This document shows, in pieces, positions 1 through 64,000 of a stretch of 64,000 nt of DNA. Source of the stretch: Victivallis lenta (lineage in GTDB: Bacteria; Verrucomicrobiota; Lentisphaeria; Victivallales; Victivallaceae); NCBI RefSeq assembly GCF_009695545.1, contig NZ_VUNS01000002.1, positions 62,001 to 126,000 of the forward strand, given 5' to 3'. The notes under the pieces are model-generated. The model was not told the origin of the DNA, ran no database searches, and saw nothing but the letters and a program-made list of their open reading frames with translations. Positions within the stretch are counted from its first letter, which is position 1, and each line of letters opens with the position of its first letter. Both the position numbers and the translations under genes were made by a program.

Positions 1-324
1 ACCGTTCTCGGCGTCTTCACCGGGAATGCGGAGCTGATCGCCGCCGCGGCCGGAACGCTGATCGTCATGGCCGCGATCCAGCCGCTCCAGATCGTCGCCG
101 GAATCTGGTTCAACGTCGTCTCCGGCACAGGCAGCACCCGGACCGCGCTTTTCATCGAAGTCGGCACACTGCTGGTCTACCTCGTCTCAGTCTGGTACAT
201 TGTCCTTTTCCGCCGGCTCGGAACCGGCTGGTGCTGGAGCACCGAATTCTATTACAGCTTCGTCATGCTCGCCGCGTCCCTCTGGTATCTGAAGAAAGCC
301 CGCTGGCAGGGCCGCCGAATCTGA
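1..324 (+). CDS. MATE family efflux transporter, C-terminal fragment
   Basis: The reading frame is open from the first base, so the start lies upstream of the window and only about 107 residues are visible. They include hydrophobic segments and a stretch reading FNVVSGTGSTRTALFIEV, which matches the conserved late helices of MATE multidrug/Na+ antiporters. The fragment ends in a hydrophilic tail of Lys and Arg. The protein would act in the inner membrane as a cation-coupled exporter; the substrate cannot be told. The next gene is convergent and begins its stop codon only 14 bases later, with no clear terminator between them. Confidence 0.75.
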   Translation, partial: TVLGVFTGNAELIAAAAGTLIVMAAIQPLQIVAGIWFNVVSGTGSTRTALFIEVGTLLVYLVSVWYIVLFRRLGTGWCWSTEFYYSFVMLAASLWYLKKARWQGRRI

Positions 325-337
325 CGCAACGCGCGCA

Positions 338-1186
338 TCACTCTTCCGCCGCGAACTCTTTCAGCAACGCGATCTCCTTCGCCCAGAGCGTTTCGTCCGG
401 CGTCTCGAGGATGAGCGGGATGCCGTCGAATCGGTCGTCCGCCAGCAGCCGGCGGAAGAAATCGAGCCCGAGCTCGCCTTTGCCGATGCTGTTGTGCCGG
501 TCGAGCCGGCCGCCGAGGACGCTCTTCGAATCGTTCAGGTGCATGCCCTGAAGATATTCGAATCCGATCAGGCGTTCAAATTCCGAAAAGGTCTTTTCAT
601 ATCCCTCCGGCGTAGCGAGATCGTAGCCGGCCGCATAGGTGTGGCAGGTGTCGAGGCAGACGCCGACGCGGCCGGGCCGGTCGGTCAGCTCCAACATCGC
701 CGCAATCTGCTCGAAGGCGAAACCGACGTTCGTCCCCTGCCCTGCGGTATTCTCAAAAACCGCGCAGACATTCGGAACCGTATCAACCGCCTCGCGGACG
801 CTCGCAGCAATCAGCTTCAGGTCCTCCTCGAGCGTCACCTCCTTCAGATGGCTGCCGGGATGGAAATTCAGCTTCACAAGCCCGAGCGCGTCGCAGCGCT
901 TCAGCTCGTCGATAAAGGCCGCAAGCGAACGCTTCCGCTTCTCCGCATCCGGCTGGCCGAGGTTGATCAGATAGGTGTCGTGCGGCAGGATCAGTTCCGG
1001 TTTGTAGCCGTATTTTTCACAATTCGCCCGAAAGGCCGCAATCGACTCCTCCGCCAGCGGCGGCGCGCTCCACTGACGCTGGTTCTTCGTGAACATCGCA
1101 AACGCGGTCGCGCCGATCCCGTGTGCATTCAGCGGCGCGTTTTCAACACCGCCCGAAATGCTGACATGTGCTCCGATATATTTCAT
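338..1186 (-). CDS. nfo: Deoxyribonuclease IV (endonuclease IV, AP endonuclease)
   Basis: This 282-residue protein has the length and motifs of endonuclease IV, which cuts DNA 5' of abasic sites during base excision repair using three metal ions. It opens with MKYIGAHVSISGG and carries the metal-ligand segments HPGSHL, FENTAGQG, LDTCHTYAAGYD, HLNDSK, DRHNSIGKGELG and a final LETP. The start at 1186 is chosen over an upstream GTG at 1204 because a GGAGAGGAGAG ribosome site lies just before it and the family begins here. Its ATG overlaps the TGA of the upstream gene (ATGA), so the two are translationally coupled. Confidence 0.95.
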   Translation of the reverse strand: MKYIGAHVSISGGVENAPLNAHGIGATAFAMFTKNQRQWSAPPLAEESIAAFRANCEKYGYKPELILPHDTYLINLGQPDAEKRKRSLAAFIDELKRCDALGLVKLNFHPGSHLKEVTLEEDLKLIAASVREAVDTVPNVCAVFENTAGQGTNVGFAFEQIAAMLELTDRPGRVGVCLDTCHTYAAGYDLATPEGYEKTFSEFERLIGFEYLQGMHLNDSKSVLGGRLDRHNSIGKGELGLDFFRRLLADDRFDGIPLILETPDETLWAKEIALLKEFAAEE

Positions 1187-2079
1187 AGATGCTCTCCTCT
1201 CCACAGTGCGTCACAGGTTTCCACCATGCGCCGGACCGAAATTTCGTGGCCGACGCAGTTCATTTCATTCTGCACGCTCATCAGCCGCGGCGACTGTCTG
1301 AGCAGCGGAATCTTCTCCGCCCAGTCGATCGTGCCGAGCCCCGGCAGCGTATGCGCGTCGTTCAAACCGTCGTTGTCGTGCAGATGGCAGCAGACGATAT
1401 GGGGCGTCAGCCGCTCGAGAATCCGCTCCTGCAGCTGCGGCTTTCCGTGCCAGAGGGTGTCGCGGATATATTCGCACAGCATGTCCGGCCGTTTGCCGGG
1501 CGTCGCGGTCATGACGTTCTCGTGCCCGGAGTCGTAGCAACAGCCGAGATACGGCGAATCGATCCGTTCGAAAATCGCCAGCAGCTCCCCGATCGTGTCG
1601 GTCGGAGCGATGATGTTCTCGATCGCCACGGTCACTCCGGCTTTCTCCGCCGCCGGGAGCAGCTCCTCAAGCGCCGCGACGGCGAGGTCGCGCAGCACCG
1701 GCACCGGCGGGGCGTCCGCGCGTTTGCAGATCGAATCCCCGATATGGATCACGATGCTGCCGGCGCCGGCCTCCCCGGCGGCTTCGATCATGCGTTTCTG
1801 ATTCCGCAGCATGAGTTTCCGCGCATCGGAATCCGTCTCGTTCAGGTCCCAGGCGTTTCCCCACGGCGCATGGGCGCCGTCGAAACGCATGCTGAACCGG
1901 GAACAGAGCGAAAGCACCGATTTGCGGAACTCCGGCTCTTCCGCAAAGCGGGGCAGGAGAAAGTGGGTCAGAATCAGCCGGTTCACGCCGTTGTCGCGGA
2001 ATTCCGCCATCACGTTCCCATAAAATTTTTCCGGGACCGCCCCCCAGGACCAGTAGTGTGAAATTGCCGGCGCAGCCAT
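1183..2079 (-). CDS. Sugar phosphate isomerase/epimerase-like TIM-barrel protein
   Basis: The 298-residue protein belongs to the xylose isomerase-like/AP endonuclease 2 TIM-barrel superfamily. Visible metal-binding style segments are VAIENI, YDSGHENV and CCHLHDNDG, spaced as in sugar phosphate isomerases/epimerases. A strong GAGGGAGG site precedes the ATG. It overlaps nfo by four bases, and both proteins share the same fold superfamily, so they form a two-gene unit. Whether it acts on a sugar or has a repair-linked role cannot be decided from sequence; the first is the usual function of the family. No signal peptide is present, so it is cytoplasmic. Confidence 0.8.
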   Translation of the reverse strand: MAAPAISHYWSWGAVPEKFYGNVMAEFRDNGVNRLILTHFLLPRFAEEPEFRKSVLSLCSRFSMRFDGAHAPWGNAWDLNETDSDARKLMLRNQKRMIEAAGEAGAGSIVIHIGDSICKRADAPPVPVLRDLAVAALEELLPAAEKAGVTVAIENIIAPTDTIGELLAIFERIDSPYLGCCYDSGHENVMTATPGKRPDMLCEYIRDTLWHGKPQLQERILERLTPHIVCCHLHDNDGLNDAHTLPGLGTIDWAEKIPLLRQSPRLMSVQNEMNCVGHEISVRRMVETCDALWRGEHL

Positions 2080-2136
2080 CTGCCGTCCTCCCTCTTTCCA
2101 TGCAGCTAAAAAACAAAAAATAGACCGTTTCCGCGA

Positions 2137-2165
2137 TTGCCGAACGGGGAATGCGGTGCTATTTT
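2137..2165 (+). promoter_or_regulatory. Putative sigma70 promoter for the UPF0104 gene
   Basis: TTGCCG at 2137-2142 and TATTTT at 2160-2165 are separated by 17 bases in the AT-rich gap between two divergent genes. A GAGG ribosome site at 2181-2184 and the ATG at 2195 follow. Confidence 0.4.
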
Positions 2166-2194
2166 AATAGACAATACAATGAGGTTTTTTGCAA

Positions 2195-3253
2195 ATGAGT
2201 TCTCTTGTAAAGCTGAAAAAGTTTTTCTGGTTTTTCCTGAAGCTTGCGATTGCGGGGGGCATCGTCGGCTATCTCGTCGCCCGCAATCCGGCCGAGATCG
2301 CCGACGGCTTCAAGGCGTTCGACTACAAGTGGCTCGTTCCGGCCGTAGCGATCTACTTCGCCCATATGCTGGTCTGTTCCTGGCGCTGGTTCCGGCTGAC
2401 CCGGATGCTCGGCGTCGAGCTGTCGCCGTTCGAGGCGCTTTCGCTGACCATGCAGGGGTATTTCTTCTCCCTGGTGATTCCGGGCGGCGCCATCGGCGGC
2501 GACGTGGTCAAGATGGGGGTGCTTTCGAAGCGCTCGGCGGCCGGCAGCCGGGTGGAGGGGGCCTTCACGATCCTGATGGACCGCATCATCGGCATGATCG
2601 CGCTCTTTTCGCTCGCGCTCGTGCTGCTGGTGCCGTCCCTTCCGCTGCTCATGAAGATCGAACTGCCGCAGATCGCGCTGAATGACACGATGCGGGAGCT
2701 CGGCATCCTCGCGCTGGCCGGACTCTGCCTCGCCGGACTCGGCGCGTCGTGCGTGATCTTCTTTCACCGCTGGATCGAAAAGCTTCCGCTGCTCGGCGCG
2801 CTCATGCACTGGGGCGATAAGATCACGCACGGCATGGTCACGCGCCTAACCACGGCTACCGACACCTATGCGAAGCAGTGGAAAGAGCTCACGCTGCTGA
2901 CCATTGTCAGCGTCTTTTTCGTTCACCTGATGACGGTGGCGGCCTTCGGCTGCCTGCTGGCCGGGCTCGGCGTTTCGGTGCCGGTGCTCACGCTGGTCGC
3001 CGCGGTCACGATCGGCAACATCGCCGGGCTCATCCCGCTTTTTCCGGGCGGCATCGGCGGGCGCGACGTGGTGACCATCACGATTCTCGTCGCAGGGGGC
3101 CTCGCGGCCGGCGACGCGAAAACCGGACAGCTGCTGTACACTGCGGTGGTCCTGTTCTTCAATCTGTTCGGAGGGCTCTTCTTCCTGCTGGACCCGGGCC
3201 GCAGACATACCGAGGAGATTCTGAAAAAAGAGATGGAGACCGCCGATGAGTGA
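2195..3253 (+). CDS. UPF0104 / lysylphosphatidylglycerol synthase-type membrane protein
   Basis: A 352-residue integral membrane protein with a basic N-terminus (SLVKLKKFFWFFLK) and several hydrophobic helices. Family-typical segments are VPAVAIYFAHMLVCSWRW, SLVIPGGAIGGDVVKM and LIPLFPGGIGGRDV, which mark the membrane domain shared by UPF0104 proteins and the flippase half of MprF. It lacks the cytoplasmic aminoacyl transferase domain, so transport or flipping of a lipid is the more likely role. The ATG at 2195 is preferred to an in-frame TTG at 2189 because of spacing from GAGG at 2181. It overlaps the next gene by eight bases, indicating one transcript. Confidence 0.85.
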   Translation: MSSLVKLKKFFWFFLKLAIAGGIVGYLVARNPAEIADGFKAFDYKWLVPAVAIYFAHMLVCSWRWFRLTRMLGVELSPFEALSLTMQGYFFSLVIPGGAIGGDVVKMGVLSKRSAAGSRVEGAFTILMDRIIGMIALFSLALVLLVPSLPLLMKIELPQIALNDTMRELGILALAGLCLAGLGASCVIFFHRWIEKLPLLGALMHWGDKITHGMVTRLTTATDTYAKQWKELTLLTIVSVFFVHLMTVAAFGCLLAGLGVSVPVLTLVAAVTIGNIAGLIPLFPGGIGGRDVVTITILVAGGLAAGDAKTGQLLYTAVVLFFNLFGGLFFLLDPGRRHTEEILKKEMETADE

Positions 3254-4667
3254 CCCCGTGACGCCCGCCGCACCCGCCAACCGTTTCCGCGATTCCCTCA
3301 GCAACGGAGAATTCGTGCTGCTGGTGGAGAGCTCGTCGCCGAGCCTTTCGAACGACCCGATCGCGGCCGGCGAGCGCCTCGCGGCTTTTGAAGAGGCCGT
3401 GCTGTCGGTTTCGAACGTCAACACGGCGCTCGCCGTCACCGACCGCTACCTGTCGCTCGACGCCTGGCGCGCGGTCGAGTACGCGAACGCGCTGCGCGAG
3501 GAGAACCGGGACCGTCACGTCATCTACCTCTCCGGCCGCAACACGACCGGCGAGGAGCTGCGCCAGCTCTCCGATGCGGCCGCAAAGAGCCGCCTGTTCA
3601 ATGTGGTCCCGGTCAGCGGCAACTGCGTGCCGGGCGACACGCTCCGCGAATGCCGCAAGCGGGTATTTTCGGAGAGCGTCGGCGTGATCCGCAACCTCGC
3701 GGAGCGGAAGGAGCCGTTCTTTCTCGGCGGCACCACGAATCCTTACGCCTATACGCCGTTCACGATGATGGGGCAGTATTTCAAACTGGTCAAGAAGCTC
3801 AATGCCGGGGCCTCCTTTGTGGTGGCGCAGGCGGGCTGGGACATGCTGAAGCTTCAGTCGCTGCGCTGGTATTTCTCGGGCCGCAGCCTCTTTTACCCGA
3901 TGATCGCCCGCCTCGTGCTGCTGACACCGAATCTGGTTGAAAAAATCCTGGCCGGAGAGTATCCCGGCATCAATATCTCGCCGGACTTCCAGAAAATTCT
4001 CGAGAAAGAGCTCCGTTATTCGCTGAACCAGTTCGAAGCCGCGCAATACCGGCGGCTCGAGCTGCAGGCGGCGGGCTGCCGGCTGCTCGGCTTCAGCGGC
4101 ATTCAACTGGCCGGGGCGGAGACGCCCGGCCGCGCGAAAATCGCGGCGGAGCGAATCGGCAACGCGCTCCGGGAATTCAACAGCTTCGACAGCTGGCTCG
4201 AGGAGTACAACTCCTACCTGGCCCGGGCCGAGATGTCGCCGTTCACGGGGAGTTTCTACCTGTACGACCACACGCTGCGCCGGGCTTATCCGGATGAGGA
4301 GATTCCGGTCGCCCGCGACTTCGGGGAACCGGAGATCACGCCCGGCGAAAAATTCCGTTTCAAGCTGCGCCGTTTCCTGTTCCCGCATGCCGACCGGCAG
4401 CGCGCCGAGTCGCGGCGGCTGCTGAAAAAGCTATTCGCCTCGTGCCGAGGCTGTTCGAGCTGCCGGCTGCCGAAAACCGAGTTCATCTGCACGGAAGGCT
4501 GTCCGAAACGGCTGCCGAACGGCCCCTGCGGCGGTGTGAAACCGCATGGAAACTGCGAAATCGCGCCCGGCGAATGCGTGCACAGCCGGATCGTCCGCCT
4601 CGCCCACTGGAACGGGACGCTGCCGGCGCTCGAGGACGAGATCCTCGATTCCGGCCGGGACGACTGA
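3246..4667 (+). CDS. Methylenetetrahydrofolate reductase with C-terminal MTHFR_C cysteine domain
   Basis: A 473-residue protein in two parts. Residues 1 to about 380 look like the MetF TIM barrel, with VLLVESSSP, SGRNTTGEELRQLSDAA, FFLGGTTNPY and FVVAQAGWD. The last 75 residues are a cysteine-rich MTHFR_C domain: CRGCSSCRLPKTEFICTEGC, then CPKRLPNGPCGG and CEIAPGECVHS. MTHFR_C domains are found in methylenetetrahydrofolate reductases of anaerobes, often with a separate electron-transfer partner. The enzyme would reduce 5,10-methylene-THF to 5-methyl-THF for methionine or C1 metabolism. It overlaps the upstream gene and is followed by a DUF1015 gene after 45 bases. Confidence 0.8.
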   Translation: MSDPVTPAAPANRFRDSLSNGEFVLLVESSSPSLSNDPIAAGERLAAFEEAVLSVSNVNTALAVTDRYLSLDAWRAVEYANALREENRDRHVIYLSGRNTTGEELRQLSDAAAKSRLFNVVPVSGNCVPGDTLRECRKRVFSESVGVIRNLAERKEPFFLGGTTNPYAYTPFTMMGQYFKLVKKLNAGASFVVAQAGWDMLKLQSLRWYFSGRSLFYPMIARLVLLTPNLVEKILAGEYPGINISPDFQKILEKELRYSLNQFEAAQYRRLELQAAGCRLLGFSGIQLAGAETPGRAKIAAERIGNALREFNSFDSWLEEYNSYLARAEMSPFTGSFYLYDHTLRRAYPDEEIPVARDFGEPEITPGEKFRFKLRRFLFPHADRQRAESRRLLKKLFASCRGCSSCRLPKTEFICTEGCPKRLPNGPCGGVKPHGNCEIAPGECVHSRIVRLAHWNGTLPALEDEILDSGRDD

Positions 4668-4712
4668 TATTTGCGAGACAAACCACTCAACTCAATGAGG
4701 AGATCATAAAAA

Positions 4713-5945
4713 ATGGCCGAACTTCTTCCTTTTCACGGACTGCTTCCGTCGGTCGAACGCGCCTCCGCCGTGGCGGCGGTTCCGTACGACGTGGTCAATA
4801 CGCGCGAAGCGGCCGGGCTGGCCAAAGGGAATCCCTACAGCTTCCTGCATGTTTCGCGCCCCGAAATCGACCTTGAATACGGCATCGATCTGCACGACGA
4901 AAAAGTCTACCGCCAGGCCGGAGAGGCGTTCCGGCGGCTCTGCCGCGAGGTGCCGCTGACCGTCGACGCGGGCAAGCATCTTTATCTGTACCAGCTGCAG
5001 ATGGGCGACCAGGTCCAGACCGGCATCATCGGCGCGGCCTCCGCTGCCGAATACAAGGCCGGGATCATCAAAAAGCACGAGAAGACCCGGCAGGACAAGG
5101 AGGACGACCGCACCCGCCACGTCATGGAGCTGCGCAGCCACACCGGCCCGGCCTTCTTCACCTACCGCGGCAAACCCGATATCGACGCGGTTGTGGCGAA
5201 GGAGCTCGCCAGGACGCCGCTGTTCAACTTCACGGCGGAGGACGGCATCCGCCACACGCTCTGGCGGATCGACGAGGCGACCAGCGAAAAGCTCTCCGAA
5301 CTGTTCCGGACCGAGGTGCCGGTGTTCTATATCGCGGACGGCCATCACCGCAGCGCCGCAGCCGCACGCACCGCAGCCGAGTGCGCGCCGAAGAACCCGA
5401 ACCACACCGGCAAAGAGGATTACAACTATTTTCTGACCGTCGCATTTCCGGCCGATCAGCTGAAGATCCTGCCCTACAACCGGGCGGTGCGCACGCTGAA
5501 CCACCACACGCCGGCGACCTTCCTGACGCTGATCGGCGAAAAATTCCGGATCAGTCCGGCCGAAGACGGTGAAGTCGCCCATTCGGGTGAATTCAAGTTC
5601 TACCTGGCGCACGAATGGTATCTGGCCCGGCCGAAATTCGACCTCTCGAAGCTGAATGTGATCGAACAGCTCGACGTCAGCATCCTGCAGGACAACGTGC
5701 TCGCTCCCCTGCTCGGAATCGATGATCCGCGCACGAGCAGGGAGATCGACTTCATCGGCGGAATCCGCGGCACGCAGGAGCTGATCCGGCTCGTCGACTC
5801 GAAGGAGTATGCAATTGCGTTTTCGATGCACGCCACGACGGTCGATCAGCTGATGGCGATCGCCGACGCGGGCGAGATCATGCCGCCGAAATCGACCTGG
5901 TTCGAGCCGAAGCTTCGCGACGGCCTCGTCTCGCACAATTTCTGA
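4713..5945 (+). CDS. DUF1015 family protein
   Basis: The 410-residue protein matches the DUF1015 family along its length: PYDVVNTREAAGLAKGNPYS and FLHVSRPEIDL near the N-terminus, QDKEDDRTRHVMELRSHTGP in the middle, VFYIADGHHRSAAAART, and PPKSTWFEPKLRDGL at the end. The molecular function is not established. The conserved DGHHR segment suggests a catalytic or metal-binding pocket. A GAGGAG ribosome site lies before the ATG. It sits in the same direction as the MetF-type gene, so joint transcription is possible. A long GC-rich hairpin lies 54 bases after the stop. Confidence 0.9.
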   Translation: MAELLPFHGLLPSVERASAVAAVPYDVVNTREAAGLAKGNPYSFLHVSRPEIDLEYGIDLHDEKVYRQAGEAFRRLCREVPLTVDAGKHLYLYQLQMGDQVQTGIIGAASAAEYKAGIIKKHEKTRQDKEDDRTRHVMELRSHTGPAFFTYRGKPDIDAVVAKELARTPLFNFTAEDGIRHTLWRIDEATSEKLSELFRTEVPVFYIADGHHRSAAAARTAAECAPKNPNHTGKEDYNYFLTVAFPADQLKILPYNRAVRTLNHHTPATFLTLIGEKFRISPAEDGEVAHSGEFKFYLAHEWYLARPKFDLSKLNVIEQLDVSILQDNVLAPLLGIDDPRTSREIDFIGGIRGTQELIRLVDSKEYAIAFSMHATTVDQLMAIADAGEIMPPKSTWFEPKLRDGLVSHNF

Positions 5946-5998
5946 CCGTACCGGCGGTTGCAAGGGGAACGGCCCGCGCTCCCGGGCCATCCGGCCCC

Positions 5999-6030
5999 GG
6001 CGGCGTGGGCGAAAGCGCCCGGAGGCCGCC
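5999..6030 (+). terminator. GC-rich hairpin after the DUF1015 gene
   Basis: GGCGGC at 5999-6004 pairs with GCCGCC at 6025-6030, and GGGCG at 6007-6011 pairs with CGCCC at 6016-6020 around an AAAG loop. There is no U-run, so it may slow or end transcription only with help. The rest of 5946-6204 is non-coding; its distal half is AT-rich and probably holds the promoter of the hydrolase gene, but no clear -35/-10 pair can be chosen. Confidence 0.45.
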
Positions 6031-6204
6031 GGAGCGGCCGGAGGGAGCGGCCGGATTTTATGCGCGTCTCTCCTCTTGCCGGTTCCATTTTTCGTCATTT
6101 GATTGTTTTGTGCGGTTTTTTGATTCGATTGTCATGGAAAATCCGCACTTTCCCGAGTATTCTATATCCGTACCCTGAAAATCAATCCAAAACAGAGGTG
6201 GGAT

Positions 6205-9200
6205 ATGGAAACTCTTTACGCTGCCGACAACCGGAAAAAATTCGATGCGGTTTTCGCATCGCCGGGTGCTCTTTACCGCGACACGCCGTTCTGGGCGTGG
6301 AACTGCGATCTCGATCCGGAGGAGCTCAAGCGGCAGATCCGCGTGTTCAAGGAAATGGGCATGGGCGGTTTCCATATGCACGCCCGCACCGGGCTCGGCA
6401 CGCCGTACCTGAGTCCCGAATTCATGGAGCGGGTCAAGGAGTGCGTCAGCACCGCCAAAGAACTCGATATGCTCGCCTGGCTCTATGACGAGGACCGCTG
6501 GCCCTCCGGCGCGGCGGGCGGACTGGTCACCAGAGATCCGAAATTCCGGGCCCGCCACCTCCTGTTCACGCCCGAAAAGCGCGAAGCCGCGCCGGACGCC
6601 GCCAACGACAACTCCGGGCGCTTTCTCGCCGCCTACTCCGTCAAACTCGACGCCTCCGGCGCGCTCGAGAGCTACAGGCGCCTCGGCGAAGACGATGAAC
6701 CTGAAGCCGGAGCCGGGAAGTTCTACGCTTACCTTATCGTCGCCGAGCCGCATCCGTGGTTCAACGACCAGACCTATGTCGATACGCTGAATCCGAAGGC
6801 GATTGAAAAATTCGTCGACGTGACCTACGAAGCGTATTTCAAGGCGGTCGGCGGCGAGTTCGACAGGACCGTTCCGGCGATCTTCACCGACGAACCGCAG
6901 TTCACCCGCAAAAGCGCGCTCAAATTCGCGCAGGAAAAACGCGATGCGGTGTTCCCGTTCACCGACGACCTGCCGGAAACCTACCGCGAAGCCTACGGCG
7001 CGGACCTTCTCGACACCTTTCCCGAAGTGATCTGGGAACTGCCGGACGGCAAATATTCGCTCGCCCGCTACCGCTATCACGACCACGTTTCGGAGCGGTT
7101 CGCCTCGGCGTTCGCCGACACGATCGGCAGCTGGTGCGAAAAGCACGACATCCGCTTCTCCGGACACATGATGGAAGAGGGGTCGCTCGAATCCCAGACC
7201 TGCGCGCTCGGGGAAGCGATGCGCAGTTACCGCTCGTTCCAGCTGCCCGGCATCGACATGCTCTGCGATGCGTACGAGTTCAGCACCGCCAAGCAGGCGC
7301 AGAGCGCTTCGCGCCAGTTCGGGCGCGGCGGCGTGCTCTCCGAACTCAACGGCGTAACCGACTGGGACTTCGACTTCAAGGGGCACAAGGGACATGGCGA
7401 CTGGCAGGCGGCGCTCGGCGTAACGGTCCGGGTCCCGCATCTCTCCTGGCTGTCGATGGGCGGCGAAGCGAAGCGCGACTATCCGGCCTCGATCAGCTAT
7501 CAGTCGCCGTGGTACAAAAAATATCCGATCATCGCGGATCACTTCGCGCGGGTCAACGCCGCGATGACCCGCGGCCGCGCCCGGGTGCGGGTCGCCGTCG
7601 TGCATCCGGTCGAATCCTACTGGCTCGCCTACGGGCCGCAGGACATGACCGCCGGCAAGCGCGAAATGCTGCACGAAACTTTTGAAAGCCTGATCCACTG
7701 GCTGCTGCACGGACTCGTCGACTTCGACTTCGTGGCGGAATCGCTGCTGCCGGAGCTCTCCCCCGTCCAGCTCGGCAAAACCTTTATCGTCGGGGAGATG
7801 GGCTACGATGTGGTCATCGTGCCGCCGACCCTCACGCTGCGCGGCTCGACGCTGGAGCGGCTCGAAAAATTCCAGGCGGCCGGAGGCCGGGTCATCTTCG
7901 CCGGCGACGTGGCGGTCTGCTGCGATGCGGTCGAATCGGACCGCGCGAAGAAGCTGGCCGAAAAGTCCGAAACCATCCCGTTCACGCGGAATGCCGTCCT
8001 GACCGCGGTAAACAATCTGCGCGACGTCGCCGTCATCCGCAGCGCCGACGGCTACCCGATGGATAAGCTCCTCTACCAGATGCGCGAAGAGGGGGCGGAC
8101 CGCTACTTGTTCCTGGTCAACACCGAACGCCTCGGCCTCGCCCGCGACGTGATCGTGAAGGTGCGCGGCAGCTGGCAGGTCGAATATCTCGACACCATGA
8201 CCGGCGAATCGAAGCCGGTCGCAGGGCGGCAGGAGAACGGCTGGACGCTCTTTGATTACGCGATCTATCCGCACGGGCACCTGCTCGTGAAACTGACGCC
8301 GTCGGACGAGTGCAAAGGCGAACGGATCGGCACCCCGCTGCTCACCGACGCGCAGGCCGAAGCCGCGACCGAAGCACACCTGTCCGGAACCATTCCGGTG
8401 TCGCTCGACGAACCGAACGTCCTGCTGCTCGACCGCCCGAAGTGGCGCATGGCCGGCGATGCGGAGTGGCAGCCGGCCGAAGAGATCCTGCGGCTCGACA
8501 ACAAAGTGCGCGCCCGGCTCGGCCAGCGCGAGCGCGGCGGCCACATCGTGCAGCCGTGGGTCTACGGCAAATCGACCGAAGTGCTCGGCACGCTTGAGCT
8601 CGCCTACACGATCGAAACGCTGATCGATGTCGAATCTCCGCTCTTCGCGATGGAGGAGCCCGACAACGCCGAACTCTTCCTCGACGGCGTGAAAGTCCCG
8701 TTCGAGGACAACGGTTACTGGACCGACCGCTCGCTGCGGACCGGTTTCCTGCCGAAGCTGACCGCCGGAACGCATGAGCTCGTCGTGAAAATCGCCTATA
8801 CGCGCTCCGGCAACGTCGAGCGCTGCTTCCTGCTCGGCGATTTCGGCGTCGAGCTGCGCGGCGACACGGCCCGCATCGTCGAACCGGTCCGCGAACTCGT
8901 CTGGGGCGACGTGACCCGGCAGGGACTGCCGTTCTACGGCGGCAACATCACCTATCACTGCAAATTCATGCAGTACGAGGCGGAAAAGCTGCTGCTGCGG
9001 ATTCCGTCGCGCGTGACCAGCATGCCGGATTCCCTGAACAACGGCGTCGCGGCGCGCGAAGTTCCGCTCGGCGGCTACCGCGGCGTCCTCGTCAGCGCCG
9101 CGCTCGACGGCAAACCGGCGGGAGAGCTCGCGTTCGCCCCGTACCAGAGCGAACTCGGGGAAGTCGCGAAGGGCGAGCATACGCTCGATCTGACGCTCTA

Positions 9201-9357
9201 CGGCAGCCGGGTCAACAGCGCCGGCTCCGTGCATCTGACGTTCCGCATCCGCTGGGCCGGCCCGGGCGCCTGGCGGACAGAGGGCGACATGTTCAGCTAC
9301 GACTACCAGGTCCAGCCTTTCGGCATCACGGCCGCGCCGCGGCTGCTGAAGAAATAA
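6205..9357 (+). CDS. GH106-like glycoside hydrolase (alpha-L-rhamnosidase type), cytoplasmic
   Basis: A 1050-residue protein whose N-terminus (PFWAWNCDLDPEELKRQ, then MGMGGFHMHARTGLGTPYLS) matches the barrel start of GH106-type alpha-L-rhamnosidases and related uncharacterised hydrolases. Further barrel features are WLYDEDRWPSG, PAIFTDEPQF and FSGHMMEEGSL. The middle holds a glutamine amidotransferase-like stretch (YDVVIVPPTLTLRG), and the C-terminal 250 residues look like a galactose-binding beta-sandwich. No signal peptide is visible, unlike the other hydrolases in the window, so it should work on imported oligosaccharides. An AGAGGTGGGAT site precedes the ATG. The gene stands alone and ends at a terminator. 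The exact substrate is uncertain. Confidence 0.7.
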   Translation: METLYAADNRKKFDAVFASPGALYRDTPFWAWNCDLDPEELKRQIRVFKEMGMGGFHMHARTGLGTPYLSPEFMERVKECVSTAKELDMLAWLYDEDRWPSGAAGGLVTRDPKFRARHLLFTPEKREAAPDAANDNSGRFLAAYSVKLDASGALESYRRLGEDDEPEAGAGKFYAYLIVAEPHPWFNDQTYVDTLNPKAIEKFVDVTYEAYFKAVGGEFDRTVPAIFTDEPQFTRKSALKFAQEKRDAVFPFTDDLPETYREAYGADLLDTFPEVIWELPDGKYSLARYRYHDHVSERFASAFADTIGSWCEKHDIRFSGHMMEEGSLESQTCALGEAMRSYRSFQLPGIDMLCDAYEFSTAKQAQSASRQFGRGGVLSELNGVTDWDFDFKGHKGHGDWQAALGVTVRVPHLSWLSMGGEAKRDYPASISYQSPWYKKYPIIADHFARVNAAMTRGRARVRVAVVHPVESYWLAYGPQDMTAGKREMLHETFESLIHWLLHGLVDFDFVAESLLPELSPVQLGKTFIVGEMGYDVVIVPPTLTLRGSTLERLEKFQAAGGRVIFAGDVAVCCDAVESDRAKKLAEKSETIPFTRNAVLTAVNNLRDVAVIRSADGYPMDKLLYQMREEGADRYLFLVNTERLGLARDVIVKVRGSWQVEYLDTMTGESKPVAGRQENGWTLFDYAIYPHGHLLVKLTPSDECKGERIGTPLLTDAQAEAATEAHLSGTIPVSLDEPNVLLLDRPKWRMAGDAEWQPAEEILRLDNKVRARLGQRERGGHIVQPWVYGKSTEVLGTLELAYTIETLIDVESPLFAMEEPDNAELFLDGVKVPFEDNGYWTDRSLRTGFLPKLTAGTHELVVKIAYTRSGNVERCFLLGDFGVELRGDTARIVEPVRELVWGDVTRQGLPFYGGNITYHCKFMQYEAEKLLLRIPSRVTSMPDSLNNGVAAREVPLGGYRGVLVSAALDGKPAGELAFAPYQSELGEVAKGEHTLDLTLYGSRVNSAGSVHLTFRIRWAGPGAWRTEGDMFSYDYQVQPFGITAAPRLLKK

Positions 9358-9398
9358 CGCCCGGTCGCCGCCGGTTGAACCGGCGGCTCCGCTATGGG

Positions 9399-9445
9399 AG
9401 AAAACCGGAGTCAGGCGTATCCGGCGCGCCGGGCCCCGGTTTTCT
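9399..9445 (+). terminator. Rho-independent terminator after the GH106-like gene
   Basis: AGAAAACCGG at 9399-9408 pairs with CCGGTTTTCT at 9436-9445, followed by TTTCC. A second perfect 10-bp inverted repeat (GCCGCCGGTT / AACCGGCGGC) lies just upstream at 9367-9387. The region lies between convergent genes and may serve both. Confidence 0.6.
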
Positions 9446-9504
9446 TTTCCGCCCTGCGCCCCGGAACAGGCGCGGCCGCCGAACGCAGCGGCATTATCGC
9501 CTTA

Positions 9505-9665
9505 GAGCTTATCCCGAAATAAGCCAAATCATCCTGATTTGCTGCGAAACGCCATTCGTTTGCCCGCTGAAATCGCCGATACCTCCAGTATCGTCAATTT
9601 TATCCGGCTTCGCGACTGACATTTCGGTGCGGCATCATGCCGATTCTTTATTCATGGATAAGCTC
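9505..9665. mobile_element. MITE-like element, 161 bp, with 10-bp terminal inverted repeats and TTA target duplication
   Basis: GAGCTTATCC at 9505-9514 is repeated inverted as GGATAAGCTC at 9656-9665. The inverted similarity continues imperfectly inward (CGAAATAA against ATGAATAA). TTA flanks both ends (9502-9504 and 9666-9668). A GAG-starting end and a 3-bp TNA duplication fit the IS1031 group of the IS5 family. The inside is more AT-rich than its surroundings and encodes no transposase, so it would need one in trans. The right TTA is the complement of the TAA stop of the adjacent membrane protein gene. This element fills most of the 308-base gap 9358-9665. Confidence 0.65.
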
Positions 9666-10322
9666 TTACGCCGGGCGGCGGACATAGAACCAGAGCCGGA
9701 TTCCGCGGACGCGGCGGAGCAGAAAACGCGTGAAGGTCCCGACCAGCAGCGCCGCGAACAGCGTCCCTTCGCGGAGGCCGCGGATTTCAGCGAGGAACAG
9801 CACCGACAGAGCAATTGCCGTCAGAACCAGCGATATGTCGAAGCAGATTTTGACCGTGCCGAACTCCCGGCCGGATTTGCCGGCGATGGCCTTGACCATC
9901 CCCTCCCCCGGAATGTACATCACATCCGCGACGATCTGCAGACTGATCCCGGCGGCCAGCAGCAGACACCCGGCCACCAGCTCGGCGACCTGAAGCGGAT
10001 ACAGCCCGGTCTCCAGCGGCCCGGTCAGCCACATGCCGAGATCGATGAAGAGCCCGAAAATCCCGGTCGCCGCGATCTGCAGATACTGAACCGCCCGGAA
10101 TTCACGGCGGAGCAGCGCGACCTGTCCGGCCACCAGCAGGAGGTTGACCAGAAGCGTCAGCAGCCCGAAGCTCAGCGGGAAAACGAAAGTCAACACATAC
10201 GGCACGCTTGAAATCGGACTGGTTCCGAGTCCGGCCCGGGTGGTCAGCGCCACGCCGACGCCGGCCACGGCAAGCCCGGCGGCAAACACCGCCCAGCGCC
10301 GTCTTCTGTCATCCTGATACAC
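9666..10322 (-). CDS. YitT/YczE-like multi-pass membrane protein
   Basis: A 218-residue membrane protein with about five to six hydrophobic segments. Recognisable parts are GVALTTRAGLGTSPISSVPY, LQIVADVMYIPGEGMVKAIA and GTVKICFDISLVL, as in YczE/YyaS/YitT-type proteins, whose role is not established. The start is placed at GTG 10322, which has a GGGAGG ribosome site 8 bases away and leads directly into the first helix. The longer open frame upstream has no such site and reads as low-complexity basic sequence. Its stop codon coincides with the target duplication of the MITE-like element. Confidence 0.75.
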   Translation of the reverse strand: MYQDDRRRRWAVFAAGLAVAGVGVALTTRAGLGTSPISSVPYVLTFVFPLSFGLLTLLVNLLLVAGQVALLRREFRAVQYLQIAATGIFGLFIDLGMWLTGPLETGLYPLQVAELVAGCLLLAAGISLQIVADVMYIPGEGMVKAIAGKSGREFGTVKICFDISLVLTAIALSVLFLAEIRGLREGTLFAALLVGTFTRFLLRRVRGIRLWFYVRRPA

Positions 10323-10436
10323 TCCGGACCTCCCTTTCTCCGCAAGCCGGTCTTTAATATACACCCGGACCGGTGTTTCCGCAACCGGGCATTCACTCGC
10401 GCCGGAGCATCCGGCGCCGTTTTCTCCCCCGAACAT

Positions 10437-10464
10437 TTGCAAACGAGGAAAGAGGCGGTATATT
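10437..10464 (+). promoter_or_regulatory. Putative promoter of the hybrid histidine kinase gene
   Basis: TTGCAA at 10437-10442 and TATATT at 10459-10464 are 16 bases apart. This predicts a 5' leader of about 130 bases before the chosen ATG at 10601. The leader is non-coding as far as can be seen. Confidence 0.5.
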
Positions 10465-10600
10465 AGCCAAAGAGGATTCAAACACAATCAAGACCTGCCG
10501 TATTTCCGGTTCCATCAGACAGTTGGCTCGAAACAACCGTATGAACTCCGGGCCGGAAGCGGTTTCCGCCTCCGGCAGACAGGCAGACACGGCAAAGAAC

Positions 10601-13600
10601 ATGTTATTTGCAGATAAAAAATTATTTCCGGCGTTTTTCCTGTTTCTGCTTTCCGCGCTTTCCCTGACGGCAGGGGGAAACGGCGTTCCGGCGGAAAAAC
10701 GAATTCTCTACATCAACTCCTCCAACTCCACCTATCTCTGGTGCAGCAACAACAATATCGGGTTCCGCACCCACCTTCAGGAGAGCGGCATCCCCGCCAG
10801 CATCGACACGGTCGAACTCAATGTTTACACCGCACCGGCCCTGAAACCGGACCCGGAGGAGATCGAAGCGCTGCGCGAGCAGCTGCGCACCCGGAACTAC
10901 GACCTCATCGTCACGCTGGACAATCCGGCGGCGGACTTGTTTTTCAGCGGGCAGCTCGAACTGCCGCCCGGAACCGCGCTCGTATTCAGCGGCTACAATG
11001 CCGCCGAATCCGGGCTTCCGCCCCGGAAACCCGGCATGACCGGGCTGACCGTTCCATCCTCGAACCGGCAGAACCTCGAGCTCGGCCGGCGCCTCTGGCC
11101 GGAGGCCCGCGAAGTCGCGATTCTGACCGACGGGAGCGCCGGCGGACTCAACGTTCACGCCAGGCTGAAACAGACGCCGCCCGACCGGCCCGGAATCACA
11201 ATCCGGCTCATCAACGGCAGCGAGTACACAACGGCGGAAATGCTGAACCAGATCGCGGCCATGCCGAAGGAGTCGTTCGTCATCCTGAACAACTGGGGAT
11301 CGAGCAAGCGGGAACCGAAGGAACCTTTCTTCGCCATTTTCTCCAAGCTGACCGATGCGAATCCGAATCCGGTTCTGCTCGCGCGGGAAAACCGGTTCGA
11401 GGTCGGCGTAGTGGGCGGCTTCTTCGTCCCCGGCAAACAGCACGGCGGCGAAACAGCGGCCCTTGCGGCGCGAATCCTGAACGGCGAAAATCCCGATGCG
11501 ATCAAGGTGAAGACGGCCGGAATCCTCCCGATCTTCGATTACGAGGCGCTGCGGAAATTCTCCATTCCGGTCGACAAGCTCCCGCCGGGCTCCCTTCTCG
11601 CCGGGCTGCCGCCGCCCTTCACGACGCAGTACCGAACCGAACTGGCAGTGGCCGGCTCCCTGTCCGGCGCGCTGCTCGTCTTCATGCTGCTGAACTACAT
11701 CTCAAGCAGCCGGCGGGCGCGCCGCCTCTCGGCCATCTTCGCCAATCTTCCGGTGCGCGTGGCGGCGGTGGACCGGAAGGGGAAGCTGCATTTTCTGCAG
11801 GCCTCGGGGCGGCCGGAATACGACAGCCTCACGAAGCTCCGGCACCTGAAGGACCTGCCGGACGACCTGCTCCGGCTATTCGGCGATCCGGTCGACACGG
11901 TCATGAACACCGGCAGGCCCATCACACTCGAATACGATTCGGCGGGGGAGCGCCGCCGGGCTGAATTCGTCAAGCTGCCGGACCGTATTTTCAATTGCGA
12001 AACCGTGCTGTGGGTGTCGACCAACATCGCCGAACTCTACGCCCTGCGCCGCTCCGCCGAAGCGCTCGCCGAACGGTTCGAACTGACGCTGAAGTCGATC
12101 GGCGACGGCGTGGTCGTGACCGATGAAAACGGAATCGTCACCCTCGTGAACCAGGTCACCGCGGAACTGACCGGTTACAAGGCGGAGGAGCTGATCGGGC
12201 ACAGCCTCGACGAACGCTTCCGGCTCCGCAGCTACATCGACGACAGGCCGGTGCCGTCCCCGCTCAGCCGGGCGCTGCGCGAAGGACGTGCGGTGGAGAT
12301 GGCCAACCACACCGACCTCATCCGGAAGGACGGTTCCCGGCGGCACATCGCCGACAGCGCCGCCCCGATCCGGGATGCGGACGGAACCGTCACCGGCGCC
12401 GTGCTGATCTTCCGCGACGTCACGCAGGAGTATGAGAAGCGGGACTGGATGTACCGCCAGAACGAATGGCTCAAAGCTTCCGCCCGGGCCGTGCGGATGA
12501 ACTATTTCTGCAATGCGCCGGACCAGACCCCGATCCGGGAGATCGAAGATCCGGCTTTCTGGGGCAAATATCCGGACGGGCGGCCGTATCCGATCGACGT
12601 CTGGATCTGCCGGGAAGACCGGGACGCTTTCCGGAATACCTGGCGGAAAGTGCTCTCCGGCGCATCGGAACAGGAGACCATCGTCTACCGGGCCGGAGAA
12701 AGCGGTCGCCGGACCGTGTTCGAAATGCAGCTCAGACACGTCCCGGGAGAGGACGGACGCCAGGCGGAAATCTTCGGAATCATCCGCGACATCACGCAGG
12801 AACGCGCCCGGGAGGCCGAGCTCCGCGAAACCAACCACCTCATGAAGACGATCATCGACAACCTGCCCTGCTCTCTCTGGCTCAAGGACGTCTCGGACGG
12901 CAACCGTTATATCCTCGGCAACCGCAGCCTCTGCCGGCTGCTCGGCGTGCCGGAAGAAAACTTTGCAGGCATGAGCGACGCGGATCTGTTTCCGCCCGAA
13001 TTCGCCCGCAAATACGAAGCTGACGACCTGCGTGTGCGCGAGTCCGGCGAGCGTTTCGAATGCGACGAGGAGGTGCGCGACGGCGAAGGCGGCATACGAA
13101 TCGTCCACACGGCCAAGCTGCCGCTGACCGGCTACCGCCCGGACCGCCGGATTCTCCTCGGCATCAGCTTCGACGTGACCGAACTCCTGAACAGCCGCAA
13201 TGCGCTCGAACACGCCAATATTCTGCTCCGGAGCATCATGGACAACCTGCCCTGCCAGTTCTTCCTGAAAGACGCCGACGACGATTTCCGCTACCTGATG
13301 GTCAACCGCAACTTCTGCCGGTTGTACGGCTTCCGCCCGGAGGAGGCCGTCGGGAAAAGCGATTTCGAGCTGCTGCGCAATGGAGCGGTCGCCACCCGCT
13401 TCCGCGAAAACGACCTCAGCGCCGCCGGCAGCGACCAGCCGGTCGATCTGTTCGAGGAGCTGAACGAGCCGCATACGGGCAAGCGCCGTTTCATCCGGAG
13501 CATCAGGCTTCTGCTGACCGGTCCGGACGGCAAGCGCCGGCTGCTCGGCATGGGAATCGACGTGACCCGGCAGAAGGAGGACGAACGGGAGATGGCCCGG

Positions 13601-16060
13601 CTCAACTCACTGCTTCAGAAAATCCTCGACCAGCTTCCGGCCATGATCGCGGCCAAAGACGCCGCAAACGGTTTCCGCTACGTGCTCTGGAACCGTTCGG
13701 CCGAACGGCTGACCGGCATACCGGCGGCACGGGTGCTCGGCCGGACCGATTACGAGCTGGAATGTTTCCGGAAAACGGCCGAACAATTCCGCCGCAACGA
13801 CATGTACGTCCACGGCACGGGAAACGGCATCGCGCTGGACGAATCCATCGTTTTCACCGGAGACGCCCCCCGCAGTCTCCGTACGCAGCTGTGCAAGGTC
13901 GAGAGCCCCGACAACAGCGACCTGGTTCTCGTCATGGCATTCGACGTCACCGAGGAGAGGCAGCTCGAAAACGAGCGCCGCAAACTGCTCGAAGACCTGA
14001 AGGAGCGTTCCGAACAGAACCGGCAGCTCAACACCTGCCTCGAAACCGTCATGCTCAACGAGGACGAAGACACCGCGATCGAAATCGTGATCAGCACGGT
14101 CTGCCGGCACCTGGCTTCCACCCGCGGCTACATCATGAAATACGACTTCGAGCACTGGCAGGTGTATCCGGCCGCCGAATGGGTCGCCCCCGGGTATGCG
14201 CCTTATGTGAAAAACCTCGAACGCCGTCCGCTGCTGCGGAACGAGGGCTGGTTCCGGCGGCTCTCACACGACGGCATCTGGGGCGGAGTCTGTACCGGAA
14301 CGCTCGTCTCCGACCTCGGCAGCTGGCGGAGTGACGCGGAGCGGTTCAATATGAACTCGCTCTACTGCGCCGCCATCCGCGTGAACGGCGAGCTCTGGGG
14401 CCACCTGGGCATCGTCAACGACCCGGGTTCGCCGATGCGGAAATTCACGGAATACGACCTGCAGTTCCTGCGGGCCGCCGCACATGTGATCGAAATCATC
14501 ATGGCGCGGAAGCTGAGCCGCGTCCGGCTCGAACGCAGCGAGTACGAAAAGCTCCTGATCATGGATTCGATCCGGATTCCGATTTTCCTCTTCGATCCGG
14601 AACTGAAGCTGGTCCGCCTGAACAATGCGGCGCAATCCCTGCTCGGGGTCGACGCGGAGGAGTGCGCGGGCCGGAGATTCCCGGAGCTTTGCGGGCAGAA
14701 GGCGAAGCAGCCGGACGATGCGATCGAGCGGCGCGGGCACAACTGCGACATCCGCCTGAAGGAGCGGGACTACCTGATGAGCTCATACCCGATCCTGATC
14801 GACGGCAAACTCTCCTATGTGCTGAAAACCCTGGTCGACATGACCGATTTCAACGAATCGCAGCGCCAGCTCGCCCGCGCGCTGACGGAGGCGCAGAACG
14901 CCGACAAAGCCAAAAGCCTGTTTCTCGCCACCATGAGCCACGAGCTCAGGACGCCGCTCAATGCGGTCATCGGCTTCAGCGAGCTCCTGCGCGACAACCC
15001 GATCCCGCCGGAGGAGCTTGACGACTACCTGAGGTCGATCAACCTCGCCGGAAACACGCTGCTCAAGCTCATCAACGACATTCTCGACCTCAGCAAAATC
15101 GATGCGAACCAGATGAAAATCTCGCCGGAGCCGACCGAACTGCCCGCCGTGGCGCGCGAACTTTACGCGATGTTCCGCCGCGAAACGGCGAAACGCCGCC
15201 TGGAGTATCGTGTCGAGTGTCCGGAGGCGCTGCCGCCGATGATGCTGGACGGCCTGCGCCTGCGCCAGATCCTGCTGAACCTGATCGGCAATGCGGTCAA
15301 GTTCACGCAGCGCGGACATGTGGAAGTCCTCTTCGCCTGGCGGAACGGCAGTCTGGTGATCCGCGTCTCGGACAGCGGGTCCGGCATCGCGCCGGAAGCG
15401 CAGGAGGCCGTCTTCGATCCGTTCATCCGCCAGAGCACGGTCAGGGACAGCCACTCCAGCGAGGGGACCGGCCTCGGGCTGGCGATCTCGCGCCGGCTGG
15501 CCCGCTGCATGGGCGGCGACATCACGCTCGAAAGCGAGCCCGGCAAAGGCAGCACCTTCACCTTCCGGCTGGACAAGGTCATCGAGGTGGCCGCAATTCC
15601 CGTGGACGGAGCATCGGCGCAGCTCCCGGAAGAAATGAGCCGGAATCTCCGCATCCTCCTGGTCGACGATGTGCCGATGAATCTCAAGGTGCTCGGCGCC
15701 ATGCTGAAGAAACTCGGCGCCGAAATCGCCACGGCCGCCTCCGGCGCCGAGGTGCTGGACATGCTCGAAAAAGGGATTCCGGATGTGCTGCTGACCGACA
15801 TGTGGATGCCGGAAATGAACGGAGCCGAACTCGCCTCCCGGGTCCGGGCCATTCCGGCCGCCTCCGGCATAACGATCATCGCAGTCACGGCGGATACCGA
15901 AAGCCACAGCAACTTCGACATGTCCGGCATCGACGGAATCCTCATGAAACCGGTCTCGCTGGACAAACTGAAGAAACTGCTCGGCACGCTCCGGACGGAG
16001 TTCGCCGCGCGTCAGGCGTCCGGCCGTCCCGCCGACGGAGCCCCGTACAACTTCGGCTGA
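10601..16060 (+). CDS. Multi-PAS hybrid sensor histidine kinase with periplasmic binding domain
   Basis: An 1819-residue membrane sensor. The start at 10601 gives a signal sequence ([20 protein letters not shown]). A periplasmic region resembling ABC-type binding proteins ([18 protein letters not shown] onward) runs to about residue 345, followed by a membrane helix ([19 protein letters not shown]). The cytoplasmic part has about six PAS-like units, three opening with a near-identical [23 protein letters not shown] pattern, then a GAF-like domain, one more PAS, the HisKA domain with SHELRTPLN (His1447), an ATPase domain ([23 protein letters not shown]) and a receiver domain with Asp1733 in TDMWMPEM. 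It should autophosphorylate on His and pass phosphate to Asp. The final output partner is not identified; a MarR gene follows. Confidence 0.93.
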
Positions 16061-16158
16061 ACCGGGGTCGTTTCGCAGGTCAGAAAGCGTTCCGGGCCGC
16101 CCGTTCCGGCCGAAAGGCTCGTCACGACTCCGGAATCGGCAAAAATTTTCTCGAGCTG

Positions 16159-16560
16159 GTGGACAATATCCGCGCCGTGCGGAACGACTCCATCGCCCCC
16201 GGAATCGGACTCATCACCTTCCCGCAGCTGAAGCTGCTGCGGGTGCTCACCCGGCAGTTCCCGGACGGCGCGCGGCTGAAGGAGCTTGCCGGCAAACTGC
16301 GCCTGACGCCCGGCACGGTGTCGACCGGCATCGAAAACCTGGTCCGGCAGGGATTGCTGCAGCGCTCCGCCGACCCGGCCGACCGGCGCGCGGTCGTGAT
16401 CCGGCTGACCGACAAAGGGCGCCGCTGCCGCGACGCCCATTTCCGATTCCGGAACACCGTCATGGATGAACTGCTGCGGGATATCCCGCCGGAGGAGCTC
16501 GACGCCTTCATCGCCGTGCCGGAGAAACTCAACGCCGGCCTGCGCACCCGCTGCCGCTGA
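16159..16560 (+). CDS. MarR family transcriptional regulator
   Basis: A winged-helix protein of about 133 residues. LITFPQLKLLRVL starts the domain, LKELAGKLRLTPGTVSTGIE is the recognition region, and VRQGLLQRSADPADRRAVVI with RLTDKGRR forms the wing, all typical of MarR. The frame is open far upstream inside the kinase gene, so the start is uncertain. GTG 16159 is the best canonical codon I can find, but it lacks a clear ribosome site and would leave a short N-terminal helix. It lies 98 bases after the kinase stop on the same strand and may be co-transcribed. Its ligand and targets cannot be seen. Confidence 0.75.
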   Translation: MDNIRAVRNDSIAPGIGLITFPQLKLLRVLTRQFPDGARLKELAGKLRLTPGTVSTGIENLVRQGLLQRSADPADRRAVVIRLTDKGRRCRDAHFRFRNTVMDELLRDIPPEELDAFIAVPEKLNAGLRTRCR

Positions 16561-16598
16561 AAGCGGGAGCCGCCCCGCCGCTCTTCCCGGCGCCGCGG

Positions 16599-18470
16599 TC
16601 ACATGACCGGGAACAGCAGCCGGAATTCGTTCTTCTTCCCGAGATCCTGGAACGGCCCCGGAAGCACCTTCTCCCCGTAGCGGTTGCCGGTGAAGTCCCG
16701 GTCCACGCCCGGAACCGGCTCGAGGGCGAACTCCCGGCCGGAACGGTTCGAAAGATAGAGCGACGGCTCGAACGGCTTGATCCGGACTCCGAACTCCCGT
16801 TCGGCCAGAAACACCGAGTTTTCTTCTCGTCCCGAAACCTTCGGCCAGACCTCCGGCACGAAGCTCCGCAGAATTTCCGCGCGGGTCCGCTCCTCCGGGG
16901 TCAGGCGCTCCGCGGCTCCGGCGGCGATCTTCTCCCACGGCGTTTTGCCGCTGTAGCGGAAGCCGACCCGGCCGACGAACAGATTCCGGTCCGACACGCA
17001 GTTTTCCGAACGGTCGCCGGGGTACGGCAGGCTCACCCCGCCGCCGTTGTTGCAGAAGATGTTGTTGACCACCAGCTCGTCGGAGGTTTCGACGATTTTG
17101 CCGTGATACTTCCGGTCGGTCACATTGTGCATGTACACCCCCTCGGCCGCGTTGTCGAAAACCAGATTGTGGCAGACCCTGACGCCGGAGGCGTCGTGAA
17201 CGTAAATGCCGCGGCCCGGATAGAGCCCGGAGTACGGCGTGGTGTTCGCCACGATGTTGTTGTCCACCAGCACGCTGCCGGCTCCGAGCTCGATGAAGAT
17301 GCCGGAGCCGACGTTGCCGAACAGCACGTTCCGGGTGATCCGCGCCCGGTTGTAGCCGTTGTCGAACCAGATGCCGTGCGCGCCGTTGAAGCGGACCAGG
17401 TTGCCCTCGACCAGCGCCTCGTCCGCCTCATGGAGCTTGATCCCGGCCCACTCCTCCCAGTCGCACTCGTTCGTGGTCAGCGACAGGGCGTTGTTGCGCT
17501 CGACGGTATTCCCGATGATCCGGACGCCCCGGCAGCTCCACCCGGCGATGCCGCAGAGCCCGTTGTCGACGACAAGATTGCCGGTGACCAGATGCCGGCC
17601 GCCCTTGCGCAGCAGCTTCTGATCCTCCGGGAGCGTGCGCGGAATCAGGTCCGTCCGCCAATATTCGCTGCCGACGTCGAGCCCGACCGTCTTGGCGCGG
17701 CGAATCACGTTGTCGCGGATGACCCAGTCGTGGCCGCTGCGGGTCGAAACCATGCCGAGCTGCGGAAACGGCGCCTGGTTCGCGCAGTGTTCAAACACGA
17801 ACCCCTCGAGGTTGATATGGCCGAGGCCGCGCCGCGCCGGGGCGAACACCCGGTCGCGGACCGTCATTTCGAGCAGCGACTCCGCCGGGTCATAATCGGC
17901 CGGGAAATGGATCAGCAGCGATTTTCCGTCCGCCGTGATGATCCAGCTGCCCGGCACGCGCCGGACCTCCTTCTCCGTCTGCAGCTGGCGCAGTTCGGCG
18001 CCGTCGCAGAAGATCTGCCCGAGCGAATAAGGCAGCAGCGCGCCGTCGGCCGGCCGGGGAGCCTCCTGCTTATCCCGGCCGCCCGCATTGAGCCTGCGCC
18101 GGAAGGGATTCGGGAATTCACCGAAAAAGGCATCCTCCGGGACCGGCGTCGCAAACACGTTCTCCGCCCCCGCAACCGGCGTCAGCACCGGCTTCCACAC
18201 CTCGCTGCCGCGGACGAAAACCGTGCCGGGCTCTTCGGCCCGGAAAGTGATCGGGCGGCCCGCCTCGCCGCCGCGTTCCGGCGCGACATGCTCCCGGTAG
18301 ACGCCGGGACGGACCAGGACCACATCGCCGGGAGCCGCTTTCGCCGCCGCCTCCCCGATCGTCCGGAAAACTCCGTCGCCGCCGTTCCGGTCCACAGTGA
18401 GCGTCGCCGCGGAAAGAGTGAGCCCGGCAAACAGACACCCGGCCCCGAATACGGAAAACAGTCGTTTCAT
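16599..18470 (-). CDS. Secreted right-handed parallel beta-helix protein
   Basis: A 623-residue protein with a signal peptide (MKRLFSVFGAGCLFAGLTLS, then AATL). LTVDRNGGDGVFRTIGEAAA and APGDVVLVRPGVYREH are the classic opening of DUF1565/pectate-lyase-like beta-helices. The central part has repeated turns such as VTGNLVVDNGLCGIAG, ARITRNVLFGNVGSGIFI and RVCHNLVFDNAAEGVYM. The fold is that of polysaccharide lyases, polygalacturonases and mannuronan epimerases, so it probably binds or cuts an acidic polysaccharide outside the cytoplasm; no catalytic set can be assigned. A GGGGGG ribosome site precedes the ATG. It follows the lipoprotein hydrolase gene by 15 bases, so the two form an operon. Confidence 0.85.
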   Translation of the reverse strand: MKRLFSVFGAGCLFAGLTLSAATLTVDRNGGDGVFRTIGEAAAKAAPGDVVLVRPGVYREHVAPERGGEAGRPITFRAEEPGTVFVRGSEVWKPVLTPVAGAENVFATPVPEDAFFGEFPNPFRRRLNAGGRDKQEAPRPADGALLPYSLGQIFCDGAELRQLQTEKEVRRVPGSWIITADGKSLLIHFPADYDPAESLLEMTVRDRVFAPARRGLGHINLEGFVFEHCANQAPFPQLGMVSTRSGHDWVIRDNVIRRAKTVGLDVGSEYWRTDLIPRTLPEDQKLLRKGGRHLVTGNLVVDNGLCGIAGWSCRGVRIIGNTVERNNALSLTTNECDWEEWAGIKLHEADEALVEGNLVRFNGAHGIWFDNGYNRARITRNVLFGNVGSGIFIELGAGSVLVDNNIVANTTPYSGLYPGRGIYVHDASGVRVCHNLVFDNAAEGVYMHNVTDRKYHGKIVETSDELVVNNIFCNNGGGVSLPYPGDRSENCVSDRNLFVGRVGFRYSGKTPWEKIAAGAAERLTPEERTRAEILRSFVPEVWPKVSGREENSVFLAEREFGVRIKPFEPSLYLSNRSGREFALEPVPGVDRDFTGNRYGEKVLPGPFQDLGKKNEFRLLFPVM

Positions 18471-18485
18471 GCAATCCCCCCGTTT

Positions 18486-19223
18486 CTACTGATTCTGCTG
18501 ATTCTGCTGAGCGAAAAGCCACTTCCAGTTGTCGGCGCAGCGGAAGGCGGGAGTCCACGCGTCGTGCCCGCAAAGCGGCAGCTCCTGATAGACCACGTTT
18601 TCGCCGCCCGCGTTCCAGATCGCCCGCACCATCTCGCGCGAGAGCCTGACCGGGACCACCGTATCGGCGGAGCCGTGCACGGCCAGCACAGGCAGCCCGG
18701 TCAGCTTCGCCGCCCGGGCCGGATCGCCGCCGCCGCAAACCGGCATGACGGCGGCAAACCGCTCCGGATTGCGCAGCGCCAGCTCCCACACGGCGAATCC
18801 GCCCATCGACAACCCGACCGCATACACGCGGTCCGGCTTGAACTCCTCCGTCTTGGCGTCGAGCAAAGCCTCCAGAGCGGTCAGCATCGAACCGCCTTCC
18901 GGCGGCTCCTTCCCGGCCCACCAGCGGTCGCGCGGACACTGCGGAAACAGCAGGACCGCCTTGATCCCGTTTTTCCGGCAGTAGCCGATCAGCTCGGCGC
19001 TGCCGTGCTTCAGCTGCGCGGCATTGTCGTCGCCGCGCTCCCCGGCGCCGTGCAGAAAAAGCACCAGCGCAAACGGCCCCGGCCGTTCCGCTCCGACGAC
19101 GAACTGGCGGTACGGCAGCGGCCGGGCCGCCGCGCTCTCCGCCACATCGCTCCCCGGCATTCCGGCGCAGCCGGCCATCACGACGGCGAGAACCACAACC
19201 CAAACGGCGGCAGTGTACTTCAT
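18486..19223 (-). CDS. Lipoprotein alpha/beta hydrolase (PHB depolymerase/carboxylesterase-like)
   Basis: A 245-residue lipoprotein: the start at 19223 has an AAGGA ribosome site and gives a signal peptide with lipobox VVMAGC. The mature part is an alpha/beta hydrolase: LVLFLHGAGERGDDN (oxyanion segment), nucleophile elbow GLSMGG, acid in HGSADTVVP and a late histidine in LCGHDAW. The best matches by eye are prolyl-oligopeptidase/feruloyl- or acetyl-esterase-type enzymes. Together with the beta-helix protein downstream it may deacylate a plant or algal polysaccharide. The C-terminus QQNQQNQ is encoded by a short DNA tandem repeat just before the stop. Confidence 0.82.
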   Translation of the reverse strand: MKYTAAVWVVVLAVVMAGCAGMPGSDVAESAAARPLPYRQFVVGAERPGPFALVLFLHGAGERGDDNAAQLKHGSAELIGYCRKNGIKAVLLFPQCPRDRWWAGKEPPEGGSMLTALEALLDAKTEEFKPDRVYAVGLSMGGFAVWELALRNPERFAAVMPVCGGGDPARAAKLTGLPVLAVHGSADTVVPVRLSREMVRAIWNAGGENVVYQELPLCGHDAWTPAFRCADNWKWLFAQQNQQNQ

Positions 19224-19278
19224 GAGCAGATCCTTATTCCTGATTTCCACAGGCGGCAACCATTCCGCCTTCCGCCAT

Positions 19279-19307
19279 ACACTACATCCGGAAAAAGCCG
19301 TTGTCAA
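19279..19307 (-). promoter_or_regulatory. Promoter of the lipoprotein hydrolase/beta-helix operon
   Basis: On the minus strand, TTGACA (complement of 19302-19307) and TAGTGT (19279-19284) are 17 bases apart, 56 bases before the start codon. A divergent promoter for the ACT gene lies 81 bases to the right. Confidence 0.5.
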
Positions 19308-19387
19308 AGCCCGCACGCCGTTTTTCGCAAATTCCGCGCCCCTCCGAGGCGCGGGACAAAACCTTCCGTTTTCGAACAGTTCCCGGT

Positions 19388-19415
19388 TTGATTATCCGCA
19401 ATTCGGCGCTATGTT
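19388..19415 (+). promoter_or_regulatory. Promoter of the ACT/PFL gene pair
   Basis: TTGATT at 19388-19393 and TATGTT at 19410-19415 with a 16-base spacer, 35 bases before the ATG at 19450, which also has an AGGAAAGGA ribosome site. Confidence 0.5.
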
Positions 19416-19449
19416 ATTGCGGTAAATCGCATCAGGAAAGGAATTCATC

Positions 19450-19719
19450 ATGAAAGCCGTCGTTTCGGTCATCGGGCGGGACTCCGTCGGAATCATCGCC
19501 AAGGTCAGTGCGGGCTGCGCGGAGTGCGGCGCGAACATTCTCGACATCTCCCAGACCGTCCTCAACCAATATTTCACCATGATCATGATCGTCGACATCC
19601 GCGAGCTGGCCATGCCGTTCAACGATTTCGTCGACCGCATGAGCGCGCTCGGCAAAAAGGACGGTCTCGACATCCACGTCATGCACGAGGACATCTTCAA
19701 CTCCATGCACAGGATCTGA
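19450..19719 (+). CDS. ACT domain protein (UPF0237)
   Basis: An 89-residue protein made of a single ACT domain: [20 protein letters not shown], then [20 protein letters not shown], the standard beta-alpha-beta core of the UPF0237 family. ACT domains bind amino acids or similar small ligands and regulate a partner. The gene ends three bases before the ATG of the PFL-family gene, a pairing also known from Firmicutes, so this small protein is likely the sensor for its neighbour. The biological ligand is unknown. Confidence 0.9.
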
Positions 19720-19721
19720 TC

Positions 19722-21080
19722 ATGTTCGAAGCCAAAGACATCATCGAAACCATCAGCATGATCCGCGAGGAGTGTCTCGACATCCGCACGATCACCATGG
19801 GCATTTCGCTCTACGACTGCCAGTGCGACAACGCGGACCGTCTCGCGACGCGCATCTACGACCGCATCATGAGCCGCGCCCGCGATCTGGTCAAAACCGG
19901 GGAGGAGATCGAAAAGAAATACGGCATTCCGATCATCAACAAGCGCGTGTCGGTCACCCCGATCGCCCTGATGGCCGGCGGACTCGACGTCGACGGCGCG
20001 GTCAAGCTGGCCCGGACGCTCGACCGCGCCGCGCACGAGCTCGGAATCAACTTCATCGGCGGCTACAGCGCGCTGGTCCAGAAGGGATTCACGAACGGGA
20101 GCCGCACGCTCATTTCTTCAATCCCGCAGGCGCTCGCCGAGACGGAACGCGTCTGCTCCTCGGTCAACGTCGCCAGCACGAAGGCCGGCATCAACATGGA
20201 TGCGGTCGCCGAAATGGGGCGCGTGATCCGCGAAACCGCGGAGCGGACCCGGGAGCGGCAGTCCATCGGCTGCGCGAAGCTCGTGGTCTTCGCCAACGTC
20301 CCCGAGGACAATCCGTTCATGGCCGGAGCCTTCCACGGAATCGGAGAGCCGGAGACCGTCATCAACGTCGGCGTCTCCGGTCCCGGGGTGGTCGCCTCCG
20401 CGATCCGCCGCAAAGGCGCCTGCGACCTGACCGAAGTGGCGGAGACAATCAAGCGCACCGCCTTCAAAATCACCCGCGTCGGCCAGCTGGTCGCCCGCGA
20501 AGCCTCGGAACGGCTCGGCGTCCCGTTCGGAATCGTCGATCTCTCGCTGGCCCCGACGCCCGCCGTCGGCGACTCGGTCGCCTACATCCTCGAGTCGATG
20601 GGACTCGAGAAATGCGGCTGCCACGGCACAACCGCTGCGCTGGCCATGCTGAACGACGCCGTCAAAAAGGGCGGCGTGATGGCCTCGTCGCACGTCGGCG
20701 GGCTCTCCGGCGCGTTCATTCCCGTCTCCGAAGACGCCGGCATGATCGAAGCGGCCCGCTGCGGAGCGCTCAGCCTCGAAAAGCTCGAAGCGATGACGGC
20801 GGTCTGCTCGGTCGGGCTCGACATGATCGCGATTCCGGGCGATACCCCGGCGGAGGTGATCTCCGGTATCATCGCGGACGAGATGGCCATCGGCGTGGTG
20901 AACTCGAAAACCACGGCGGTCCGCCTGATCCCCGCCATCGGCTGCAAGGTCGGGGACGCCATCTCCTTCGGCGGCCTGCTCGGCGAAGCTCCGGTCATCC
21001 CGGTGAACACCTGCTCTCCGGCCGGATTCATCGGCCGGGGCGGCCGCATCCCGGCCCCGATCCAGAGCCTGAAAAACTGA
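19722..21080 (+). CDS. PFL family protein (UPF0210/DUF711)
   Basis: A 452-residue protein that matches the UPF0210 family throughout: [76 protein letters not shown] and [19 protein letters not shown]. The family is structurally related to glycyl-radical enzymes of the pyruvate formate-lyase group, but no activity is established. The start follows the ACT gene stop by two bases, so translation is probably coupled. The gene is soluble and cytoplasmic by composition. After its stop comes a 332-base gap before the next convergent gene. Confidence 0.92.
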
Positions 21081-21197
21081 ACCGGCGAAACGGCCGGCTC
21101 CGGGTGCAGCGCAGACGCGCGGCCCGGAGCAGCCTGTGCGGAACGGGGTTATAAACGGACCCGGTCGAACGTTCAGCGCACCTTCCGTTCCCGCGTC

Positions 21198-21416
21198 TCA
21201 CCATTTGCATCCGGGCTCCGGAATCTCTCGCAGGAGGGAGGAAGCGCCTCCTCCCCGTCCGGCGAACCGCCGCCGAAAGCCGCCAGTCCGCATACAGGAA
21301 GGCCAGCCGGAGCAGCACCGGCAGCAGCAGAATTGAACAGAGGCAAATTCCGGTCCGGTGCCCCTCAGCCAGACGGCAGTCCGTGATTTTGTTTCAACGT
21401 CCTGATATTCGCTCAT
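21198..21416 (-). pseudogene. Possible frameshifted small membrane protein gene
   Basis: An ATG at 21416 overlaps the TGA of the upstream gene (ATGA) and follows a strong GGGGAGGGG site, so ribosomes should enter here. The zero frame encodes 72 residues that turn implausible (SVQFCCCRCCSGW). Reading one base over after the G-run, the same DNA gives a clean membrane segment, ICLCSILLLPVLLRLAFLY. This fits a small membrane protein broken by a one-base change in GGGG, or a sequencing error. I see no other gene in 21081-21412. Confidence 0.3.
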
Positions 21417-22795
21417 TTCCCCTCCCCCGTCATGCGCCGGTTCCAGACCGGGATATGGCCATCCTTGTCGGAACGGGTGTCACCGACTTCCGCCACCTCC
21501 GGATCGCCGCCGCCGTAAACCCGGTATCCTTCGAAGGTTTCGACCGCTTCGCTCTCCATGTTCCAATACGGCAATACGCCCCGCTCGAACCGGAGCGGTT
21601 CGCCCGTGAACGGGTTCTTCGGGACTTCCGGCAGGAACTCCGGCACCAGCGCCGAAAGCCCCTCCGGCAGTTTCCCGTACTTCCGAAGATACAGCTCGAC
21701 CGCCAGTCCGGCGCGGATCGTCCGCATGAAGGCACATGACCGCCCCATACGCCTGATGATCAGAAACTCCGCATCCTGCCGAAACGGTTCGAACGGATAT
21801 GCAATCGTATCGTCGTGCCCCCGTGACATCTCCACCAGTTCCGCGCGGATGTCCTCCAGGCACTCGGCCCGGCAAAGCTGCCGCAGGCGCATATTGCGGT
21901 CGATAAATTCCCGGGCCTCCGAATAGACATGCGGCAGATAAAGCGGCTTCAAAACCGAAATCAGCCACTCCGGGATATCCGAACCAAATCCGAGAAGAAC
22001 ACAGGTGCGGGGCCAGTTCAAGGCATAGTCGGCAATCATGGACTGTTCGCTCTCCAAAGCCAGGGAGAAGCGCTCCCGCCATTTCGCCTCCTGAGGCGGC
22101 ATGGAGTCCGCCCAGCGCTGCAGCGTCGCCGAATCGAACTTCCCGATCGTTCCCTCCCGAGCGGCATCCATCAAACCGCCCAAGTGAATTTGCAGCAAGG
22201 CATTGCCCAGAATCCGCGAAGTAAAAAACGGTTCACGCGAAATGCGCTTCCACAACACGGAACCCGTATCGAAAACCCGGATGGCCGCGGCAATATCACC
22301 CGTCCCCGCCAGATACCGGAAATGCTGACTACGGAACAGCATATAGTTCCGCATGAACCACCAATACGGCGAATCGATTTCCATGATTTTCCCGCTGACG
22401 ACCCGGTACGCATATCCGGCCTCCGGATGCTGTTCCCAAATGCGGTCCGCCTGTTCGATATCGGAACGGTGAGCGGCCAGAAAACGGGCCAGCTCTTCCG
22501 GCTCCAAATCCTGAAACCACTGCTGCGTCTCTTCCGGAGCCGCTTCGACGATTCGCCGGACCGAGCCCATCAGAAGGTCGAATGCGGCGGAATCGGGCGA
22601 TCCCACCCGCTTCTGCAACCCCGGAGCGGAACACGCAATCCCCTGCAGTTCCTGCCTCCGCACCGCCGCCTCGAGCTGAAGTCGAGAGTAAAAAACAAAC
22701 CCGGCCCAGAGCAAAATCAGAAACAGCGGAAGCAGAATGCACCCGGCCCAGACCGGATGCCCGGGCAAAAAACGTTTTATCTGAAAAAATCTCAT
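21413..22795 (-). CDS. Uncharacterised membrane-anchored protein
   Basis: A 460-residue protein I do not recognise by name. The start at 22795 gives a basic N-terminus followed by one membrane helix (WAGCILLPLFLILLWAGFVF). The rest is soluble and helical and would face the periplasm. The C-terminal 100 residues contain ELYLRKYGKLPEGLSALVPE and LPEVPKNPFTGEPLRFERG, then YRVYGGGDPE. This pattern recurs in large Planctomycetes/Lentisphaerae membrane proteins and resembles the C-terminal part of GspG-type pseudopilins. No catalytic motif is evident. It has its own promoter and overlaps a possible small membrane gene at its end. Codon use matches its neighbours, though the start region is less GC-rich. 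Confidence 0.6.
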   Translation of the reverse strand: MRFFQIKRFLPGHPVWAGCILLPLFLILLWAGFVFYSRLQLEAAVRRQELQGIACSAPGLQKRVGSPDSAAFDLLMGSVRRIVEAAPEETQQWFQDLEPEELARFLAAHRSDIEQADRIWEQHPEAGYAYRVVSGKIMEIDSPYWWFMRNYMLFRSQHFRYLAGTGDIAAAIRVFDTGSVLWKRISREPFFTSRILGNALLQIHLGGLMDAAREGTIGKFDSATLQRWADSMPPQEAKWRERFSLALESEQSMIADYALNWPRTCVLLGFGSDIPEWLISVLKPLYLPHVYSEAREFIDRNMRLRQLCRAECLEDIRAELVEMSRGHDDTIAYPFEPFRQDAEFLIIRRMGRSCAFMRTIRAGLAVELYLRKYGKLPEGLSALVPEFLPEVPKNPFTGEPLRFERGVLPYWNMESEAVETFEGYRVYGGGDPEVAEVGDTRSDKDGHIPVWNRRMTGEGK

Positions 22796-22821
22796 GATTC
22801 GTCCGCTCTCCCGCAGGAGAG

Positions 22822-22850
22822 AAGATACACCGGCAAGGCGGTTTTGCCAA
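22822..22850 (-). promoter_or_regulatory. Putative promoter of the membrane-anchored protein gene
   Basis: On the minus strand TTGGCA (22845-22850) and TATCTT (22822-22827) with a 17-base spacer, 26 bases before the start codon. Confidence 0.4.
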
Positions 22851-22891
22851 TACGTGCGAATCGAATTGATGCTTGTTTCGGTTGAAAACTT

Positions 22892-22933
22892 AAAAAAAAT
22901 ACGGCGGAGGAGGCGTTTCCACCCCGCCCCGCC
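22892..22933 (-). terminator. Rho-independent terminator of the LacI/hydrolase/pseudopilin operon
   Basis: Read on the minus strand, a G+C hairpin (arms near 22922-22933 and 22903-22915, with two mismatches) is followed by a run of eight T (22892-22899). It lies 39 bases after the stop of the last operon gene, as expected for an operon end. Confidence 0.6.
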
Positions 22934-22971
22934 GCTTCGGGCTGCATGCGGAAATGATTCCGCAACACGCT

Positions 22972-25929
22972 TCACTTGTCGGAAAAATAACCGTCCAGCC
23001 ACCGGTTGGCGGCGACGACGCCCGATACGAAATCGCGGTACGGCCTGCCCTCGTTGTCCACCAGGCCCCACCCCTGCCCTTCGCTGTCCGCCAGATTCTG
23101 ATAGGCGAAATGGACCATGCCGGCCACGAACGGGAAGCTCTCGACGACCTGTTTCACGACCTTGCCGTGGCCGATTCCGCGCTCGTGCTGCGTGGTCAGC
23201 TGCGCCGACGGCGACGCCATGCGCACATCTAGCGCCTGAACACCCCATTCGGTCAGCAGGACCGGCTTGCCGGTCACCCGGTGCGCCTTTTCGATCTCGG
23301 CGATCTGGCGGTCGACGTATTTCGCATCCTTCCAGACCCACATCGGATAGGAGTTCCACGCGATCACATCGTAATCCTTCCAGACCGCCAGCATCTCCTC
23401 GGTCGACGCCCCCATGAAGCGGTTGCTGCCGATGATCTTGTCCGGCATGAACTCGCGCATCGTCCTGAGCACGTAATCGGCATAGACGCCGACGGTGTAC
23501 ACGGCGAAGTCGTCGAAGTCCCGGCGCATGCGTCCCTTCTTTTCGTCGCGCTCGTCGCCGCCCAGCCGGCGGCCGATCTGCGCCATCGCCGCGGCCGCCG
23601 TCGGATCGGCCATGAACGGAACTTTGCCGAGCGGGTCGGGCTTCTTCACGAGAACATCCTCAAAGCTGTCGAGGTACTCCTTTTCCGCCTTGCCGAACCA
23701 GGCGAGGTTCAACATGCGCAGATCGTCCCGGTAACGCTCCCGCAGCCAGCGGACGAACTCCCGGCCGCACGCCTCCGAATAGACGAATCCGGAGGAGGAG
23801 CGCCCGGCGAGATTGCCTTCCAGATGGGCTTCGTTGTTCACGAAGAACCCGACGCAGGCCGGATCGCCGTTCCACCGTTTTCCGGCCTCCGCCGCCCGGC
23901 GGCGCAGCTTCCGCCGCCACTCTTCGCTGAAGGGATCGGGAACGCCCGGAAGCTTTTCCCCGTTCCGGTTCATCAGGCCGGGACCGCCGTCGTGACATCC
24001 GAGGTAGGTGAAGTAGACCATGCCCCGGCGGGCACCCGCCGCGAACGCCGTGTCGCTCGTGGCGGAGACCGCCAGCCCGTTGAAGCCGAGCCGCTGCACG
24101 AATCCCGACGCCTCGTCGGCCCACTCCTTCTCGGAGGAATAGGCGCGGCGCGCCCAGTCGGAATAGCTGTAATTCTCATAAATGCGGCCTACCACCTGGG
24201 TCCCGTTGAAGAAGAACGGCTTGCCCGACGGGCTCCGCAGATACCAGCGGCCGTTCACCTCAACGGTGCTCCACCTGCCCGCCTCGGGCGCGACCTGCAA
24301 TCTGGCGGCGGCCGGACGAAAGGCGGGTCCGCCGGCGTAATCCGGCCGTTCGGCGGGCGGTCGCCATGCCCCGGGCATCCGGACCGGATAGATGTCCAGT
24401 CCCCGAAGCCGGAGCTGTTCCCTGATGGGGCGGACCGCCGCCTTGCCGGAGGCTCCGCTCCACGCCGCATCCGAGACGATCACCCGGCGGAGATCCTGTT
24501 CCACCCATCCCAGCGCAACCATGCCGCGCGCCGTTCCCGGCGCGATCTCGAACTCAATGCGGTTTTCGCCTTCCCGCAGCACGCCGTCGAGCGGCCACTC
24601 GGCCGCGACGGGCCATCGGGGATTCATCGCCCAGCCGTTGTGGTTGCCGAGGACGCCTCGGCCGATCTCCCGGCCGTTGACGCGCAAAGTGAAGGCCGGT
24701 TCGGCCAGCGCCATGATCCACGCCTTTTCCGGCGTGCCGTTCACTGTGAACGTGCGGCGATACGATCCCGGTTCCACCAGCCACTGCGGCCGGACGAGCG
24801 GCGTGAACGGTGTCGCCTCTCGGGTCAGCCGCACCTCGGCGATTTCCACGGCAAGCGGAGACCCCTTGTCGCCGAGGAAGCCGATCTCGAACGACGACGC
24901 GGTCGCCGCCGCGCCGCCGCGCCAGGTGTCGCCGCCCATAAGTTCGGCAAGCGAAATTTTTTCACGCTGCCAGCGTCCGGTGACCGGAGGCAGCCGGAGC
25001 GTCCGCCTCCTGCCGTCCCACTCCCTGACGGTCATGCCGGGATTCACCGACCGCACGGACGACCCTTCGGGCAGAAAATAGGCGAACTCCAGCCAGGTGT
25101 CCGCCAGCGGCGCCTCGACCCGGAAGGTCAGCGCCAGCGCATTGGCTTCCGTTTCGAACCGGAACACCTGTTCCGGATTCCCCATCGGCGGCGAAGACGC
25201 GGCGGGCTTCGCCCTTTCTCGCGTCACCCGGCCGGGAGCCCAGACTCCGGCGAAGGCGGGCAGCTCCTCCCCCGCGTTCCAGACGCCGAGCACCTCCGGA
25301 GCGAGAGCGGCCGAATAGATGTTGCCCGCATCGGCCGCCGCCGCGCCGCCCGATGCCGGCGGCGCGCTCACTCCGGCCGCAAGACGGCCGATCTCCAGCA
25401 CGATCGGCCCGCCGGAGGCAAGAACGCCGAGCTCAAGCGAATCGGCATGCTCTCCCCCGGCCCGCCGCGCGGCCGCCGAATAAGCGCCGTCGAGCGGCCA
25501 GCGGACGGTCGTCCACATCCCTTTCACCGGCGTCACGTCGGCGGCGATCAGTTTGCCTTTGCGCTCCCCTTCGCGCACCCGCACTCCGGGCCGCAGCTTG
25601 ACAACTTTGGAATCCTCCGGCAGCCAGTAGGTGAATTCGAACCAGCCGTTTTCGAGCTTCAGGCCGGTCTCCGCCAGCTTCACCGAGCAGGCCAGCGCCT
25701 TGTCGGTCTCTTTCGAGTCGAAGCGCCAGACCCTGCCGATTCCCTCCGCCGCTGCCGCGGGCTCCTTCACCTTCAGCAGCGCCCCGCCCGACGGAGTCCA
25801 GGCGACCTTCGCCGGAGGCGTGTCCGTCCCCGGCCGCCACTCGCGCACCACGCCGGACTCCGCCGCTGCCGCGTTCCAACCGCCCCAGCAGAGCACTCCC
25901 GCCAGGGCGCCGTACAACCACACCTTCAT
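22972..25929 (-). CDS. Secreted clan GH-A glycoside hydrolase (agarase/beta-galactosidase-like)
   Basis: A 985-residue protein. The start at 25929 gives a signal peptide (MKVWLYGALAGVLCWGGWNA, AAAES). The first 480 residues contain two similar beta-sandwich units (VVREWRPGTDTPPAKVAW and LGVWNAGEELPAFAGVWAPG), likely binding domains. The catalytic barrel begins near RWYLRSPSGKPFFFNGTQVV. Probable acid/base is Glu700 in FFVNNEAH and nucleophile Glu894 in LLTEWGV, the arrangement of clan GH-A. The closest known style is GH50/GH42, but I cannot name the family. It starts 19 bases after the pseudopilin gene and is last in the LacI-headed operon. Confidence 0.75.
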   Translation of the reverse strand: MKVWLYGALAGVLCWGGWNAAAAESGVVREWRPGTDTPPAKVAWTPSGGALLKVKEPAAAAEGIGRVWRFDSKETDKALACSVKLAETGLKLENGWFEFTYWLPEDSKVVKLRPGVRVREGERKGKLIAADVTPVKGMWTTVRWPLDGAYSAAARRAGGEHADSLELGVLASGGPIVLEIGRLAAGVSAPPASGGAAAADAGNIYSAALAPEVLGVWNAGEELPAFAGVWAPGRVTRERAKPAASSPPMGNPEQVFRFETEANALALTFRVEAPLADTWLEFAYFLPEGSSVRSVNPGMTVREWDGRRRTLRLPPVTGRWQREKISLAELMGGDTWRGGAAATASSFEIGFLGDKGSPLAVEIAEVRLTREATPFTPLVRPQWLVEPGSYRRTFTVNGTPEKAWIMALAEPAFTLRVNGREIGRGVLGNHNGWAMNPRWPVAAEWPLDGVLREGENRIEFEIAPGTARGMVALGWVEQDLRRVIVSDAAWSGASGKAAVRPIREQLRLRGLDIYPVRMPGAWRPPAERPDYAGGPAFRPAAARLQVAPEAGRWSTVEVNGRWYLRSPSGKPFFFNGTQVVGRIYENYSYSDWARRAYSSEKEWADEASGFVQRLGFNGLAVSATSDTAFAAGARRGMVYFTYLGCHDGGPGLMNRNGEKLPGVPDPFSEEWRRKLRRRAAEAGKRWNGDPACVGFFVNNEAHLEGNLAGRSSSGFVYSEACGREFVRWLRERYRDDLRMLNLAWFGKAEKEYLDSFEDVLVKKPDPLGKVPFMADPTAAAAMAQIGRRLGGDERDEKKGRMRRDFDDFAVYTVGVYADYVLRTMREFMPDKIIGSNRFMGASTEEMLAVWKDYDVIAWNSYPMWVWKDAKYVDRQIAEIEKAHRVTGKPVLLTEWGVQALDVRMASPSAQLTTQHERGIGHGKVVKQVVESFPFVAGMVHFAYQNLADSEGQGWGLVDNEGRPYRDFVSGVVAANRWLDGYFSDK

Positions 25930-25948
25930 ATGCTTCGGACCTCTCCGC

Positions 25949-26692
25949 TCAACGGTCATTCATTTTCGGGCTGTCCGGCCACTGGAACACATACTTGTGC
26001 GACAGCGTGCCCCAGCTTTGACCCGACCGGATCGTTCCGGTATGGCCGTCCATGAAAAGCGTGTTCGCCAGCCCGTTGTGGCGGTAGATCTGCGGATAGC
26101 GCGCATTGGTAACGCCGGCCATCTCCGACCCGAGGTGAAAGATGTCTCTGCCGTCCATCACATAGGCGGTGACCGACGGGCGGCGCATCCGGGTCACCGG
26201 CAGCGGATTGTACTGCTGTGAACCGCCGGTCCACGCCTGATTGCAGACGCCTGCGGTCGTCGCGATGCAGGCATACGAAACCCAGGTCGGCTTATCGTTT
26301 ATCCGATAATTCATTTTATCGCTGCGCGTGTCTCCGAGATTTTCGGTGAAACTGCCGCCGCCTTTGGTCTCACTGTTGTACCCTTCGACCGGAGTGGCGC
26401 CGGGACAGGAGAAAATTTTCGCGCCGGCCCCATACAGGTGTGCGAGGCGCATGTACCAGTGCGTCACCGGTTTGCCGTTCGCCGACATGACGTACTGTCC
26501 GATCGGCCAGTAATCCTTGTGGTCGGAGGAGTAAAACTGGCTCGACGCCCCGATCTGCTTCAAATTCGCAAGACAGTTCGCACTTTTGGCCCGCGCCCGC
26601 GCCTGGTTCAGCGCCGGCAGCAGCATCGAAGCGAGGATCGCGATGATTGCGATCACAACCAGGAGCTCGATCAGAGTAAACGACTTTCTCAT
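25949..26692 (-). CDS. Type II secretion-like pseudopilin with H-X9-DG motif
   Basis: A 247-residue protein with a prepilin leader and helix: [20 protein letters not shown], cleaved before the Phe after Ser by a prepilin peptidase, with the conserved Glu at position 5 of the mature form. [20 protein letters not shown] and LANLKQIG follow, then a globular part ending in [15 protein letters not shown], the H-X9-DG signature of the large pseudopilin groups of Planctomycetes and Lentisphaerae. The helix would anchor it in the inner membrane or a pseudopilus. It lies between two glycoside hydrolase genes (15 and 19 bases away) and so is expressed with them. Confidence 0.92.
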
Positions 26693-26707
26693 ATCCGTTT
26701 TCCTTTC

Positions 26708-29700
26708 TTATTGGAGTCGGCACCAGCCGAAAAGTTCCGTATCCTTGCCGCCTTCGATTCCGCCGAAATGCTCCATGAGCCGGAGCCGCTTGCCGGAGTC
26801 GTTGTCGTTCACGAGAAGCGCCATCCGGAAAAGCTCGCCCGGCTGCGTCCCGATTTTCAGGAACGCGAGCGGAATCTCGAAGCGGTAATGCGTCACGCCC
26901 TCCTCCCGGGTGATCTCTAGCGGAATCGCGGCGGCTCCGATCTTCGCCGGGTCCGGCGAATGGTGGCACCAGGCGATCGGCCTGCCGTCCGGTCCGCCGG
27001 AGACGGTCAGCTCGGAGTGTTCCCCCCTCCGGTTCGCAAAGCCGAGCTGGATCGAATCATTGCGCCAGTTCATCGCGCCGCTCATCGGCACGGAGTGATC
27101 CTGATCGCGCACGTCGGCCTCGAACACGAGGCGGTCCGCCCGGCGACCGACCCGGATTTCCGCCGACAGGTCGTCTTTGCCGGCCCAGCGCGGCGTAGTC
27201 GGATCAAACACCAGTTCGGTCAGTTTCGATTCGTCATCGAGCCGGATCGGCCGCGCCGCATCGACCGCGCCGACCGGCTGCGCGATGAAAGCCCGCAGAA
27301 CCAGGTCTCCCCGATAGAGCAGCCGTCCCTTCGCGGCCGCCAGCTCCAGCGAAACCGGCAGCCGCAGCACGCCCGGTTCCGCATCGGCGCCGACCGCCAG
27401 CTTCAGCGCAAGCTTTTTACGTTCGCCCGGCGCGGCGGAGCCCGAAAGCGTTTCGTCCCCCTGTCTGAGCGTAAATTTGACCGTCTCGCGGTACGGATTG
27501 CGGAACTCGAGTTCGAGCGGACGCGTCTCTCCCGGCAGCCGGACCGCGTTCTCCGCCGTTTTCACCAGTTCGCCGACCGCCGAGACGGCCCCCTTCTTCG
27601 CCCGCAGATAGAACGGCAGCGGTTTCGTATTCACAAAGACGATGCCGTTTACCGGAGCGAGCACCTCGACGTTGCCGAAGATGTCGATGAGCCGGACCGG
27701 AACCTCGCTCCTGAGACAGAAACTGAACTCCGCCTTCTCCTGTTTCGGCCATGCGGCGTACACCTCTTCCTCTCCGGTCGTAAAGCGGTAGCTTTCGAGC
27801 CGCGAATCGAGCTCCGGAGCCGCCGCCGGAACCGTGTTCGCCAGCTGCCGGATCAGCTCGTTGTAAGCGACGAACGACGGCTTCGGCTGGTTGTCGACGG
27901 TCACGAGACCGAAAGAGTCGTCGGCATTGATGTATTTGTCCCAGTAGTCCTGCAGCATGAACCAGACGTAGAACTCCATGCCGACGGAGCGGGAGTACGC
28001 GAGCTTCTGAACCAGGATGCGGGCCTGGTTGTAAAACAGCTCCGGCTGGTTCTGGTACGAGCGGTAGCCGGTCTCGGTGTTCGCGAACGGTTTCTTCAGC
28101 TTCTTCTCCGCAAGCATGTCCCGCAGCCGCTGTGTGAAGCGTTTGTAGTCGCGCGTGCCGTCATGGGCGTGGTAGAGCGCAATGTCGTAGAAGTCGGAAT
28201 TGACCTGGTACGCCTGCTCCAGAAATCCCGGCGCCGCATTCGGGTGCGGCCCGATCACGTTGCCGCCGGTCCCGATCCTGACCGACGGGTTGATCTGTTT
28301 GAAGATCGGGTAGAGCTGCCGCATCGACTCCATATACTCCGGCACATTGATGCCGCGGCTCAGGTTCGGCTCGTTGAACCACTCGAAGTATTTGACGGCC
28401 GGGATGCTTTTCGTGAACTCCGCGACATGGCGGATGTGCTCGCGGAACAGTTCCGGATTCCGGCCCGACGGCCAGAGCGCCCCCGCCGGCTTCGGATCTT
28501 TCCCCTTCGTCCAGTTCGGGATGCCGCCCGCGTAATCGAGGCAGATGTCGAGCCCCGCATCGACATGCGGCTGCCAGAGCCGCCGGTAGCCGTCGAAGCC
28601 GATGGATTCACCGCGCGCGCCTTCGACACCGTGCCCGAGCAGGCCGCCGCGGATCATATCGACGCCGAGCAGTTTCATCCACTCCGCATGGAGCTTCGCC
28701 TCGTACGGAGCGGTGTTGACCTCCTGGTCCTCGACGCCGAACCACATCGGGATTTTGTTGAACCTGCCGTTGTTCGGCGTAAAAACGCCGAGCCAGCCGC
28801 GAACCGTATGCGAAACGTGTCCGTTCGAGGCGGTCACTTCGACGCAGTAGCCGCCGAACCGGCGGAACGGGTCGAGCCGGAACGAGACGCGCCCGAAACC
28901 GCCCGCGCCGACCGAAGCTTTCGCGCGGCGGCTCTGCACGAGCTTCCGTTCCGGATCGTACACCTTGAGCTCAAGCGAAGCGTCGATCCGTTCGTTCCGG
29001 GCGTTCCGGAGCCGGTAGCTCAGCAACACGGGCTCCCCGGCCGGACGGTTGAGCGCCGTGTAATCCGGGCGGACCTCAAGCTGCTTGGCCGGATTCGACA
29101 TATCCGCAATGTAAAAGAAATCGTCGAGCAGAATCCGGCTCTTCGCGGGTTTGTCGTTGCGGTAGAAAATCGTGCGCAGCGCGATCGGGAACCCGATCTT
29201 CTCATAGCCCGGCAGCGTTTCCGCATTCAGGTCGAGCCGGTAATCCTTCCAGCCGCGCCCTTCGATCCGGACGGGAACGGTCGTGAACGTGCGGTCGAAA
29301 CGGTCGACGAACGCAAAGCGGACCTCGCCCGCATTCCCCTCCGGGTCCGCAGAAAAGAGCAGCGCAGCCGGCACGGCCGGCATCTTGAAGATGCTGTTCT
29401 TGCCGAACCGGGCCTCCCCGCGCGGCGCGACCGTGTCGAAATGCATCGCGCCTGCCCAGCCGTCCTCACGGCGCGGGTCCGGAACCGAACCGAAGCTGAA
29501 ACTGAACGGATGCGCCGCCCCCGGACGCGCGCCCGGGCCATAGCCGCCGAGCCAGCTTGAGATGTCGGCGAAATCGTCGAGCGGTATTCTGCCGAGGTTC
29601 TTTTCGTCGATCACCGGGCGTTCCACCGCATAGAACGGGGTCATGTCCGCCAGTTCGGACCACGGCTTCCTGTCGGCCGGGCCGATCTTCTCGGCCATCT

Positions 29701-30172
29701 TCCAGCCGGACGCGTCGAATTCCGGCAGCGTCCACCCCTCCGGCGCTTCGGCGGAGGAACGGATGTTCCCGTTGCTGGCCAGCGGGATGACCGTGCCGTC
29801 CTTCAGCAGAATCTCCCCGCGGAACAGCACGCCGGCCGGCGGCAGGCCGTTGTAGACTTCGAACGAAATCACATTCTTCCCGGCCTTCAGCAGCGGCGCG
29901 AGGTTGTGCCGTTTCGCGTGCCAGCTCTGGAATTTCTGAAGCTGCGTACCGTTCACCCGGATGATGCCGCGGTCGTCGCAGGCGAAAAAGACCGGGGCGC
30001 TCTGCACTTCTCCGGGAAGCTCCAGCTCGACCCGGAAAAAGCGTGTGCTCCGGTCGAGCGGCTTCGCCTCGTGCCAGTACCAGAAGGAGGGCGGCGCCCC
30101 GGCCGCCGCGGCGGAGAGTGCGGCCAGGCACGACGCCGCCGCGAGCAGAAGATGCAGAATCGATCTTGACAT
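26708..30172 (-). CDS. Secreted multidomain clan GH-A glycoside hydrolase with C-terminal CBM9-like domain
   Basis: An 1154-residue protein with a signal peptide (MSRSILHLLLAAASCLAALS). The N-terminal beta-sandwich resembles a galactose-binding/GH2-type domain (FFRVELELPGEV, IIRVNGTQLQKF). A (beta/alpha)8 barrel from about residue 475 carries the likely acid/base Glu601 in YFEWFNEPN and nucleophile Glu700 in NTETGYRS, a GH39/GH-A arrangement. After a beta-sandwich region, the last 200 residues look like a CBM9/DOMON-type sugar-binding fold (PIRLDDESKLTEL to FRMALLVNDNDSGKR). It is the first structural gene after the LacI gene, 32 bases apart. Substrate unknown. Confidence 0.8.
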   Translation of the reverse strand: MSRSILHLLLAAASCLAALSAAAAGAPPSFWYWHEAKPLDRSTRFFRVELELPGEVQSAPVFFACDDRGIIRVNGTQLQKFQSWHAKRHNLAPLLKAGKNVISFEVYNGLPPAGVLFRGEILLKDGTVIPLASNGNIRSSAEAPEGWTLPEFDASGWKMAEKIGPADRKPWSELADMTPFYAVERPVIDEKNLGRIPLDDFADISSWLGGYGPGARPGAAHPFSFSFGSVPDPRREDGWAGAMHFDTVAPRGEARFGKNSIFKMPAVPAALLFSADPEGNAGEVRFAFVDRFDRTFTTVPVRIEGRGWKDYRLDLNAETLPGYEKIGFPIALRTIFYRNDKPAKSRILLDDFFYIADMSNPAKQLEVRPDYTALNRPAGEPVLLSYRLRNARNERIDASLELKVYDPERKLVQSRRAKASVGAGGFGRVSFRLDPFRRFGGYCVEVTASNGHVSHTVRGWLGVFTPNNGRFNKIPMWFGVEDQEVNTAPYEAKLHAEWMKLLGVDMIRGGLLGHGVEGARGESIGFDGYRRLWQPHVDAGLDICLDYAGGIPNWTKGKDPKPAGALWPSGRNPELFREHIRHVAEFTKSIPAVKYFEWFNEPNLSRGINVPEYMESMRQLYPIFKQINPSVRIGTGGNVIGPHPNAAPGFLEQAYQVNSDFYDIALYHAHDGTRDYKRFTQRLRDMLAEKKLKKPFANTETGYRSYQNQPELFYNQARILVQKLAYSRSVGMEFYVWFMLQDYWDKYINADDSFGLVTVDNQPKPSFVAYNELIRQLANTVPAAAPELDSRLESYRFTTGEEEVYAAWPKQEKAEFSFCLRSEVPVRLIDIFGNVEVLAPVNGIVFVNTKPLPFYLRAKKGAVSAVGELVKTAENAVRLPGETRPLELEFRNPYRETVKFTLRQGDETLSGSAAPGERKKLALKLAVGADAEPGVLRLPVSLELAAAKGRLLYRGDLVLRAFIAQPVGAVDAARPIRLDDESKLTELVFDPTTPRWAGKDDLSAEIRVGRRADRLVFEADVRDQDHSVPMSGAMNWRNDSIQLGFANRRGEHSELTVSGGPDGRPIAWCHHSPDPAKIGAAAIPLEITREEGVTHYRFEIPLAFLKIGTQPGELFRMALLVNDNDSGKRLRLMEHFGGIEGGKDTELFGWCRLQ

Positions 30173-30204
30173 GACAGAACCTTTCAGGGTTGATGATGCT
30201 TCGC

Positions 30205-31224
30205 TTACCGCTCCGGGAGCCGGTTCTCCCGGCCGGAGCGGACCGGCCGGACCGGTGCAAACGATTCGCGCAGGATGATCTCCTCCTGCACATACGCCTT
30301 CAGCACGGTCGGACCGTCATTCAGATTCGCCAGGATGATCTCGGCCGCCTTCTGTCCGATTTTCGCCATCGGAATCGAAACCGACGCGAGCGGCGGCGTC
30401 AGGTATTCGAGAAAACGGCTGTCGTTCCAGCCGACCACCGACACCTGCTCCGGCACCCGGATTTTCCGGGCCGCCAGCACCCGCAGCAGACGGCAGGCGA
30501 TCCGGTCGTCGGAGCCGAGAACAAGAGTGAAATCATATTCCCTCCCGGAAAAAACCTTGTCGACCGCTTCAAACGAAAGATCTTCGGCGGTAATGACTTC
30601 ACAATTCTTTTCGATCCCGGCCTCCTCGGCCGCGGCCCGAAAGCCCCTGACCCGCTCCGCCAGCCCGATGCAGTCGAATCGGAAGGTCAGGAACGCGATC
30701 CGCCGATGCCCCTGCCGGATGCACTCGCCGGTCAGGTTGTAGGCGCTCTGAAAGTCGTGCCCCTTCACGAATGAAATCAGTTCATGGTCGGTCTCCTCGA
30801 GCGAAACCACCGGAATCCCGGCCTCGATGCTCTCGACGAAATGGCTCTCCTCGGCCGAAGCGGGCTGGACGATGATGCCGTCGATCTTGCGCTGCATCAG
30901 GTTCCGGAAGATCTTGCGCTCCTTCTCAAGATCGCCCTCCGTATTGCAGAGGATGACGTTGTACGACTCCCCGAGCCCGTTTTCGACCGCCCGGACGACG
31001 CCGAACCAGAAGTCGTTGTCGATGTTGTGCACGACGATCGCCACGTTGTTCGTGCGCCGCAGCCGGAAATTCCGCGCCTGTTCGTTCCGGGTGAAACCGC
31101 GCCGCGCCGCGAATTCCGTGATCCGCAGCCGCGTCTTCTCCGCCACCCTCCGGTCCCCGTTCAGCGCCAGCGAAACCGTCGCAGGCGACACTTTCAGCTC
31201 TTCGGCTATATCGTATATGGTCAT
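30205..31224 (-). CDS. LacI family transcriptional regulator, operon-linked
   Basis: A 339-residue repressor: helix-turn-helix MTIYDIAEELKVSPATVSLA, hinge region, then a periplasmic-binding-like effector domain (NVAIVVHNIDNDFWFGVV, KIDGIIVQPAS, VLGSDDRIACRLLRVL, VSVVGWNDSRFLEYLTPP). The ATG at 31224 is preferred over one at 31230 because AGGGA lies seven bases upstream and the domain normally begins with MTIYD. Its own promoter carries three ATCGAT-centred boxes, so it should repress itself and the downstream hydrolase, pseudopilin and hydrolase genes, all in the same direction with short gaps. The inducer is probably a sugar released by these enzymes. Confidence 0.93.
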   Translation of the reverse strand: MTIYDIAEELKVSPATVSLALNGDRRVAEKTRLRITEFAARRGFTRNEQARNFRLRRTNNVAIVVHNIDNDFWFGVVRAVENGLGESYNVILCNTEGDLEKERKIFRNLMQRKIDGIIVQPASAEESHFVESIEAGIPVVSLEETDHELISFVKGHDFQSAYNLTGECIRQGHRRIAFLTFRFDCIGLAERVRGFRAAAEEAGIEKNCEVITAEDLSFEAVDKVFSGREYDFTLVLGSDDRIACRLLRVLAARKIRVPEQVSVVGWNDSRFLEYLTPPLASVSIPMAKIGQKAAEIILANLNDGPTVLKAYVQEEIILRESFAPVRPVRSGRENRLPER

Positions 31225-31240
31225 TTTCATTCCCTGTTTT

Positions 31241-31290
31241 AATCGATTTAAAAAGAAAACCAAATCGATTTAATTTTATTTTAATCGATT
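31241..31290. promoter_or_regulatory. Three tandem ATCGAT-centred operator boxes
   Basis: ATCGAT with AT-rich flanks, consensus AATCGATTTAA, occurs at 31242-31247, 31264-31269 and 31284-31289, so centres are 22 and 20 bases apart, about two helical turns. LacI-type operators are usually palindromes with a central CG, which fits. The boxes lie between the -10 element and the start codon of the LacI gene, where a bound repressor would block transcription. Confidence 0.7.
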
Positions 31291-31297
31291 TAAATAT

Positions 31298-31326
31298 ATT
31301 ATACCAAAATCCGGTTGAAATGTCAA
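31298..31326 (-). promoter_or_regulatory. Consensus sigma70 promoter of the LacI/hydrolase operon
   Basis: On the minus strand, TTGACA (complement of 31321-31326), 17 bases, TATAAT (complement of 31298-31303): a perfect consensus match. It should be strong when not repressed and drives the gene run 31224-22972. Confidence 0.8.
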
Positions 31327-31507
31327 TAGGCCGGCGGAAAAAAACGGCGATTTTATGCCATCCGGCCGAAAAGCAGCGGTTTCCGGAGACCGGAACAGGG
31401 CTTTCCGGCACGACGGGAGGGCCCTAGCGGACCGGGACTCGGAAGCCGCGCCGGCGCCGCGTCCGGATACATCCGCATTCCTATGCCGCCCGTTTCGCCG
31501 GGCAGCA

Positions 31508-31535
31508 TTGATTTTAGCACTACTTATGCTATATT
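31508..31535 (+). promoter_or_regulatory. Putative promoter of mnmE
   Basis: TTGATT at 31508-31513, 16 bases, TATATT at 31530-31535. The start codon at 31544 is only 8 bases beyond the -10, so the transcript would be leaderless or nearly so. No ribosome site is seen in front of the ATG, in agreement. Confidence 0.5.
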
Positions 31536-31543
31536 GTCTTCAT

Positions 31544-32872
31544 ATGAACACATTCGACAACATCGCAGCTCCGGCCACCGGAATCGGGGGGGCCGTTTCG
31601 ATCATCCGCATCTCGGGCCCGGATGCGCTGGCCATCGGCCGCCGGGTCTGGCGCGGCAGGCGCGAGCTCGGGCCCGAAAGCAGGCGCGAACTGCTGCTCG
31701 GCCGGGTCGGCATCGACTCCGCCCTCGCCGTTTTCATGCCGGGCCCGGCCAGCTACACCGGCGACGACGTGGTCGAACTCCACTGCCACGGCGGCCAGTC
31801 GGCGGCCGACCAGGCGCTGCGGAGCGTCTTCGCGGCGGGCTGCCGTCTTGCGGAGCCGGGGGAATTCACCTTCCGCGCCTTCGTGAACGGCAAGCTCGAC
31901 CTCGCCCAGGCCGAAGCGGTCAACGACGTGATTTCCGCCGGGAGCGACCTGGCGCTCAGAATTGCCGAAAAACAGCTCGACGGCGTCCTTTCCCGCCGGC
32001 TCGAAGCGGCCTACGACGAACTCAACGCGCTCCGGGCCGAATGCGAATCGCACCTCGACTTCCCGGATGAAGAGCTGGCGTGGGAGCCGGATGTTCCCGC
32101 ACGGCTCGAAGCGCTCACCGCTCAACTCCGCGAACTCTACGACACACGCGACATCGGCGGCGCGTTGCGCGACGGCGTCTCCGTCGTTCTCGCCGGGCGC
32201 CCGAATGCCGGCAAGTCGAGCCTGCTGAACCGGCTGCTCGGTTACGAGCGCGCCATCGTGACGCCGATTCCGGGAACCACCCGCGACACGGTCGAAGCGC
32301 AGACGGTCATCTGCAATCTGCCGGTGCGCATCACCGACACCGCGGGGCTGCGCGAAAGCGCCGACCCGATCGAGCAGATGGGCGTCGAACGCAGCCGCAA
32401 ATCGATCGCGGCCGCGTCGGTCACCTTCTGGCTGCTCGATGCGTCGGGCGGCGAACTCGAAGCCGAGCTTGCCGAAATGGAGAGGGCCGATGCGGTGAAC
32501 CGCATCGCGGTCTGGAACAAAATCGATCTCGTGCCGGAACGCGCGCTGCCGGAGCTCCCCTGCCCCGCCGTGCGGATTTCCGCACGGACCGGAGCCGGAC
32601 TCGACGAGCTGCGCGAAGCGTTCGCCGTCATGGTCGCGAAGTCGCCTCGTCCGGCCGTCCCCGAAGTCGCCGTCAACGCCCGCGCGGCCCGGCTTCTCGC
32701 CGAAGCGCTCGAGCTGCTGCCCGAAGCGACGGCGCGTTTCCGCGAGGAGGAGTACGAGCTCGCCGCCATCGGCATCCGCACGGCGATGAACCGGGTCGGA
32801 GAGATCACCGGCAAGACCGTCGAGCCGGACATCCTCGACAATATTTTCAGCCGCTTCTGCATAGGGAAATAA
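31544..32872 (+). CDS. mnmE: tRNA uridine-5-carboxymethylaminomethyl(34) synthesis GTPase MnmE
   Basis: A 442-residue GTPase of usual length. The N-terminal folate-binding domain contains ATGIGGAVSIIRISGPDAL and GEFTFRAFVNGKLDLAQAEA. The G domain has the P-loop GRPNAGKSSLLN, switch II DTAGLRES, NKID, and the protein ends in FCIGK, the CxGK motif that is essential for tRNA modification. With MnmG it builds the cmnm5 group at U34 of tRNAs. The start at 31544 is the family start; longer frames upstream are non-coding. The next gene follows after seven bases. Confidence 0.97.
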   Translation: MNTFDNIAAPATGIGGAVSIIRISGPDALAIGRRVWRGRRELGPESRRELLLGRVGIDSALAVFMPGPASYTGDDVVELHCHGGQSAADQALRSVFAAGCRLAEPGEFTFRAFVNGKLDLAQAEAVNDVISAGSDLALRIAEKQLDGVLSRRLEAAYDELNALRAECESHLDFPDEELAWEPDVPARLEALTAQLRELYDTRDIGGALRDGVSVVLAGRPNAGKSSLLNRLLGYERAIVTPIPGTTRDTVEAQTVICNLPVRITDTAGLRESADPIEQMGVERSRKSIAAASVTFWLLDASGGELEAELAEMERADAVNRIAVWNKIDLVPERALPELPCPAVRISARTGAGLDELREAFAVMVAKSPRPAVPEVAVNARAARLLAEALELLPEATARFREEEYELAAIGIRTAMNRVGEITGKTVEPDILDNIFSRFCIGK

Positions 32873-32879
32873 TTTTTTC

Positions 32880-35360
32880 ATGGAAAAGAAACCGCGCAAT
32901 CTCCGGAAGATCATTCTGAAAAGCCTGCTCTGGGCCGTCTGCGGCCTCGCGCTGCTGCTGATCGCCGCGACCGCAGGCGGAATCATCTACTGGAACTGGT
33001 ATCTGCCGGACTACATCAATGACCGGCTCCTCCCGCCGGTCCGCGAGCAGCTCGGCCTGGACGAAATGGAGCTCAGGATCCGCCGGATCGGCCTCTCCGG
33101 GCTCGATCTTGAGACCTTCACCCTGACCGGCGCGGACGGGCGGACGCTTGCGATCGATTCGATCCGGGCTGACTATACCCCGCACCTGCCCTTCCGCACG
33201 CCGCGCGCGCTCGATATCACGAACCTGACGCTGGCGGGCGGCGACATCCGGGCCTCCGTGAAAGACGGCAGACTCGCCATCTCCGGATTCGAGCTTGATC
33301 GTGTGCTCGAACGCGTGGCGGCCCTCAGTGCTCCCGCCCCCGCCCCGGACGACGAAGCGGCACGGGAGGCCGCGGTCGTGCTGGAAAAAATCACGCTCCG
33401 GGATATCCGCCTCCACCTCGACCTTGAGGGGCGGCTGATCGTCATCCCGGTCAAAGCCGTCGTCACCTCCGAGAACAATGAATGGAAAAACATCCGCGCC
33501 GACCTGACGCTGACGCCGCGCGGACAACGGATCGGCGCCCTCGTCGAATACGATTCCGTCGCTTCGACGGTCAAACTCACGGGCGACGCGAAGCTGCAGC
33601 TCGAAGCGCTTTCCGACCTGACCGGCGTGAAGGCCGGCGGCAGCGCCGCGCTCCGCTACGACCTCTCGGCCGGCTTTGCGGGCGGCGACCTGAACGCGGT
33701 CGGCACGTTCGATGCGACGCTTGAACTCGGGGACCGAAGCGGGCTGCCGGTCGTGTTCCGCTGCCCGGTCGAACTGCACCAGAACCTGAACCTGCGGTAC
33801 CGGACGGCCGCCCGGGAACTGCACGCCATTCTCGACGGCGAAATGGCGCCGACCGCGATCGCATTCGACCAGGAGGCGATCCGGGCCGAAACCGGGGAAA
33901 AGGTCCGCTGGAAATTCGTCCTGTCGAGCACTCCCGCCGACGGGCTCCGTTTTGCGGAGGCCGGCCTCTCGACCGGCCGCGTCCGCTTCGACGCCCACGG
34001 CTTCACATTGAATGCGCCGCAGCTCCGCTTCGAACGGCTGAACGACCATTACACGATCACCGGCTCCGGCATGACGGTCTCGAATCCGGAGCTGAAGCTC
34101 GAGGCGGCGGGAATCAACCTGCTGATTCCGCTGCTGCCGACTGAGCAGCTGCCCGCCACGCTGAATGCCGGGTCGATCCGCATGGACAAACGCGAGCTCG
34201 GCGCTCTGCGCAGCAGCTTCCACATCAAGGGCAGCGGCATGCGGATGAAGGGCGATTTCGAGAACAAGCTCATTCCGGGCGCCCGGATCGACTTCCGGGG
34301 GGAAGTCATGCCGCGTCCCGGCCAGATGCCGGACATGCTGTTCGAGATGAACGTGCCGCCCTGGTCGCCGAAGTCGCCGGTCAAACTTGCCGAAATCAAT
34401 CCGGCCTTCGGGGATGCAACCGCAAACGGCATCGTCTCGCTGGGCGGCGCGGCCCGGCTCGAGGCGGGGAAACTGACCACCGGCGTCCAGCTGCTGCTCG
34501 AGAACGGCAGTTTTCAATGGCCGGAATTGAAACTCGACGCCGAAAACATCCGGCTCGACCTGCGCTTCAACGACCTGCTCGGCATGAACACGCCGGGCGG
34601 CCAGAGTTTCCGGATCGGCCGCCTCCGCTGCGGCGACCTCGATTTCGGCAATGCGACCATTCTCTTCGATATCGCCTCGAAGGAACAGGCTAATATCGAA
34701 CGCGCCAGCGTCGAATGGTGCGGCGGGACCGTCATGGTCCACTCGATCCGGCTGAATCCCTCCAACCTCGACCGGTTCGCGGTCAACACCGAGCTTTACT
34801 GCGAAAACCTGTCGCTGGCCGAACTCGTGAGCCAGCTCGGACTCAGCAACGCGAGCGGAGACGGCGCGCTTTTCGGGAAAATCCCGGTCCGCTTCAGCTC
34901 CCAGCGCGGCATTCTGATCGAATCGAGCTATCTGTACAGCCGTCCCGGCGGCAGCAATACGATCAAACTCGCCGATCCCGAAAAGATCGCGGGGGGCATG
35001 GCCGACGCGGCGCTGCGCCAGTCCCAGCTCGATTTTGCGCTTGAGGCGCTCCGCGACTTCACTTACAGCTGGGCGAAACTGAACTTCACGACGGAAAAGG
35101 AGAACCTCGTTCTCTCGCTCCAGTTCGACGGGCGGCCGAACCAGCCGCTGCCGTTCGCCTACGACGAAAATTCCGGCCAGCTCCGCCGCGACCCGGCCGG
35201 AAAAGCCGTGTTCGAAGGCATTCAGCTCAACATCAACACGCGGCTGCCGCTCAACCGGCTGCTGCAGCTCAACGATAAATTCAAGCAGTTCAAGAAAAAC
35301 AAACCCGAAGAGAAACCCAAAGCGGCTCCCGCAGCCGCTCCAAAGGAGGCAAAGAAATGA
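32880..35360 (+). CDS. AsmA/YdbH-like intermembrane lipid-transport protein
   Basis: An 826-residue protein with an N-terminal membrane anchor (SLLWAVCGLALLLIAATAGG) and a long beta-rich periplasmic body (LDETFTLTGADG-type repeats, ITNLTLAGGDIRASVKDGRL). The C-terminal part, FEGIQLNINTRLPLNRLLQL, and a charged Lys/Ala tail resemble YdbH. In E. coli, YdbH is an AsmA-like protein that bridges inner and outer membrane with the lipoprotein YnbE for phospholipid traffic. The following gene encodes a YnbE-like lipoprotein and overlaps by four bases (ATGA), which strongly supports this call. It is about the length of E. coli YdbH. Direct similarity outside the ends is weak by eye. Confidence 0.72.
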   Translation: MEKKPRNLRKIILKSLLWAVCGLALLLIAATAGGIIYWNWYLPDYINDRLLPPVREQLGLDEMELRIRRIGLSGLDLETFTLTGADGRTLAIDSIRADYTPHLPFRTPRALDITNLTLAGGDIRASVKDGRLAISGFELDRVLERVAALSAPAPAPDDEAAREAAVVLEKITLRDIRLHLDLEGRLIVIPVKAVVTSENNEWKNIRADLTLTPRGQRIGALVEYDSVASTVKLTGDAKLQLEALSDLTGVKAGGSAALRYDLSAGFAGGDLNAVGTFDATLELGDRSGLPVVFRCPVELHQNLNLRYRTAARELHAILDGEMAPTAIAFDQEAIRAETGEKVRWKFVLSSTPADGLRFAEAGLSTGRVRFDAHGFTLNAPQLRFERLNDHYTITGSGMTVSNPELKLEAAGINLLIPLLPTEQLPATLNAGSIRMDKRELGALRSSFHIKGSGMRMKGDFENKLIPGARIDFRGEVMPRPGQMPDMLFEMNVPPWSPKSPVKLAEINPAFGDATANGIVSLGGAARLEAGKLTTGVQLLLENGSFQWPELKLDAENIRLDLRFNDLLGMNTPGGQSFRIGRLRCGDLDFGNATILFDIASKEQANIERASVEWCGGTVMVHSIRLNPSNLDRFAVNTELYCENLSLAELVSQLGLSNASGDGALFGKIPVRFSSQRGILIESSYLYSRPGGSNTIKLADPEKIAGGMADAALRQSQLDFALEALRDFTYSWAKLNFTTEKENLVLSLQFDGRPNQPLPFAYDENSGQLRRDPAGKAVFEGIQLNINTRLPLNRLLQLNDKFKQFKKNKPEEKPKAAPAAAPKEAKK

Positions 35361-35872
35361 AGTACGCGAAAACGATTCTCCCGGCTGCCGCCGTCACTGC
35401 GGCGATCCTGGCCGGCTGCACCCCGACCATCAAAACCGAAAATGAGGTGACCATCAAACCGATCCAGATCACGCTCGACGTGAATCTGAAAGTCGATCAG
35501 GAGCTGAATCAGGCGCTTTCGACCGACAAACCGAATGTGAAGGCCGACCCGAACAGCAGCGACGTGCGCGAACGCCGCCGTTCGCGCCGCGACCAGATCA
35601 AGGCGTGGAAGAGCGCGCAGCTGATCGGCGAAAACAACAAGGGGCTCCTCGAAGCGCGCACGGCCGACGGCAGCCTCAGCGACTCGGTCAAAAAGGTGGT
35701 TGACGCCGAGAACGCCGACCGCCGGCTCGTCTTCCAGGCCATCGCCGGCAAACAGAACATCCCGGTCGAGTCGGTCGCGCAGCGCATGGGAGCCCGCATG
35801 GCCGAACGTTCCGCCGAAGGGACCTGGGTCCAGGACGGCGCCGGAAAATGGACGGTCAAAGCCGGGAAATGA
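35357..35872 (+). CDS. Fused YnbE-YdbL-like lipoprotein
   Basis: A 171-residue lipoprotein. Residues 1 to about 20 are a signal peptide with lipobox ILAGC. The next 40 resemble YnbE: CTPTIKTENEVTIKPIQITL followed by DVNLKVDQELNQAL. After a charged linker (RERRRSRRDQIKAWK), residues 85 to 171 resemble YdbL/DUF1318: GLLEARTADGSLSDSVKKVV, DAENADRRLVFQAIAGKQNI, PVESVAQRMGARMAERS and WVQDGAGKW. In E. coli these are two separate proteins encoded next to ydbH. Here the order and function are kept in a single chain. An AAGGAGG site precedes the ATG, which overlaps the upstream stop. Confidence 0.8.
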   Translation: MKYAKTILPAAAVTAAILAGCTPTIKTENEVTIKPIQITLDVNLKVDQELNQALSTDKPNVKADPNSSDVRERRRSRRDQIKAWKSAQLIGENNKGLLEARTADGSLSDSVKKVVDAENADRRLVFQAIAGKQNIPVESVAQRMGARMAERSAEGTWVQDGAGKWTVKAGK

Positions 35873-35879
35873 AACGGCG

Positions 35880-37145
35880 ATGAGCCGCTTCGAGTGCGAT
35901 CTGTATCCGGAACAGCGCTTCCGCTGTCTCTGCTGCAGCTTCGGCTGCTGCGACCGTTTTGAAATTCCGGTGAGCCCGGAGGAGGCGCGCGCCATCGACG
36001 CGCTCCATATCCCCGGCGCGCCGTCTTTCGACGACTGCTTCCGGCCCGGCATCATGAATGCCGGGCTGGTAATCGCCAAGGATGCACAGCACCACTGCGT
36101 CTTCGCCGACGGGCGGCTCTGCGCGATCCACAAGCATCACGGCTTCGCGGCCAAACCGCTGGCGTGCCGGATTTTTCCGCTCAATATCCAGTCGTGGGCG
36201 GACGGGCGCATATCGGCCGAGCTGCGCTTCATCTGTCCGTCAGCCGGTTCCGCCGACGGAAAACGCACCGGCGACATGCTCGATGAAATCGCGATCTATT
36301 CGCGGCAGCTCGCCGGACTCGGCGGCAGAAACGACTGCATCTACTCGCACGCGAACCCGGCCCCCCTCGCCGCGGTCCGCAGCGTTCACGGCGCCTTCCG
36401 CGCCCTGCTGCACGAGGAAGAGAAGCCGCTCGCCTTCCGGCTCTACGCCGCGGCGCGCATCCTCGACTTCCATGCCCGTCCCGACATGGCCGGGGCGGTC
36501 CGGACCGCCGGTGAAAGCTTCCGCAGCGACCTGCGGGAGTTCGTCGGGAAAGCGGCGAAGGAACTCGAAAATGAGCTCGCCTCCGGGCGGTGCGATGCGC
36601 TGATCCGCGCCGAATTCCGCAACCTGATCTGCGCCTACCTGCGCGACGACGATCCGTTCGACCGCTCCGCCGCCAAACGGCTCCGCCGCGGCTGGCGCCA
36701 TTTCCGCGCCTACTCCGGTTTCGGCCTCATGTCGGAGCTGAACGCCGAAGCGCCGAATTGTTCCATGCGCGGACTGCCGGAGGCGGCGCACGGACTCTCC
36801 TGCGAGCCGGCCGCGCTCGACCCCTTCCGCCAGTTTTTCTATGGGAAACTCGATTCGATGCATTTCTGCGGCAGCCGCATCCACAACTTCGACTACGAAA
36901 CCGGGTTCGCCCATCTGCTGCTGTCGGTTCCCGTCGCCTTCACCCTCGCCTCGGCCTATGCGCTGGCGGCCGGAAAAGACGTCATCGGCCGCGAAGCCAT
37001 GCAGCGCACCATCCGTCTGCTCGACCTGACCTTCGGCCGGTCGCCCTTCTTCCGCATGCGGGTCGCCCGCCGCTGGATCCGCCATCTCGCCCGGCCCGGC
37101 CGCTATGCCGGGCTGCTGAACACACTGCCGTCTCTGTCCTCTTAG
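35880..37145 (+). CDS. YkgJ family cysteine-cluster protein (flagellin lysine-N-methylase-like)
   Basis: A 421-residue protein. The N-terminal 110 residues hold a YkgJ-type metal-binding cluster: CLCCSFGCCDRFEIPVSPEE, then CAIHKHHGFAAKPLACRIF. The remainder is helical with a late Cys-containing segment and resembles FliB-like lysine N-methylases, but no flagellar gene is in the window. It is probably soluble or loosely membrane-bound (LLLSVPVAFTLASAYALAAG could be a membrane helix). It begins seven bases after the lipoprotein gene, so it may belong to the same transcript. Function not known. Confidence 0.65.
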   Translation: MSRFECDLYPEQRFRCLCCSFGCCDRFEIPVSPEEARAIDALHIPGAPSFDDCFRPGIMNAGLVIAKDAQHHCVFADGRLCAIHKHHGFAAKPLACRIFPLNIQSWADGRISAELRFICPSAGSADGKRTGDMLDEIAIYSRQLAGLGGRNDCIYSHANPAPLAAVRSVHGAFRALLHEEEKPLAFRLYAAARILDFHARPDMAGAVRTAGESFRSDLREFVGKAAKELENELASGRCDALIRAEFRNLICAYLRDDDPFDRSAAKRLRRGWRHFRAYSGFGLMSELNAEAPNCSMRGLPEAAHGLSCEPAALDPFRQFFYGKLDSMHFCGSRIHNFDYETGFAHLLLSVPVAFTLASAYALAAGKDVIGREAMQRTIRLLDLTFGRSPFFRMRVARRWIRHLARPGRYAGLLNTLPSLSS

Positions 37146-37157
37146 AATATCGCGGAA

Positions 37158-39245
37158 TCAGACCAGTTCAAAGCGGTAGGGAATCGAGTCGAGGAACATT
37201 TTCCCGTAGTGTTTTGAGATCACGCGGCGGTCGAGCACGACCACGATGCCGCGGTCGTTCCGGCTGCGGATCAGCCGCCCGACGCCCTGACGGAATTTCA
37301 GAACCGCTTCGGGCAGGCTGTAGGCGGCGAACGAGTTCTGCCCTTCACGCTCAAGCCGCTCCATGCGGGCCGCGATCAGCGGATGGCTCGGAACCGCGAA
37401 CGGCAGCCGGGTCACGATCACGTTCGACAGCGACTCGCCCGGAACATCCACGCCGGTCCAGAAGCTGTCGGTGCCGAACAGCACGGAGTCGGTATCCTCC
37501 TTGAACTCGCGCAGCAGCCCGGAACGGGTCATATTCTCCCCCTGGACCAGCAGCTGCCACCCTTTGCCGCGGAAATATTCGCGCAGGTCGTCCGCCGTCC
37601 GGCGCAGCGAGGCATAGCTCGTGAACAGCACGAACGCCTTGCCCTGAGTCAACTCGACGAAGCGCGGCACCTCCCGCTCGAGCGCGGCCTGATAGCCGTC
37701 GTCCTTCGGGTCCGGCATGTCGCGCGGAATATAGACCCGCGCCTGGTCGGCGCCGAACGGGGAGTCGAGCAGCAGTGTCCTGCCGTTGCAGAAACCGGTG
37801 CGCCCGGTATAGTAGTCGAACGAATTCCGCACGGTCAGCGTCGCACTGCACAGAATGACCGGGAAATCCTGATGGAACAACAGCTCCGAAAGCAGCTCCG
37901 GAACATTCAGCGGCGTAGCGTGCAGACTGACGCTGCCGCGCTCGCTTTCGGCATAGTAGACCGCATCCGGCACAAGCTTGCGGGTGAACTGGTCGATGCC
38001 GACGATGAATTCGCGGCAGCGGGTCAGCTGCGCTTCGACCTCGGTCCGGAAGCTTGCGTCCTCCTGCCCCTCGAGAAACTGCGCGAGACTCCGGTAGAGC
38101 TGCTCGAGCTTCGCGCTGAGGCGGTTCGGAAAGCGGGACGGGTCCTGAATCTCCAGCGCGCTCTCGTTATGCTCGCGCAGCACGTTTTCGAACGGAGTGA
38201 AGAACCCGTACGCCTCGTCCCGGCTGTCGGCCACCGCGCCGCGGAGAGCCGGGTCGGCTCCCTTCCGCATCAGCAGCCCGCGCGCGTTCTCCTGATTGTA
38301 GAGCCGGTTCAGCGTCGCAACGATGCCGAACCGCGACAGGTGGAGCCCGAGATGGTCGGCCGCGTTATCCTCGAGCGTATGCGCCTCGTCGAGCAGCACG
38401 ACGCCGTAATTCGGCAGCAGCGCGCCGGCCGCCCCGCTGGCCGCCCGCATGGCGAGGTCGGTGAAGAAAAGCGCGTGGTTCGCCACCACAATGTCGGCCG
38501 TCTCCCACGACTGCCGCGCCCGGTAGTAGAAGCAGTTGCGGTAGAATTCGCATTTCGGCCCGAGGCAACTGGCGCCGTCGCAGCAGGCGAGCGACCAGGT
38601 CTCGGGCTCAAGCCGGAAATCGATCGAATCGCGTTCGCCGTCGGTGGTGTACTCCATCCACCGCCCGAGGCGGCCGATGTCGAGCGCAAGCGCCGGAGCG
38701 GGCAGCAGCGCGTCGCGCTGTTCGCCGGAGAGCAGCGCGAACCGGCGGCGGCACAGATAGTTGTGCCGTCCCTTGGCGAGCGCGGCCTTGAATTCGATGC
38801 CGGTCAGCTTCCTGAGCAGCGGGATGTCCTTGTCGATCAGCTGTTCCTGCAGATTGATCGTCTCGGTCGAAACCAGCGCCGGCCGCGCCGCGAGGCGGGA
38901 ACGGTAGATGAGCGGAATCAGATAAGCGAAGCTCTTGCCGACCCCGGTCGGCGCCTCGATGCAGAGGTTGTCGCCGCAGCACAGCGCGTCGGCGATCGCC
39001 CCGGCCATCTCAAGCTGCTGCGGCCTGAATTCATACGGGCGGCCGCCGTATTCGGCTGCGGCCTTGAGCGGGCCGCCGGGTGCGAAAAACGCCTCGCATT
39101 CGGAGCGGATGTCGATCTCCACCGGCGGCGGATCGAACTCGTACTCGACATTGAATTCGGACGGGTCGAAATGCGGAGCCGCCGCTTCCGGCACATCATC
39201 CGGCTCCTCCCCGGGCGGAAGGTTGAAATCGATCGGTTTGATCAT
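37158..39245 (-). CDS. DinG/XPD-type ATP-dependent DNA helicase with Fe-S cysteines
   Basis: A 695-residue superfamily 2 helicase. Residues 75 to 110 hold YEFRPQQLEMAGAIADAL and the Walker A APTGVGKSFAY. The Fe-S cluster cysteines are CCDGASCLGPKCEFYRNC. The Walker B box is DEAHTLED, and VANHALFFTDLA precedes it. The C-terminal half ends with QGVGRLIRSRNDRG, the motif VI arginine region. DinG-type enzymes unwind DNA in the 5'-3' direction and remove R-loops or forked structures. It is the last gene of the minus-strand run starting at ruvB and is separated by five bases from the AlbA_2 gene. Confidence 0.9.
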   Translation of the reverse strand: MIKPIDFNLPPGEEPDDVPEAAAPHFDPSEFNVEYEFDPPPVEIDIRSECEAFFAPGGPLKAAAEYGGRPYEFRPQQLEMAGAIADALCCGDNLCIEAPTGVGKSFAYLIPLIYRSRLAARPALVSTETINLQEQLIDKDIPLLRKLTGIEFKAALAKGRHNYLCRRRFALLSGEQRDALLPAPALALDIGRLGRWMEYTTDGERDSIDFRLEPETWSLACCDGASCLGPKCEFYRNCFYYRARQSWETADIVVANHALFFTDLAMRAASGAAGALLPNYGVVLLDEAHTLEDNAADHLGLHLSRFGIVATLNRLYNQENARGLLMRKGADPALRGAVADSRDEAYGFFTPFENVLREHNESALEIQDPSRFPNRLSAKLEQLYRSLAQFLEGQEDASFRTEVEAQLTRCREFIVGIDQFTRKLVPDAVYYAESERGSVSLHATPLNVPELLSELLFHQDFPVILCSATLTVRNSFDYYTGRTGFCNGRTLLLDSPFGADQARVYIPRDMPDPKDDGYQAALEREVPRFVELTQGKAFVLFTSYASLRRTADDLREYFRGKGWQLLVQGENMTRSGLLREFKEDTDSVLFGTDSFWTGVDVPGESLSNVIVTRLPFAVPSHPLIAARMERLEREGQNSFAAYSLPEAVLKFRQGVGRLIRSRNDRGIVVVLDRRVISKHYGKMFLDSIPYRFELV

Positions 39246-39250
39246 CGCCG

Positions 39251-40516
39251 TCAGCGCTGCTCCAGATAGTCGTCGATCAGCGCCGGCAAATTCTGCAGAT
39301 ACTGGTCGGAAATATTGAACCGCTCGGCGATCTCGCTGGTGAGCCGGGCCGCGTGGGCGGCCTCGCCGCTGGCGAGATCGGCGGCGCTGCGGGTCATCTC
39401 AATCGAAATTTTCGGAATCCGGCAGATGAACTTCGCGCGCGGCTTCTCGGGCAGAAGGAGCCGCACATCCTCGGTGTTTTCGAGCGTGAACGCGAGCGTC
39501 AGCAGCTCTTCGGCATAACCGAGCTCCGTGTACAGATTGCCGAGGAAGCGGAACGCCTCGGCGATCTTGCGGACAAGCAGTGTGAATTCGAGTTCGCGCT
39601 CCGGCACAGGCAGATAGGCGATATAGTGAAACATTCCGCTTTTGAACACCTGCCACATGCGCGGCTCCTTCCGGGAGAGCGCCCGCAGCGAGGTATTCGT
39701 CACATACGCCTTCCTGAGTTCGTCCGAGTCGAGGAATTCCGGCGTCGGCAGCGACGGCAGCGCCGCATCCACCGCACGCCGCAGCGCGCTCAGGCTGAAC
39801 GCCTCGGAGTGGAAGCTCGGCGGAGTCACCGTCAGATTCACGAGAAGCGACGGAACGCCGGCCGGCGGATTCTTCCGCCGCTTGAAGAAGACGGCGGCGT
39901 TCGCGACGGCGGCCTTGAACTCCTCGTCACTCTCCGCCTCGGCCGACATGCGGTTTTCGTAGAGAATGCCGCGCAGCATGCGGCCGAGCTCTTCGCGCTG
40001 GTTCCGCAGCGCGCGCTGAATCAGCATCTGCATCTCGATCGCCCGGTAGGCAGGCCGGCTCGATGCATCCGGCGTGCGGATATAGAAAACGCCGGTCTGA
40101 AGCTCGCCTTCGATGCTGCTCGTGCAGACATGCGGCAGCGTCCGGAACGGGCGCACCATGAAGATCGCATACCGCCTGCCGTCGACGACCGGGCGCTCGA
40201 TGGTGAATTCGATCGGCGGCTCAACGTAGCGGTTCACGAACTGGCCGACGGTGGTCGGGTCGAAGGAGTGGACCTCTTCGCGGGAGAGGCCCATGTAGAC
40301 CGACGGGTGTCCGGAGGCGTCCTCCCCCACGCCGATGACGATGCAGCCGCCCTTCGTATTCGCCAGCGCGAGGCAGTGGCGCACGATCTTTCCCTTCGCC
40401 TGCCGGGTCATTTTCGTCCAGCAGAGCGCCGCCTTGTAGTCCAGCACGTCGGATTCGACGCCGCGGTGGACGAGTTCGGCGAAATCGTTCGAAAGTTTTC
40501 CGGGCAGCTTATCCAT
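39251..40516 (-). CDS. AlbA_2 (Schlafen-type) domain putative DNA-binding protein
   Basis: A 421-residue protein. Residues 15 to 140 match the AlbA_2 domain: ESDVLDYKAALCWTKMTRQA, ALANTKGGCIVIGVGEDASG and RRYAIFMVRPF, the divergent AAA_4/Schlafen core. The remainder (from about residue 190) is not recognised; it includes RRKNPPAGVPSLLVNLTVTP and a helical C-terminus. AlbA_2 proteins are linked to nucleic-acid binding and regulation. It lies between the zinc-ribbon protein gene (13 bases) and the DinG-like helicase (5 bases), consistent with a nucleic-acid role. Confidence 0.75.
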   Translation of the reverse strand: MDKLPGKLSNDFAELVHRGVESDVLDYKAALCWTKMTRQAKGKIVRHCLALANTKGGCIVIGVGEDASGHPSVYMGLSREEVHSFDPTTVGQFVNRYVEPPIEFTIERPVVDGRRYAIFMVRPFRTLPHVCTSSIEGELQTGVFYIRTPDASSRPAYRAIEMQMLIQRALRNQREELGRMLRGILYENRMSAEAESDEEFKAAVANAAVFFKRRKNPPAGVPSLLVNLTVTPPSFHSEAFSLSALRRAVDAALPSLPTPEFLDSDELRKAYVTNTSLRALSRKEPRMWQVFKSGMFHYIAYLPVPERELEFTLLVRKIAEAFRFLGNLYTELGYAEELLTLAFTLENTEDVRLLLPEKPRAKFICRIPKISIEMTRSAADLASGEAAHAARLTSEIAERFNISDQYLQNLPALIDDYLEQR

Positions 40517-40529
40517 CGGAAGTCACCGG

Positions 40530-41243
40530 TTACTCCACATCTTCGAGGTAGATGAAATGCATGCAGTTCTCGCAGCTGGTCACGGCCCCCTTCTGCATGT
40601 TGGTCAGCGCCTGCCGGGTGACCCGGAGATGGCAGCTGCCGCAGATTTCGTTCTCGACCCGGACGAGCGGCGCGATGCCGTCCTTGCCGGCGAGCAGCCG
40701 GTTGTAGCGCGCGAGCGTCTCGCCGTCGACGCCGCGGATGTCCGCCGGGCGTTCCTCCTTCAGCTGCGCGATCTCCTTCTTGAGATCGCCCGCGAAAGCG
40801 ACGAGCTCGTCGAATTCAGCGCGGATCGCATTGACGGCGGCTTCGTTGTCCTGCCTGATCTTCCGATAGGCCTTCCTGGCCTCTTCGAACCGGTCCATCA
40901 GCTCGAGTTCGCGGCTCTCGAGGTCGCCGACCTTCTTCTCGTTCAGCGCGATCGTACCGAGCATGGCCTGATATTCGGTGTTTTTCTTGACCATGGCGGA
41001 CTGCTGCTGAAGCCGTTTGTTTTCAGCGTTCAGCTTCTCGATTTCGGATTCGACTCCCTTGCGTTCAAGCTCGATCTTCTTCGCCGCGCTCGCGGCGGCA
41101 TTGACTTCGGCCACGGCCGCGTCGCGCTTGTTCTTGAGCTCGGTCATCTCCTTCGGGAGCAGCGCGAGGCGCGCTTCGAGTTCCCGGATCTTCAGATCGA
41201 CCCTCTGCAGTTTCAAAAGAGCTTCCGCCCATCTTGCCGCCAT
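40530..41243 (-). CDS. C4-type zinc-ribbon coiled-coil protein
   Basis: A 237-residue protein of the widespread CT398/CdsZ-like family. Residues 1 to about 180 are a long antiparallel coiled coil (LLKLQRVDLKIRELEARLAL, KKIELERKGVESEIEKLNAE). The C-terminal zinc ribbon has CGSCHLRVTRQAL and CENCMHFIYLE, four cysteines in two pairs. Start 41243 has GGGAGG eight bases before it; a longer frame upstream does not. In related bacteria the family is tied to secretion or nucleic acid proteins, but no firm role exists. Confidence 0.85.
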   Translation of the reverse strand: MAARWAEALLKLQRVDLKIRELEARLALLPKEMTELKNKRDAAVAEVNAAASAAKKIELERKGVESEIEKLNAENKRLQQQSAMVKKNTEYQAMLGTIALNEKKVGDLESRELELMDRFEEARKAYRKIRQDNEAAVNAIRAEFDELVAFAGDLKKEIAQLKEERPADIRGVDGETLARYNRLLAGKDGIAPLVRVENEICGSCHLRVTRQALTNMQKGAVTSCENCMHFIYLEDVE

Positions 41244-41268
41244 TCTGTATCCTCCCGGTTGTCCGTGC

Positions 41269-41907
41269 TCAGTCGTCCGAGCGCAGTTCGTTGATTTTAT
41301 TGACCAGCAACTGAGGCTGTTCGACGCCGATGATCCGGATTTCATCTCCCGCTCCGGCGGCCGTTCCGATCATGATGTCCCCGACGCCGAAAATTCTCTG
41401 CTTGAACATCTGATTCAGCTTGGCTGCCCGCATATCCCTGATTCGAATCTCGGTCTGTCTTTTCTGAAGGATACCCGTATTGCAGATGATGCGCGCCGTC
41501 GTGATCTCATAGCGGTAACAGCGAATGATCAGCCAATAGTTGATCAGCATGACCGGCAGGATGACGAATCCAATTCCGACGAAACACAACAGCCCGACGA
41601 AAATAATATCGCCGTAGAAGTTTTTCCAAGAAGGATGGTGTTCCGCAATGAGAACCTCGTCTTTGATGGAGGCTTTCGCCCGGACGGACCGGACCGGAAG
41701 AGCCCCCGCGCCTTCCTGATATTCGCCGCAGTAACGGCACTTCCGCGCCCCGGCCTTGATTTCTTCGAGACAGAACGGACAGGTATTCATGGCTTCAGGC
41801 GGACGGACCGTGAAAAAACGGCCGCAGCCGTCACAGCGGATTTCCCGGCCGGCGGATTCATCTTCCGCCTCATGCGCCTTGTTGCAGAACGGACAATATA
41901 TTTTCAT
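41269..41907 (-). CDS. PH domain membrane protein with N-terminal zinc ribbons
   Basis: A 212-residue protein. Residues 1 to 62 hold two zinc ribbons: CPFCNKAHEAEDESAGREIRC with CDGC, and CPFCLEEIKAGARKCRYCG. Then come a soluble part, two close membrane helices (DIIFVGLLCFVGIGFVILPV, MLINYWLII) and a bacterial PH domain of bPH_2 type (YRYEITTARIICNTGILQKR, MFGVGD-like IFGVGDIMIG). The start at 41907 is the first with plausible sequence. The DNA is less GC-rich than that of the flanking genes, which may point to a more recent gain or relaxed selection. Function unknown. Confidence 0.8.
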   Translation of the reverse strand: MKIYCPFCNKAHEAEDESAGREIRCDGCGRFFTVRPPEAMNTCPFCLEEIKAGARKCRYCGEYQEGAGALPVRSVRAKASIKDEVLIAEHHPSWKNFYGDIIFVGLLCFVGIGFVILPVMLINYWLIIRCYRYEITTARIICNTGILQKRQTEIRIRDMRAAKLNQMFKQRIFGVGDIMIGTAAGAGDEIRIIGVEQPQLLVNKINELRSDD

Positions 41908-41927
41908 CAGACAGCCTTTCCTGGTTT

Positions 41928-42950
41928 TCAGAACAATGTCTGCTGTTCGCTGCCGCGAAGCGGGCTGAGCCCGAGCTTCTCCCACGCTTTCGGGGTCGCC
42001 ACGCGCCCTTTCGGGGTGCGCACGAGAAAGCCGCGCTGGATCAGAAACGGCTCGTAGACCTCCTCGATCGAATCCTCCTCCTCGCCGACCGAAACCGCGA
42101 TATTCTTGAGCCCGACCGGGCCGCCGCGGAAGTTTGCGATGATGGTTTCGAGAATCCGCACGTCCATCTCGTCGAGCCCGTCGTTGTCGATCTGGAGCAT
42201 GCCGAGCGCGTCGGCCGCGACCTGCCCGGTAATAACCGAGTCGGCCCGGATCTGGGCGTAGTCGCGGGCGCGGCGAAGCAGGTTGTTCGCAATGCGCGGG
42301 GTGCCGCGGCAGCGCCCGGCGATCTCCCGCGCCCCCAGGTCGTCGATCTCGATGTCGAGGATGCCGGCCGAACGCTTCAGAATCCGGGTCAGGCTGTCGA
42401 CGTCGTAGTAATCGAGCCGGATATTCAAACCGAAGCGCGACCGCAGCGGCGAGGAGATCATCCCCTGCCGGGTCGTGGCGCCGACCAGCGTGAAGCGCGG
42501 CACCGTGAGCCGGACCGAGCGGGCGCCCGCCCCCTGCTCAAGCATGATGTCGATGAAGAAATCCTCCATCGCGCTGTACAGATACTCCTCGACCGTCGTG
42601 TTGAGCCGGTGGATCTCGTCGATGAACAGGATGTCGCCGGGTTCGAGCGCGGTCAGGAGCCCGGCGAGGTCGCCCGGCTTTTCGATGGCGGGGCCGCTCG
42701 AACTCTTGAGGTTCGTGCCGCGCTCGTTCGCAATGATGTAGGCGAGCGTGGTCTTGCCGAGTCCCGGCGGTCCGCAGAGCAGGATATGGTCGAGCGCCTC
42801 GCCGCGCGCCTTGGCGGCGGCGACGAAGAGCTCGAGCTGGTCCTTGACCTTCTCCTGCCCCGGGAAATCCGCGAATTTCGGGGGGCGCAGACTGGTTTCC
42901 TTCGCGGGGTCGCGCTTGTTCAGGGTCGATGTGATGAATCGTTCCGTCAT
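41928..42950 (-). CDS. ruvB: Holliday junction branch migration ATPase RuvB
   Basis: A 340-residue AAA+ motor of normal length. The Walker A is [18 protein letters not shown], Walker [11 protein letters not shown], sensor 1 [18 protein letters not shown], and the winged-helix end has [20 protein letters not shown] and [18 protein letters not shown]. RuvB drives branch migration of Holliday junctions with RuvA; ruvA and ruvC are not in the window. A TACAAT element sits only 11 bases before the ATG (42962-42967), and no ribosome site is visible, so the transcript may be nearly leaderless. It heads the gene run down to 37158. Confidence 0.97.
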
Positions 42951-42979
42951 AATCTCATAAAATTGTATCGCCGCATGAC

Positions 42980-43007
42980 TTGTTTTCCGGCGGAAGAGGT
43001 GTTAAAT
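42980..43007 (+). promoter_or_regulatory. Putative transketolase promoter
   Basis: TTGTTT at 42980-42985 and TTAAAT at 43002-43007 with a 16-base spacer in the AT-rich divergent gap between ruvB and the transketolase gene. A long leader of about 80 bases with AAGAAAGGAATTC follows to the ATG. Confidence 0.35.
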
Positions 43008-43094
43008 TTAATATCGTCACGTCATATAAAGAAGATAGCGCAACAACGGGAAAATTTCCAGTTCCTCAAAAGAAAAAGAAAGGAATTCGAGCAG

Positions 43095-45167
<2,073 letters not shown>

Positions 45168-45176
45168 TTCCGCCGC

Positions 45177-45217
45177 AAAGCCTTCCGGGAGCCCTGCCTG
45201 CCCGGAAGGCTTTTTTT
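45177..45217 (+). terminator. Rho-independent terminator of the transketolase gene
   Basis: AAAGCCTTCCGGG at 45177-45189 pairs perfectly with CCCGGAAGGCTTT at 45201-45213, followed by a T-run to 45217; the loop is 11 bases. Confidence 0.85.
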
Positions 45218-45260
45218 CCGTCAATGCGAAACTCCCGCATGGGAGGAGAGAGGAGAAACC

Positions 45261-45660
45261 GTGGCCGACGGAAAACTCTGTTACAACCCCGATATCTTCC
45301 GGGTCCGCAATCTCGACGAAGCGCGCCGGATCATTCTGACGAACGAAGGTCCCGCGGATACCGGTGAGTGCCGGCGGAAGGAGACGCCGGCACTTGCGGC
45401 CGGACTCTGCCGCGAACTCAATCTCAGGAAGAACCAGCTCCTGCTCGACCACGGCTGCGGCGTCGGGCGGCGTCGACATTTCGCCGGAGATGCGGGCGAT
45501 GGCGCGCGACGATGTGGATATCCGGGAGCTGACCGCGCAGTTTTTCTCGCTTTCTTCAACTCCGGCAGTTTCCGGCCGGAGCCGGAATCGCGCCGTACCA
45601 GGCATTCTGCCGGACTTACCTGAAAACCCGCGACCACTCACTTATAAAAAAACAATCAAA
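45261..45660 (+). pseudogene. SAM-dependent methyltransferase remnant
   Basis: A GTG at 45261 with GGAGAGAGGAG before it starts a reasonable protein: CYNPDIFRVRNLDEARRI and NLRKNQLLLDHGCGVGR, the glycine-rich motif I of class I methyltransferases. Directly after it the frame is lost. One frame over comes VDISPEMRAMARDDV, the next motif of the same fold, and still another frame gives APYQAFCRTYLKTRDHSLIK near the end. The join falls at a short direct repeat (GCGGCGTCG twice), as expected for a slippage deletion. About 130 residues are left of the usual 200 or more. A promoter is not seen. Confidence 0.6.
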
Positions 45661-45671
45661 GGACGGTCATT

Positions 45672-46529
45672 ATGAATACGGAGATGTTGTCGGTCTGGTC
45701 ATCGATGTTCATGGAGCTTTCGCCGGAGGAGGCGGTCGAAACGTTTCTGCGCTGCGGACTCGCCGCGACGGAGCTCTCGTACGAACACGCCGCCGTGCTG
45801 CTCAAGCGGGGAAGCGCGGCCGGAGCCGGATCGGAATTCCGCAGCTATATCGATAACCGCGGCTTCTCAATTCCGCAGGCGCATCTCGACTTCGTGACCT
45901 GCGACCCGGCGGACCCCGATCCGGCGGCGCGGCGACATCATATCGACAGCCTGAAGGAGCAGATCGAGCTCTTTGCCGTGCTCGGAGTTCGCGCGATGGT
46001 GCTGCATTCAGGCGGCAGAAAGGCGCGGGCGGCGGGGTGGACGGCGGAGCAGACGCAGGCCGTCGCGCTGGAGAGTTTCCGGGAGCTCGGCGAACAGGCC
46101 GCAAAGTTCGGCGTCACGATCTGCCTCGAAAACATGTACGGCGAAAATTATGAACTCCAGCCGGCCTATTCGTCGGCCGACCTGCTCCGGATCATCGACC
46201 GGATCGGTTCGCCGCAGTTCGGCATCTGTCTCGATACCGGGCATCTCGCGCTCTCGAAGGCCGAACCGCACGACGTCTTCATCCGCAACTGCGGAAAAAC
46301 GCTGAAGGCGCTGCATATCGCGGACAATTTCGGAGTGAAGGACGATCACAGGCTGCCGTATATCGGCAACTCGGTCGATTGGGTGAAAACCGCCGCGGCG
46401 CTCCGCGAAACCGGCTACGACGGTCTCATCAACTTCGAGATTCCGGGCGAGCGCGGCTGTCCCCGCCCGGTGCTGGAGGACAAAACCCGTTTCGCCCGCA
46501 AACTCGGCGAAACGATCTTCCTCGGGTAA
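45672..46529 (+). CDS. Sugar phosphate isomerase/epimerase-like TIM-barrel protein
   Basis: A 285-residue xylose isomerase-like TIM-barrel protein. Metal-ligand style segments are ICLENMYGENYELQP, GICLDTGHLALS, LKALHIADNFGVKDDHRLPY and LINFEIPGERG. The family includes tagatose 3-epimerase, hydroxypyruvate isomerase and inositol dehydratases. AAAGGACGG precedes the ATG. It is a single gene behind a decayed methyltransferase. No signal peptide. It might handle sugars released by the nearby hydrolases, but that is inference. Confidence 0.85.
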   Translation: MNTEMLSVWSSMFMELSPEEAVETFLRCGLAATELSYEHAAVLLKRGSAAGAGSEFRSYIDNRGFSIPQAHLDFVTCDPADPDPAARRHHIDSLKEQIELFAVLGVRAMVLHSGGRKARAAGWTAEQTQAVALESFRELGEQAAKFGVTICLENMYGENYELQPAYSSADLLRIIDRIGSPQFGICLDTGHLALSKAEPHDVFIRNCGKTLKALHIADNFGVKDDHRLPYIGNSVDWVKTAAALRETGYDGLINFEIPGERGCPRPVLEDKTRFARKLGETIFLG

Positions 46530-46591
46530 GAACGGCGGACATTGCAGAAACGCGCCCCCTCCGCATCATCGCTTCCGGGGGCGCGCCGCCC

Positions 46592-46608
46592 GGCCGGGCA
46601 ACGCCCGG
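46592..46608. terminator. Hairpin between convergent genes
   Basis: GCCGGGC (46592-46598) and GCCCGGC (46602-46608) form a perfect 7-bp stem with an AAC loop, within a larger GC-rich dyad. There is no T-run. It may act in both directions between the isomerase and hydrolase genes. Confidence 0.35.
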
Positions 46609-46626
46609 CGGCGGCCGGAAGTTCCG

Positions 46627-47190
46627 TCATTTCTTCACGGTCCGCACGGTCAGTTTCACGTCGTCGAACCGGGCCGTCCCCGTCGCGTCTCCGAGGAAGA
46701 AGGAGAGCAGAATGTACTTGCCGTCCGCCGGAATCTCCGCGAGGTCCAGAACCAGCTTGCGTTCCGTCCAGTCCGCATCCGGCGCAAGATCGATGCCGTC
46801 CTTGTGCGCCAGGCGCTTATGGTCCCCGGTACGGATTTCGACCGTGCCGAACGCATGCCCCTTCAGGCCCTCGTTCTTCTGGCGGTACGAAAACTCGATC
46901 CGGCAGACCTCCCCCTCCTTCGGCGCCGGCAGCGCTTTGACATCGGCCGGAGCCAGGTAGACGGAGTACCACTTCGTCCTGCTTTTCGCCTCAAGCTTCA
47001 GTGCGCCGTCTTCGATTTTCGCCGAAAAATTCGGGTCGCTGTTCGCACTGATTCCCCACTTTTCCGGCGTTCCGTCCGCCTTGGCCTGCGCAAAATCGGC
47101 GTTGGCGACGGGGACGGTTCTGGCCGGCCCGGCGGCATTTGCCGCCGTCAGTGCCGTCGCCGCAACCAGTGAACTCATGAGTTTTTTCAT
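46627..47190 (-). CDS. Internal gene: secreted carbohydrate-binding-like protein
   Basis: Start at 47190 inside the larger frame, preceded by AAGGAG with a six-base spacer. It encodes 187 residues: signal peptide MKKLMSSLVAATALTAANAA, then a beta-sandwich of the CBM4/22-like kind (VANADFAQAKADGTPEKWGI, WYSVYLAPADVKALPAPKEG, TARFDDVKLTVR). Such proteins bind polysaccharides or cell-surface glycans. It is likely made mainly as a separate product from its own ribosome site. An alternative is that it acts as the C-terminal domain of the fused hydrolase, where an internal signal peptide would be useless. Confidence 0.65.
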   Translation of the reverse strand: MKKLMSSLVAATALTAANAAGPARTVPVANADFAQAKADGTPEKWGISANSDPNFSAKIEDGALKLEAKSRTKWYSVYLAPADVKALPAPKEGEVCRIEFSYRQKNEGLKGHAFGTVEIRTGDHKRLAHKDGIDLAPDADWTERKLVLDLAEIPADGKYILLSFFLGDATGTARFDDVKLTVRTVKK

Positions 47191-49578
47191 TTTCGTCTCC
47201 TTATAGTTGACCCAGCGCGGGTTCGATACGGCGAACCGCAGGCGCGAACCGGGTTTGGCCCAGAGCGGCAGCTCGAAGCTCGTGAGCTTTTCAAGATCCA
47301 GCTTCCCGTTCATATCCTTCTTGCGGAAATTCGGATTCACCATCGACGAGAGCGGAACGATGAAAGTCTGTCCGCGCCGCAGCTCCTCCGTCTTGAAGGG
47401 CAGCGTAGCGAAGTAAGTCGCGCCGTCGGCTTCCACCAGGTTCAACCCGAGCGTTTCAAGCCCCTCCCCTTCCAGCAGCCGCAGTTCGAAGGCGAACGCA
47501 TCCGGCACATATTCGGGAAAATCGCGCACATCGAGCGACATCGTCGGCGAAGCCCAGACGTGGCCGACGACCCGGTTTTCCGCTTCCTGAAAACGGTAGT
47601 CGAACCGGATGTCGCCGTCTCCGGCGGAAATCTCCATTTCGGAGCCTTTGATGAGGTATTTACGCCAGTTTCCGGCCTTCTCCCACCCCGGAACCGGAGT
47701 CTCCGCGTCCCCCGGCAGAAGGCGGGTGCGAACCGGAGTGAAGTTCGCAACCAGCACGCTCTCTCCCTCTCCGCCGAAGTTTCCGCGAATGACGAGCCGC
47801 GACGGCGCCGCAGTGCCGGAGAGCCGGTCAAGCCTGAGCCTGAGCGGCAGCACTACGCGTGAATCCGCCGGGAGTTCGATTCCGGCCAGCTCGAATGAAT
47901 CGGCTTCGCCGTTCGGGAACTCGACCGATATTTTCCCCGACAGCGGGGCATCGGAGAAGTTGCAGACCGCGAGCGGATAGTTTCTCTCCTCCCCGACCGG
48001 CAGCATAAACGTATCGGCGGCCGAATTCTTGATGCCGTCCGGCAGTTCGAGATTCAGCACAACCCGGGACGGCGCTTTCAGCGGCTCGGGAACCGGCATG
48101 GGGACGAACTCGATTCCGGCGGCCGTCCGGAACAGGTAAACCGGCATATCGGTCAGGACGATTTTCCCGCCTCCGATATCGACCGGGCGCCCGAAGGCGT
48201 CCCGGGCATACTGCGCCTGAGCCGTTTCGACCGCGACCGGCTTGCCGGAGTCGCTCCAGAGCAGCCGGACGCGGTGCGGAGTTCCGTCGAGGAGGATGGT
48301 CGCCTCGTAGCCGGTCACACCGGCCGGCAATTCTTCCAGCTGCCGGATTCCGCCGAAATTCTGGAAATAGTTTGCGAGCACAGCCAGCGTGACGAAACCG
48401 GGGCGCGGCGAGAGATCACGATGCCGCAGCAGTCCGAAGCTCATGCCGCTGACTTCCGTATGGTTGAAAAGGAAGAAGTAGAAAAGCCTGTCCGCCCCCT
48501 CCGCCAGCAGCGCCGCGCAGACCTTCGGGATATCGAGCGCCTGCTGCCGCGCCGCTTCAGGCGCGAATTCGCCGGTCTCCGGATCGGTCGGAAAGCTGCC
48601 CGTGGAGACTTCGGTCAGCCAGACCGGAAGTCCGTCCGCTGCCGCAGCAAGCTTCGCGGCCCGTGCCGCCGTATCCTCAAGACGCGAATGCGAATGGAAG
48701 CAGAAAACATTCTGATAATCGTTGAACCGGTTTTCCGCCAGCGCGGCCGGATGTTCCGGCGTGCCGCTGCCCATGAAGGTGATGACGGCGGGATTCGCGC
48801 GGAGCGCGCCGAGCGCCGCCGCCTTCTGGACCGCCGCGATCTCGAACGAAAGCAGACTGCCGCCGATCCCCTCCGGCTCGTTCCAGCTTTCGAGCGCCGG
48901 CATATTTTTCCCGAAGCGCGCCGTGACCGCCTTCGCGTAATCGTGTATTTTCGTCAGGTCAAGCGGCGGCTTTTTGGCCCCGAGCGCGGAGAGCGCGGCG
49001 GGATAACGGTCCTGTTCCGGCGTGCCGTACAGACTCTGGACGATTTCGATGCCGTGCTCCGCATAAGCCGCCGTCAACTCGTCGACGAGCCGGTCGGAGT
49101 GTTTCGGGTCGAGATAATCGAACGCCTCCCACATGATCCGTTCGCGGACGCAGCCGAGATTCGCCTTGCGCAGAAGCCCGGCGACGTCACCCGGCGTGTA
49201 ATCGAACTTCATGGAGCCGATCCGCCGCAGGTAAAACGGATAAAAAAGGGCTGCGTCAACCGCGATCGGCGAGGCCGGGTTCAGCTTTTCGACCGGGCGG
49301 ATCAGGACCGCCGCGCCGTCGACCGCCGGCCGGCCGGCGCCGTCCCTGTATTCGATGCGGTAGAAGCCGGCCGGGAGTTTACCGAGCCTGAGCACGGAAC
49401 CGCCGGCCGCCGGGTCGAAGGAACAGGCTTTCCCGTCGACGTCGGTCACACGGATATCCGTCGCTCCGGCGGGCAGCGCAAGTGCGACGGTCTCCCCTTC
49501 GACAAAGACGTTCCCCGGCGCGGCAGACAGAACCGCGGCGCCGAGACAGCAGAAGAGAGTGGCGCAAAGCTTCCGCAT
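46627..49578 (-). CDS. Secreted clan GH-A-type hydrolase reading in frame into a second secreted protein
   Basis: A 983-residue open frame. Signal peptide: [21 protein letters not shown] hydrolase barrel spans residues 100 to 420, with likely acid/base Glu234 in SWNEPEG and nucleophile Glu323 in WLTEVSTG (GH39/GH-A style). Beta-sandwich regions follow. Near residue 796 the frame passes without a stop into MKKLMSSLVAATALTAANAA, a complete second signal peptide with its own ribosome site. This points to two originally separate genes fused by loss of the first stop or by a frameshift. A TAA one frame away (47201-47203) sits just before the second start. It overlaps the pseudopilin stop by one base (TGATG). 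Confidence 0.75.
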   Translation of the reverse strand: MRKLCATLFCCLGAAVLSAAPGNVFVEGETVALALPAGATDIRVTDVDGKACSFDPAAGGSVLRLGKLPAGFYRIEYRDGAGRPAVDGAAVLIRPVEKLNPASPIAVDAALFYPFYLRRIGSMKFDYTPGDVAGLLRKANLGCVRERIMWEAFDYLDPKHSDRLVDELTAAYAEHGIEIVQSLYGTPEQDRYPAALSALGAKKPPLDLTKIHDYAKAVTARFGKNMPALESWNEPEGIGGSLLSFEIAAVQKAAALGALRANPAVITFMGSGTPEHPAALAENRFNDYQNVFCFHSHSRLEDTAARAAKLAAAADGLPVWLTEVSTGSFPTDPETGEFAPEAARQQALDIPKVCAALLAEGADRLFYFFLFNHTEVSGMSFGLLRHRDLSPRPGFVTLAVLANYFQNFGGIRQLEELPAGVTGYEATILLDGTPHRVRLLWSDSGKPVAVETAQAQYARDAFGRPVDIGGGKIVLTDMPVYLFRTAAGIEFVPMPVPEPLKAPSRVVLNLELPDGIKNSAADTFMLPVGEERNYPLAVCNFSDAPLSGKISVEFPNGEADSFELAGIELPADSRVVLPLRLRLDRLSGTAAPSRLVIRGNFGGEGESVLVANFTPVRTRLLPGDAETPVPGWEKAGNWRKYLIKGSEMEISAGDGDIRFDYRFQEAENRVVGHVWASPTMSLDVRDFPEYVPDAFAFELRLLEGEGLETLGLNLVEADGATYFATLPFKTEELRRGQTFIVPLSSMVNPNFRKKDMNGKLDLEKLTSFELPLWAKPGSRLRFAVSNPRWVNYKETKMKKLMSSLVAATALTAANAAGPARTVPVANADFAQAKADGTPEKWGISANSDPNFSAKIEDGALKLEAKSRTKWYSVYLAPADVKALPAPKEGEVCRIEFSYRQKNEGLKGHAFGTVEIRTGDHKRLAHKDGIDLAPDADWTERKLVLDLAEIPADGKYILLSFFLGDATGTARFDDVKLTVRTVKK

Positions 49579-50261
49579 CAGTTCACATTCCAGTAAAGGA
49601 CCCGGGTGCTTTCAGTCGGTTCGGTGCTGTAAATGAACGGCACCACGTCGAACGGATTGAGCGGATTTTTCGTCGCGTTGCCGACGGCCGCATGCCCGTC
49701 GAGATAGAGCAGATTCGCACGGCTCGAATGGCGCGAGGCCGGGCGTCCGTAATTCGCATTGCCCTTCGCCGAAGTGTCGAAGGCAGCGCGGAAGTACCCG
49801 TTCTCCTCCACGGCTCCGGTCGAACCGTTGTTCTGCCAGGCGTCGAGGAAGTGGAGCTTGCCTGACGCGTTTTTGATCATCGTCATGCGCCGCCCGGTAT
49901 CGTTGTCCCCGTTGACGCCGACATTGACGGCATAATGGGCGAACCAGCCGTCCTTGTTCTGCCTGTAGGAGCTCTGCTGCATGGACGGGCAGTCGAATCC
50001 GGTGGTCGGCACATATTTCGTCTCGGTGTAAAGACGCCGCGGCATCGTCCAGCCTTCCGCATAGGTCAGCGGCAGGAAGTCGGCGTTGTCGCTCACATAC
50101 TGGCCGACGCCGAGCCCGAGCTGGCGCAGATTGCTGATGCAGTTGGCGGCCTTGCCGCGCTCGCGCGCCTGGTTCAGCGCCGGCAGCAGCATCGAAGCGA
50201 GGATCGCGATGATCGCGATGACGACCAGGAGCTCGATCAGGGTAAAGTTTTTTCTCATCAT
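49578..50261 (-). CDS. Type II secretion-like pseudopilin with H-X9-DG motif (second copy)
   Basis: A 227-residue protein with leader and helix [20 protein letters not shown], then [20 protein letters not shown]; the N-terminal 40 residues are almost the same as in the pseudopilin at 25949-26692, but the globular part is different. It has the H-X9-DG motif in [16 protein letters not shown]. Its ATG follows the GH130 stop by 20 bases, and its TGA overlaps the next ATG by one base, so it is co-expressed with a GH130 enzyme and a hydrolase. Function is as for the first: a minor pilin or pseudopilus subunit, partner unknown. Confidence 0.92.
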
Positions 50262-50281
50262 GAAATCCTTTTCGTTAATGG

Positions 50282-51205
50282 TCAGCGCATGAAGCGACCG
50301 GTTTCGTAACAGCTTTCAACCATCTTCGCGAGCGGCATTTCGGCCAGCCCGACACAGGCGTCCGCCGCGCCGTAGTACACCTTGACCATACCGTCCGGCT
50401 CGACGAGCGCGTTGCAGGCGAAAACCACGTTTCCGGCACGGCCGCTCCGCTCGTACGGCGTCTCCGGGAAAAGCAGAGGGCGCGGCGAGCGCGCAATGAC
50501 CTTCCACGGCTCCTTCGCGTCGAGGATCGCCGCATAGAGGCAGTAGATCGACCCGTCACAGCTGGCCGAAACGCCGTGATAGAGGATCAGCCACCCCTCG
50601 TCCACCCGGATCGGCGGAGCGCCGGCGCCGAGCTTGAGCTGATCCCAGCCGCCGGGCCGGGTGGTCATGACCGGGCGGCTCCCGCCCCAGTAGACGAGGT
50701 CCGGCGAAAAGCTCATCCACATGTCGCACGGCGACTGCTCGCCGCCGCCGAACGGCCGGTCGAGCCGGCAGTAGAGACCGTTGATCTTCTCCGGAAACAG
50801 CGCGCCGTTGCGGTTGTTGATCTCCGAACCGACCGAAATGAACTCGAATGATTCGAAGTCGCGTGTTTTCGCGAAGGCGATCCGGGTGCCGAGCGTGTTG
50901 TCGTGGCTGCCGTAGCAGATGAAATATTCGTCCCCGATCTGCGTGATGCGCGGATCATAAACGCCGTTCTCATTCCACCAGGACGGCGGGCGCGGCCAGT
51001 CCACCGGCTTCGGATCGAACCGGAAACGGTATCCGTCCCGGCTCCGCGCAATCCAGAAGATGATGCCGCCCTCGACATGAAAGACATCGACGAGCAGCAG
51101 ATATTCGCCGTTGAATTTCACCGCACCGGGATTCAGGATGAAATAGCCGGTGTTCGCCGGCAGGTCGGCGGCGGTCAGAATCGGGTTTCCCTTGAAACGC
51201 TGCAT
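50282..51205 (-). CDS. GH130 family glycosidase/phosphorylase
   Basis: A 307-residue five-bladed beta-propeller enzyme. [20 protein letters not shown] starts it, and [56 protein letters not shown] and LILYHGVS are typical of GH130 mannoside phosphorylases and mannosidases. It has no signal peptide, so it would act in the cytoplasm on beta-mannosides. The ATG at 51205 is chosen; a TTG two codons upstream is less likely. It is first in an operon with a pseudopilin and a hydrolase, behind a strong promoter and a LacI regulator. Confidence 0.88.
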
Positions 51206-51272
51206 GATCAAATTCGCACTCTTTTCTTCAGGTAAATGTTTCTCTTACTTAATAAACTGTTTCGTTATCTAT

Positions 51273-51301
51273 ATTATGTGCGATTTACCTTGAAAAGTCA
51301 A
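51273..51301 (-). promoter_or_regulatory. Promoter of the GH130/pseudopilin/hydrolase operon
   Basis: On the minus strand, TTGACT (51296-51301), 17 bases, CATAAT (51273-51278). A sequence GTTTCTCTTACTTAA (51238-51252, plus strand) downstream of it resembles the direct repeats in the promoter of the neighbouring LacI gene and may be an operator. Confidence 0.6.
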
Positions 51302-51339
51302 GATGAAAATGGACGAAAATGGAATTTTCTTTCAACCCG

Positions 51340-52350
51340 TCAATAGGTTCGCTTTACAGTCTCCCCGAAATTCACGGCATTTTCAAGCAGCTCGAAGACA
51401 TGGTCGCACCGGCCGGCGGCGAGATCGAGAAGCGCCGCGACGCCGCGTCGCCCGATCTGCTCGGTGGGCTGGACGATGCCGGAGTAGTCACGCCCCGATT
51501 CAGCCTCGTCGCACTCCATGCGGAATCCGGCGACGGAAAGTGTCTCAGGGACCTCTATTTTCATTTCAGCCAGAAGCGGATAGAGCTTCACGCACTCATC
51601 CGTTCCGACGAACAGGGCGGTCGGCGGTTCCGGGCGCGCCAGCAGCCGCAGCAGGGCGTTCTTGACAGTCGCATTTTCGGCATCCGGCAAATCGAGAACG
51701 AACTCGGAGCGCAGGTCGATGCCGTGCTTCCTGTGCATGTCGCGGAACGCCCGGAGCCGCTCGCGGTGGCTGTCGAGCAGCTGATTCAGCAAACCGACAT
51801 ACGCGATGCGGCGGTGTCCGAGACAGATCATATAGTCGATCAGCTCCGAAACGGCTTCATAATTCCGGGTCGCCACGTAATTGACCTCGCCGCCGGACGC
51901 GGCGTTGGCCAGCAGAATAAACGGAATGCCGGACTTCCGCAGCCGGAGGCAGAACGGGTCGTCCGCCGCCTTGTTGCAGATCAGGAGCCCCGCGAGCGAG
52001 TTGCTCGCATAATAGCAGTAAAGTTCTTCCGGCGAAAAAGTTGCGAGCCGGTCTCCGTCGATGAGGATCATATCTTTTCCCTCCTCGAAGCACTGCAGGC
52101 AAACGCCGTTCAGCAGCCGCCCCGTGAACGGAGAAGCGAGCGGCCGCCGGTTGTTGTGAAAGGTGATGACGCCGACGGCGCTCTCGGTCTGCTTGCGCTG
52201 CTGCGGAACATAATTGTGTTTCTTGATGATCTCGAGCACGCGCGCCGAGGTCTCCCGCGAAATGTTGCCGTGGTTGTTGACGATTTTCGACACGGTTGCA
52301 GTCGAAACTCCCGCTTCCCGCGCGATGGTGTAGATGGATGGCCGTTTCAC
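51340..52350 (-). CDS. LacI family transcriptional regulator (GH130 locus)
   Basis: A 336-residue repressor: helix-turn-helix PSIYTIAREAGVSTATVSKI, VNNHGNISRETSARVLEIIK, then the effector domain (AVGVITFHNNRRPLA, LAGLLICNKAADD, ALFVGTDECVKLYPLLAEM, IGRRGVAALLDLAAG). The start is GTG at 52350, with AAGGAA nine bases before it. It lies upstream of GH130 in the same direction with a 134-base gap that contains a separate promoter. It probably controls this operon and itself. Effector not known; mannose-containing sugars are a reasonable guess because of GH130. Confidence 0.92.
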   Translation of the reverse strand: MKRPSIYTIAREAGVSTATVSKIVNNHGNISRETSARVLEIIKKHNYVPQQRKQTESAVGVITFHNNRRPLASPFTGRLLNGVCLQCFEEGKDMILIDGDRLATFSPEELYCYYASNSLAGLLICNKAADDPFCLRLRKSGIPFILLANAASGGEVNYVATRNYEAVSELIDYMICLGHRRIAYVGLLNQLLDSHRERLRAFRDMHRKHGIDLRSEFVLDLPDAENATVKNALLRLLARPEPPTALFVGTDECVKLYPLLAEMKIEVPETLSVAGFRMECDEAESGRDYSGIVQPTEQIGRRGVAALLDLAAGRCDHVFELLENAVNFGETVKRTY

Positions 52351-52355
52351 TTGGA

Positions 52356-52387
52356 GTTTTCCTTATCATTGAGAAAAGTTTCCTTAT
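52356..52387. promoter_or_regulatory. Direct repeats GTTTTCCTTAT / GTTTCCTTAT
   Basis: Two direct repeats at 52356-52366 and 52378-52387, 22 bases apart, sit between the -10 element and the LacI start codon. A related GTTTCTCTTAC lies in the GH130 promoter at 51238. They may be binding sites of this LacI protein, with the same spacing as the boxes at the first LacI gene. Confidence 0.4.
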
Positions 52388-52396
52388 TTTAAAGTA

Positions 52397-52424
52397 ACTA
52401 TAAATCCATTTTGTCGTTTTGCAA
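52397..52424 (-). promoter_or_regulatory. Promoter of the second LacI gene
   Basis: Minus strand TTGCAA (52419-52424), 16 bases, TATAGT (52397-52402), 47 bases before the GTG start. Confidence 0.55.
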
Positions 52425-52506
52425 GAGACGAAAGGAACTTTACGGCATAAAAGCCGGAAACGTGCGCTTGAAGGAGCTGGAACCGGATTGTGCCGGCACG
52501 CCGGCG

Positions 52507-53391
52507 CTATTTGAAAAGGATGATGAGGACCGCCCCGGCGACAGTCAGGACGGTTCCCGCGATTTTCCTGCGCATCCCGCTTTCATGAAAGAGCTTCCAG
52601 CCGAGCCACAGGTTGACCACGGCGGAGAGCTGGAACAATGCCAGCGCCGGCCCGACCGGCAGCAGCAGAAAAGCGGTGTTCGTCGCGTACTGCATCGCTC
52701 CGAAACAGAGTGCCAGCAAAATCAGCATGGCGGCGTGTCCCCGGGGCCGCAGCAGAACGGCCGGAGAAACCGCTCCCCGCGGCAGCAGAAGCGTGCCGAG
52801 CAGACAGAAAACCGCCCCCGCCCAGCAGTTCGCCAGAAACGCCTGACCGGTACTTGACAGGAGGATGAGCTTCTTGAGAAAGACGGCTTCGAGCGCCGTG
52901 CAGAACAGCGCGGCGAACCGGTAGCGGATATCCGTCCGCAGCAGAATGCGGAATCGGAATTTCCCCTCATCCGCGCCGAGCACGAGATAACTGCCCCAGA
53001 CGATGAGTCCGAGTCCGGCGGTGCCGCCCGCCGACGGGATTTCGGAAAGCAGCAGAATGCCGCCGATCATGGCCACCACCGGCTTCCAGGCGTTGACCGG
53101 CCCGAGAACGGAGAGCTCGCCGCGTTCCAGCGCCTTGACCATGCACGCGTTGCCGCAGCTGCCGGCGATGCCGACCAGCGCGGCCCAGAACCAGAATTCC
53201 GGCGGCAGCGTCCCGAACGGGAACGCCGGCGCGAAAGGCAGCATCCCGAGACTCAGCAGCAGGTACATGACGAAATTGATCTCGAGCGCATTCGGAACCG
53301 CCGCGATCAGCCGCTTCTGAAACACGTTCAGGAATGAGTTCGCAAAAATGCGGATTCCGACGACAAGGGGAATCAGGATGCCGTGAAGCAT
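52507..53391 (-). CDS. EamA/DMT-superfamily transporter
   Basis: A 294-residue protein with about ten hydrophobic helices and two similar halves, as in EamA drug/metabolite transporters. Characteristic parts are GSCGNACMVKALERGELSVL and GPVNAWKPVVAMIGGILLLS in the first half and FGAMQYATNTAFLLLPVGPA, LFQLSAVVNLWLGWKLFHES in the second. It follows the Gfo/Idh/MocA gene by 21 bases, suggesting joint expression and perhaps transport of the dehydrogenase substrate or product. Substrate unknown. Confidence 0.82.
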   Translation of the reverse strand: MLHGILIPLVVGIRIFANSFLNVFQKRLIAAVPNALEINFVMYLLLSLGMLPFAPAFPFGTLPPEFWFWAALVGIAGSCGNACMVKALERGELSVLGPVNAWKPVVAMIGGILLLSEIPSAGGTAGLGLIVWGSYLVLGADEGKFRFRILLRTDIRYRFAALFCTALEAVFLKKLILLSSTGQAFLANCWAGAVFCLLGTLLLPRGAVSPAVLLRPRGHAAMLILLALCFGAMQYATNTAFLLLPVGPALALFQLSAVVNLWLGWKLFHESGMRRKIAGTVLTVAGAVLIILFK

Positions 53392-53412
53392 GGCGGAGCC
53401 GGCGCTCCGCCG

Positions 53413-54486
53413 CTACTCGACCTTGACCGCCTGAAGCTGGGCCCTGACGCAGAGCTCGGACGCCTTGAAGGCATGCTCCTGCGTCATCGCATTTTCGGTC
53501 CGGTTCAGGCAGTCGAGCACCAGTTGTCCGAAAAACGGGAAACCGGTCTTGCCGCGGGCGTCAAATGTATGTTCCCCCTTCCCGTCGACCCAGAAGACAT
53601 GGTCCCCGTCCCCCCCGCGGCCGACATCGAGATTCTTGCGCAGCTCGATATACCCATCGGTGCCGAGGATGAAGGTCCGGCCGTCCCCCCATGAACGCAG
53701 CCCGTCCGGCGTGAACCAGTCGACCCGGAAATAGCCGGTCGCGCCGTTGTTGCCGATCAGCGTCGCATCGCCGAAATCGTCGAGCTCGGGATACTCGGGG
53801 TGGTTGTAATTCGCAATCTTGCTCGCGGCGACCGTCGCATCGGTCGCGCCGGTGTAAAAGAGGAACTGCTCGATCTGGTGGCTGCCGATGTCGCAGAGGA
53901 TGCCGCCGTAGCGGGCCCGCTCGAAAAACCAGGCCGGGCGCGACGGGGCGTTCAGCCGGTGCGGTCCCATGCCGAGCACCTGGATCACCCGGCCGATCGC
54001 TCCCTGCCGGATCAGCTCCCCGGCATAGACGGCGCTTTCGGACTGGAGCCGCTCGCTGAAGCAGACCATATACTTGCGCCCGGTCTCCCGGACCGCCGCC
54101 CTGGCGGCATCGAGCTGTTCAAGCGAAATCAGCGGCGCCTTGTCGGTAAAATAGTCCTTCCCGGCCCGCATGGCGCGGATTCCAAGCGCGGCCCGGTCGC
54201 CCGGCACGCAGGCGCCGGCAATCAGCCGGACTTCGGGATCATCGAAAATCTGCGCCTCGCAGGCGGCCGCGGCGGCCTGCGGATAACATTTACAGTAAGC
54301 CGCAACCTTCGCCGGGTCGGGATCATAAACCCATTTCAGCGTCGCTCCCGCCTCCAGCAGTCCGTTGGTCATGCCGTAAATATGGCCGTGGTCGAGGCCG
54401 ATCGCCGCAAAAGTGAATTCACCCGGCTTCACGACCGGATCGGGCCTGCCGACCGGCGCGTAATTCATACCGTCCCGCTTGTCCAT
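53413..54486 (-). CDS. Gfo/Idh/MocA family NAD(P)-dependent oxidoreductase
   Basis: A 357-residue enzyme. The Rossmann part has FTFAAIGLDHGHIYGMTNGL, LKWVYDPDPAKVAAYC, DDPEVRLIAGACVPGDRAAL and the lysine of GKDYFTDKAPLISL (family EKP position). The second domain has GGILCDIGSHQIEQFLFYTG, typical of the GGG/H motif used in substrate binding. Enzymes of this family oxidise sugars, inositols or related alcohols. AAGGA lies eight bases before the ATG. It is the first gene in a two-gene unit with the EamA transporter. Confidence 0.9.
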   Translation of the reverse strand: MDKRDGMNYAPVGRPDPVVKPGEFTFAAIGLDHGHIYGMTNGLLEAGATLKWVYDPDPAKVAAYCKCYPQAAAAACEAQIFDDPEVRLIAGACVPGDRAALGIRAMRAGKDYFTDKAPLISLEQLDAARAAVRETGRKYMVCFSERLQSESAVYAGELIRQGAIGRVIQVLGMGPHRLNAPSRPAWFFERARYGGILCDIGSHQIEQFLFYTGATDATVAASKIANYNHPEYPELDDFGDATLIGNNGATGYFRVDWFTPDGLRSWGDGRTFILGTDGYIELRKNLDVGRGGDGDHVFWVDGKGEHTFDARGKTGFPFFGQLVLDCLNRTENAMTQEHAFKASELCVRAQLQAVKVE

Positions 54487-54546
54487 TCGAAATTTCCTTC
54501 TTTCCCGGCCGGTTCATCCGGCCCGTTCTACCAGTTTCATTTTCAT

Positions 54547-54575
54547 AGTATAGGCCGCGCCCGGCGAAAAAGCAA
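54547..54575 (-). promoter_or_regulatory. Promoter of the Gfo/Idh/MocA-EamA unit
   Basis: Minus strand TTGCTT (54570-54575), 17 bases, TATACT (54547-54552). It has the same -35 as the promoter of the exosortase substrate gene upstream. Confidence 0.5.
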
Positions 54576-54587
54576 GAAAACCGGCAT

Positions 54588-54619
54588 AAAAAAATCCGGC
54601 GGACACATGCCCCACCGGA
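54588..54619 (-). terminator. Rho-independent terminator of the exosortase substrate gene
   Basis: On the minus strand, an 8-bp stem (arms 54612-54619 and 54595-54602) is followed by seven T (54588-54594), 23 bases after the stop codon. Confidence 0.7.
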
Positions 54620-54642
54620 CCCGCATCGCCCGTCGCACCGTC

Positions 54643-55188
54643 TTACGCTTTACGGCGGCGCCACCGGCCGGCCGCCACCGCCATGCCGCCGACGGCAAGA
54701 GCCGCAACGACTCCCGGCAGCGGCTGCCCCGACGGAGCCGGGGCGGACGGCGTCGCCGTGATCGAGCCGATCTGAACGAACTCATCGCCGCCGCTGCCGC
54801 CGTTCTTGTCGAAGGTCAGATAAAGCACACCGTCCTTCTCCAGAAAACTGAAATCGGAGACGATGCTCCCGTTCTTCCGTTTCAGGAAAAAACCGATGTT
54901 GTCCCCGGCGGCAAACGGACCGAGGTCGATGGTTCCACCATCCTGCTTACCGAAAAGCCGGTCGCCCGGTGTGTTTTTCGAAGGTTCGTCCCGGTACGTG
55001 TAATAACCGAGGCCGGCGCCGCCGGCGCTTTTGAAACTGACCTGCAAAGAGAGCGATTCGAGGTTCTCGAGAACCGAGATCGAACCGTTTTCGCCTCTTC
55101 CGCCGAAATTCAGCTCATACTGATGGGCGGCCAACAGGGGAATACACAGAACCGCAGCCAAAACCGACAACCATGCCTTTTTCACCAT
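54643..55188 (-). CDS. Candidate exosortase substrate with C-terminal sorting signal
   Basis: A 181-residue secreted protein. It has a signal peptide (MVKKAWLSVLAAVLCIPLLA), a beta-rich middle (YELNFGGRGENGSISVLENL, IGFFLKRKNGSIVSDFSFLE), and a three-part C-terminus: a short motif QPLPG, a hydrophobic stretch VVAALAVGGMAVAA and a basic tail RWRRRKA. This is the layout of PEP-CTERM-type exosortase targets, with PLPG in the place of PEP. It lies 117 bases behind the EpsI-type gene, in front of which is the exosortase gene. It has a strong promoter and terminator of its own, so it would be made in larger amounts than the enzyme. Confidence 0.75.
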   Translation of the reverse strand: MVKKAWLSVLAAVLCIPLLAAHQYELNFGGRGENGSISVLENLESLSLQVSFKSAGGAGLGYYTYRDEPSKNTPGDRLFGKQDGGTIDLGPFAAGDNIGFFLKRKNGSIVSDFSFLEKDGVLYLTFDKNGGSGGDEFVQIGSITATPSAPAPSGQPLPGVVAALAVGGMAVAAGRWRRRKA

Positions 55189-55232
55189 GCCCGCCCTTAT
55201 TGTTTCTTTATTTTTTGGAAATCATTATTAAT

Positions 55233-55261
55233 ATTATACCGAACCCGCAGACAAAAAGCAA
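55233..55261 (-). promoter_or_regulatory. Strong promoter of the exosortase substrate gene
   Basis: Minus strand TTGCTT (55256-55261), 17 bases, TATAAT (55233-55238), followed by a 44-base AT-rich leader to the ATG at 55188. Confidence 0.7.
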
Positions 55262-55305
55262 GCCCGGATCGAAATAATTTGCCGAAATCATCACGATTGA
55301 ACCTG

Positions 55306-56406
55306 TCATCTCTCCGGCCGCGTACCGGACGAAAAGACTGTATTCACGAGGAAATCCCGCAGTCTCTCCTCAGCCGCCTCCCGGGAATCCGGCATCGGGG
55401 TCGAAAGCTGATACGCGAACCAGCGCTCGCTCCGTTTCCAGCTGCGGCGGAATGCCGGGAAATTTCCGCTCGACCATTCCGGCCCGCTGTACCAGACGTA
55501 GATCAGCGCCTTCGCCCGGTTCGGAAAGAGCGCGACGATCTCCTGCACCGCCAGCGGCCTCCCGCCCGGATTCAGAATCTTCTCACGGGACGAAAGCACA
55601 TCGCAATCCATGCTCTTCAAGCAGAGTTCCGCCGGATGAATCCGATGAATGTCCCCGGTTACGCCCACCGCCAGAAGCCGGATATTCTCCACGCTGCCGT
55701 AGTAGACCGCCCGGCGCACCGCGTGCCCCTCGAAAAAACGCTGCTCCTGTTCGGAAAGCACGGACGGGAAACCGAGATATCCGCCGACCTCGGTCCGTTC
55801 CGGATCGATCAGCAGCGGCTGCCCGTATCCGGCCCGGCTCTCCCGGCTGTAGAGAACGCCGAACAACAGCAGGACGCCGAGCACGAACAGCAGCGTCTGC
55901 AGCCGGTAAACCCGCCGGACCAGCAGAAAATAGACGCTCAGCGCCGCTGCGGCGCAGCACTTGAAGGCCAACCCGCCGACCGGGGCCGTCCCGGCCGAAA
56001 TCCGGATATAATATTCACTCCAGTAAGTCGTGGAGGGGCAGCCGGCAAGCGCAATCAGCAGAATCGGCAGCATGCCGGAAAACAGCCGGACTCCTCCCAG
56101 CACGAAGAGGGACGAAAAGAGAATCAGCAGCGCGCCCCCCGTCTGCACCGCATTCACCTGTTTCACGATGCCCGCTCCCCAGACTGCGACGGCCGGCAGC
56201 AGGAACCAGAGACCGCGCCAGTCGGGGCGCCCGGCCCAGTTGCGAATCCGTTTCCACCCCGCGGCGGTCAGAATTCCCGCCAGCAGGAAGAAACACCAGT
56301 CCCAACGGTCGAGCGGGGAATGGCGCCAGGCCTCCAGCAGATACCCGGATTTCAGCAGCAGCGGCGCAACTGCCGGAATCAGCAGCCGGTAACGTCGTTT
56401 CATCAT
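55306..56406 (-). CDS. EpsI-type exosortase-associated membrane protein
   Basis: A 366-residue protein. The N-terminal half has about six membrane helices (LLIPAVAPLLLKSGYLLEAW, WDWCFFLLAGILTAAG, LFSGMLPILLIALAGC). From about residue 200 a soluble EpsI-like domain follows: VGGYLGFPSVLSEQEQRFFE, VYYGSVENIRLLAVGVTGD, the motif HRIHPAELCLKSMDCDVLS and LIYVWYSGPEW. EpsI domains occur with or fused to exosortases. The ATG at 56406 overlaps the exosortase stop (ATGATGA), so the two are translated together. It may assist processing or polysaccharide export. Confidence 0.75.
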   Translation of the reverse strand: MMKRRYRLLIPAVAPLLLKSGYLLEAWRHSPLDRWDWCFFLLAGILTAAGWKRIRNWAGRPDWRGLWFLLPAVAVWGAGIVKQVNAVQTGGALLILFSSLFVLGGVRLFSGMLPILLIALAGCPSTTYWSEYYIRISAGTAPVGGLAFKCCAAAALSVYFLLVRRVYRLQTLLFVLGVLLLFGVLYSRESRAGYGQPLLIDPERTEVGGYLGFPSVLSEQEQRFFEGHAVRRAVYYGSVENIRLLAVGVTGDIHRIHPAELCLKSMDCDVLSSREKILNPGGRPLAVQEIVALFPNRAKALIYVWYSGPEWSSGNFPAFRRSWKRSERWFAYQLSTPMPDSREAAEERLRDFLVNTVFSSGTRPER

Positions 56407-57209
56407 TTTCGCTCCCATCGCCGGAAATACCTGCCGACGCCGACCATGAGCAGCGCCGAACAGATCACGACGCCGTATCCGAAAATCGTATGAAGCGGTT
56501 CCTCGAAGGCCCGGTTCCCGATGGCGAGCGAGAGCAAAATCACCAGGACCAGCCGCAACGTGTTCGACAGCACGACAATCGGCAGCAGCGTCAGGAAGTG
56601 CGCAAAGCGGACCGGCAGCGTCCGGTGCTCGAAATGCACGATCAGCCAGCCGAGCAGCAGCATGGCCTCCAGCAATTCGATGCCGCTGCAGGCCGACGTG
56701 ACCGCAACCCGGTTCCCGCCGATGAAGATGATCGCCTGTTCGAAGCCGCAATCGACGCCGGAAATCCGCAGCATCCCAACCGTCAGAACCGTGCAAAGGC
56801 GGCTCAGCGGAAAGCTCAGCAGCAGATAGAGAAATCCGGCGGAGGGAGCGACGACGACCAGCAGAAACGACGGCAGAGCCAGGCGCAGCAGCATGTAAAT
56901 TCCGCCCGAATAGGCACACAATGCACAGACGCCCAGCCACAACGCCCAGACAGCCGGCACGGCCGGGGAATAAAACGCCGCCGCGACGCCGAGCGCCAGC
57001 AAACTCCACGCCGCAGCCGAATCGTACCGGAACGGGCGCGGAACCGCTTCGCGGAGGGCGGAAAAGCCCATCAGCACGCCGAGCAGCCAGAGGACGAACG
57101 CCCCGGCCGTCCCGCCGTCGAGCAGCAGCCTGCCGAACACGGCAGCCGCGGCCAGCGCCATGACCCAGGCCGGATAAAAACGCTCTCTCACCAGCGGAAA
57201 CGACTCCAT
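56403..57209 (-). CDS. Exosortase
   Basis: A 268-residue membrane protein with about eight helices. The catalytic set of exosortase/archaeosortase is complete: Cys174 in VTSACSGIELLEAM, Arg219 in LSNTLRLVLVI and His240 in EEPLHTIFGYG; the 21-residue Arg-His distance equals that of EpsH-type enzymes. These transpeptidases cut at C-terminal sorting signals in the membrane. The start at 57209 has GAGGT close before it. It is followed by an EpsI-type gene and then by one gene with a fitting target signal. Which exosortase subtype it is cannot be told here. Confidence 0.88.
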   Translation of the reverse strand: MESFPLVRERFYPAWVMALAAAAVFGRLLLDGGTAGAFVLWLLGVLMGFSALREAVPRPFRYDSAAAWSLLALGVAAAFYSPAVPAVWALWLGVCALCAYSGGIYMLLRLALPSFLLVVVAPSAGFLYLLLSFPLSRLCTVLTVGMLRISGVDCGFEQAIIFIGGNRVAVTSACSGIELLEAMLLLGWLIVHFEHRTLPVRFAHFLTLLPIVVLSNTLRLVLVILLSLAIGNRAFEEPLHTIFGYGVVICSALLMVGVGRYFRRWERK

Positions 57210-57263
57210 CACGACCTCTTGATTGAAGAAAAGGAGAAACGGCTGCACGACGGATCGGAGCAT

Positions 57264-57291
57264 AACATACCATCTCCGGCACCTTTTGCAA
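57264..57291 (-). promoter_or_regulatory. Promoter of the exosortase gene
   Basis: Minus strand TTGCAA (57286-57291), 16 bases, TATGTT (57264-57269), 55 bases before the start at 57209. The divergent TPR gene promoter lies 52 bases away. Confidence 0.45.
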
Positions 57292-57342
57292 TCCGTAAAT
57301 CGCCACGAATGAATAAATAATGAAAGAAAATCGTTTCCGGGA

Positions 57343-57372
57343 TTGAAGAGCGGATGTACCGGCGTATATTAT
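57343..57372 (+). promoter_or_regulatory. Promoter of the TPR protein gene
   Basis: TTGAAG at 57343-57348 with TATTAT at 57367-57372 (18-base spacer) or TATATT at 57365-57370 (16 bases), then a leader of about 35 bases to the ATG. Confidence 0.45.
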
Positions 57373-57412
57373 GTGGAAACACCAAGTTTCACCACCTCCG
57401 GAACAACACCGC

Positions 57413-59416
57413 ATGAAAAAAGCAAAGTTTCTCCTGCCGGCCGCCGTCACCGCACTCTCCGCACTCTGCCTCGCCGTCATCGTCTGGCTCGCCGTCGCCG
57501 GCAGGCGGGACGCGGCAGAATTCGCCGAAGCTGCCGGCGCATTCGAACAGGGAGACTACCGGAGCGCGCTGCCCCGGCTCGCCGCGGTCGTCGGAAAAGA
57601 CCCGTCCAACGCGGCGGCCTATCGCATGCTGGGCGCCATTTTCGAATCGGAGCGCAACTACTCCTCGGCGCTCTTCTGCTACCGCCAGGCGAAGGGGCTC
57701 GACCCGCAGGACCCGGCGCTGAAGACAAAGTACGCCGAAATGCTGAGCGCCGTCGGCGACGCCCGGACGCTGCTGAACAGCTTCAAGCAGGATTTCGACC
57801 GGAAAAAGCTGTCGGGCGACGACCTGTTCTATTATCTGGAAGCGCTGATCGCCGACGGAAAATCCGAAGCGGCCGAAGCCGTCCTGAAAACCGGACAACC
57901 GAACGAGGCCGCACGCATCGCCTACCAGCGCGGATTTCTGGCGCTGAAACGAAACGATCCGGCAGCCGCTCTTCATTCATTTGCAAAGATTCCGGACGGC
58001 GCGCTGCCGGTTCCGGCGCGCCTCCGGCTGCTCGGCATGACCGGAGCGGTTCAGTTTGCTGCCGGAAACGAAGCCGAGGCCGAAAAAGCGTTCCGCCTGC
58101 TCGCCGCCGAAGTGCCGGAAACCGGCGATTACCTGCTCGCGCAGTTCTACCGCCGGACCGGCAGAGAACGCGAATACCGGGTTCAGCTTGAGGAGACCGT
58201 TCAGGCGAACCCGCTCCTCACCGCCGCCCGCGTCGAACTTGCCGAGCAGTATGCCGGAGAAAAAAACACCGCCGGGCTGAAACAGCTGCTCCGCCAGCCG
58301 AACAACCGCGCGGAAGCCGAAGCGTTCAGCTACATCGAAGCCATGCGCGCCCTGCTCGAAGGCCGGTTCGCCGATGCGGAAAAATCCCTGTCGGCGGCGG
58401 CGGCCTTCGCCGGCCGCCCGCTCTATCAGGCGATCCGCATGCAGTGCCGGATCGCCCGGCAGGATGTCGGCATGCTGCCGGAGAGCGTCAATGCGCTGCT
58501 CAGGCTCACACCGACGCCGGAGGCGCGCAGCCAGGTCGTCAGCGAACTTTTTCCGCTCCTGCTGGAGCTGGCGCGCCGCGACGCCGGAACCGAAGCGGCT
58601 GAATGCGCGGAGCTGATTCTGTCCGTCTCCGACCAGCCCTCGCCGGCGCGGACGACAGCGCTCGAAGTCCGGCTTCAGACCGCGGCGGCGGCCGGCGATC
58701 CCGCCGGAATACTCCGCAGCGCGGCCGCGCTCCTGAAGGAGAATCCCGATCACCCGGCGGCCAATCTGGCCATGGGCGATGCGCAGCTGGCCATGCGGAA
58801 GCCGGACGCGGCGCTCGACTGCTTCAACCGGCTTCCGGCCGACAGCCCGACCGCGCAGTTCGGCAAAGCGCGCGCCTTCGCCATGCAGCAAAAGCCGGAT
58901 GAGGCCGACAGGATGTACGCGGCTGCCTGGCGGCAGGCGCCCGGCAACCCCGTGCTGTTCGAGAGCTACGCCGCCTTCCTGATCGACCGGAAACGCGGCG
59001 GCGAAATCGCGGCTCTCGCCGTCGCGCTGCCCGCCACGCCCGGGGCCCGCCATCTCGCCGCGTTCCAGCAGGCCAGGGCCGCCGAAGCGGGGAACAGCCC
59101 GGACGAAGCCCGGAAACACTATCTCGACGCGCTGGCCGCCCTCGAAAAACTGCCGCCTTCCCCGGCCGTCGACTACCGGCGCGCCTATCTCTCCGCTCTG
59201 GCCGGGCGGGATACCGAGGCGGAAGCTCTGTACGGACGGCTTCTCGAAGACAATCCGCAGTCGCTGCCGGTGCTGCTGAACCTCTCCGAAGTCAAAGCCG
59301 CGCTCGGGAAAAAGCAGGAGGCGCTGTCGCTCGCCCGGAGCGCCGCGCGCCTCGCGCCGGACTCCGAAGCCGCCAGACAGTGCCTGAAAAGACGCGGGCA
59401 GGAGAACCGCCCCTGA
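57413..59416 (+). CDS. Large membrane-anchored TPR protein (PrsT-like), exosortase locus
   Basis: A 667-residue protein: signal anchor AVTALSALCLAVIVWLAVAG at the N-terminus, then about 15 tetratricopeptide repeats through to the end (GDYRSALPRLAAVVGKDPSN, NYSSALFCYRQAKGLDPQDP, KPDAALDCFNRLPADSPTA, DTEAEALYGRLLEDNPQSLP). It should stand on the outer face of the inner membrane or be released to the periplasm as a docking scaffold. Large TPR proteins often accompany PEP-CTERM/exosortase systems, and this one is divergent from the exosortase gene with a shared 203-base promoter region. The start 57413 is the family-like one, with Lys-rich MKKAKF. Confidence 0.8.
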   Translation: MKKAKFLLPAAVTALSALCLAVIVWLAVAGRRDAAEFAEAAGAFEQGDYRSALPRLAAVVGKDPSNAAAYRMLGAIFESERNYSSALFCYRQAKGLDPQDPALKTKYAEMLSAVGDARTLLNSFKQDFDRKKLSGDDLFYYLEALIADGKSEAAEAVLKTGQPNEAARIAYQRGFLALKRNDPAAALHSFAKIPDGALPVPARLRLLGMTGAVQFAAGNEAEAEKAFRLLAAEVPETGDYLLAQFYRRTGREREYRVQLEETVQANPLLTAARVELAEQYAGEKNTAGLKQLLRQPNNRAEAEAFSYIEAMRALLEGRFADAEKSLSAAAAFAGRPLYQAIRMQCRIARQDVGMLPESVNALLRLTPTPEARSQVVSELFPLLLELARRDAGTEAAECAELILSVSDQPSPARTTALEVRLQTAAAAGDPAGILRSAAALLKENPDHPAANLAMGDAQLAMRKPDAALDCFNRLPADSPTAQFGKARAFAMQQKPDEADRMYAAAWRQAPGNPVLFESYAAFLIDRKRGGEIAALAVALPATPGARHLAAFQQARAAEAGNSPDEARKHYLDALAALEKLPPSPAVDYRRAYLSALAGRDTEAEALYGRLLEDNPQSLPVLLNLSEVKAALGKKQEALSLARSAARLAPDSEAARQCLKRRGQENRP

Positions 59417-59422
59417 CCGGAA

Positions 59423-60919
59423 TCACAGAATCGGCGTGAACAGGGCGAAAATGTTTTCGCCGAGCTGCCGGGCAAACGATTTCCGGCGCACCTCCTCGAG
59501 CGTGACCGGGGTCGAATGGGCGAGTTCATCCAGAAACTGCCGGTGCATCTTCTCGACGAACGGACCGGCCTCGTAACAGAAATCCAGCTCGAAGTTGAGC
59601 CGGAAGCTCCGGCTGTCGCAGTTGCTCGACCCCATGAAGCCCCAGCTGCCCTCATCCACCAGAAGCGCCTTGATGTGGGAGAAAAGCCCCTGCTTGTTGT
59701 AGATCTTCACCCCGGCTTCGAGCAGGGTCGAGTAATAGTTCTGCGCCGCCCACGAGACGAAGAAGTGGTCGTTGTCGGCCGGAACGATGATCCTGACGTC
59801 GACGCCGCGCGCGGCCGTCAGGCAGAGCAGGTCGATATACTCCGCCCCCGGCACGAAATACGGCGTCATGATCCAGAGCGATTTTTTCGCCGCCATCGCA
59901 GCGGCGAAAAAGAGCCGCCGGGTCCCCTCGTAATTGCCGCCCGGCCCGCTCGACAGGACGCGGACGACGGCGGGGCCGCGCCGCTCCGGCAGCGGAAAAT
60001 CCCACGGGCCGACCCCGTCGATCCATTTGCGCCGGGTCGTGTACGACCAGTCGATGAAAAACGATTTGGCGAATTCCGCCACTGCGGGCCCCTCGATGCG
60101 CGCATGCAGATCGTGAATGTGGCGGCTGGCCGGAACCCGGGTCAGGTGCTCGTTGCCGTCGGAGATGTTGATTCCGCCGGAATAGGCGATCCTGCCGTCG
60201 ATCAGGAGCAGCTTGCGGTGGTTCCGCAGCTGAAAATGCCACGGCGTCACGAGGTGGAACGGGGAAAAGGAGCGAATTTTGAAGTTCGCCTGCTTCCGGA
60301 GCAGCAGACGGCGGAAATAGTGCGAAAAGTAGGATTTCAGGCTGCCGAGGCTGTCGAAGATCACCTTCACATCGACGCCGGCGCGGGCGCGCTCCTCCAG
60401 CGCGCTCATAAAAGCGCGGCCGACTTCGTCGCTCATCAGGATATAGGACTGCATGCGGATGCAGTGCCGCGCACCGGCGATATCCTCAAGCATACGCGGA
60501 TAGGCGGTGACGCCGTCGCGCAGCATTTCAAGGCTGTTGCCGTCGAGGGCCGGATAGTCCGGGAACAGCCGGTCAAGCGTGCGGTTGTGCGGGTTGTCCG
60601 CGACCTCCGCCGGAGGCGCGAATTTCTTCAGCGCGTCCTGCAGCGCGGCGAGTTCGGGCCCGAAATATTTTCCGGGGTCCTTCTTCATGCGGGTCTGGAG
60701 TTCGAGCACTTTCTTTTGGGCGTGCTCGAGACGCACAATGCCGAACAGCAGATAGCACACAATGCCGCCGACCGGAAACAGCGCGACGAGCAGCAGCCAG
60801 AAAAGCGCTTCGTTCGGCTGCTCGCGCTTGGTCAGCAGAATATGCAGGGAAATACCGATGTGCAGCAGCAGAAAACCGCCGTAAACCAGCCAGTTGTAAT
60901 GTCCTTCGCCGTAATCCAT
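59423..60919 (-). CDS. cls: Cardiolipin synthase-like phospholipase D family protein
   Basis: A 498-residue membrane enzyme of ordinary Cls length. Two N-terminal membrane helices (WLVYGGFLLLHIGISLHILL, FWLLLVALFPVGGIVCYLLF) precede two PLD domains with the motifs NHRKLLLIDGRIAYSGGIN and HIKALLVDEGSWGFMGSSN. In the second the Asp position of HxKxxxxD is kept. It joins two phosphatidylglycerols, or PG and another lipid, to give cardiolipin. The start at 60919 has GGGAGGAGGAG in front. The tail of this gene is convergent with the TPR gene, whose stop is six bases away. Confidence 0.92.
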   Translation of the reverse strand: MDYGEGHYNWLVYGGFLLLHIGISLHILLTKREQPNEALFWLLLVALFPVGGIVCYLLFGIVRLEHAQKKVLELQTRMKKDPGKYFGPELAALQDALKKFAPPAEVADNPHNRTLDRLFPDYPALDGNSLEMLRDGVTAYPRMLEDIAGARHCIRMQSYILMSDEVGRAFMSALEERARAGVDVKVIFDSLGSLKSYFSHYFRRLLLRKQANFKIRSFSPFHLVTPWHFQLRNHRKLLLIDGRIAYSGGINISDGNEHLTRVPASRHIHDLHARIEGPAVAEFAKSFFIDWSYTTRRKWIDGVGPWDFPLPERRGPAVVRVLSSGPGGNYEGTRRLFFAAAMAAKKSLWIMTPYFVPGAEYIDLLCLTAARGVDVRIIVPADNDHFFVSWAAQNYYSTLLEAGVKIYNKQGLFSHIKALLVDEGSWGFMGSSNCDSRSFRLNFELDFCYEAGPFVEKMHRQFLDELAHSTPVTLEEVRRKSFARQLGENIFALFTPIL

Positions 60920-61020
60920 GATTCTCCTCCTCCCACGGTTGCGAGCTGAATATACCATATCTCCGAAACGGGAAAATGCAATGCGGATTCCGAATTTCTC
61001 AAAAATGCGCCGTCCGCGGC

Positions 61021-61049
61021 TTGCGAAGGCGCCGAACCGGAACTATAGT
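61021..61049 (+). promoter_or_regulatory. Promoter of the tRNA gene
   Basis: TTGCGA at 61021-61026, 17 bases, TATAGT at 61044-61049. The tRNA begins 15 bases later. Confidence 0.65.
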
Positions 61050-61063
61050 ATGGAGCTTCACGT

Positions 61064-61139
61064 GGATCCGTAGCTCAGCGGTCAGAGCAGGTGACTCATA
61101 ATCTCTTGGTCGTCGGTTCAAATCCGGCCGGATCCACCA
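61064..61139 (+). tRNA. ileX: tRNA-Ile2 (anticodon CAU, lysidine-modified type)
   Basis: A 76-base cloverleaf with the CCA end encoded. The acceptor stem GGATCCG / CGGATCC is perfect; the T arm is GTCGG TTCAAAT CCGGC; the anticodon loop CTCATAA gives CAU. The sequence from the D loop through the variable loop closely follows E. coli tRNA-Ile2, in which C34 is changed to lysidine by TilS to read AUA; it is not an initiator tRNA (no three G-C pairs in the anticodon stem). The anticodon stem has a T-T mismatch where E. coli has C-G. There is no other RNA gene nearby. Confidence 0.9.
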
Positions 61140-61186
61140 CTTCTTTTCCCCGATTCCCCGGGCTGAGCGGCGGCAGGAGGTCCCGT

Positions 61187-62425
61187 TCACGACATCTGCC
61201 TGCCCATCGTCTCGCGCATCTTCAGCGAACAGGCGAAAACCGCGATCGAGCAGAGAAACAGCAGCGCGAACACCGCAAGATAGGAGCCGCGCGGATAGAC
61301 GAGCGCTCCGGCGGCAGCCTCCGGCCTGCAGACATTCAGCAGCAGCCCGACCGCGTTCCCGAAGAGCGCGACCGCGAGATAGAAGCAGAAATTCATGAAG
61401 CAGACCGCCGGACCGGCATGGTCGCGCGGATTCGTTTCGTACAGCAGCGGAATTGCGATCGACGACATGCTCCCCGTAAAGGCGAGCAGGCAGAACAGCA
61501 CTGCGATCCAGCCGCTGCGGATTCCGGAAAAGACGAGAAGCGCAATCGAACCGAAAACCGCAATGCAGACCGTTCCGGCGGCACGGCAGAAAATGCGCCG
61601 CCGGTTTCCCGCCAGGCGGCTCAGCACCGCAAAGAGAACGCCGGAAACCGCCGAAATCGCCCCCATCAGCGACAGGACCCATGCCGCATCCGGCGATGAA
61701 AATCCGCAGAAGTCCTCGAGGAACTTCTTGCCGATCACCGTCTGGATGCAGTAGTAAAGTCCGAAATTCACGCCGCTGAAGGCGAAAAGCGCCCGATTGT
61801 GGCCGTTCCCCAGCACGCCGGAAAAGCCGGAGAAATCGAGCGGGACGCCGCGCCGCACCGGAGGCGGCTTCCGGGCGAACGAGGCGGCCGCGAACAGCAG
61901 ATAGAAGAGAACCGTCGCGGCGGCGACGGCCTCCAGCATCAGCCGCCAGCCGATCGCCCGGACGCCGGCGACGAACGGCGCATTCGCCGCGACTCCGCCC
62001 GCATAGCCGGTCATGATGACCAGCGAAACCGCGACCGTGCGGTTCTTCCGGAAGCTCCTGATCGTCTCGTCGATGAGCGACAAATAGATCGAACTCGCCC
62101 CGAAGCCGGTCAGCGCGCGGCTGAAATAAAGCCACGCTCCGTCCGACAACGGGAAAAGCAGCGACCCGAGGCAGAACAGCAGCGCCCCCGGCAGCATGAC
62201 CCGCCTGCCGCCGTACCGGTTCACGAAGAGCCCGATCACAAGCTGGTTCAGCGCGTAAACGTACATGAAACTCGACCCCAGCGCCGTGACGCCGGGGGCC
62301 GAGAGATGCAGCTCCTCCTGCAGCCGGTCGAAGATCGCCCCCGGAATCGCAACGCGCTGGATGTTCGCGAAAAAGTAGAGCGCGCTTCCGAACAGGATGA
62401 GCCGGAGCCGGCAGCGGAGAAACAT
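61187..62425 (-). CDS. MFS transporter
   Basis: A 412-residue protein with about twelve helices. MFS signs are the loop after helix 2, GLFVNRYGGRRVMLPGALLF, and FSRALTGFGASSIYLSLIDE; MTGYAGGVAANAPFVAG is a helix 5 pattern. The ATG at 62425 is preferred over GTG 62434, since the GGTGA site is eight bases away. Proteins like this export or import small organic solutes. It follows the amidohydrolase gene directly, so the two share a transcript and perhaps a substrate. The tRNA gene lies 47 bases beyond its stop on the other strand. Confidence 0.88.
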   Translation of the reverse strand: MFLRCRLRLILFGSALYFFANIQRVAIPGAIFDRLQEELHLSAPGVTALGSSFMYVYALNQLVIGLFVNRYGGRRVMLPGALLFCLGSLLFPLSDGAWLYFSRALTGFGASSIYLSLIDETIRSFRKNRTVAVSLVIMTGYAGGVAANAPFVAGVRAIGWRLMLEAVAAATVLFYLLFAAASFARKPPPVRRGVPLDFSGFSGVLGNGHNRALFAFSGVNFGLYYCIQTVIGKKFLEDFCGFSSPDAAWVLSLMGAISAVSGVLFAVLSRLAGNRRRIFCRAAGTVCIAVFGSIALLVFSGIRSGWIAVLFCLLAFTGSMSSIAIPLLYETNPRDHAGPAVCFMNFCFYLAVALFGNAVGLLLNVCRPEAAAGALVYPRGSYLAVFALLFLCSIAVFACSLKMRETMGRQMS

Positions 62426-62435
62426 CGGTTTCACG

Positions 62436-63206
62436 TCACCGCCCGCCCCCGAATGCGGGAACGCTCCCGGCGGAGGCGAGAAGCCGCAGCAAATTTCCGG
62501 AGCCGATCTTCCGGCGCATGACGGGGTCCGGAACCGCGCGTTCCAGCCGGATCACGAAGCAGGCCGGGTCGAACGCCGTGTAATCGGTCGCCCAGAGCAG
62601 CCGCTCCGGCCCGAATGCCGCAAGCGCGGACTCCATCGAACCGAGCCGCAGGCCGCCGTTCGCTCCGCTCAGATCAAGCCGGACGTTCGGAAGCGCGGCA
62701 AGCGGCGCGAGCCATTCGGCCGTGATGTGCGCACAGACGATGTTCAGCTCCGACATCCGTTCCGCAAGCGCAACGACACCGGCGGAGTTGTGCAGCTGCA
62801 CAATCTGCCCGTTGTCGCGGCAGCGTTCGAAAAGGGGCGTCCACTCCGGACGGTCGAAGTCGATCCCGCAGCGGTACGGCACAAGTTCGCCGACCCACAC
62901 GAGGCCGCGTTCCCGGAAGCGGTCCAGCCACGCGAGCGACGTTTCGACCGCGCGCGGATGGATGACGGCGCCGGGGTAGAGATACTCCGGCATCGTGTCG
63001 TAAAGTTCAAGCGCGTCGCGGTTCGCGGCGTCGACCTCCTCCGCCGTGTCGCAGAAGACGCCGAGCCAGGTGTTGAAAACCATTCCGGTCACGCCCGCGC
63101 CCCGCGCAAGCTTGACTGCTTCGGAAACATCGCGGAAGAGCGCCTCCGAACAATGCCTGCCGAAATCGCGCGGATACGGCAGGTGCACATGCGCGTCGAT
63201 CGGCAT
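62436..63206 (-). CDS. Amidohydrolase family protein (TatD/ACMSD-like TIM barrel)
   Basis: A 256-residue metal-dependent hydrolase or decarboxylase: it opens with PIDAHVHLPYP, the HxH metal site, and has GVTGMVFNTWLGVF, YPGAVIHPR, GLVWVGELVPY, IVQLHNSAGVVALA with His, ICVAHIT-like IVCAHITAEWLAPL and the final Asp in LLWATDYTAFDP. It is thus an Amidohydro_2-type enzyme. The start at 63206 is chosen from the HxH position; a longer frame upstream overlaps the quinone reductase. Its ATG comes one base after the TGA of that gene. Substrate unknown. Confidence 0.82.
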   Translation of the reverse strand: MPIDAHVHLPYPRDFGRHCSEALFRDVSEAVKLARGAGVTGMVFNTWLGVFCDTAEEVDAANRDALELYDTMPEYLYPGAVIHPRAVETSLAWLDRFRERGLVWVGELVPYRCGIDFDRPEWTPLFERCRDNGQIVQLHNSAGVVALAERMSELNIVCAHITAEWLAPLAALPNVRLDLSGANGGLRLGSMESALAAFGPERLLWATDYTAFDPACFVIRLERAVPDPVMRRKIGSGNLLRLLASAGSVPAFGGGR

Positions 63207-63207
63207 T

Positions 63208-64000
63208 TCAACGGATCTCCAGCACAACCTTGCCGATATTTTCGTTCCGCTCGAGGATCGCGTGCGCCTCTTCGGCACGCCGGACCGGCATCACGGCGTG
63301 AATCACGGGGCGGAGCTCCTTCGATGCGAATTTCGGCCAGAGCCGCTCGCCCAGCTCGCGCAATATCCGCGCCTTCATCTCCGGCGGGCGGCTGCGCAGC
63401 GTACTGCCGATCAGCCGAAGTCCGCGCTTCAGGATCGGGCGCAAACTGATTTCCGCAAATTCGCCGCCGAGCGTCGCAATCAGAACCCAGCGGCCGCCGG
63501 GAGCAAGCTTTTCGATATGTCTGCCGAGAGCGGCACCGCCGACGCAGTCCAGCACCGCATCGACCGGATTTTCGTCAAGAATTCCGCCGAGGTCGTCCGT
63601 TCTGCGGTTGACGACGACATCCGCCCCGAGCGAACGGACCACCCGGGCTTTTTCCTCCGAACCGACCGTGGTCACCACCTTGGCGCCGAACGCCTTCGCA
63701 AGCTGGATCGCCGCGATGCCGAGACCGCTCGCGCCCGCCTGGATCAAGACGGTCTCCCCGGCCTTGAGCCCGGCTTCAATCACAAGATTCAGGTAAGAGG
63801 TGGCGAACGCCTCCGGCAGCGAGGCAGCCTCCGCCATCGACAGCCCTTCGGGAACAGGCAGGACCAGCTCCTCCGGCACGGCGGCCTTTTCCGCGTATCC
63901 GCCTCCGCCGAGAAGCGCGCAAACCCGGTCTCCGGCTTTCCACCGGCTGCCGCGGGGAGCGGCCAGGACGGTTCCCGCAACCTCAAGCCCCATCCACTCC
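63208..64000 (-). CDS. Quinone oxidoreductase-like zinc-independent alcohol dehydrogenase (partial)
   Basis: The frame is open to the right edge, so the N-terminal part (about 60 residues) lies outside. The 263 residues present are a medium-chain reductase of the quinone oxidoreductase/PIG3 type: EWMGLEVAGTVLAAP, GDRVCALLGGGGYAEKAAVP, EAFATSYLNLV, the NADPH loop LIQAGASGLGIAAIQLAKAF and GGRWVLIATLGG. These enzymes reduce quinones or enals with NADPH. It is the first visible gene of the unit with the amidohydrolase and MFS genes. Confidence 0.9.
   Translation of the reverse strand, partial: EWMGLEVAGTVLAAPRGSRWKAGDRVCALLGGGGYAEKAAVPEELVLPVPEGLSMAEAASLPEAFATSYLNLVIEAGLKAGETVLIQAGASGLGIAAIQLAKAFGAKVVTTVGSEEKARVVRSLGADVVVNRRTDDLGGILDENPVDAVLDCVGGAALGRHIEKLAPGGRWVLIATLGGEFAEISLRPILKRGLRLIGSTLRSRPPEMKARILRELGERLWPKFASKELRPVIHAVMPVRRAEEAHAILERNENIGKVVLEIR

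Follow-up and report, generated by a model that had tools for sequence, protein, structure and literature searches.

What is the 161-bp stretch of DNA that sits exactly on the stop codon of a membrane protein gene in Victivallis lenta, and is its position an accident of this one locus or a trait of a whole family of elements? The locus lies in the window, the 64,000-nucleotide stretch that was analysed from genome G000 (5.5 Mb in 78 contigs). A sequence-only reading had taken the insert for a MITE with perfect 10-bp ends that used the stop trinucleotide of the gene as its target.

The insert and its host gene

Positions 9502–9668 of the window read TTA, GAGCTTATCC...GGATAAGCTC, TTA, and the features of the locus are the following.

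9502..9504, no strand: left copy of the target duplication, TTA
9505..9665, minus strand: MITE of 161 bp, an imperfect palindrome from end to end, whose minus-strand RNA folds more stably (-63.2 versus -51.1 kcal/mol)
9505..9514, plus strand: left terminal inverted repeat, GAGCTTATCC
9656..9665, minus strand: right terminal inverted repeat, GGATAAGCTC on the plus strand
9666..9668, minus strand: right copy of the target duplication, TTA on the plus strand and TAA stop of the minus-strand gene
9666..10487, minus strand: DUF6198 membrane protein gene (open reading frame; the gene caller places the start at 10436), whose stop codon is the target

The two ends match as an inverted repeat at 10 of 10 bases, and the left end is followed by CCCGAAATAAGC, which contains an internal ATAAGC repeat. 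The inside of the element is AT-richer than its surroundings, as had been claimed, with 47.8% GC against 63.3% for the window. Across the 5.5-Mb genome there are 29 occurrences of the end sequence GAGCTTATCC, compared with one of its reversed control. A plus-strand open reading frame (9375–10211) crosses the element and is part of no called gene. MITEs are generally under about 600 bp, and the insert has the appropriate size, the inverted ends, the target duplication, the lack of transposase coding capacity and the dispersed copies of such an element. Since further copies carry their own TNA duplications and IS5-family partners exist (see below), the 161-base insert is confirmed as a real mobile DNA element.

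The minus-strand frame 9666–10487 terminates in TAA, which is the plus-strand TTA at 9666–9668; the right-hand TTA is thus the reverse complement of the stop codon, just as the sequence-only reading had it. The gene, described there as YitT-like, matches PF19700 (DUF6198) above cut-off, and the NCBIfam model “membrane protein YczE” below cut-off only. Two homologues with 47–48% identity end in TGA and carry no element. No exact empty site for the window copy was found in the relatives examined, where the two neighbouring genes are not adjacent. The upstream gene is present in six relatives, and is followed by different sequence in all five whose downstream region was inspected.

As to the suggestion that such an insertion may bring terminators or promoters, of the four terminator-like matches in the region, three fall within the element, on the plus strand, and no promoter-like site was found. 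An Rfam scan of 9300–9900 gave best matches that were far under the gathering scores and outside the element. Separately, a strong stem followed by T residues at 9400–9444, behind the plus-strand gene 6205–9357, is likely to be an intrinsic terminator that is independent of the element. The minus strand also has a 1058-codon antisense open frame (6058–9234) opposite a 1050-codon plus-strand gene, whose protein has matches of 59–82% over nearly the full length in six relatives.

Copies in relatives and partner insertion sequences

The sequence-only reading had proposed a search for other copies and for an IS with the same ends, and both were found. Genome G075, a congener, has near-identical copies, three of which are 94–96% identical to the window element, and others that are more diverged. 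Diverged copies are also present in G070, G012 and G013. The five copies in G070 (66–68% identity) were matched with the window query only; a G075 copy used as query against 137 genomes of the order gave matches in four of them (G000, G075, G012 and G013). There are seven full copies in G000 and G075 together, one in the former and six in the latter (on contigs C17, C19, C35, C3, C7 and C30), and G000 also has forms of 61 and 62 bp. The idea that full copies lie in the sense direction behind genes was not upheld, their orientation being mixed.

Target duplications were examined in 37 elements, a set that does not include the copies on C3, C7 and C5 of G075, any of the five full copies of G070, or those of G012 and G013. 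An exact TNA duplication was found at 25 of the 37, consisting of TAA/TTA in 24 cases and TGA in one, and the base after the duplication on the TAA strand is G in 18 and A in 7 of these 25, and nothing else. Seven of the 12 imperfect duplications retain T and A and differ in the middle base alone (p 0.07; not used as evidence). Flanks were compared for 23 of 31 prepared loci. Those of L039 and L040 (G000:C2:308058 and G000:C7:102595) match many places in G000 (on C3, C4, C8, C16, C20, C49 and more) at 74–88% and belong to another family of dispersed intergenic repeats, about 200 bp long, and those of L058 and L061 (G075:C2:236487 and G075:C53:9890) match many places in G075 at 80–97%, again a dispersed intergenic repeat.

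The window’s own genome contains two IS left ends, both at contig ends and each after TTA, of which only the left ends are assembled. They have 15–17 of their first 17 bases in common with the full copies and lead into a start codon and MATTKAWEVSDGFW. Related IS ends occur in 10 of the 137 genomes, G000 included. An intact IS was found in G067: it is 905 bp long, is flanked by TTA on both sides and encodes a transposase in two overlapping frames that matches the IS5-family models PF13340, PF13586 and NF033580, although the second frame, taken by itself, reaches 104.2 where the cut-off is 110. The MITE can be classed as a probable IS5-family derivative, as it shares its ends with an IS that codes for an IS5-family transposase, and its mover was probably an IS5-type transposon. 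The IS1031 subgroup of IS5, which the element had been said to fit, is characterised by a TNA duplication and GAG ends. The MITE has both; the left end of the G067 IS is GAT, and the transposase matches resolve to the IS5 family only.

Two other candidates for the partner were rejected. L112, at the end of G075:C9, was dropped because its sequence beyond the first ~22 bases recurs alone in many genomes; here, at 3512–3635, a MITE end has been interrupted, about 22 bases in, by another IS whose own sequence is present in many genomes of the order. The IS5-type IS at L051 (G000:C24) was set aside because its ends differ. Its IS5-type transposase is a different one, encoded by two overlapping frames (about 1049–1803), and lies beside a second, transposase-like gene of another type.

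Short palindromes, stop codons and hairpins

The same ends are also found in 22-bp palindromes, of which there are 16 in G000 and 13 in G075, with exact TNA duplications at 19 of the 29. A pattern with two 8-base arms around an unconstrained six-base loop, applied to 78 genomes, matched 16 times in G000, 11 times in G075 and once each in G070, G005 and G056, and its reversed control matched once (in G025). A second pattern, with a fixed loop and three mismatches allowed, brought G075 to 13; six of its matches in G075 and one in G000 were excluded because their ends resemble those of longer elements.

These palindromes are most likely terminal-only remnants of full elements, because the products predicted from a deletion of the core match the commonest of them exactly. 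When the deletion is computed from the internal ATAA(GC) to the matching letters of the opposite end, the product is 22 bp long for 10 of 10 full copies. The products predicted from the close G075 copies agree at every base with the commonest remnants; copies whose products are identical to observed remnants are L070, L076 and L080. Four remnants in G000 have loops for which that genome has no matching full copy. Elements with the 6-bp repeat are represented by 29 remnants and seven full copies in G000 and G075, and those with the 4-bp repeat by one remnant and five full copies in G070 (p 0.005, Fisher), a difference that is confounded with lineage. No site proved to be occupied by a full copy in one genome and by a remnant in another, and core deletion in place is therefore not seen directly. 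One remnant is shared between two genera: L052 (G005:C58:8922) and L067 (G075:C26:55391) have the same 22-bp sequence on the same stop codon with closely matching flanks, which reflects either transfer or a misplaced contig.

The use of a stop codon as target, proposed for the window copy, is a family-wide pattern and no one-off. Of the 29 remnants, 16 coincide exactly with a stop, which in eight cases is the duplicated TAA triplet and in the other eight a TAG formed from TTA and the element’s first G. By comparison, 65 of 620 TAAR sites outside genes are stop-associated (10.5%; 464 kb of G000 and G075), a fivefold excess for the remnants (p 3.8e-9). The strictest count, of the TAA type alone, gives 8 of 29 against 56 of 620 (p 0.003); remnants with exact duplications give 9 of 19 (p 5e-5), and adding the longer elements gives 19 of 37. 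None of the 37 elements is inside a called gene, compared with 830 of 1450 TAAR sites. The counts were made with a purpose-made gene caller that was trained on the window and applied to G075 too; it missed a 393-codon open frame that ends at L067, which is thus uncounted. L082 in G070, outside the 37, is also on a stop. Pfam domains were detected, at the thresholds used, in 15 of the 19 genes that end at an element, including genes for sigma-70, RibBA-type, YebC and PALP proteins. In the TAG half of the matches, some stops may have been created by the insertion itself; the gene at L048 stops about 12 codons short of its counterpart in G074.

At ten remnant loci, the gene ends of relatives were aligned, and no element was present in the stretches inspected. 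Remnants L060 and L062 of G075 are missing from G000, and L042, L047 and L049 of G000 from G075. Most orthologues stop within a few codons of the insertion point, and at L061 two relatives have the same TAA stop with nothing behind it. Exceptions are L041, where the right-hand gene ends 18 bases before the element, and L047, where the gene runs about three codons further than in two relatives.

The window element folds on itself over its full length, better than 200 of 200 shuffles (z -4.1), and its stabler RNA strand corresponds to the sense strand of the membrane protein gene. When ten copies are aligned, pairing extends to 96.6% of the cells, and both partners have changed in 13 of 59 pairs, the hairpin covarying between subfamilies. 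None of 500 shuffles reaches the pairing or covariation score, although 38 reach the number of double-change pairs and 428 that of pair types. The RNA is more stable on one strand in nine of the ten copies, the exception being L087. The ten copies represent about three lineages, so that a function for the hairpin RNA is no more than a possibility.

Explanations and known systems

The best account, to which we assign a probability of roughly 75%, is an IS5-type insertion at TAAR, followed by survival on stop codons and later deletion of the core. An IS5-type transposase acting in trans would move the non-autonomous MITE, recognising the common ends, duplicating TNA and preferring TAA with a purine after it. 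As TAA is a stop codon in its own right, and the first G of the element would turn the last two letters of TTA into TAG, the element could enter a stop without harm to the protein. We infer that insertions inside genes would be lost by selection and that those on stops would survive in excess, without any targeting of stops as such. After insertion, the long palindrome would be unstable, and slippage from the short internal repeat (ATAAGC or ATAA) to its counterpart in the opposite end would remove the core, leaving a 22-bp palindrome between two TNA copies.

The stop excess may go beyond survival, either because gene ends attract the transposase machinery or because a hairpin behind the stop benefits the host mRNA. 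This is a tentative possibility, suggested by the fivefold excess over other intergenic TAAR sites and by a covarying hairpin with a preferred strand. However, harm from other intergenic insertions may yield an equal excess, the full copies have no consistent orientation to their neighbouring genes, the alignment spans few lineages, and copying from arm to arm can also keep a palindrome matched. It is unlikely that the 22-bp palindromes are mobile themselves, the unit being one complete end plus a degenerate second end, with the long forms dispensable. They outnumber the full copies 29 to 7 in G000 and G075, most have exact duplications, no site is common to the two genomes among those compared, and for Haloquadratum the authors of PMC3119063 consider that a 52-bp terminal-only form may be mobile. 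Nevertheless, two ends would overlap within 22 bp, the match of the second end to the IS end is partial, the sequence is exactly as core deletion predicts, and the subtype with the 4-bp repeat in G070 shows the reverse ratio. The most far-reaching picture, of a family living on stop codons, whose TAAR target and G-first ends rewrite stops harmlessly and whose 22-bp hairpins are both self-mobile and active in mRNA, appears improbable. That no transposon is involved, and the palindromes are protein-binding sites or transcription terminators under selection, can be given hardly any credence: their shortness, their location at gene ends and the three terminator-like matches in the window element would suit it, but the TNA duplications, the IS with the same ends, the lineage-specific presence at orthologous genes and the absence of an Rfam match within the window element argue against it.

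Several known systems resemble this family in part. IS5-family MITEs of bacteria are likewise short and non-coding, with IS5-family ends and a 3-bp duplication, but the present family differs in its full-length palindrome, its predominance of 22-bp remnants and its strong stop-codon excess. When Tn10 undergoes nearly precise excision, a deletion spanning short repeats within its inverted-repeat ends leaves a small scar, as was demonstrated experimentally; the scar here is similar, but the evidence is comparative. REPs are linked to RAYT. The GTAG REPs, too, are short palindromes located at the ends of genes, and their terminus often provides a TAG stop (PMC3733652), but the end sequence differs, and the TNA duplication and IS5-type partner point to another transposition system. 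The PATEs of Haloquadratum walsbyi lose their core through repeats to give a very short, 52-bp palindromic remnant of the termini only (PMC3119063); they are of IS605 type and have neither inverted ends nor a duplication, whereas IS5-type ends, a TNA duplication and a 22-bp remnant are found here, which excludes the family from the PATEs. ERIC, RUP and BOX are imperfectly palindromic, MITE-like intergenic repeats with stem-loop RNA forms, but have other ends, partner transposases and duplications (PMC2229807, PMC3049150). This family and its degree of stop-codon residence were unmatched in the literature searched, which covered few subscription papers. The kind of element is already known; the MITE family, with its unusual location pattern, appears to be new.

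The family offers a countable case in which the target and the end sequence of a transposon suit the genetic code, so that insertions into stop codons are harmless. At least 29 tiny scars make past insertions readable where the full element is nearly gone, and such 22-bp palindromes could be mistaken for regulatory sites or terminators.

Follow-up and report, generated by a model that had tools for sequence, protein, structure and literature searches.

A putative exosortase-type sorting system with its own SGQPLPG C-terminal signal and few substrates in Victivallis and related Lentisphaeria

Exosortases are widespread. In the PEP-CTERM/EpsH system (Haft et al., 2006, PMC1569441), a PF09721 enzyme with Cys, Arg and His in ACSG, NxxR and HxxxG motifs is accompanied by targets with a signal peptide and a tripartite C-terminal signal, an EpsI neighbour, a TPR partner and a link to exopolysaccharide, and all of these are shared by a locus that we analysed in a 64,000-nucleotide stretch of the genome of Victivallis lenta (hereafter the window). 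It differs from that system in that the signal is GQPLPG rather than PEP, the genome holds two targets against a median of eight (PMC1569441) and has no match to PF07589, and the enzyme falls below the TIGR02602 cut-off and in a clade apart from the PEP-type enzymes of the sampled phylum. The XrtD/VPLPA-CTERM system (TIGR04152) shares a P-L-P core with a small residue after it and supplies the best subtype model for the enzyme, but here the score is far below the cut-off, EpsI is not fused and a conserved GQ precedes PLPG. The XrtD motif, V-P-L-P-A by the name of its model, resembles the PLPG found here. LPXTG/sortase systems (TIGR01167, PF00746) also use a tripartite tail, but the enzyme here spans the membrane several times and belongs to another family, and there is no LPXTG motif; a few targets give marginal NCBIfam/Pfam matches to the LPXTG anchor, which we set aside as generic matches to a transmembrane segment plus basic residues. 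On comparison of these sequences we put at about 0.83 the probability that this is an exosortase-type sorting locus with a signal of its own (here called SGQPLPG-CTERM), few substrates and an exopolysaccharide link, separate from the PEP-CTERM systems of other Verrucomicrobiota.

The genome, that of a gut bacterium, is 5.5 Mb in size and congeneric with that of Victivallis vadensis, and the four genes of the locus lie where the initial annotation had placed them. An exosortase gene (56403–57209, minus strand) is followed by an EpsI-type gene (55306–56406, minus), whose start codon (ATG at 56406) overlaps the stop codon TGA of the exosortase gene in the ATGA arrangement noted earlier (a start at 56403 is the alternative), and then by a small secreted protein, target 1 (54643–55188, minus). 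Divergent from these, as had been described, is a large TPR gene (57413–59416, plus), whose product has an N-terminal membrane anchor and is PrsT-like, matching TIGR02917 at E = 2.2e-20 with 72.2 bits, below the cut-off of 312. A promoter-like site (TTGAAG-16-TATATT, 57343–57370, plus) was called by the promoter scan 5′ of the TPR gene, and the same scan of the region made no call at target 1. The near-consensus promoter attributed to target 1 thus stands only in part: a perfect TATAAT, a possible −10 read directly at 55238–55233 on the minus strand, lies about 45 nucleotides 5′ of the ATG, but the best −35 (TTGCTT, 17-nucleotide spacer) agrees at only three of six positions. The terminator claimed for this gene is present as a terminator-like hairpin of 12 pairs with a T-run 3′ of it (54622–54592, minus, by terminator scan), in a region where such sites are overall not above chance (8 versus 8.7). 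Elsewhere in the window, the reading frame at 49578–50261 has a pseudopilin-like N-terminus; such N-termini are abundant in Lentisphaerae.

The exosortase matches PF09721 at E = 9.7e-25 (87.8 bits, curated cut-off 25.7) and is the sole match in the genome, so that no second exosortase was found with this model. Its catalytic set of Cys174, Arg219 and His240 (numbered from MESFPLV) is as first described, and the three residues are invariant in 29 of 29 homologues, in the ACSG, NxxR and HxxxG motifs. Against TIGR02602, the model of the classical eight-transmembrane EpsH subfamily, it reaches 72.3 bits of the required 105.55. A PDB sequence search with the enzyme gave nothing; a single-protein scan of genome contigs found no relative and an alignment-based scan did find relatives. 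The plasmid collection held no match, so no labelled XrtA or XrtD references came from that source.

Target 1 carries a signal peptide and ends, in agreement with the initial annotation, in PAPSGQPLPGVVAALAVGGMAVAAGRWRRRKA, that is, APSGQPLPG, a helix and RWRRRKA; with the preceding residue the signal reads PAPSGQPLPG-TM-RWRRRKA. The codons from SGQPLPG through the C-terminus and stop (54643–54732, minus) match the tail profile at E = 1.8e-16. The structure model of target 1 (pLDDT 72) predicts a beta-sandwich and a C-terminal helix, and the best solved structural matches, at a weak level, are LecB/BclA lectins (Z 5.3, rmsd 4.3, 106 residues aligned); at such a Z we do not claim a lectin function. 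PDB sequence searches with the targets returned nothing significant. A Kiritimatiellia MAG (L188) encodes an orthologue about 6 kb from its exosortase, 40% identical over 159 residues and ending in APAGQPLPG.

Across the family the signal is usually P-[SAT]-G-Q-P-L-P-G, and behind it come a hydrophobic helix and a basic tail. PLPG is invariant in 26 aligned targets, with G154, P156, L157, P158 and G159 all invariant in the alignment (A5), and GQPLPG is nearly so, in proteins whose mean column identity is 31–35%. The targets match no PEP-CTERM or other CTERM model among those of NCBIfam and Pfam, nor did NCBIfam release 20, Pfam or the open full-text literature yield a description of an SGQPLPG signal. 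Variants of the signal were also seen. In genus g2, including G001 (L059, 1120–1833), it reads SGQPAPS with a short, weakly basic tail, GWRNIF. Targets of genus g47 (L245–L250) carry HGQPLPG, a helix and basic residues and, unlike all others, continue beyond these for about 45 residues more; we considered these matches spurious on account of their distance from the stop and rejected that idea, the sequences being secreted proteins with the HGQPLPG-helix-basic arrangement.

The initial annotation had counted a single substrate and suggested that enzyme and substrate might be a dedicated pair, which would fit the position of target 1 next to the enzyme and the single target found in 18 of 33 tag-bearing genomes of the same family (two in 11, three in three, four in one; E ≤ 1e-4). 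A search with the C-terminus of target 1 nevertheless brings up another protein bearing this signal, which we count as target 2; it lies on another contig (C14:74315–74416, minus; PSGQPLPGLLAALLVCGG...RNRKTRA) and its C-terminus is PVPSGQPLPGLLAALLVCGGTYTGYRLRNRKTRA. In V. vadensis the orthologue of this protein is the only clear target and lies about 95 kb away from the exosortase gene. With two targets here and one to four in relatives, the claim of one substrate falls and the dedicated pair is refuted in its strict sense for this genome; we regard a one-enzyme, one-substrate arrangement as highly improbable. The tail-profile search that the initial annotation had proposed brought out this one further target, and our searches, by profile and by pattern, agree on the pair: the tail profile (A1; built from 20 rows, of which one repeats that of the window target in truncated form) finds nothing else in the genome at E ≤ 0.1, and of eight codon-level GQPLPG matches two are C-terminal, ahead of a hydrophobic helix and basic tail. 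Many PEP-CTERM proteins elsewhere in the genome would have refuted the initial reading, and we found none (0 matches to PF07589). Among sampled members of the order there is only one PF07589 match, in a genome lacking an exosortase (G097); in the phylum as a whole, 228 of 388 genomes match this model. A system with few substrates and a signal other than PEP thus stands, even though the single substrate does not.

Placement of the enzyme within a known exosortase subtype, the other observation that would have spoken against a distinct type, was likewise not obtained, either against NCBIfam or, within one phylum, by tree. The window enzyme passes no NCBIfam subtype cut-off (XrtA, B, C, D, N, V, W, Z and others), and neither do the other members of what we term the SGQ-type family. 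It might still be argued that the family is a divergent branch of XrtD/VPLPA-CTERM, with a shared P-L-P-[GA] core and an EpsI split from a fused protein, since, of the subtype models, TIGR04152 gives the window enzyme its highest score (62 bits) and all 28 members match it. That score, however, is far under the 400 required and close to those of XrtA (58 of 208) and XrtV (51), higher scores with TIGR04152 (76–161) are reached by PEP-type enzymes of the phylum, and the targets match no VPLPA-CTERM model at E ≤ 10. We therefore consider a divergent branch of XrtD improbable and favour a separate exosortase type with the SGQPLPG signal. In a quick tree of 89 exosortases, with long branches and a comparison set from one phylum that lacks reference XrtA–XrtZ and proteobacterial sequences, a single branch separates the 60 SGQ-type enzymes from 29 others from Verrucomicrobiota (SH-aLRT 100). 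Profile scores are bimodal, 159–386 for the SGQ type and 30–89 for the others. The cleanness of the split owes something to sampling, as the SGQ-type set was gathered with a pattern derived from sequences within it.

Enzyme and tag also track each other across genomes. With the exosortase called over its cut-off and the tag at E ≤ 1e-4, the 78 genomes of the same family comprise 32 with both, one with the tag only, none with the exosortase only and 45 with neither, an agreement of 77/78 (Fisher p = 4e-21, a raw value that ignores relatedness). In the order (n = 137) the corresponding counts are 46 with both, two with the tag only, seven with the exosortase only and 82 with neither. Both tag-only genomes, G056 of the same family and G115, have a target and then a TPR gene running to the contig end, and we read these exceptions as contig breaks. 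Among the seven exosortase-only genomes, two have the gene on contigs of 3–4 kb, four belong to genus g47 and one is G114. The system is patchy within its own genus (5/9 genomes) and inside genus g15, a pattern that points to exosortase and tag having been gained or lost together more than once. The tail profile was built from targets mostly adjoining exosortases; it nonetheless found unlinked targets, including the one on C14 and others in V. vadensis, G016, G063, G065, G067, G069 and G070.

A C-terminal transmembrane segment with a basic tail is a common arrangement, and since the genome counts ignore relatedness the tag could in principle be an ordinary membrane anchor whose association with the exosortase reflects shared descent only. 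We think this very unlikely, as GQPLPG is conserved far above the helix or the remaining protein, presence and absence are coupled within genera, and the motif persists even where targets are unlinked, on other contigs. The suggestion of a distinct subtype is supported: from genome to genome the signal goes with the exosortase, no CTERM model matches it, the enzyme lies below the subtype cut-offs, and within the libraries searched the SGQPLPG enzyme–tag pair is an undescribed variant of exosortase sorting. Further out in Lentisphaeria, family f10 has the system without PEP-CTERM, a target of Oligosphaera ethanolica ending in SGKPLPG, and six other families (f9, f12, f13, f14, f16, f18) have PEP-CTERM instead. 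Three genomes of family f11 (G275, G288, G372) have three to five exosortase matches each and no PEP-CTERM or SGQPLPG match, and their sorting signal may be of another, unknown type. In a separate case, G003 has a degraded second exosortase with three in-frame stops (C264:24305–24856) and an intact copy elsewhere in the genome.

The cassette of one or two targets, TPR gene, exosortase and EpsI recurs in about 30 related loci of Victivallales/Lentisphaeria, usually in that order on a single strand; the window and its nearest relative (G070, L037) differ in having a divergent TPR gene. A TPR gene adjoins the exosortase in nearly all related loci, and EpsI lies beside the exosortase in 68 of 76 loci on named contigs. 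In many relatives, for example L042, the cassette is directly upstream of an exopolysaccharide operon encoding a sugar transferase (PF02397), a left-handed beta-helix protein, nucleotidyltransferase-like and Wzz-like proteins (both so named by sequence inspection only) and a Wza-like exporter (PF02563). Six such genes stand in the same order on contig C9 of the present genome, 24–67% identical, and include its sole PF02563 match. To call the locus self-contained, as was first done, is thus misleading; because the operon adjoins the cassette in many relatives and sits on another contig here, the isolated state of the cassette is probably derived.

EpsI was listed without known function in 2006 (Haft et al., 2006, PMC1569441). 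The window protein shares with EpsI (DUF3485, PF11984) its position after the exosortase and a conserved H-P-x-x-x-C, but it has a membrane half of its own, N-terminal to the periplasmic DUF3485-like domain, and matches the model at only E = 0.15, weak for a single protein. The assignment holds at the family level, where 24 of 25 members match DUF3485 at E ≤ 0.1 (best 8.4e-10) and H256, P257 and C261 are invariant in 41 EpsI-type sequences. Six of the 25 members match PF09721, and the membrane half may have arisen by duplication of the exosortase, although the profile–profile match is weak (63% probability). The structure model (pLDDT 93) shows the membrane half and a domain at residues 197–361, whose top structural matches are DcrB, SciW, PA94, Mog1, EagT6 and PsbP (Z 7.9 to 7.2, rmsd 3.6–4.4, 110–122 residues aligned); a Foldseek search with the model gave a best E of 3.4e-3. 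We take these six proteins to share one general fold, and the predicted Mog1/PsbP/DcrB/Eag-chaperone-like fold of the soluble domain is suggestive only. Eag chaperones such as SciW and EagT6 are described as binding the transmembrane segments of secreted effectors (PMC7773334), and the modelled likeness suggests that EpsI may hold the hydrophobic tail of the substrate.

We hypothesize, from the work of Haft and colleagues (2006, PMC1569441) and the position of the motif, that a target would be exported by its signal peptide and kept in the inner membrane by its C-terminal helix, that the exosortase would cleave it at or next to PLPG through Cys174 with Arg219 and His240, as their conservation in the family suggests, and that the cleaved target would pass to an acceptor, probably, judging by gene order in relatives, one tied to the exopolysaccharide export locus. 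EpsI and the TPR protein would be standing partners of the enzyme and would presumably hold or guide the substrate, and in this genome two targets would be served, one in the cassette and one unlinked. A more specific version, in which a separate exosortase lineage serves few substrates and one exopolysaccharide locus, and the Eag-chaperone-like domain of EpsI receives the substrate tail or the cleaved intermediate, is possible but doubtful; if true, it would give EpsI a function. A two-substrate system, in a genus whose cultured member V. vadensis has it, would be small enough to handle in studies of which proteins exosortases cleave, of the fate of the product and of the function of EpsI. 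The PEP-CTERM model finds almost no proteins in gut and rumen Lentisphaeria, and with the signal profile annotators could find sorted surface proteins in these organisms.
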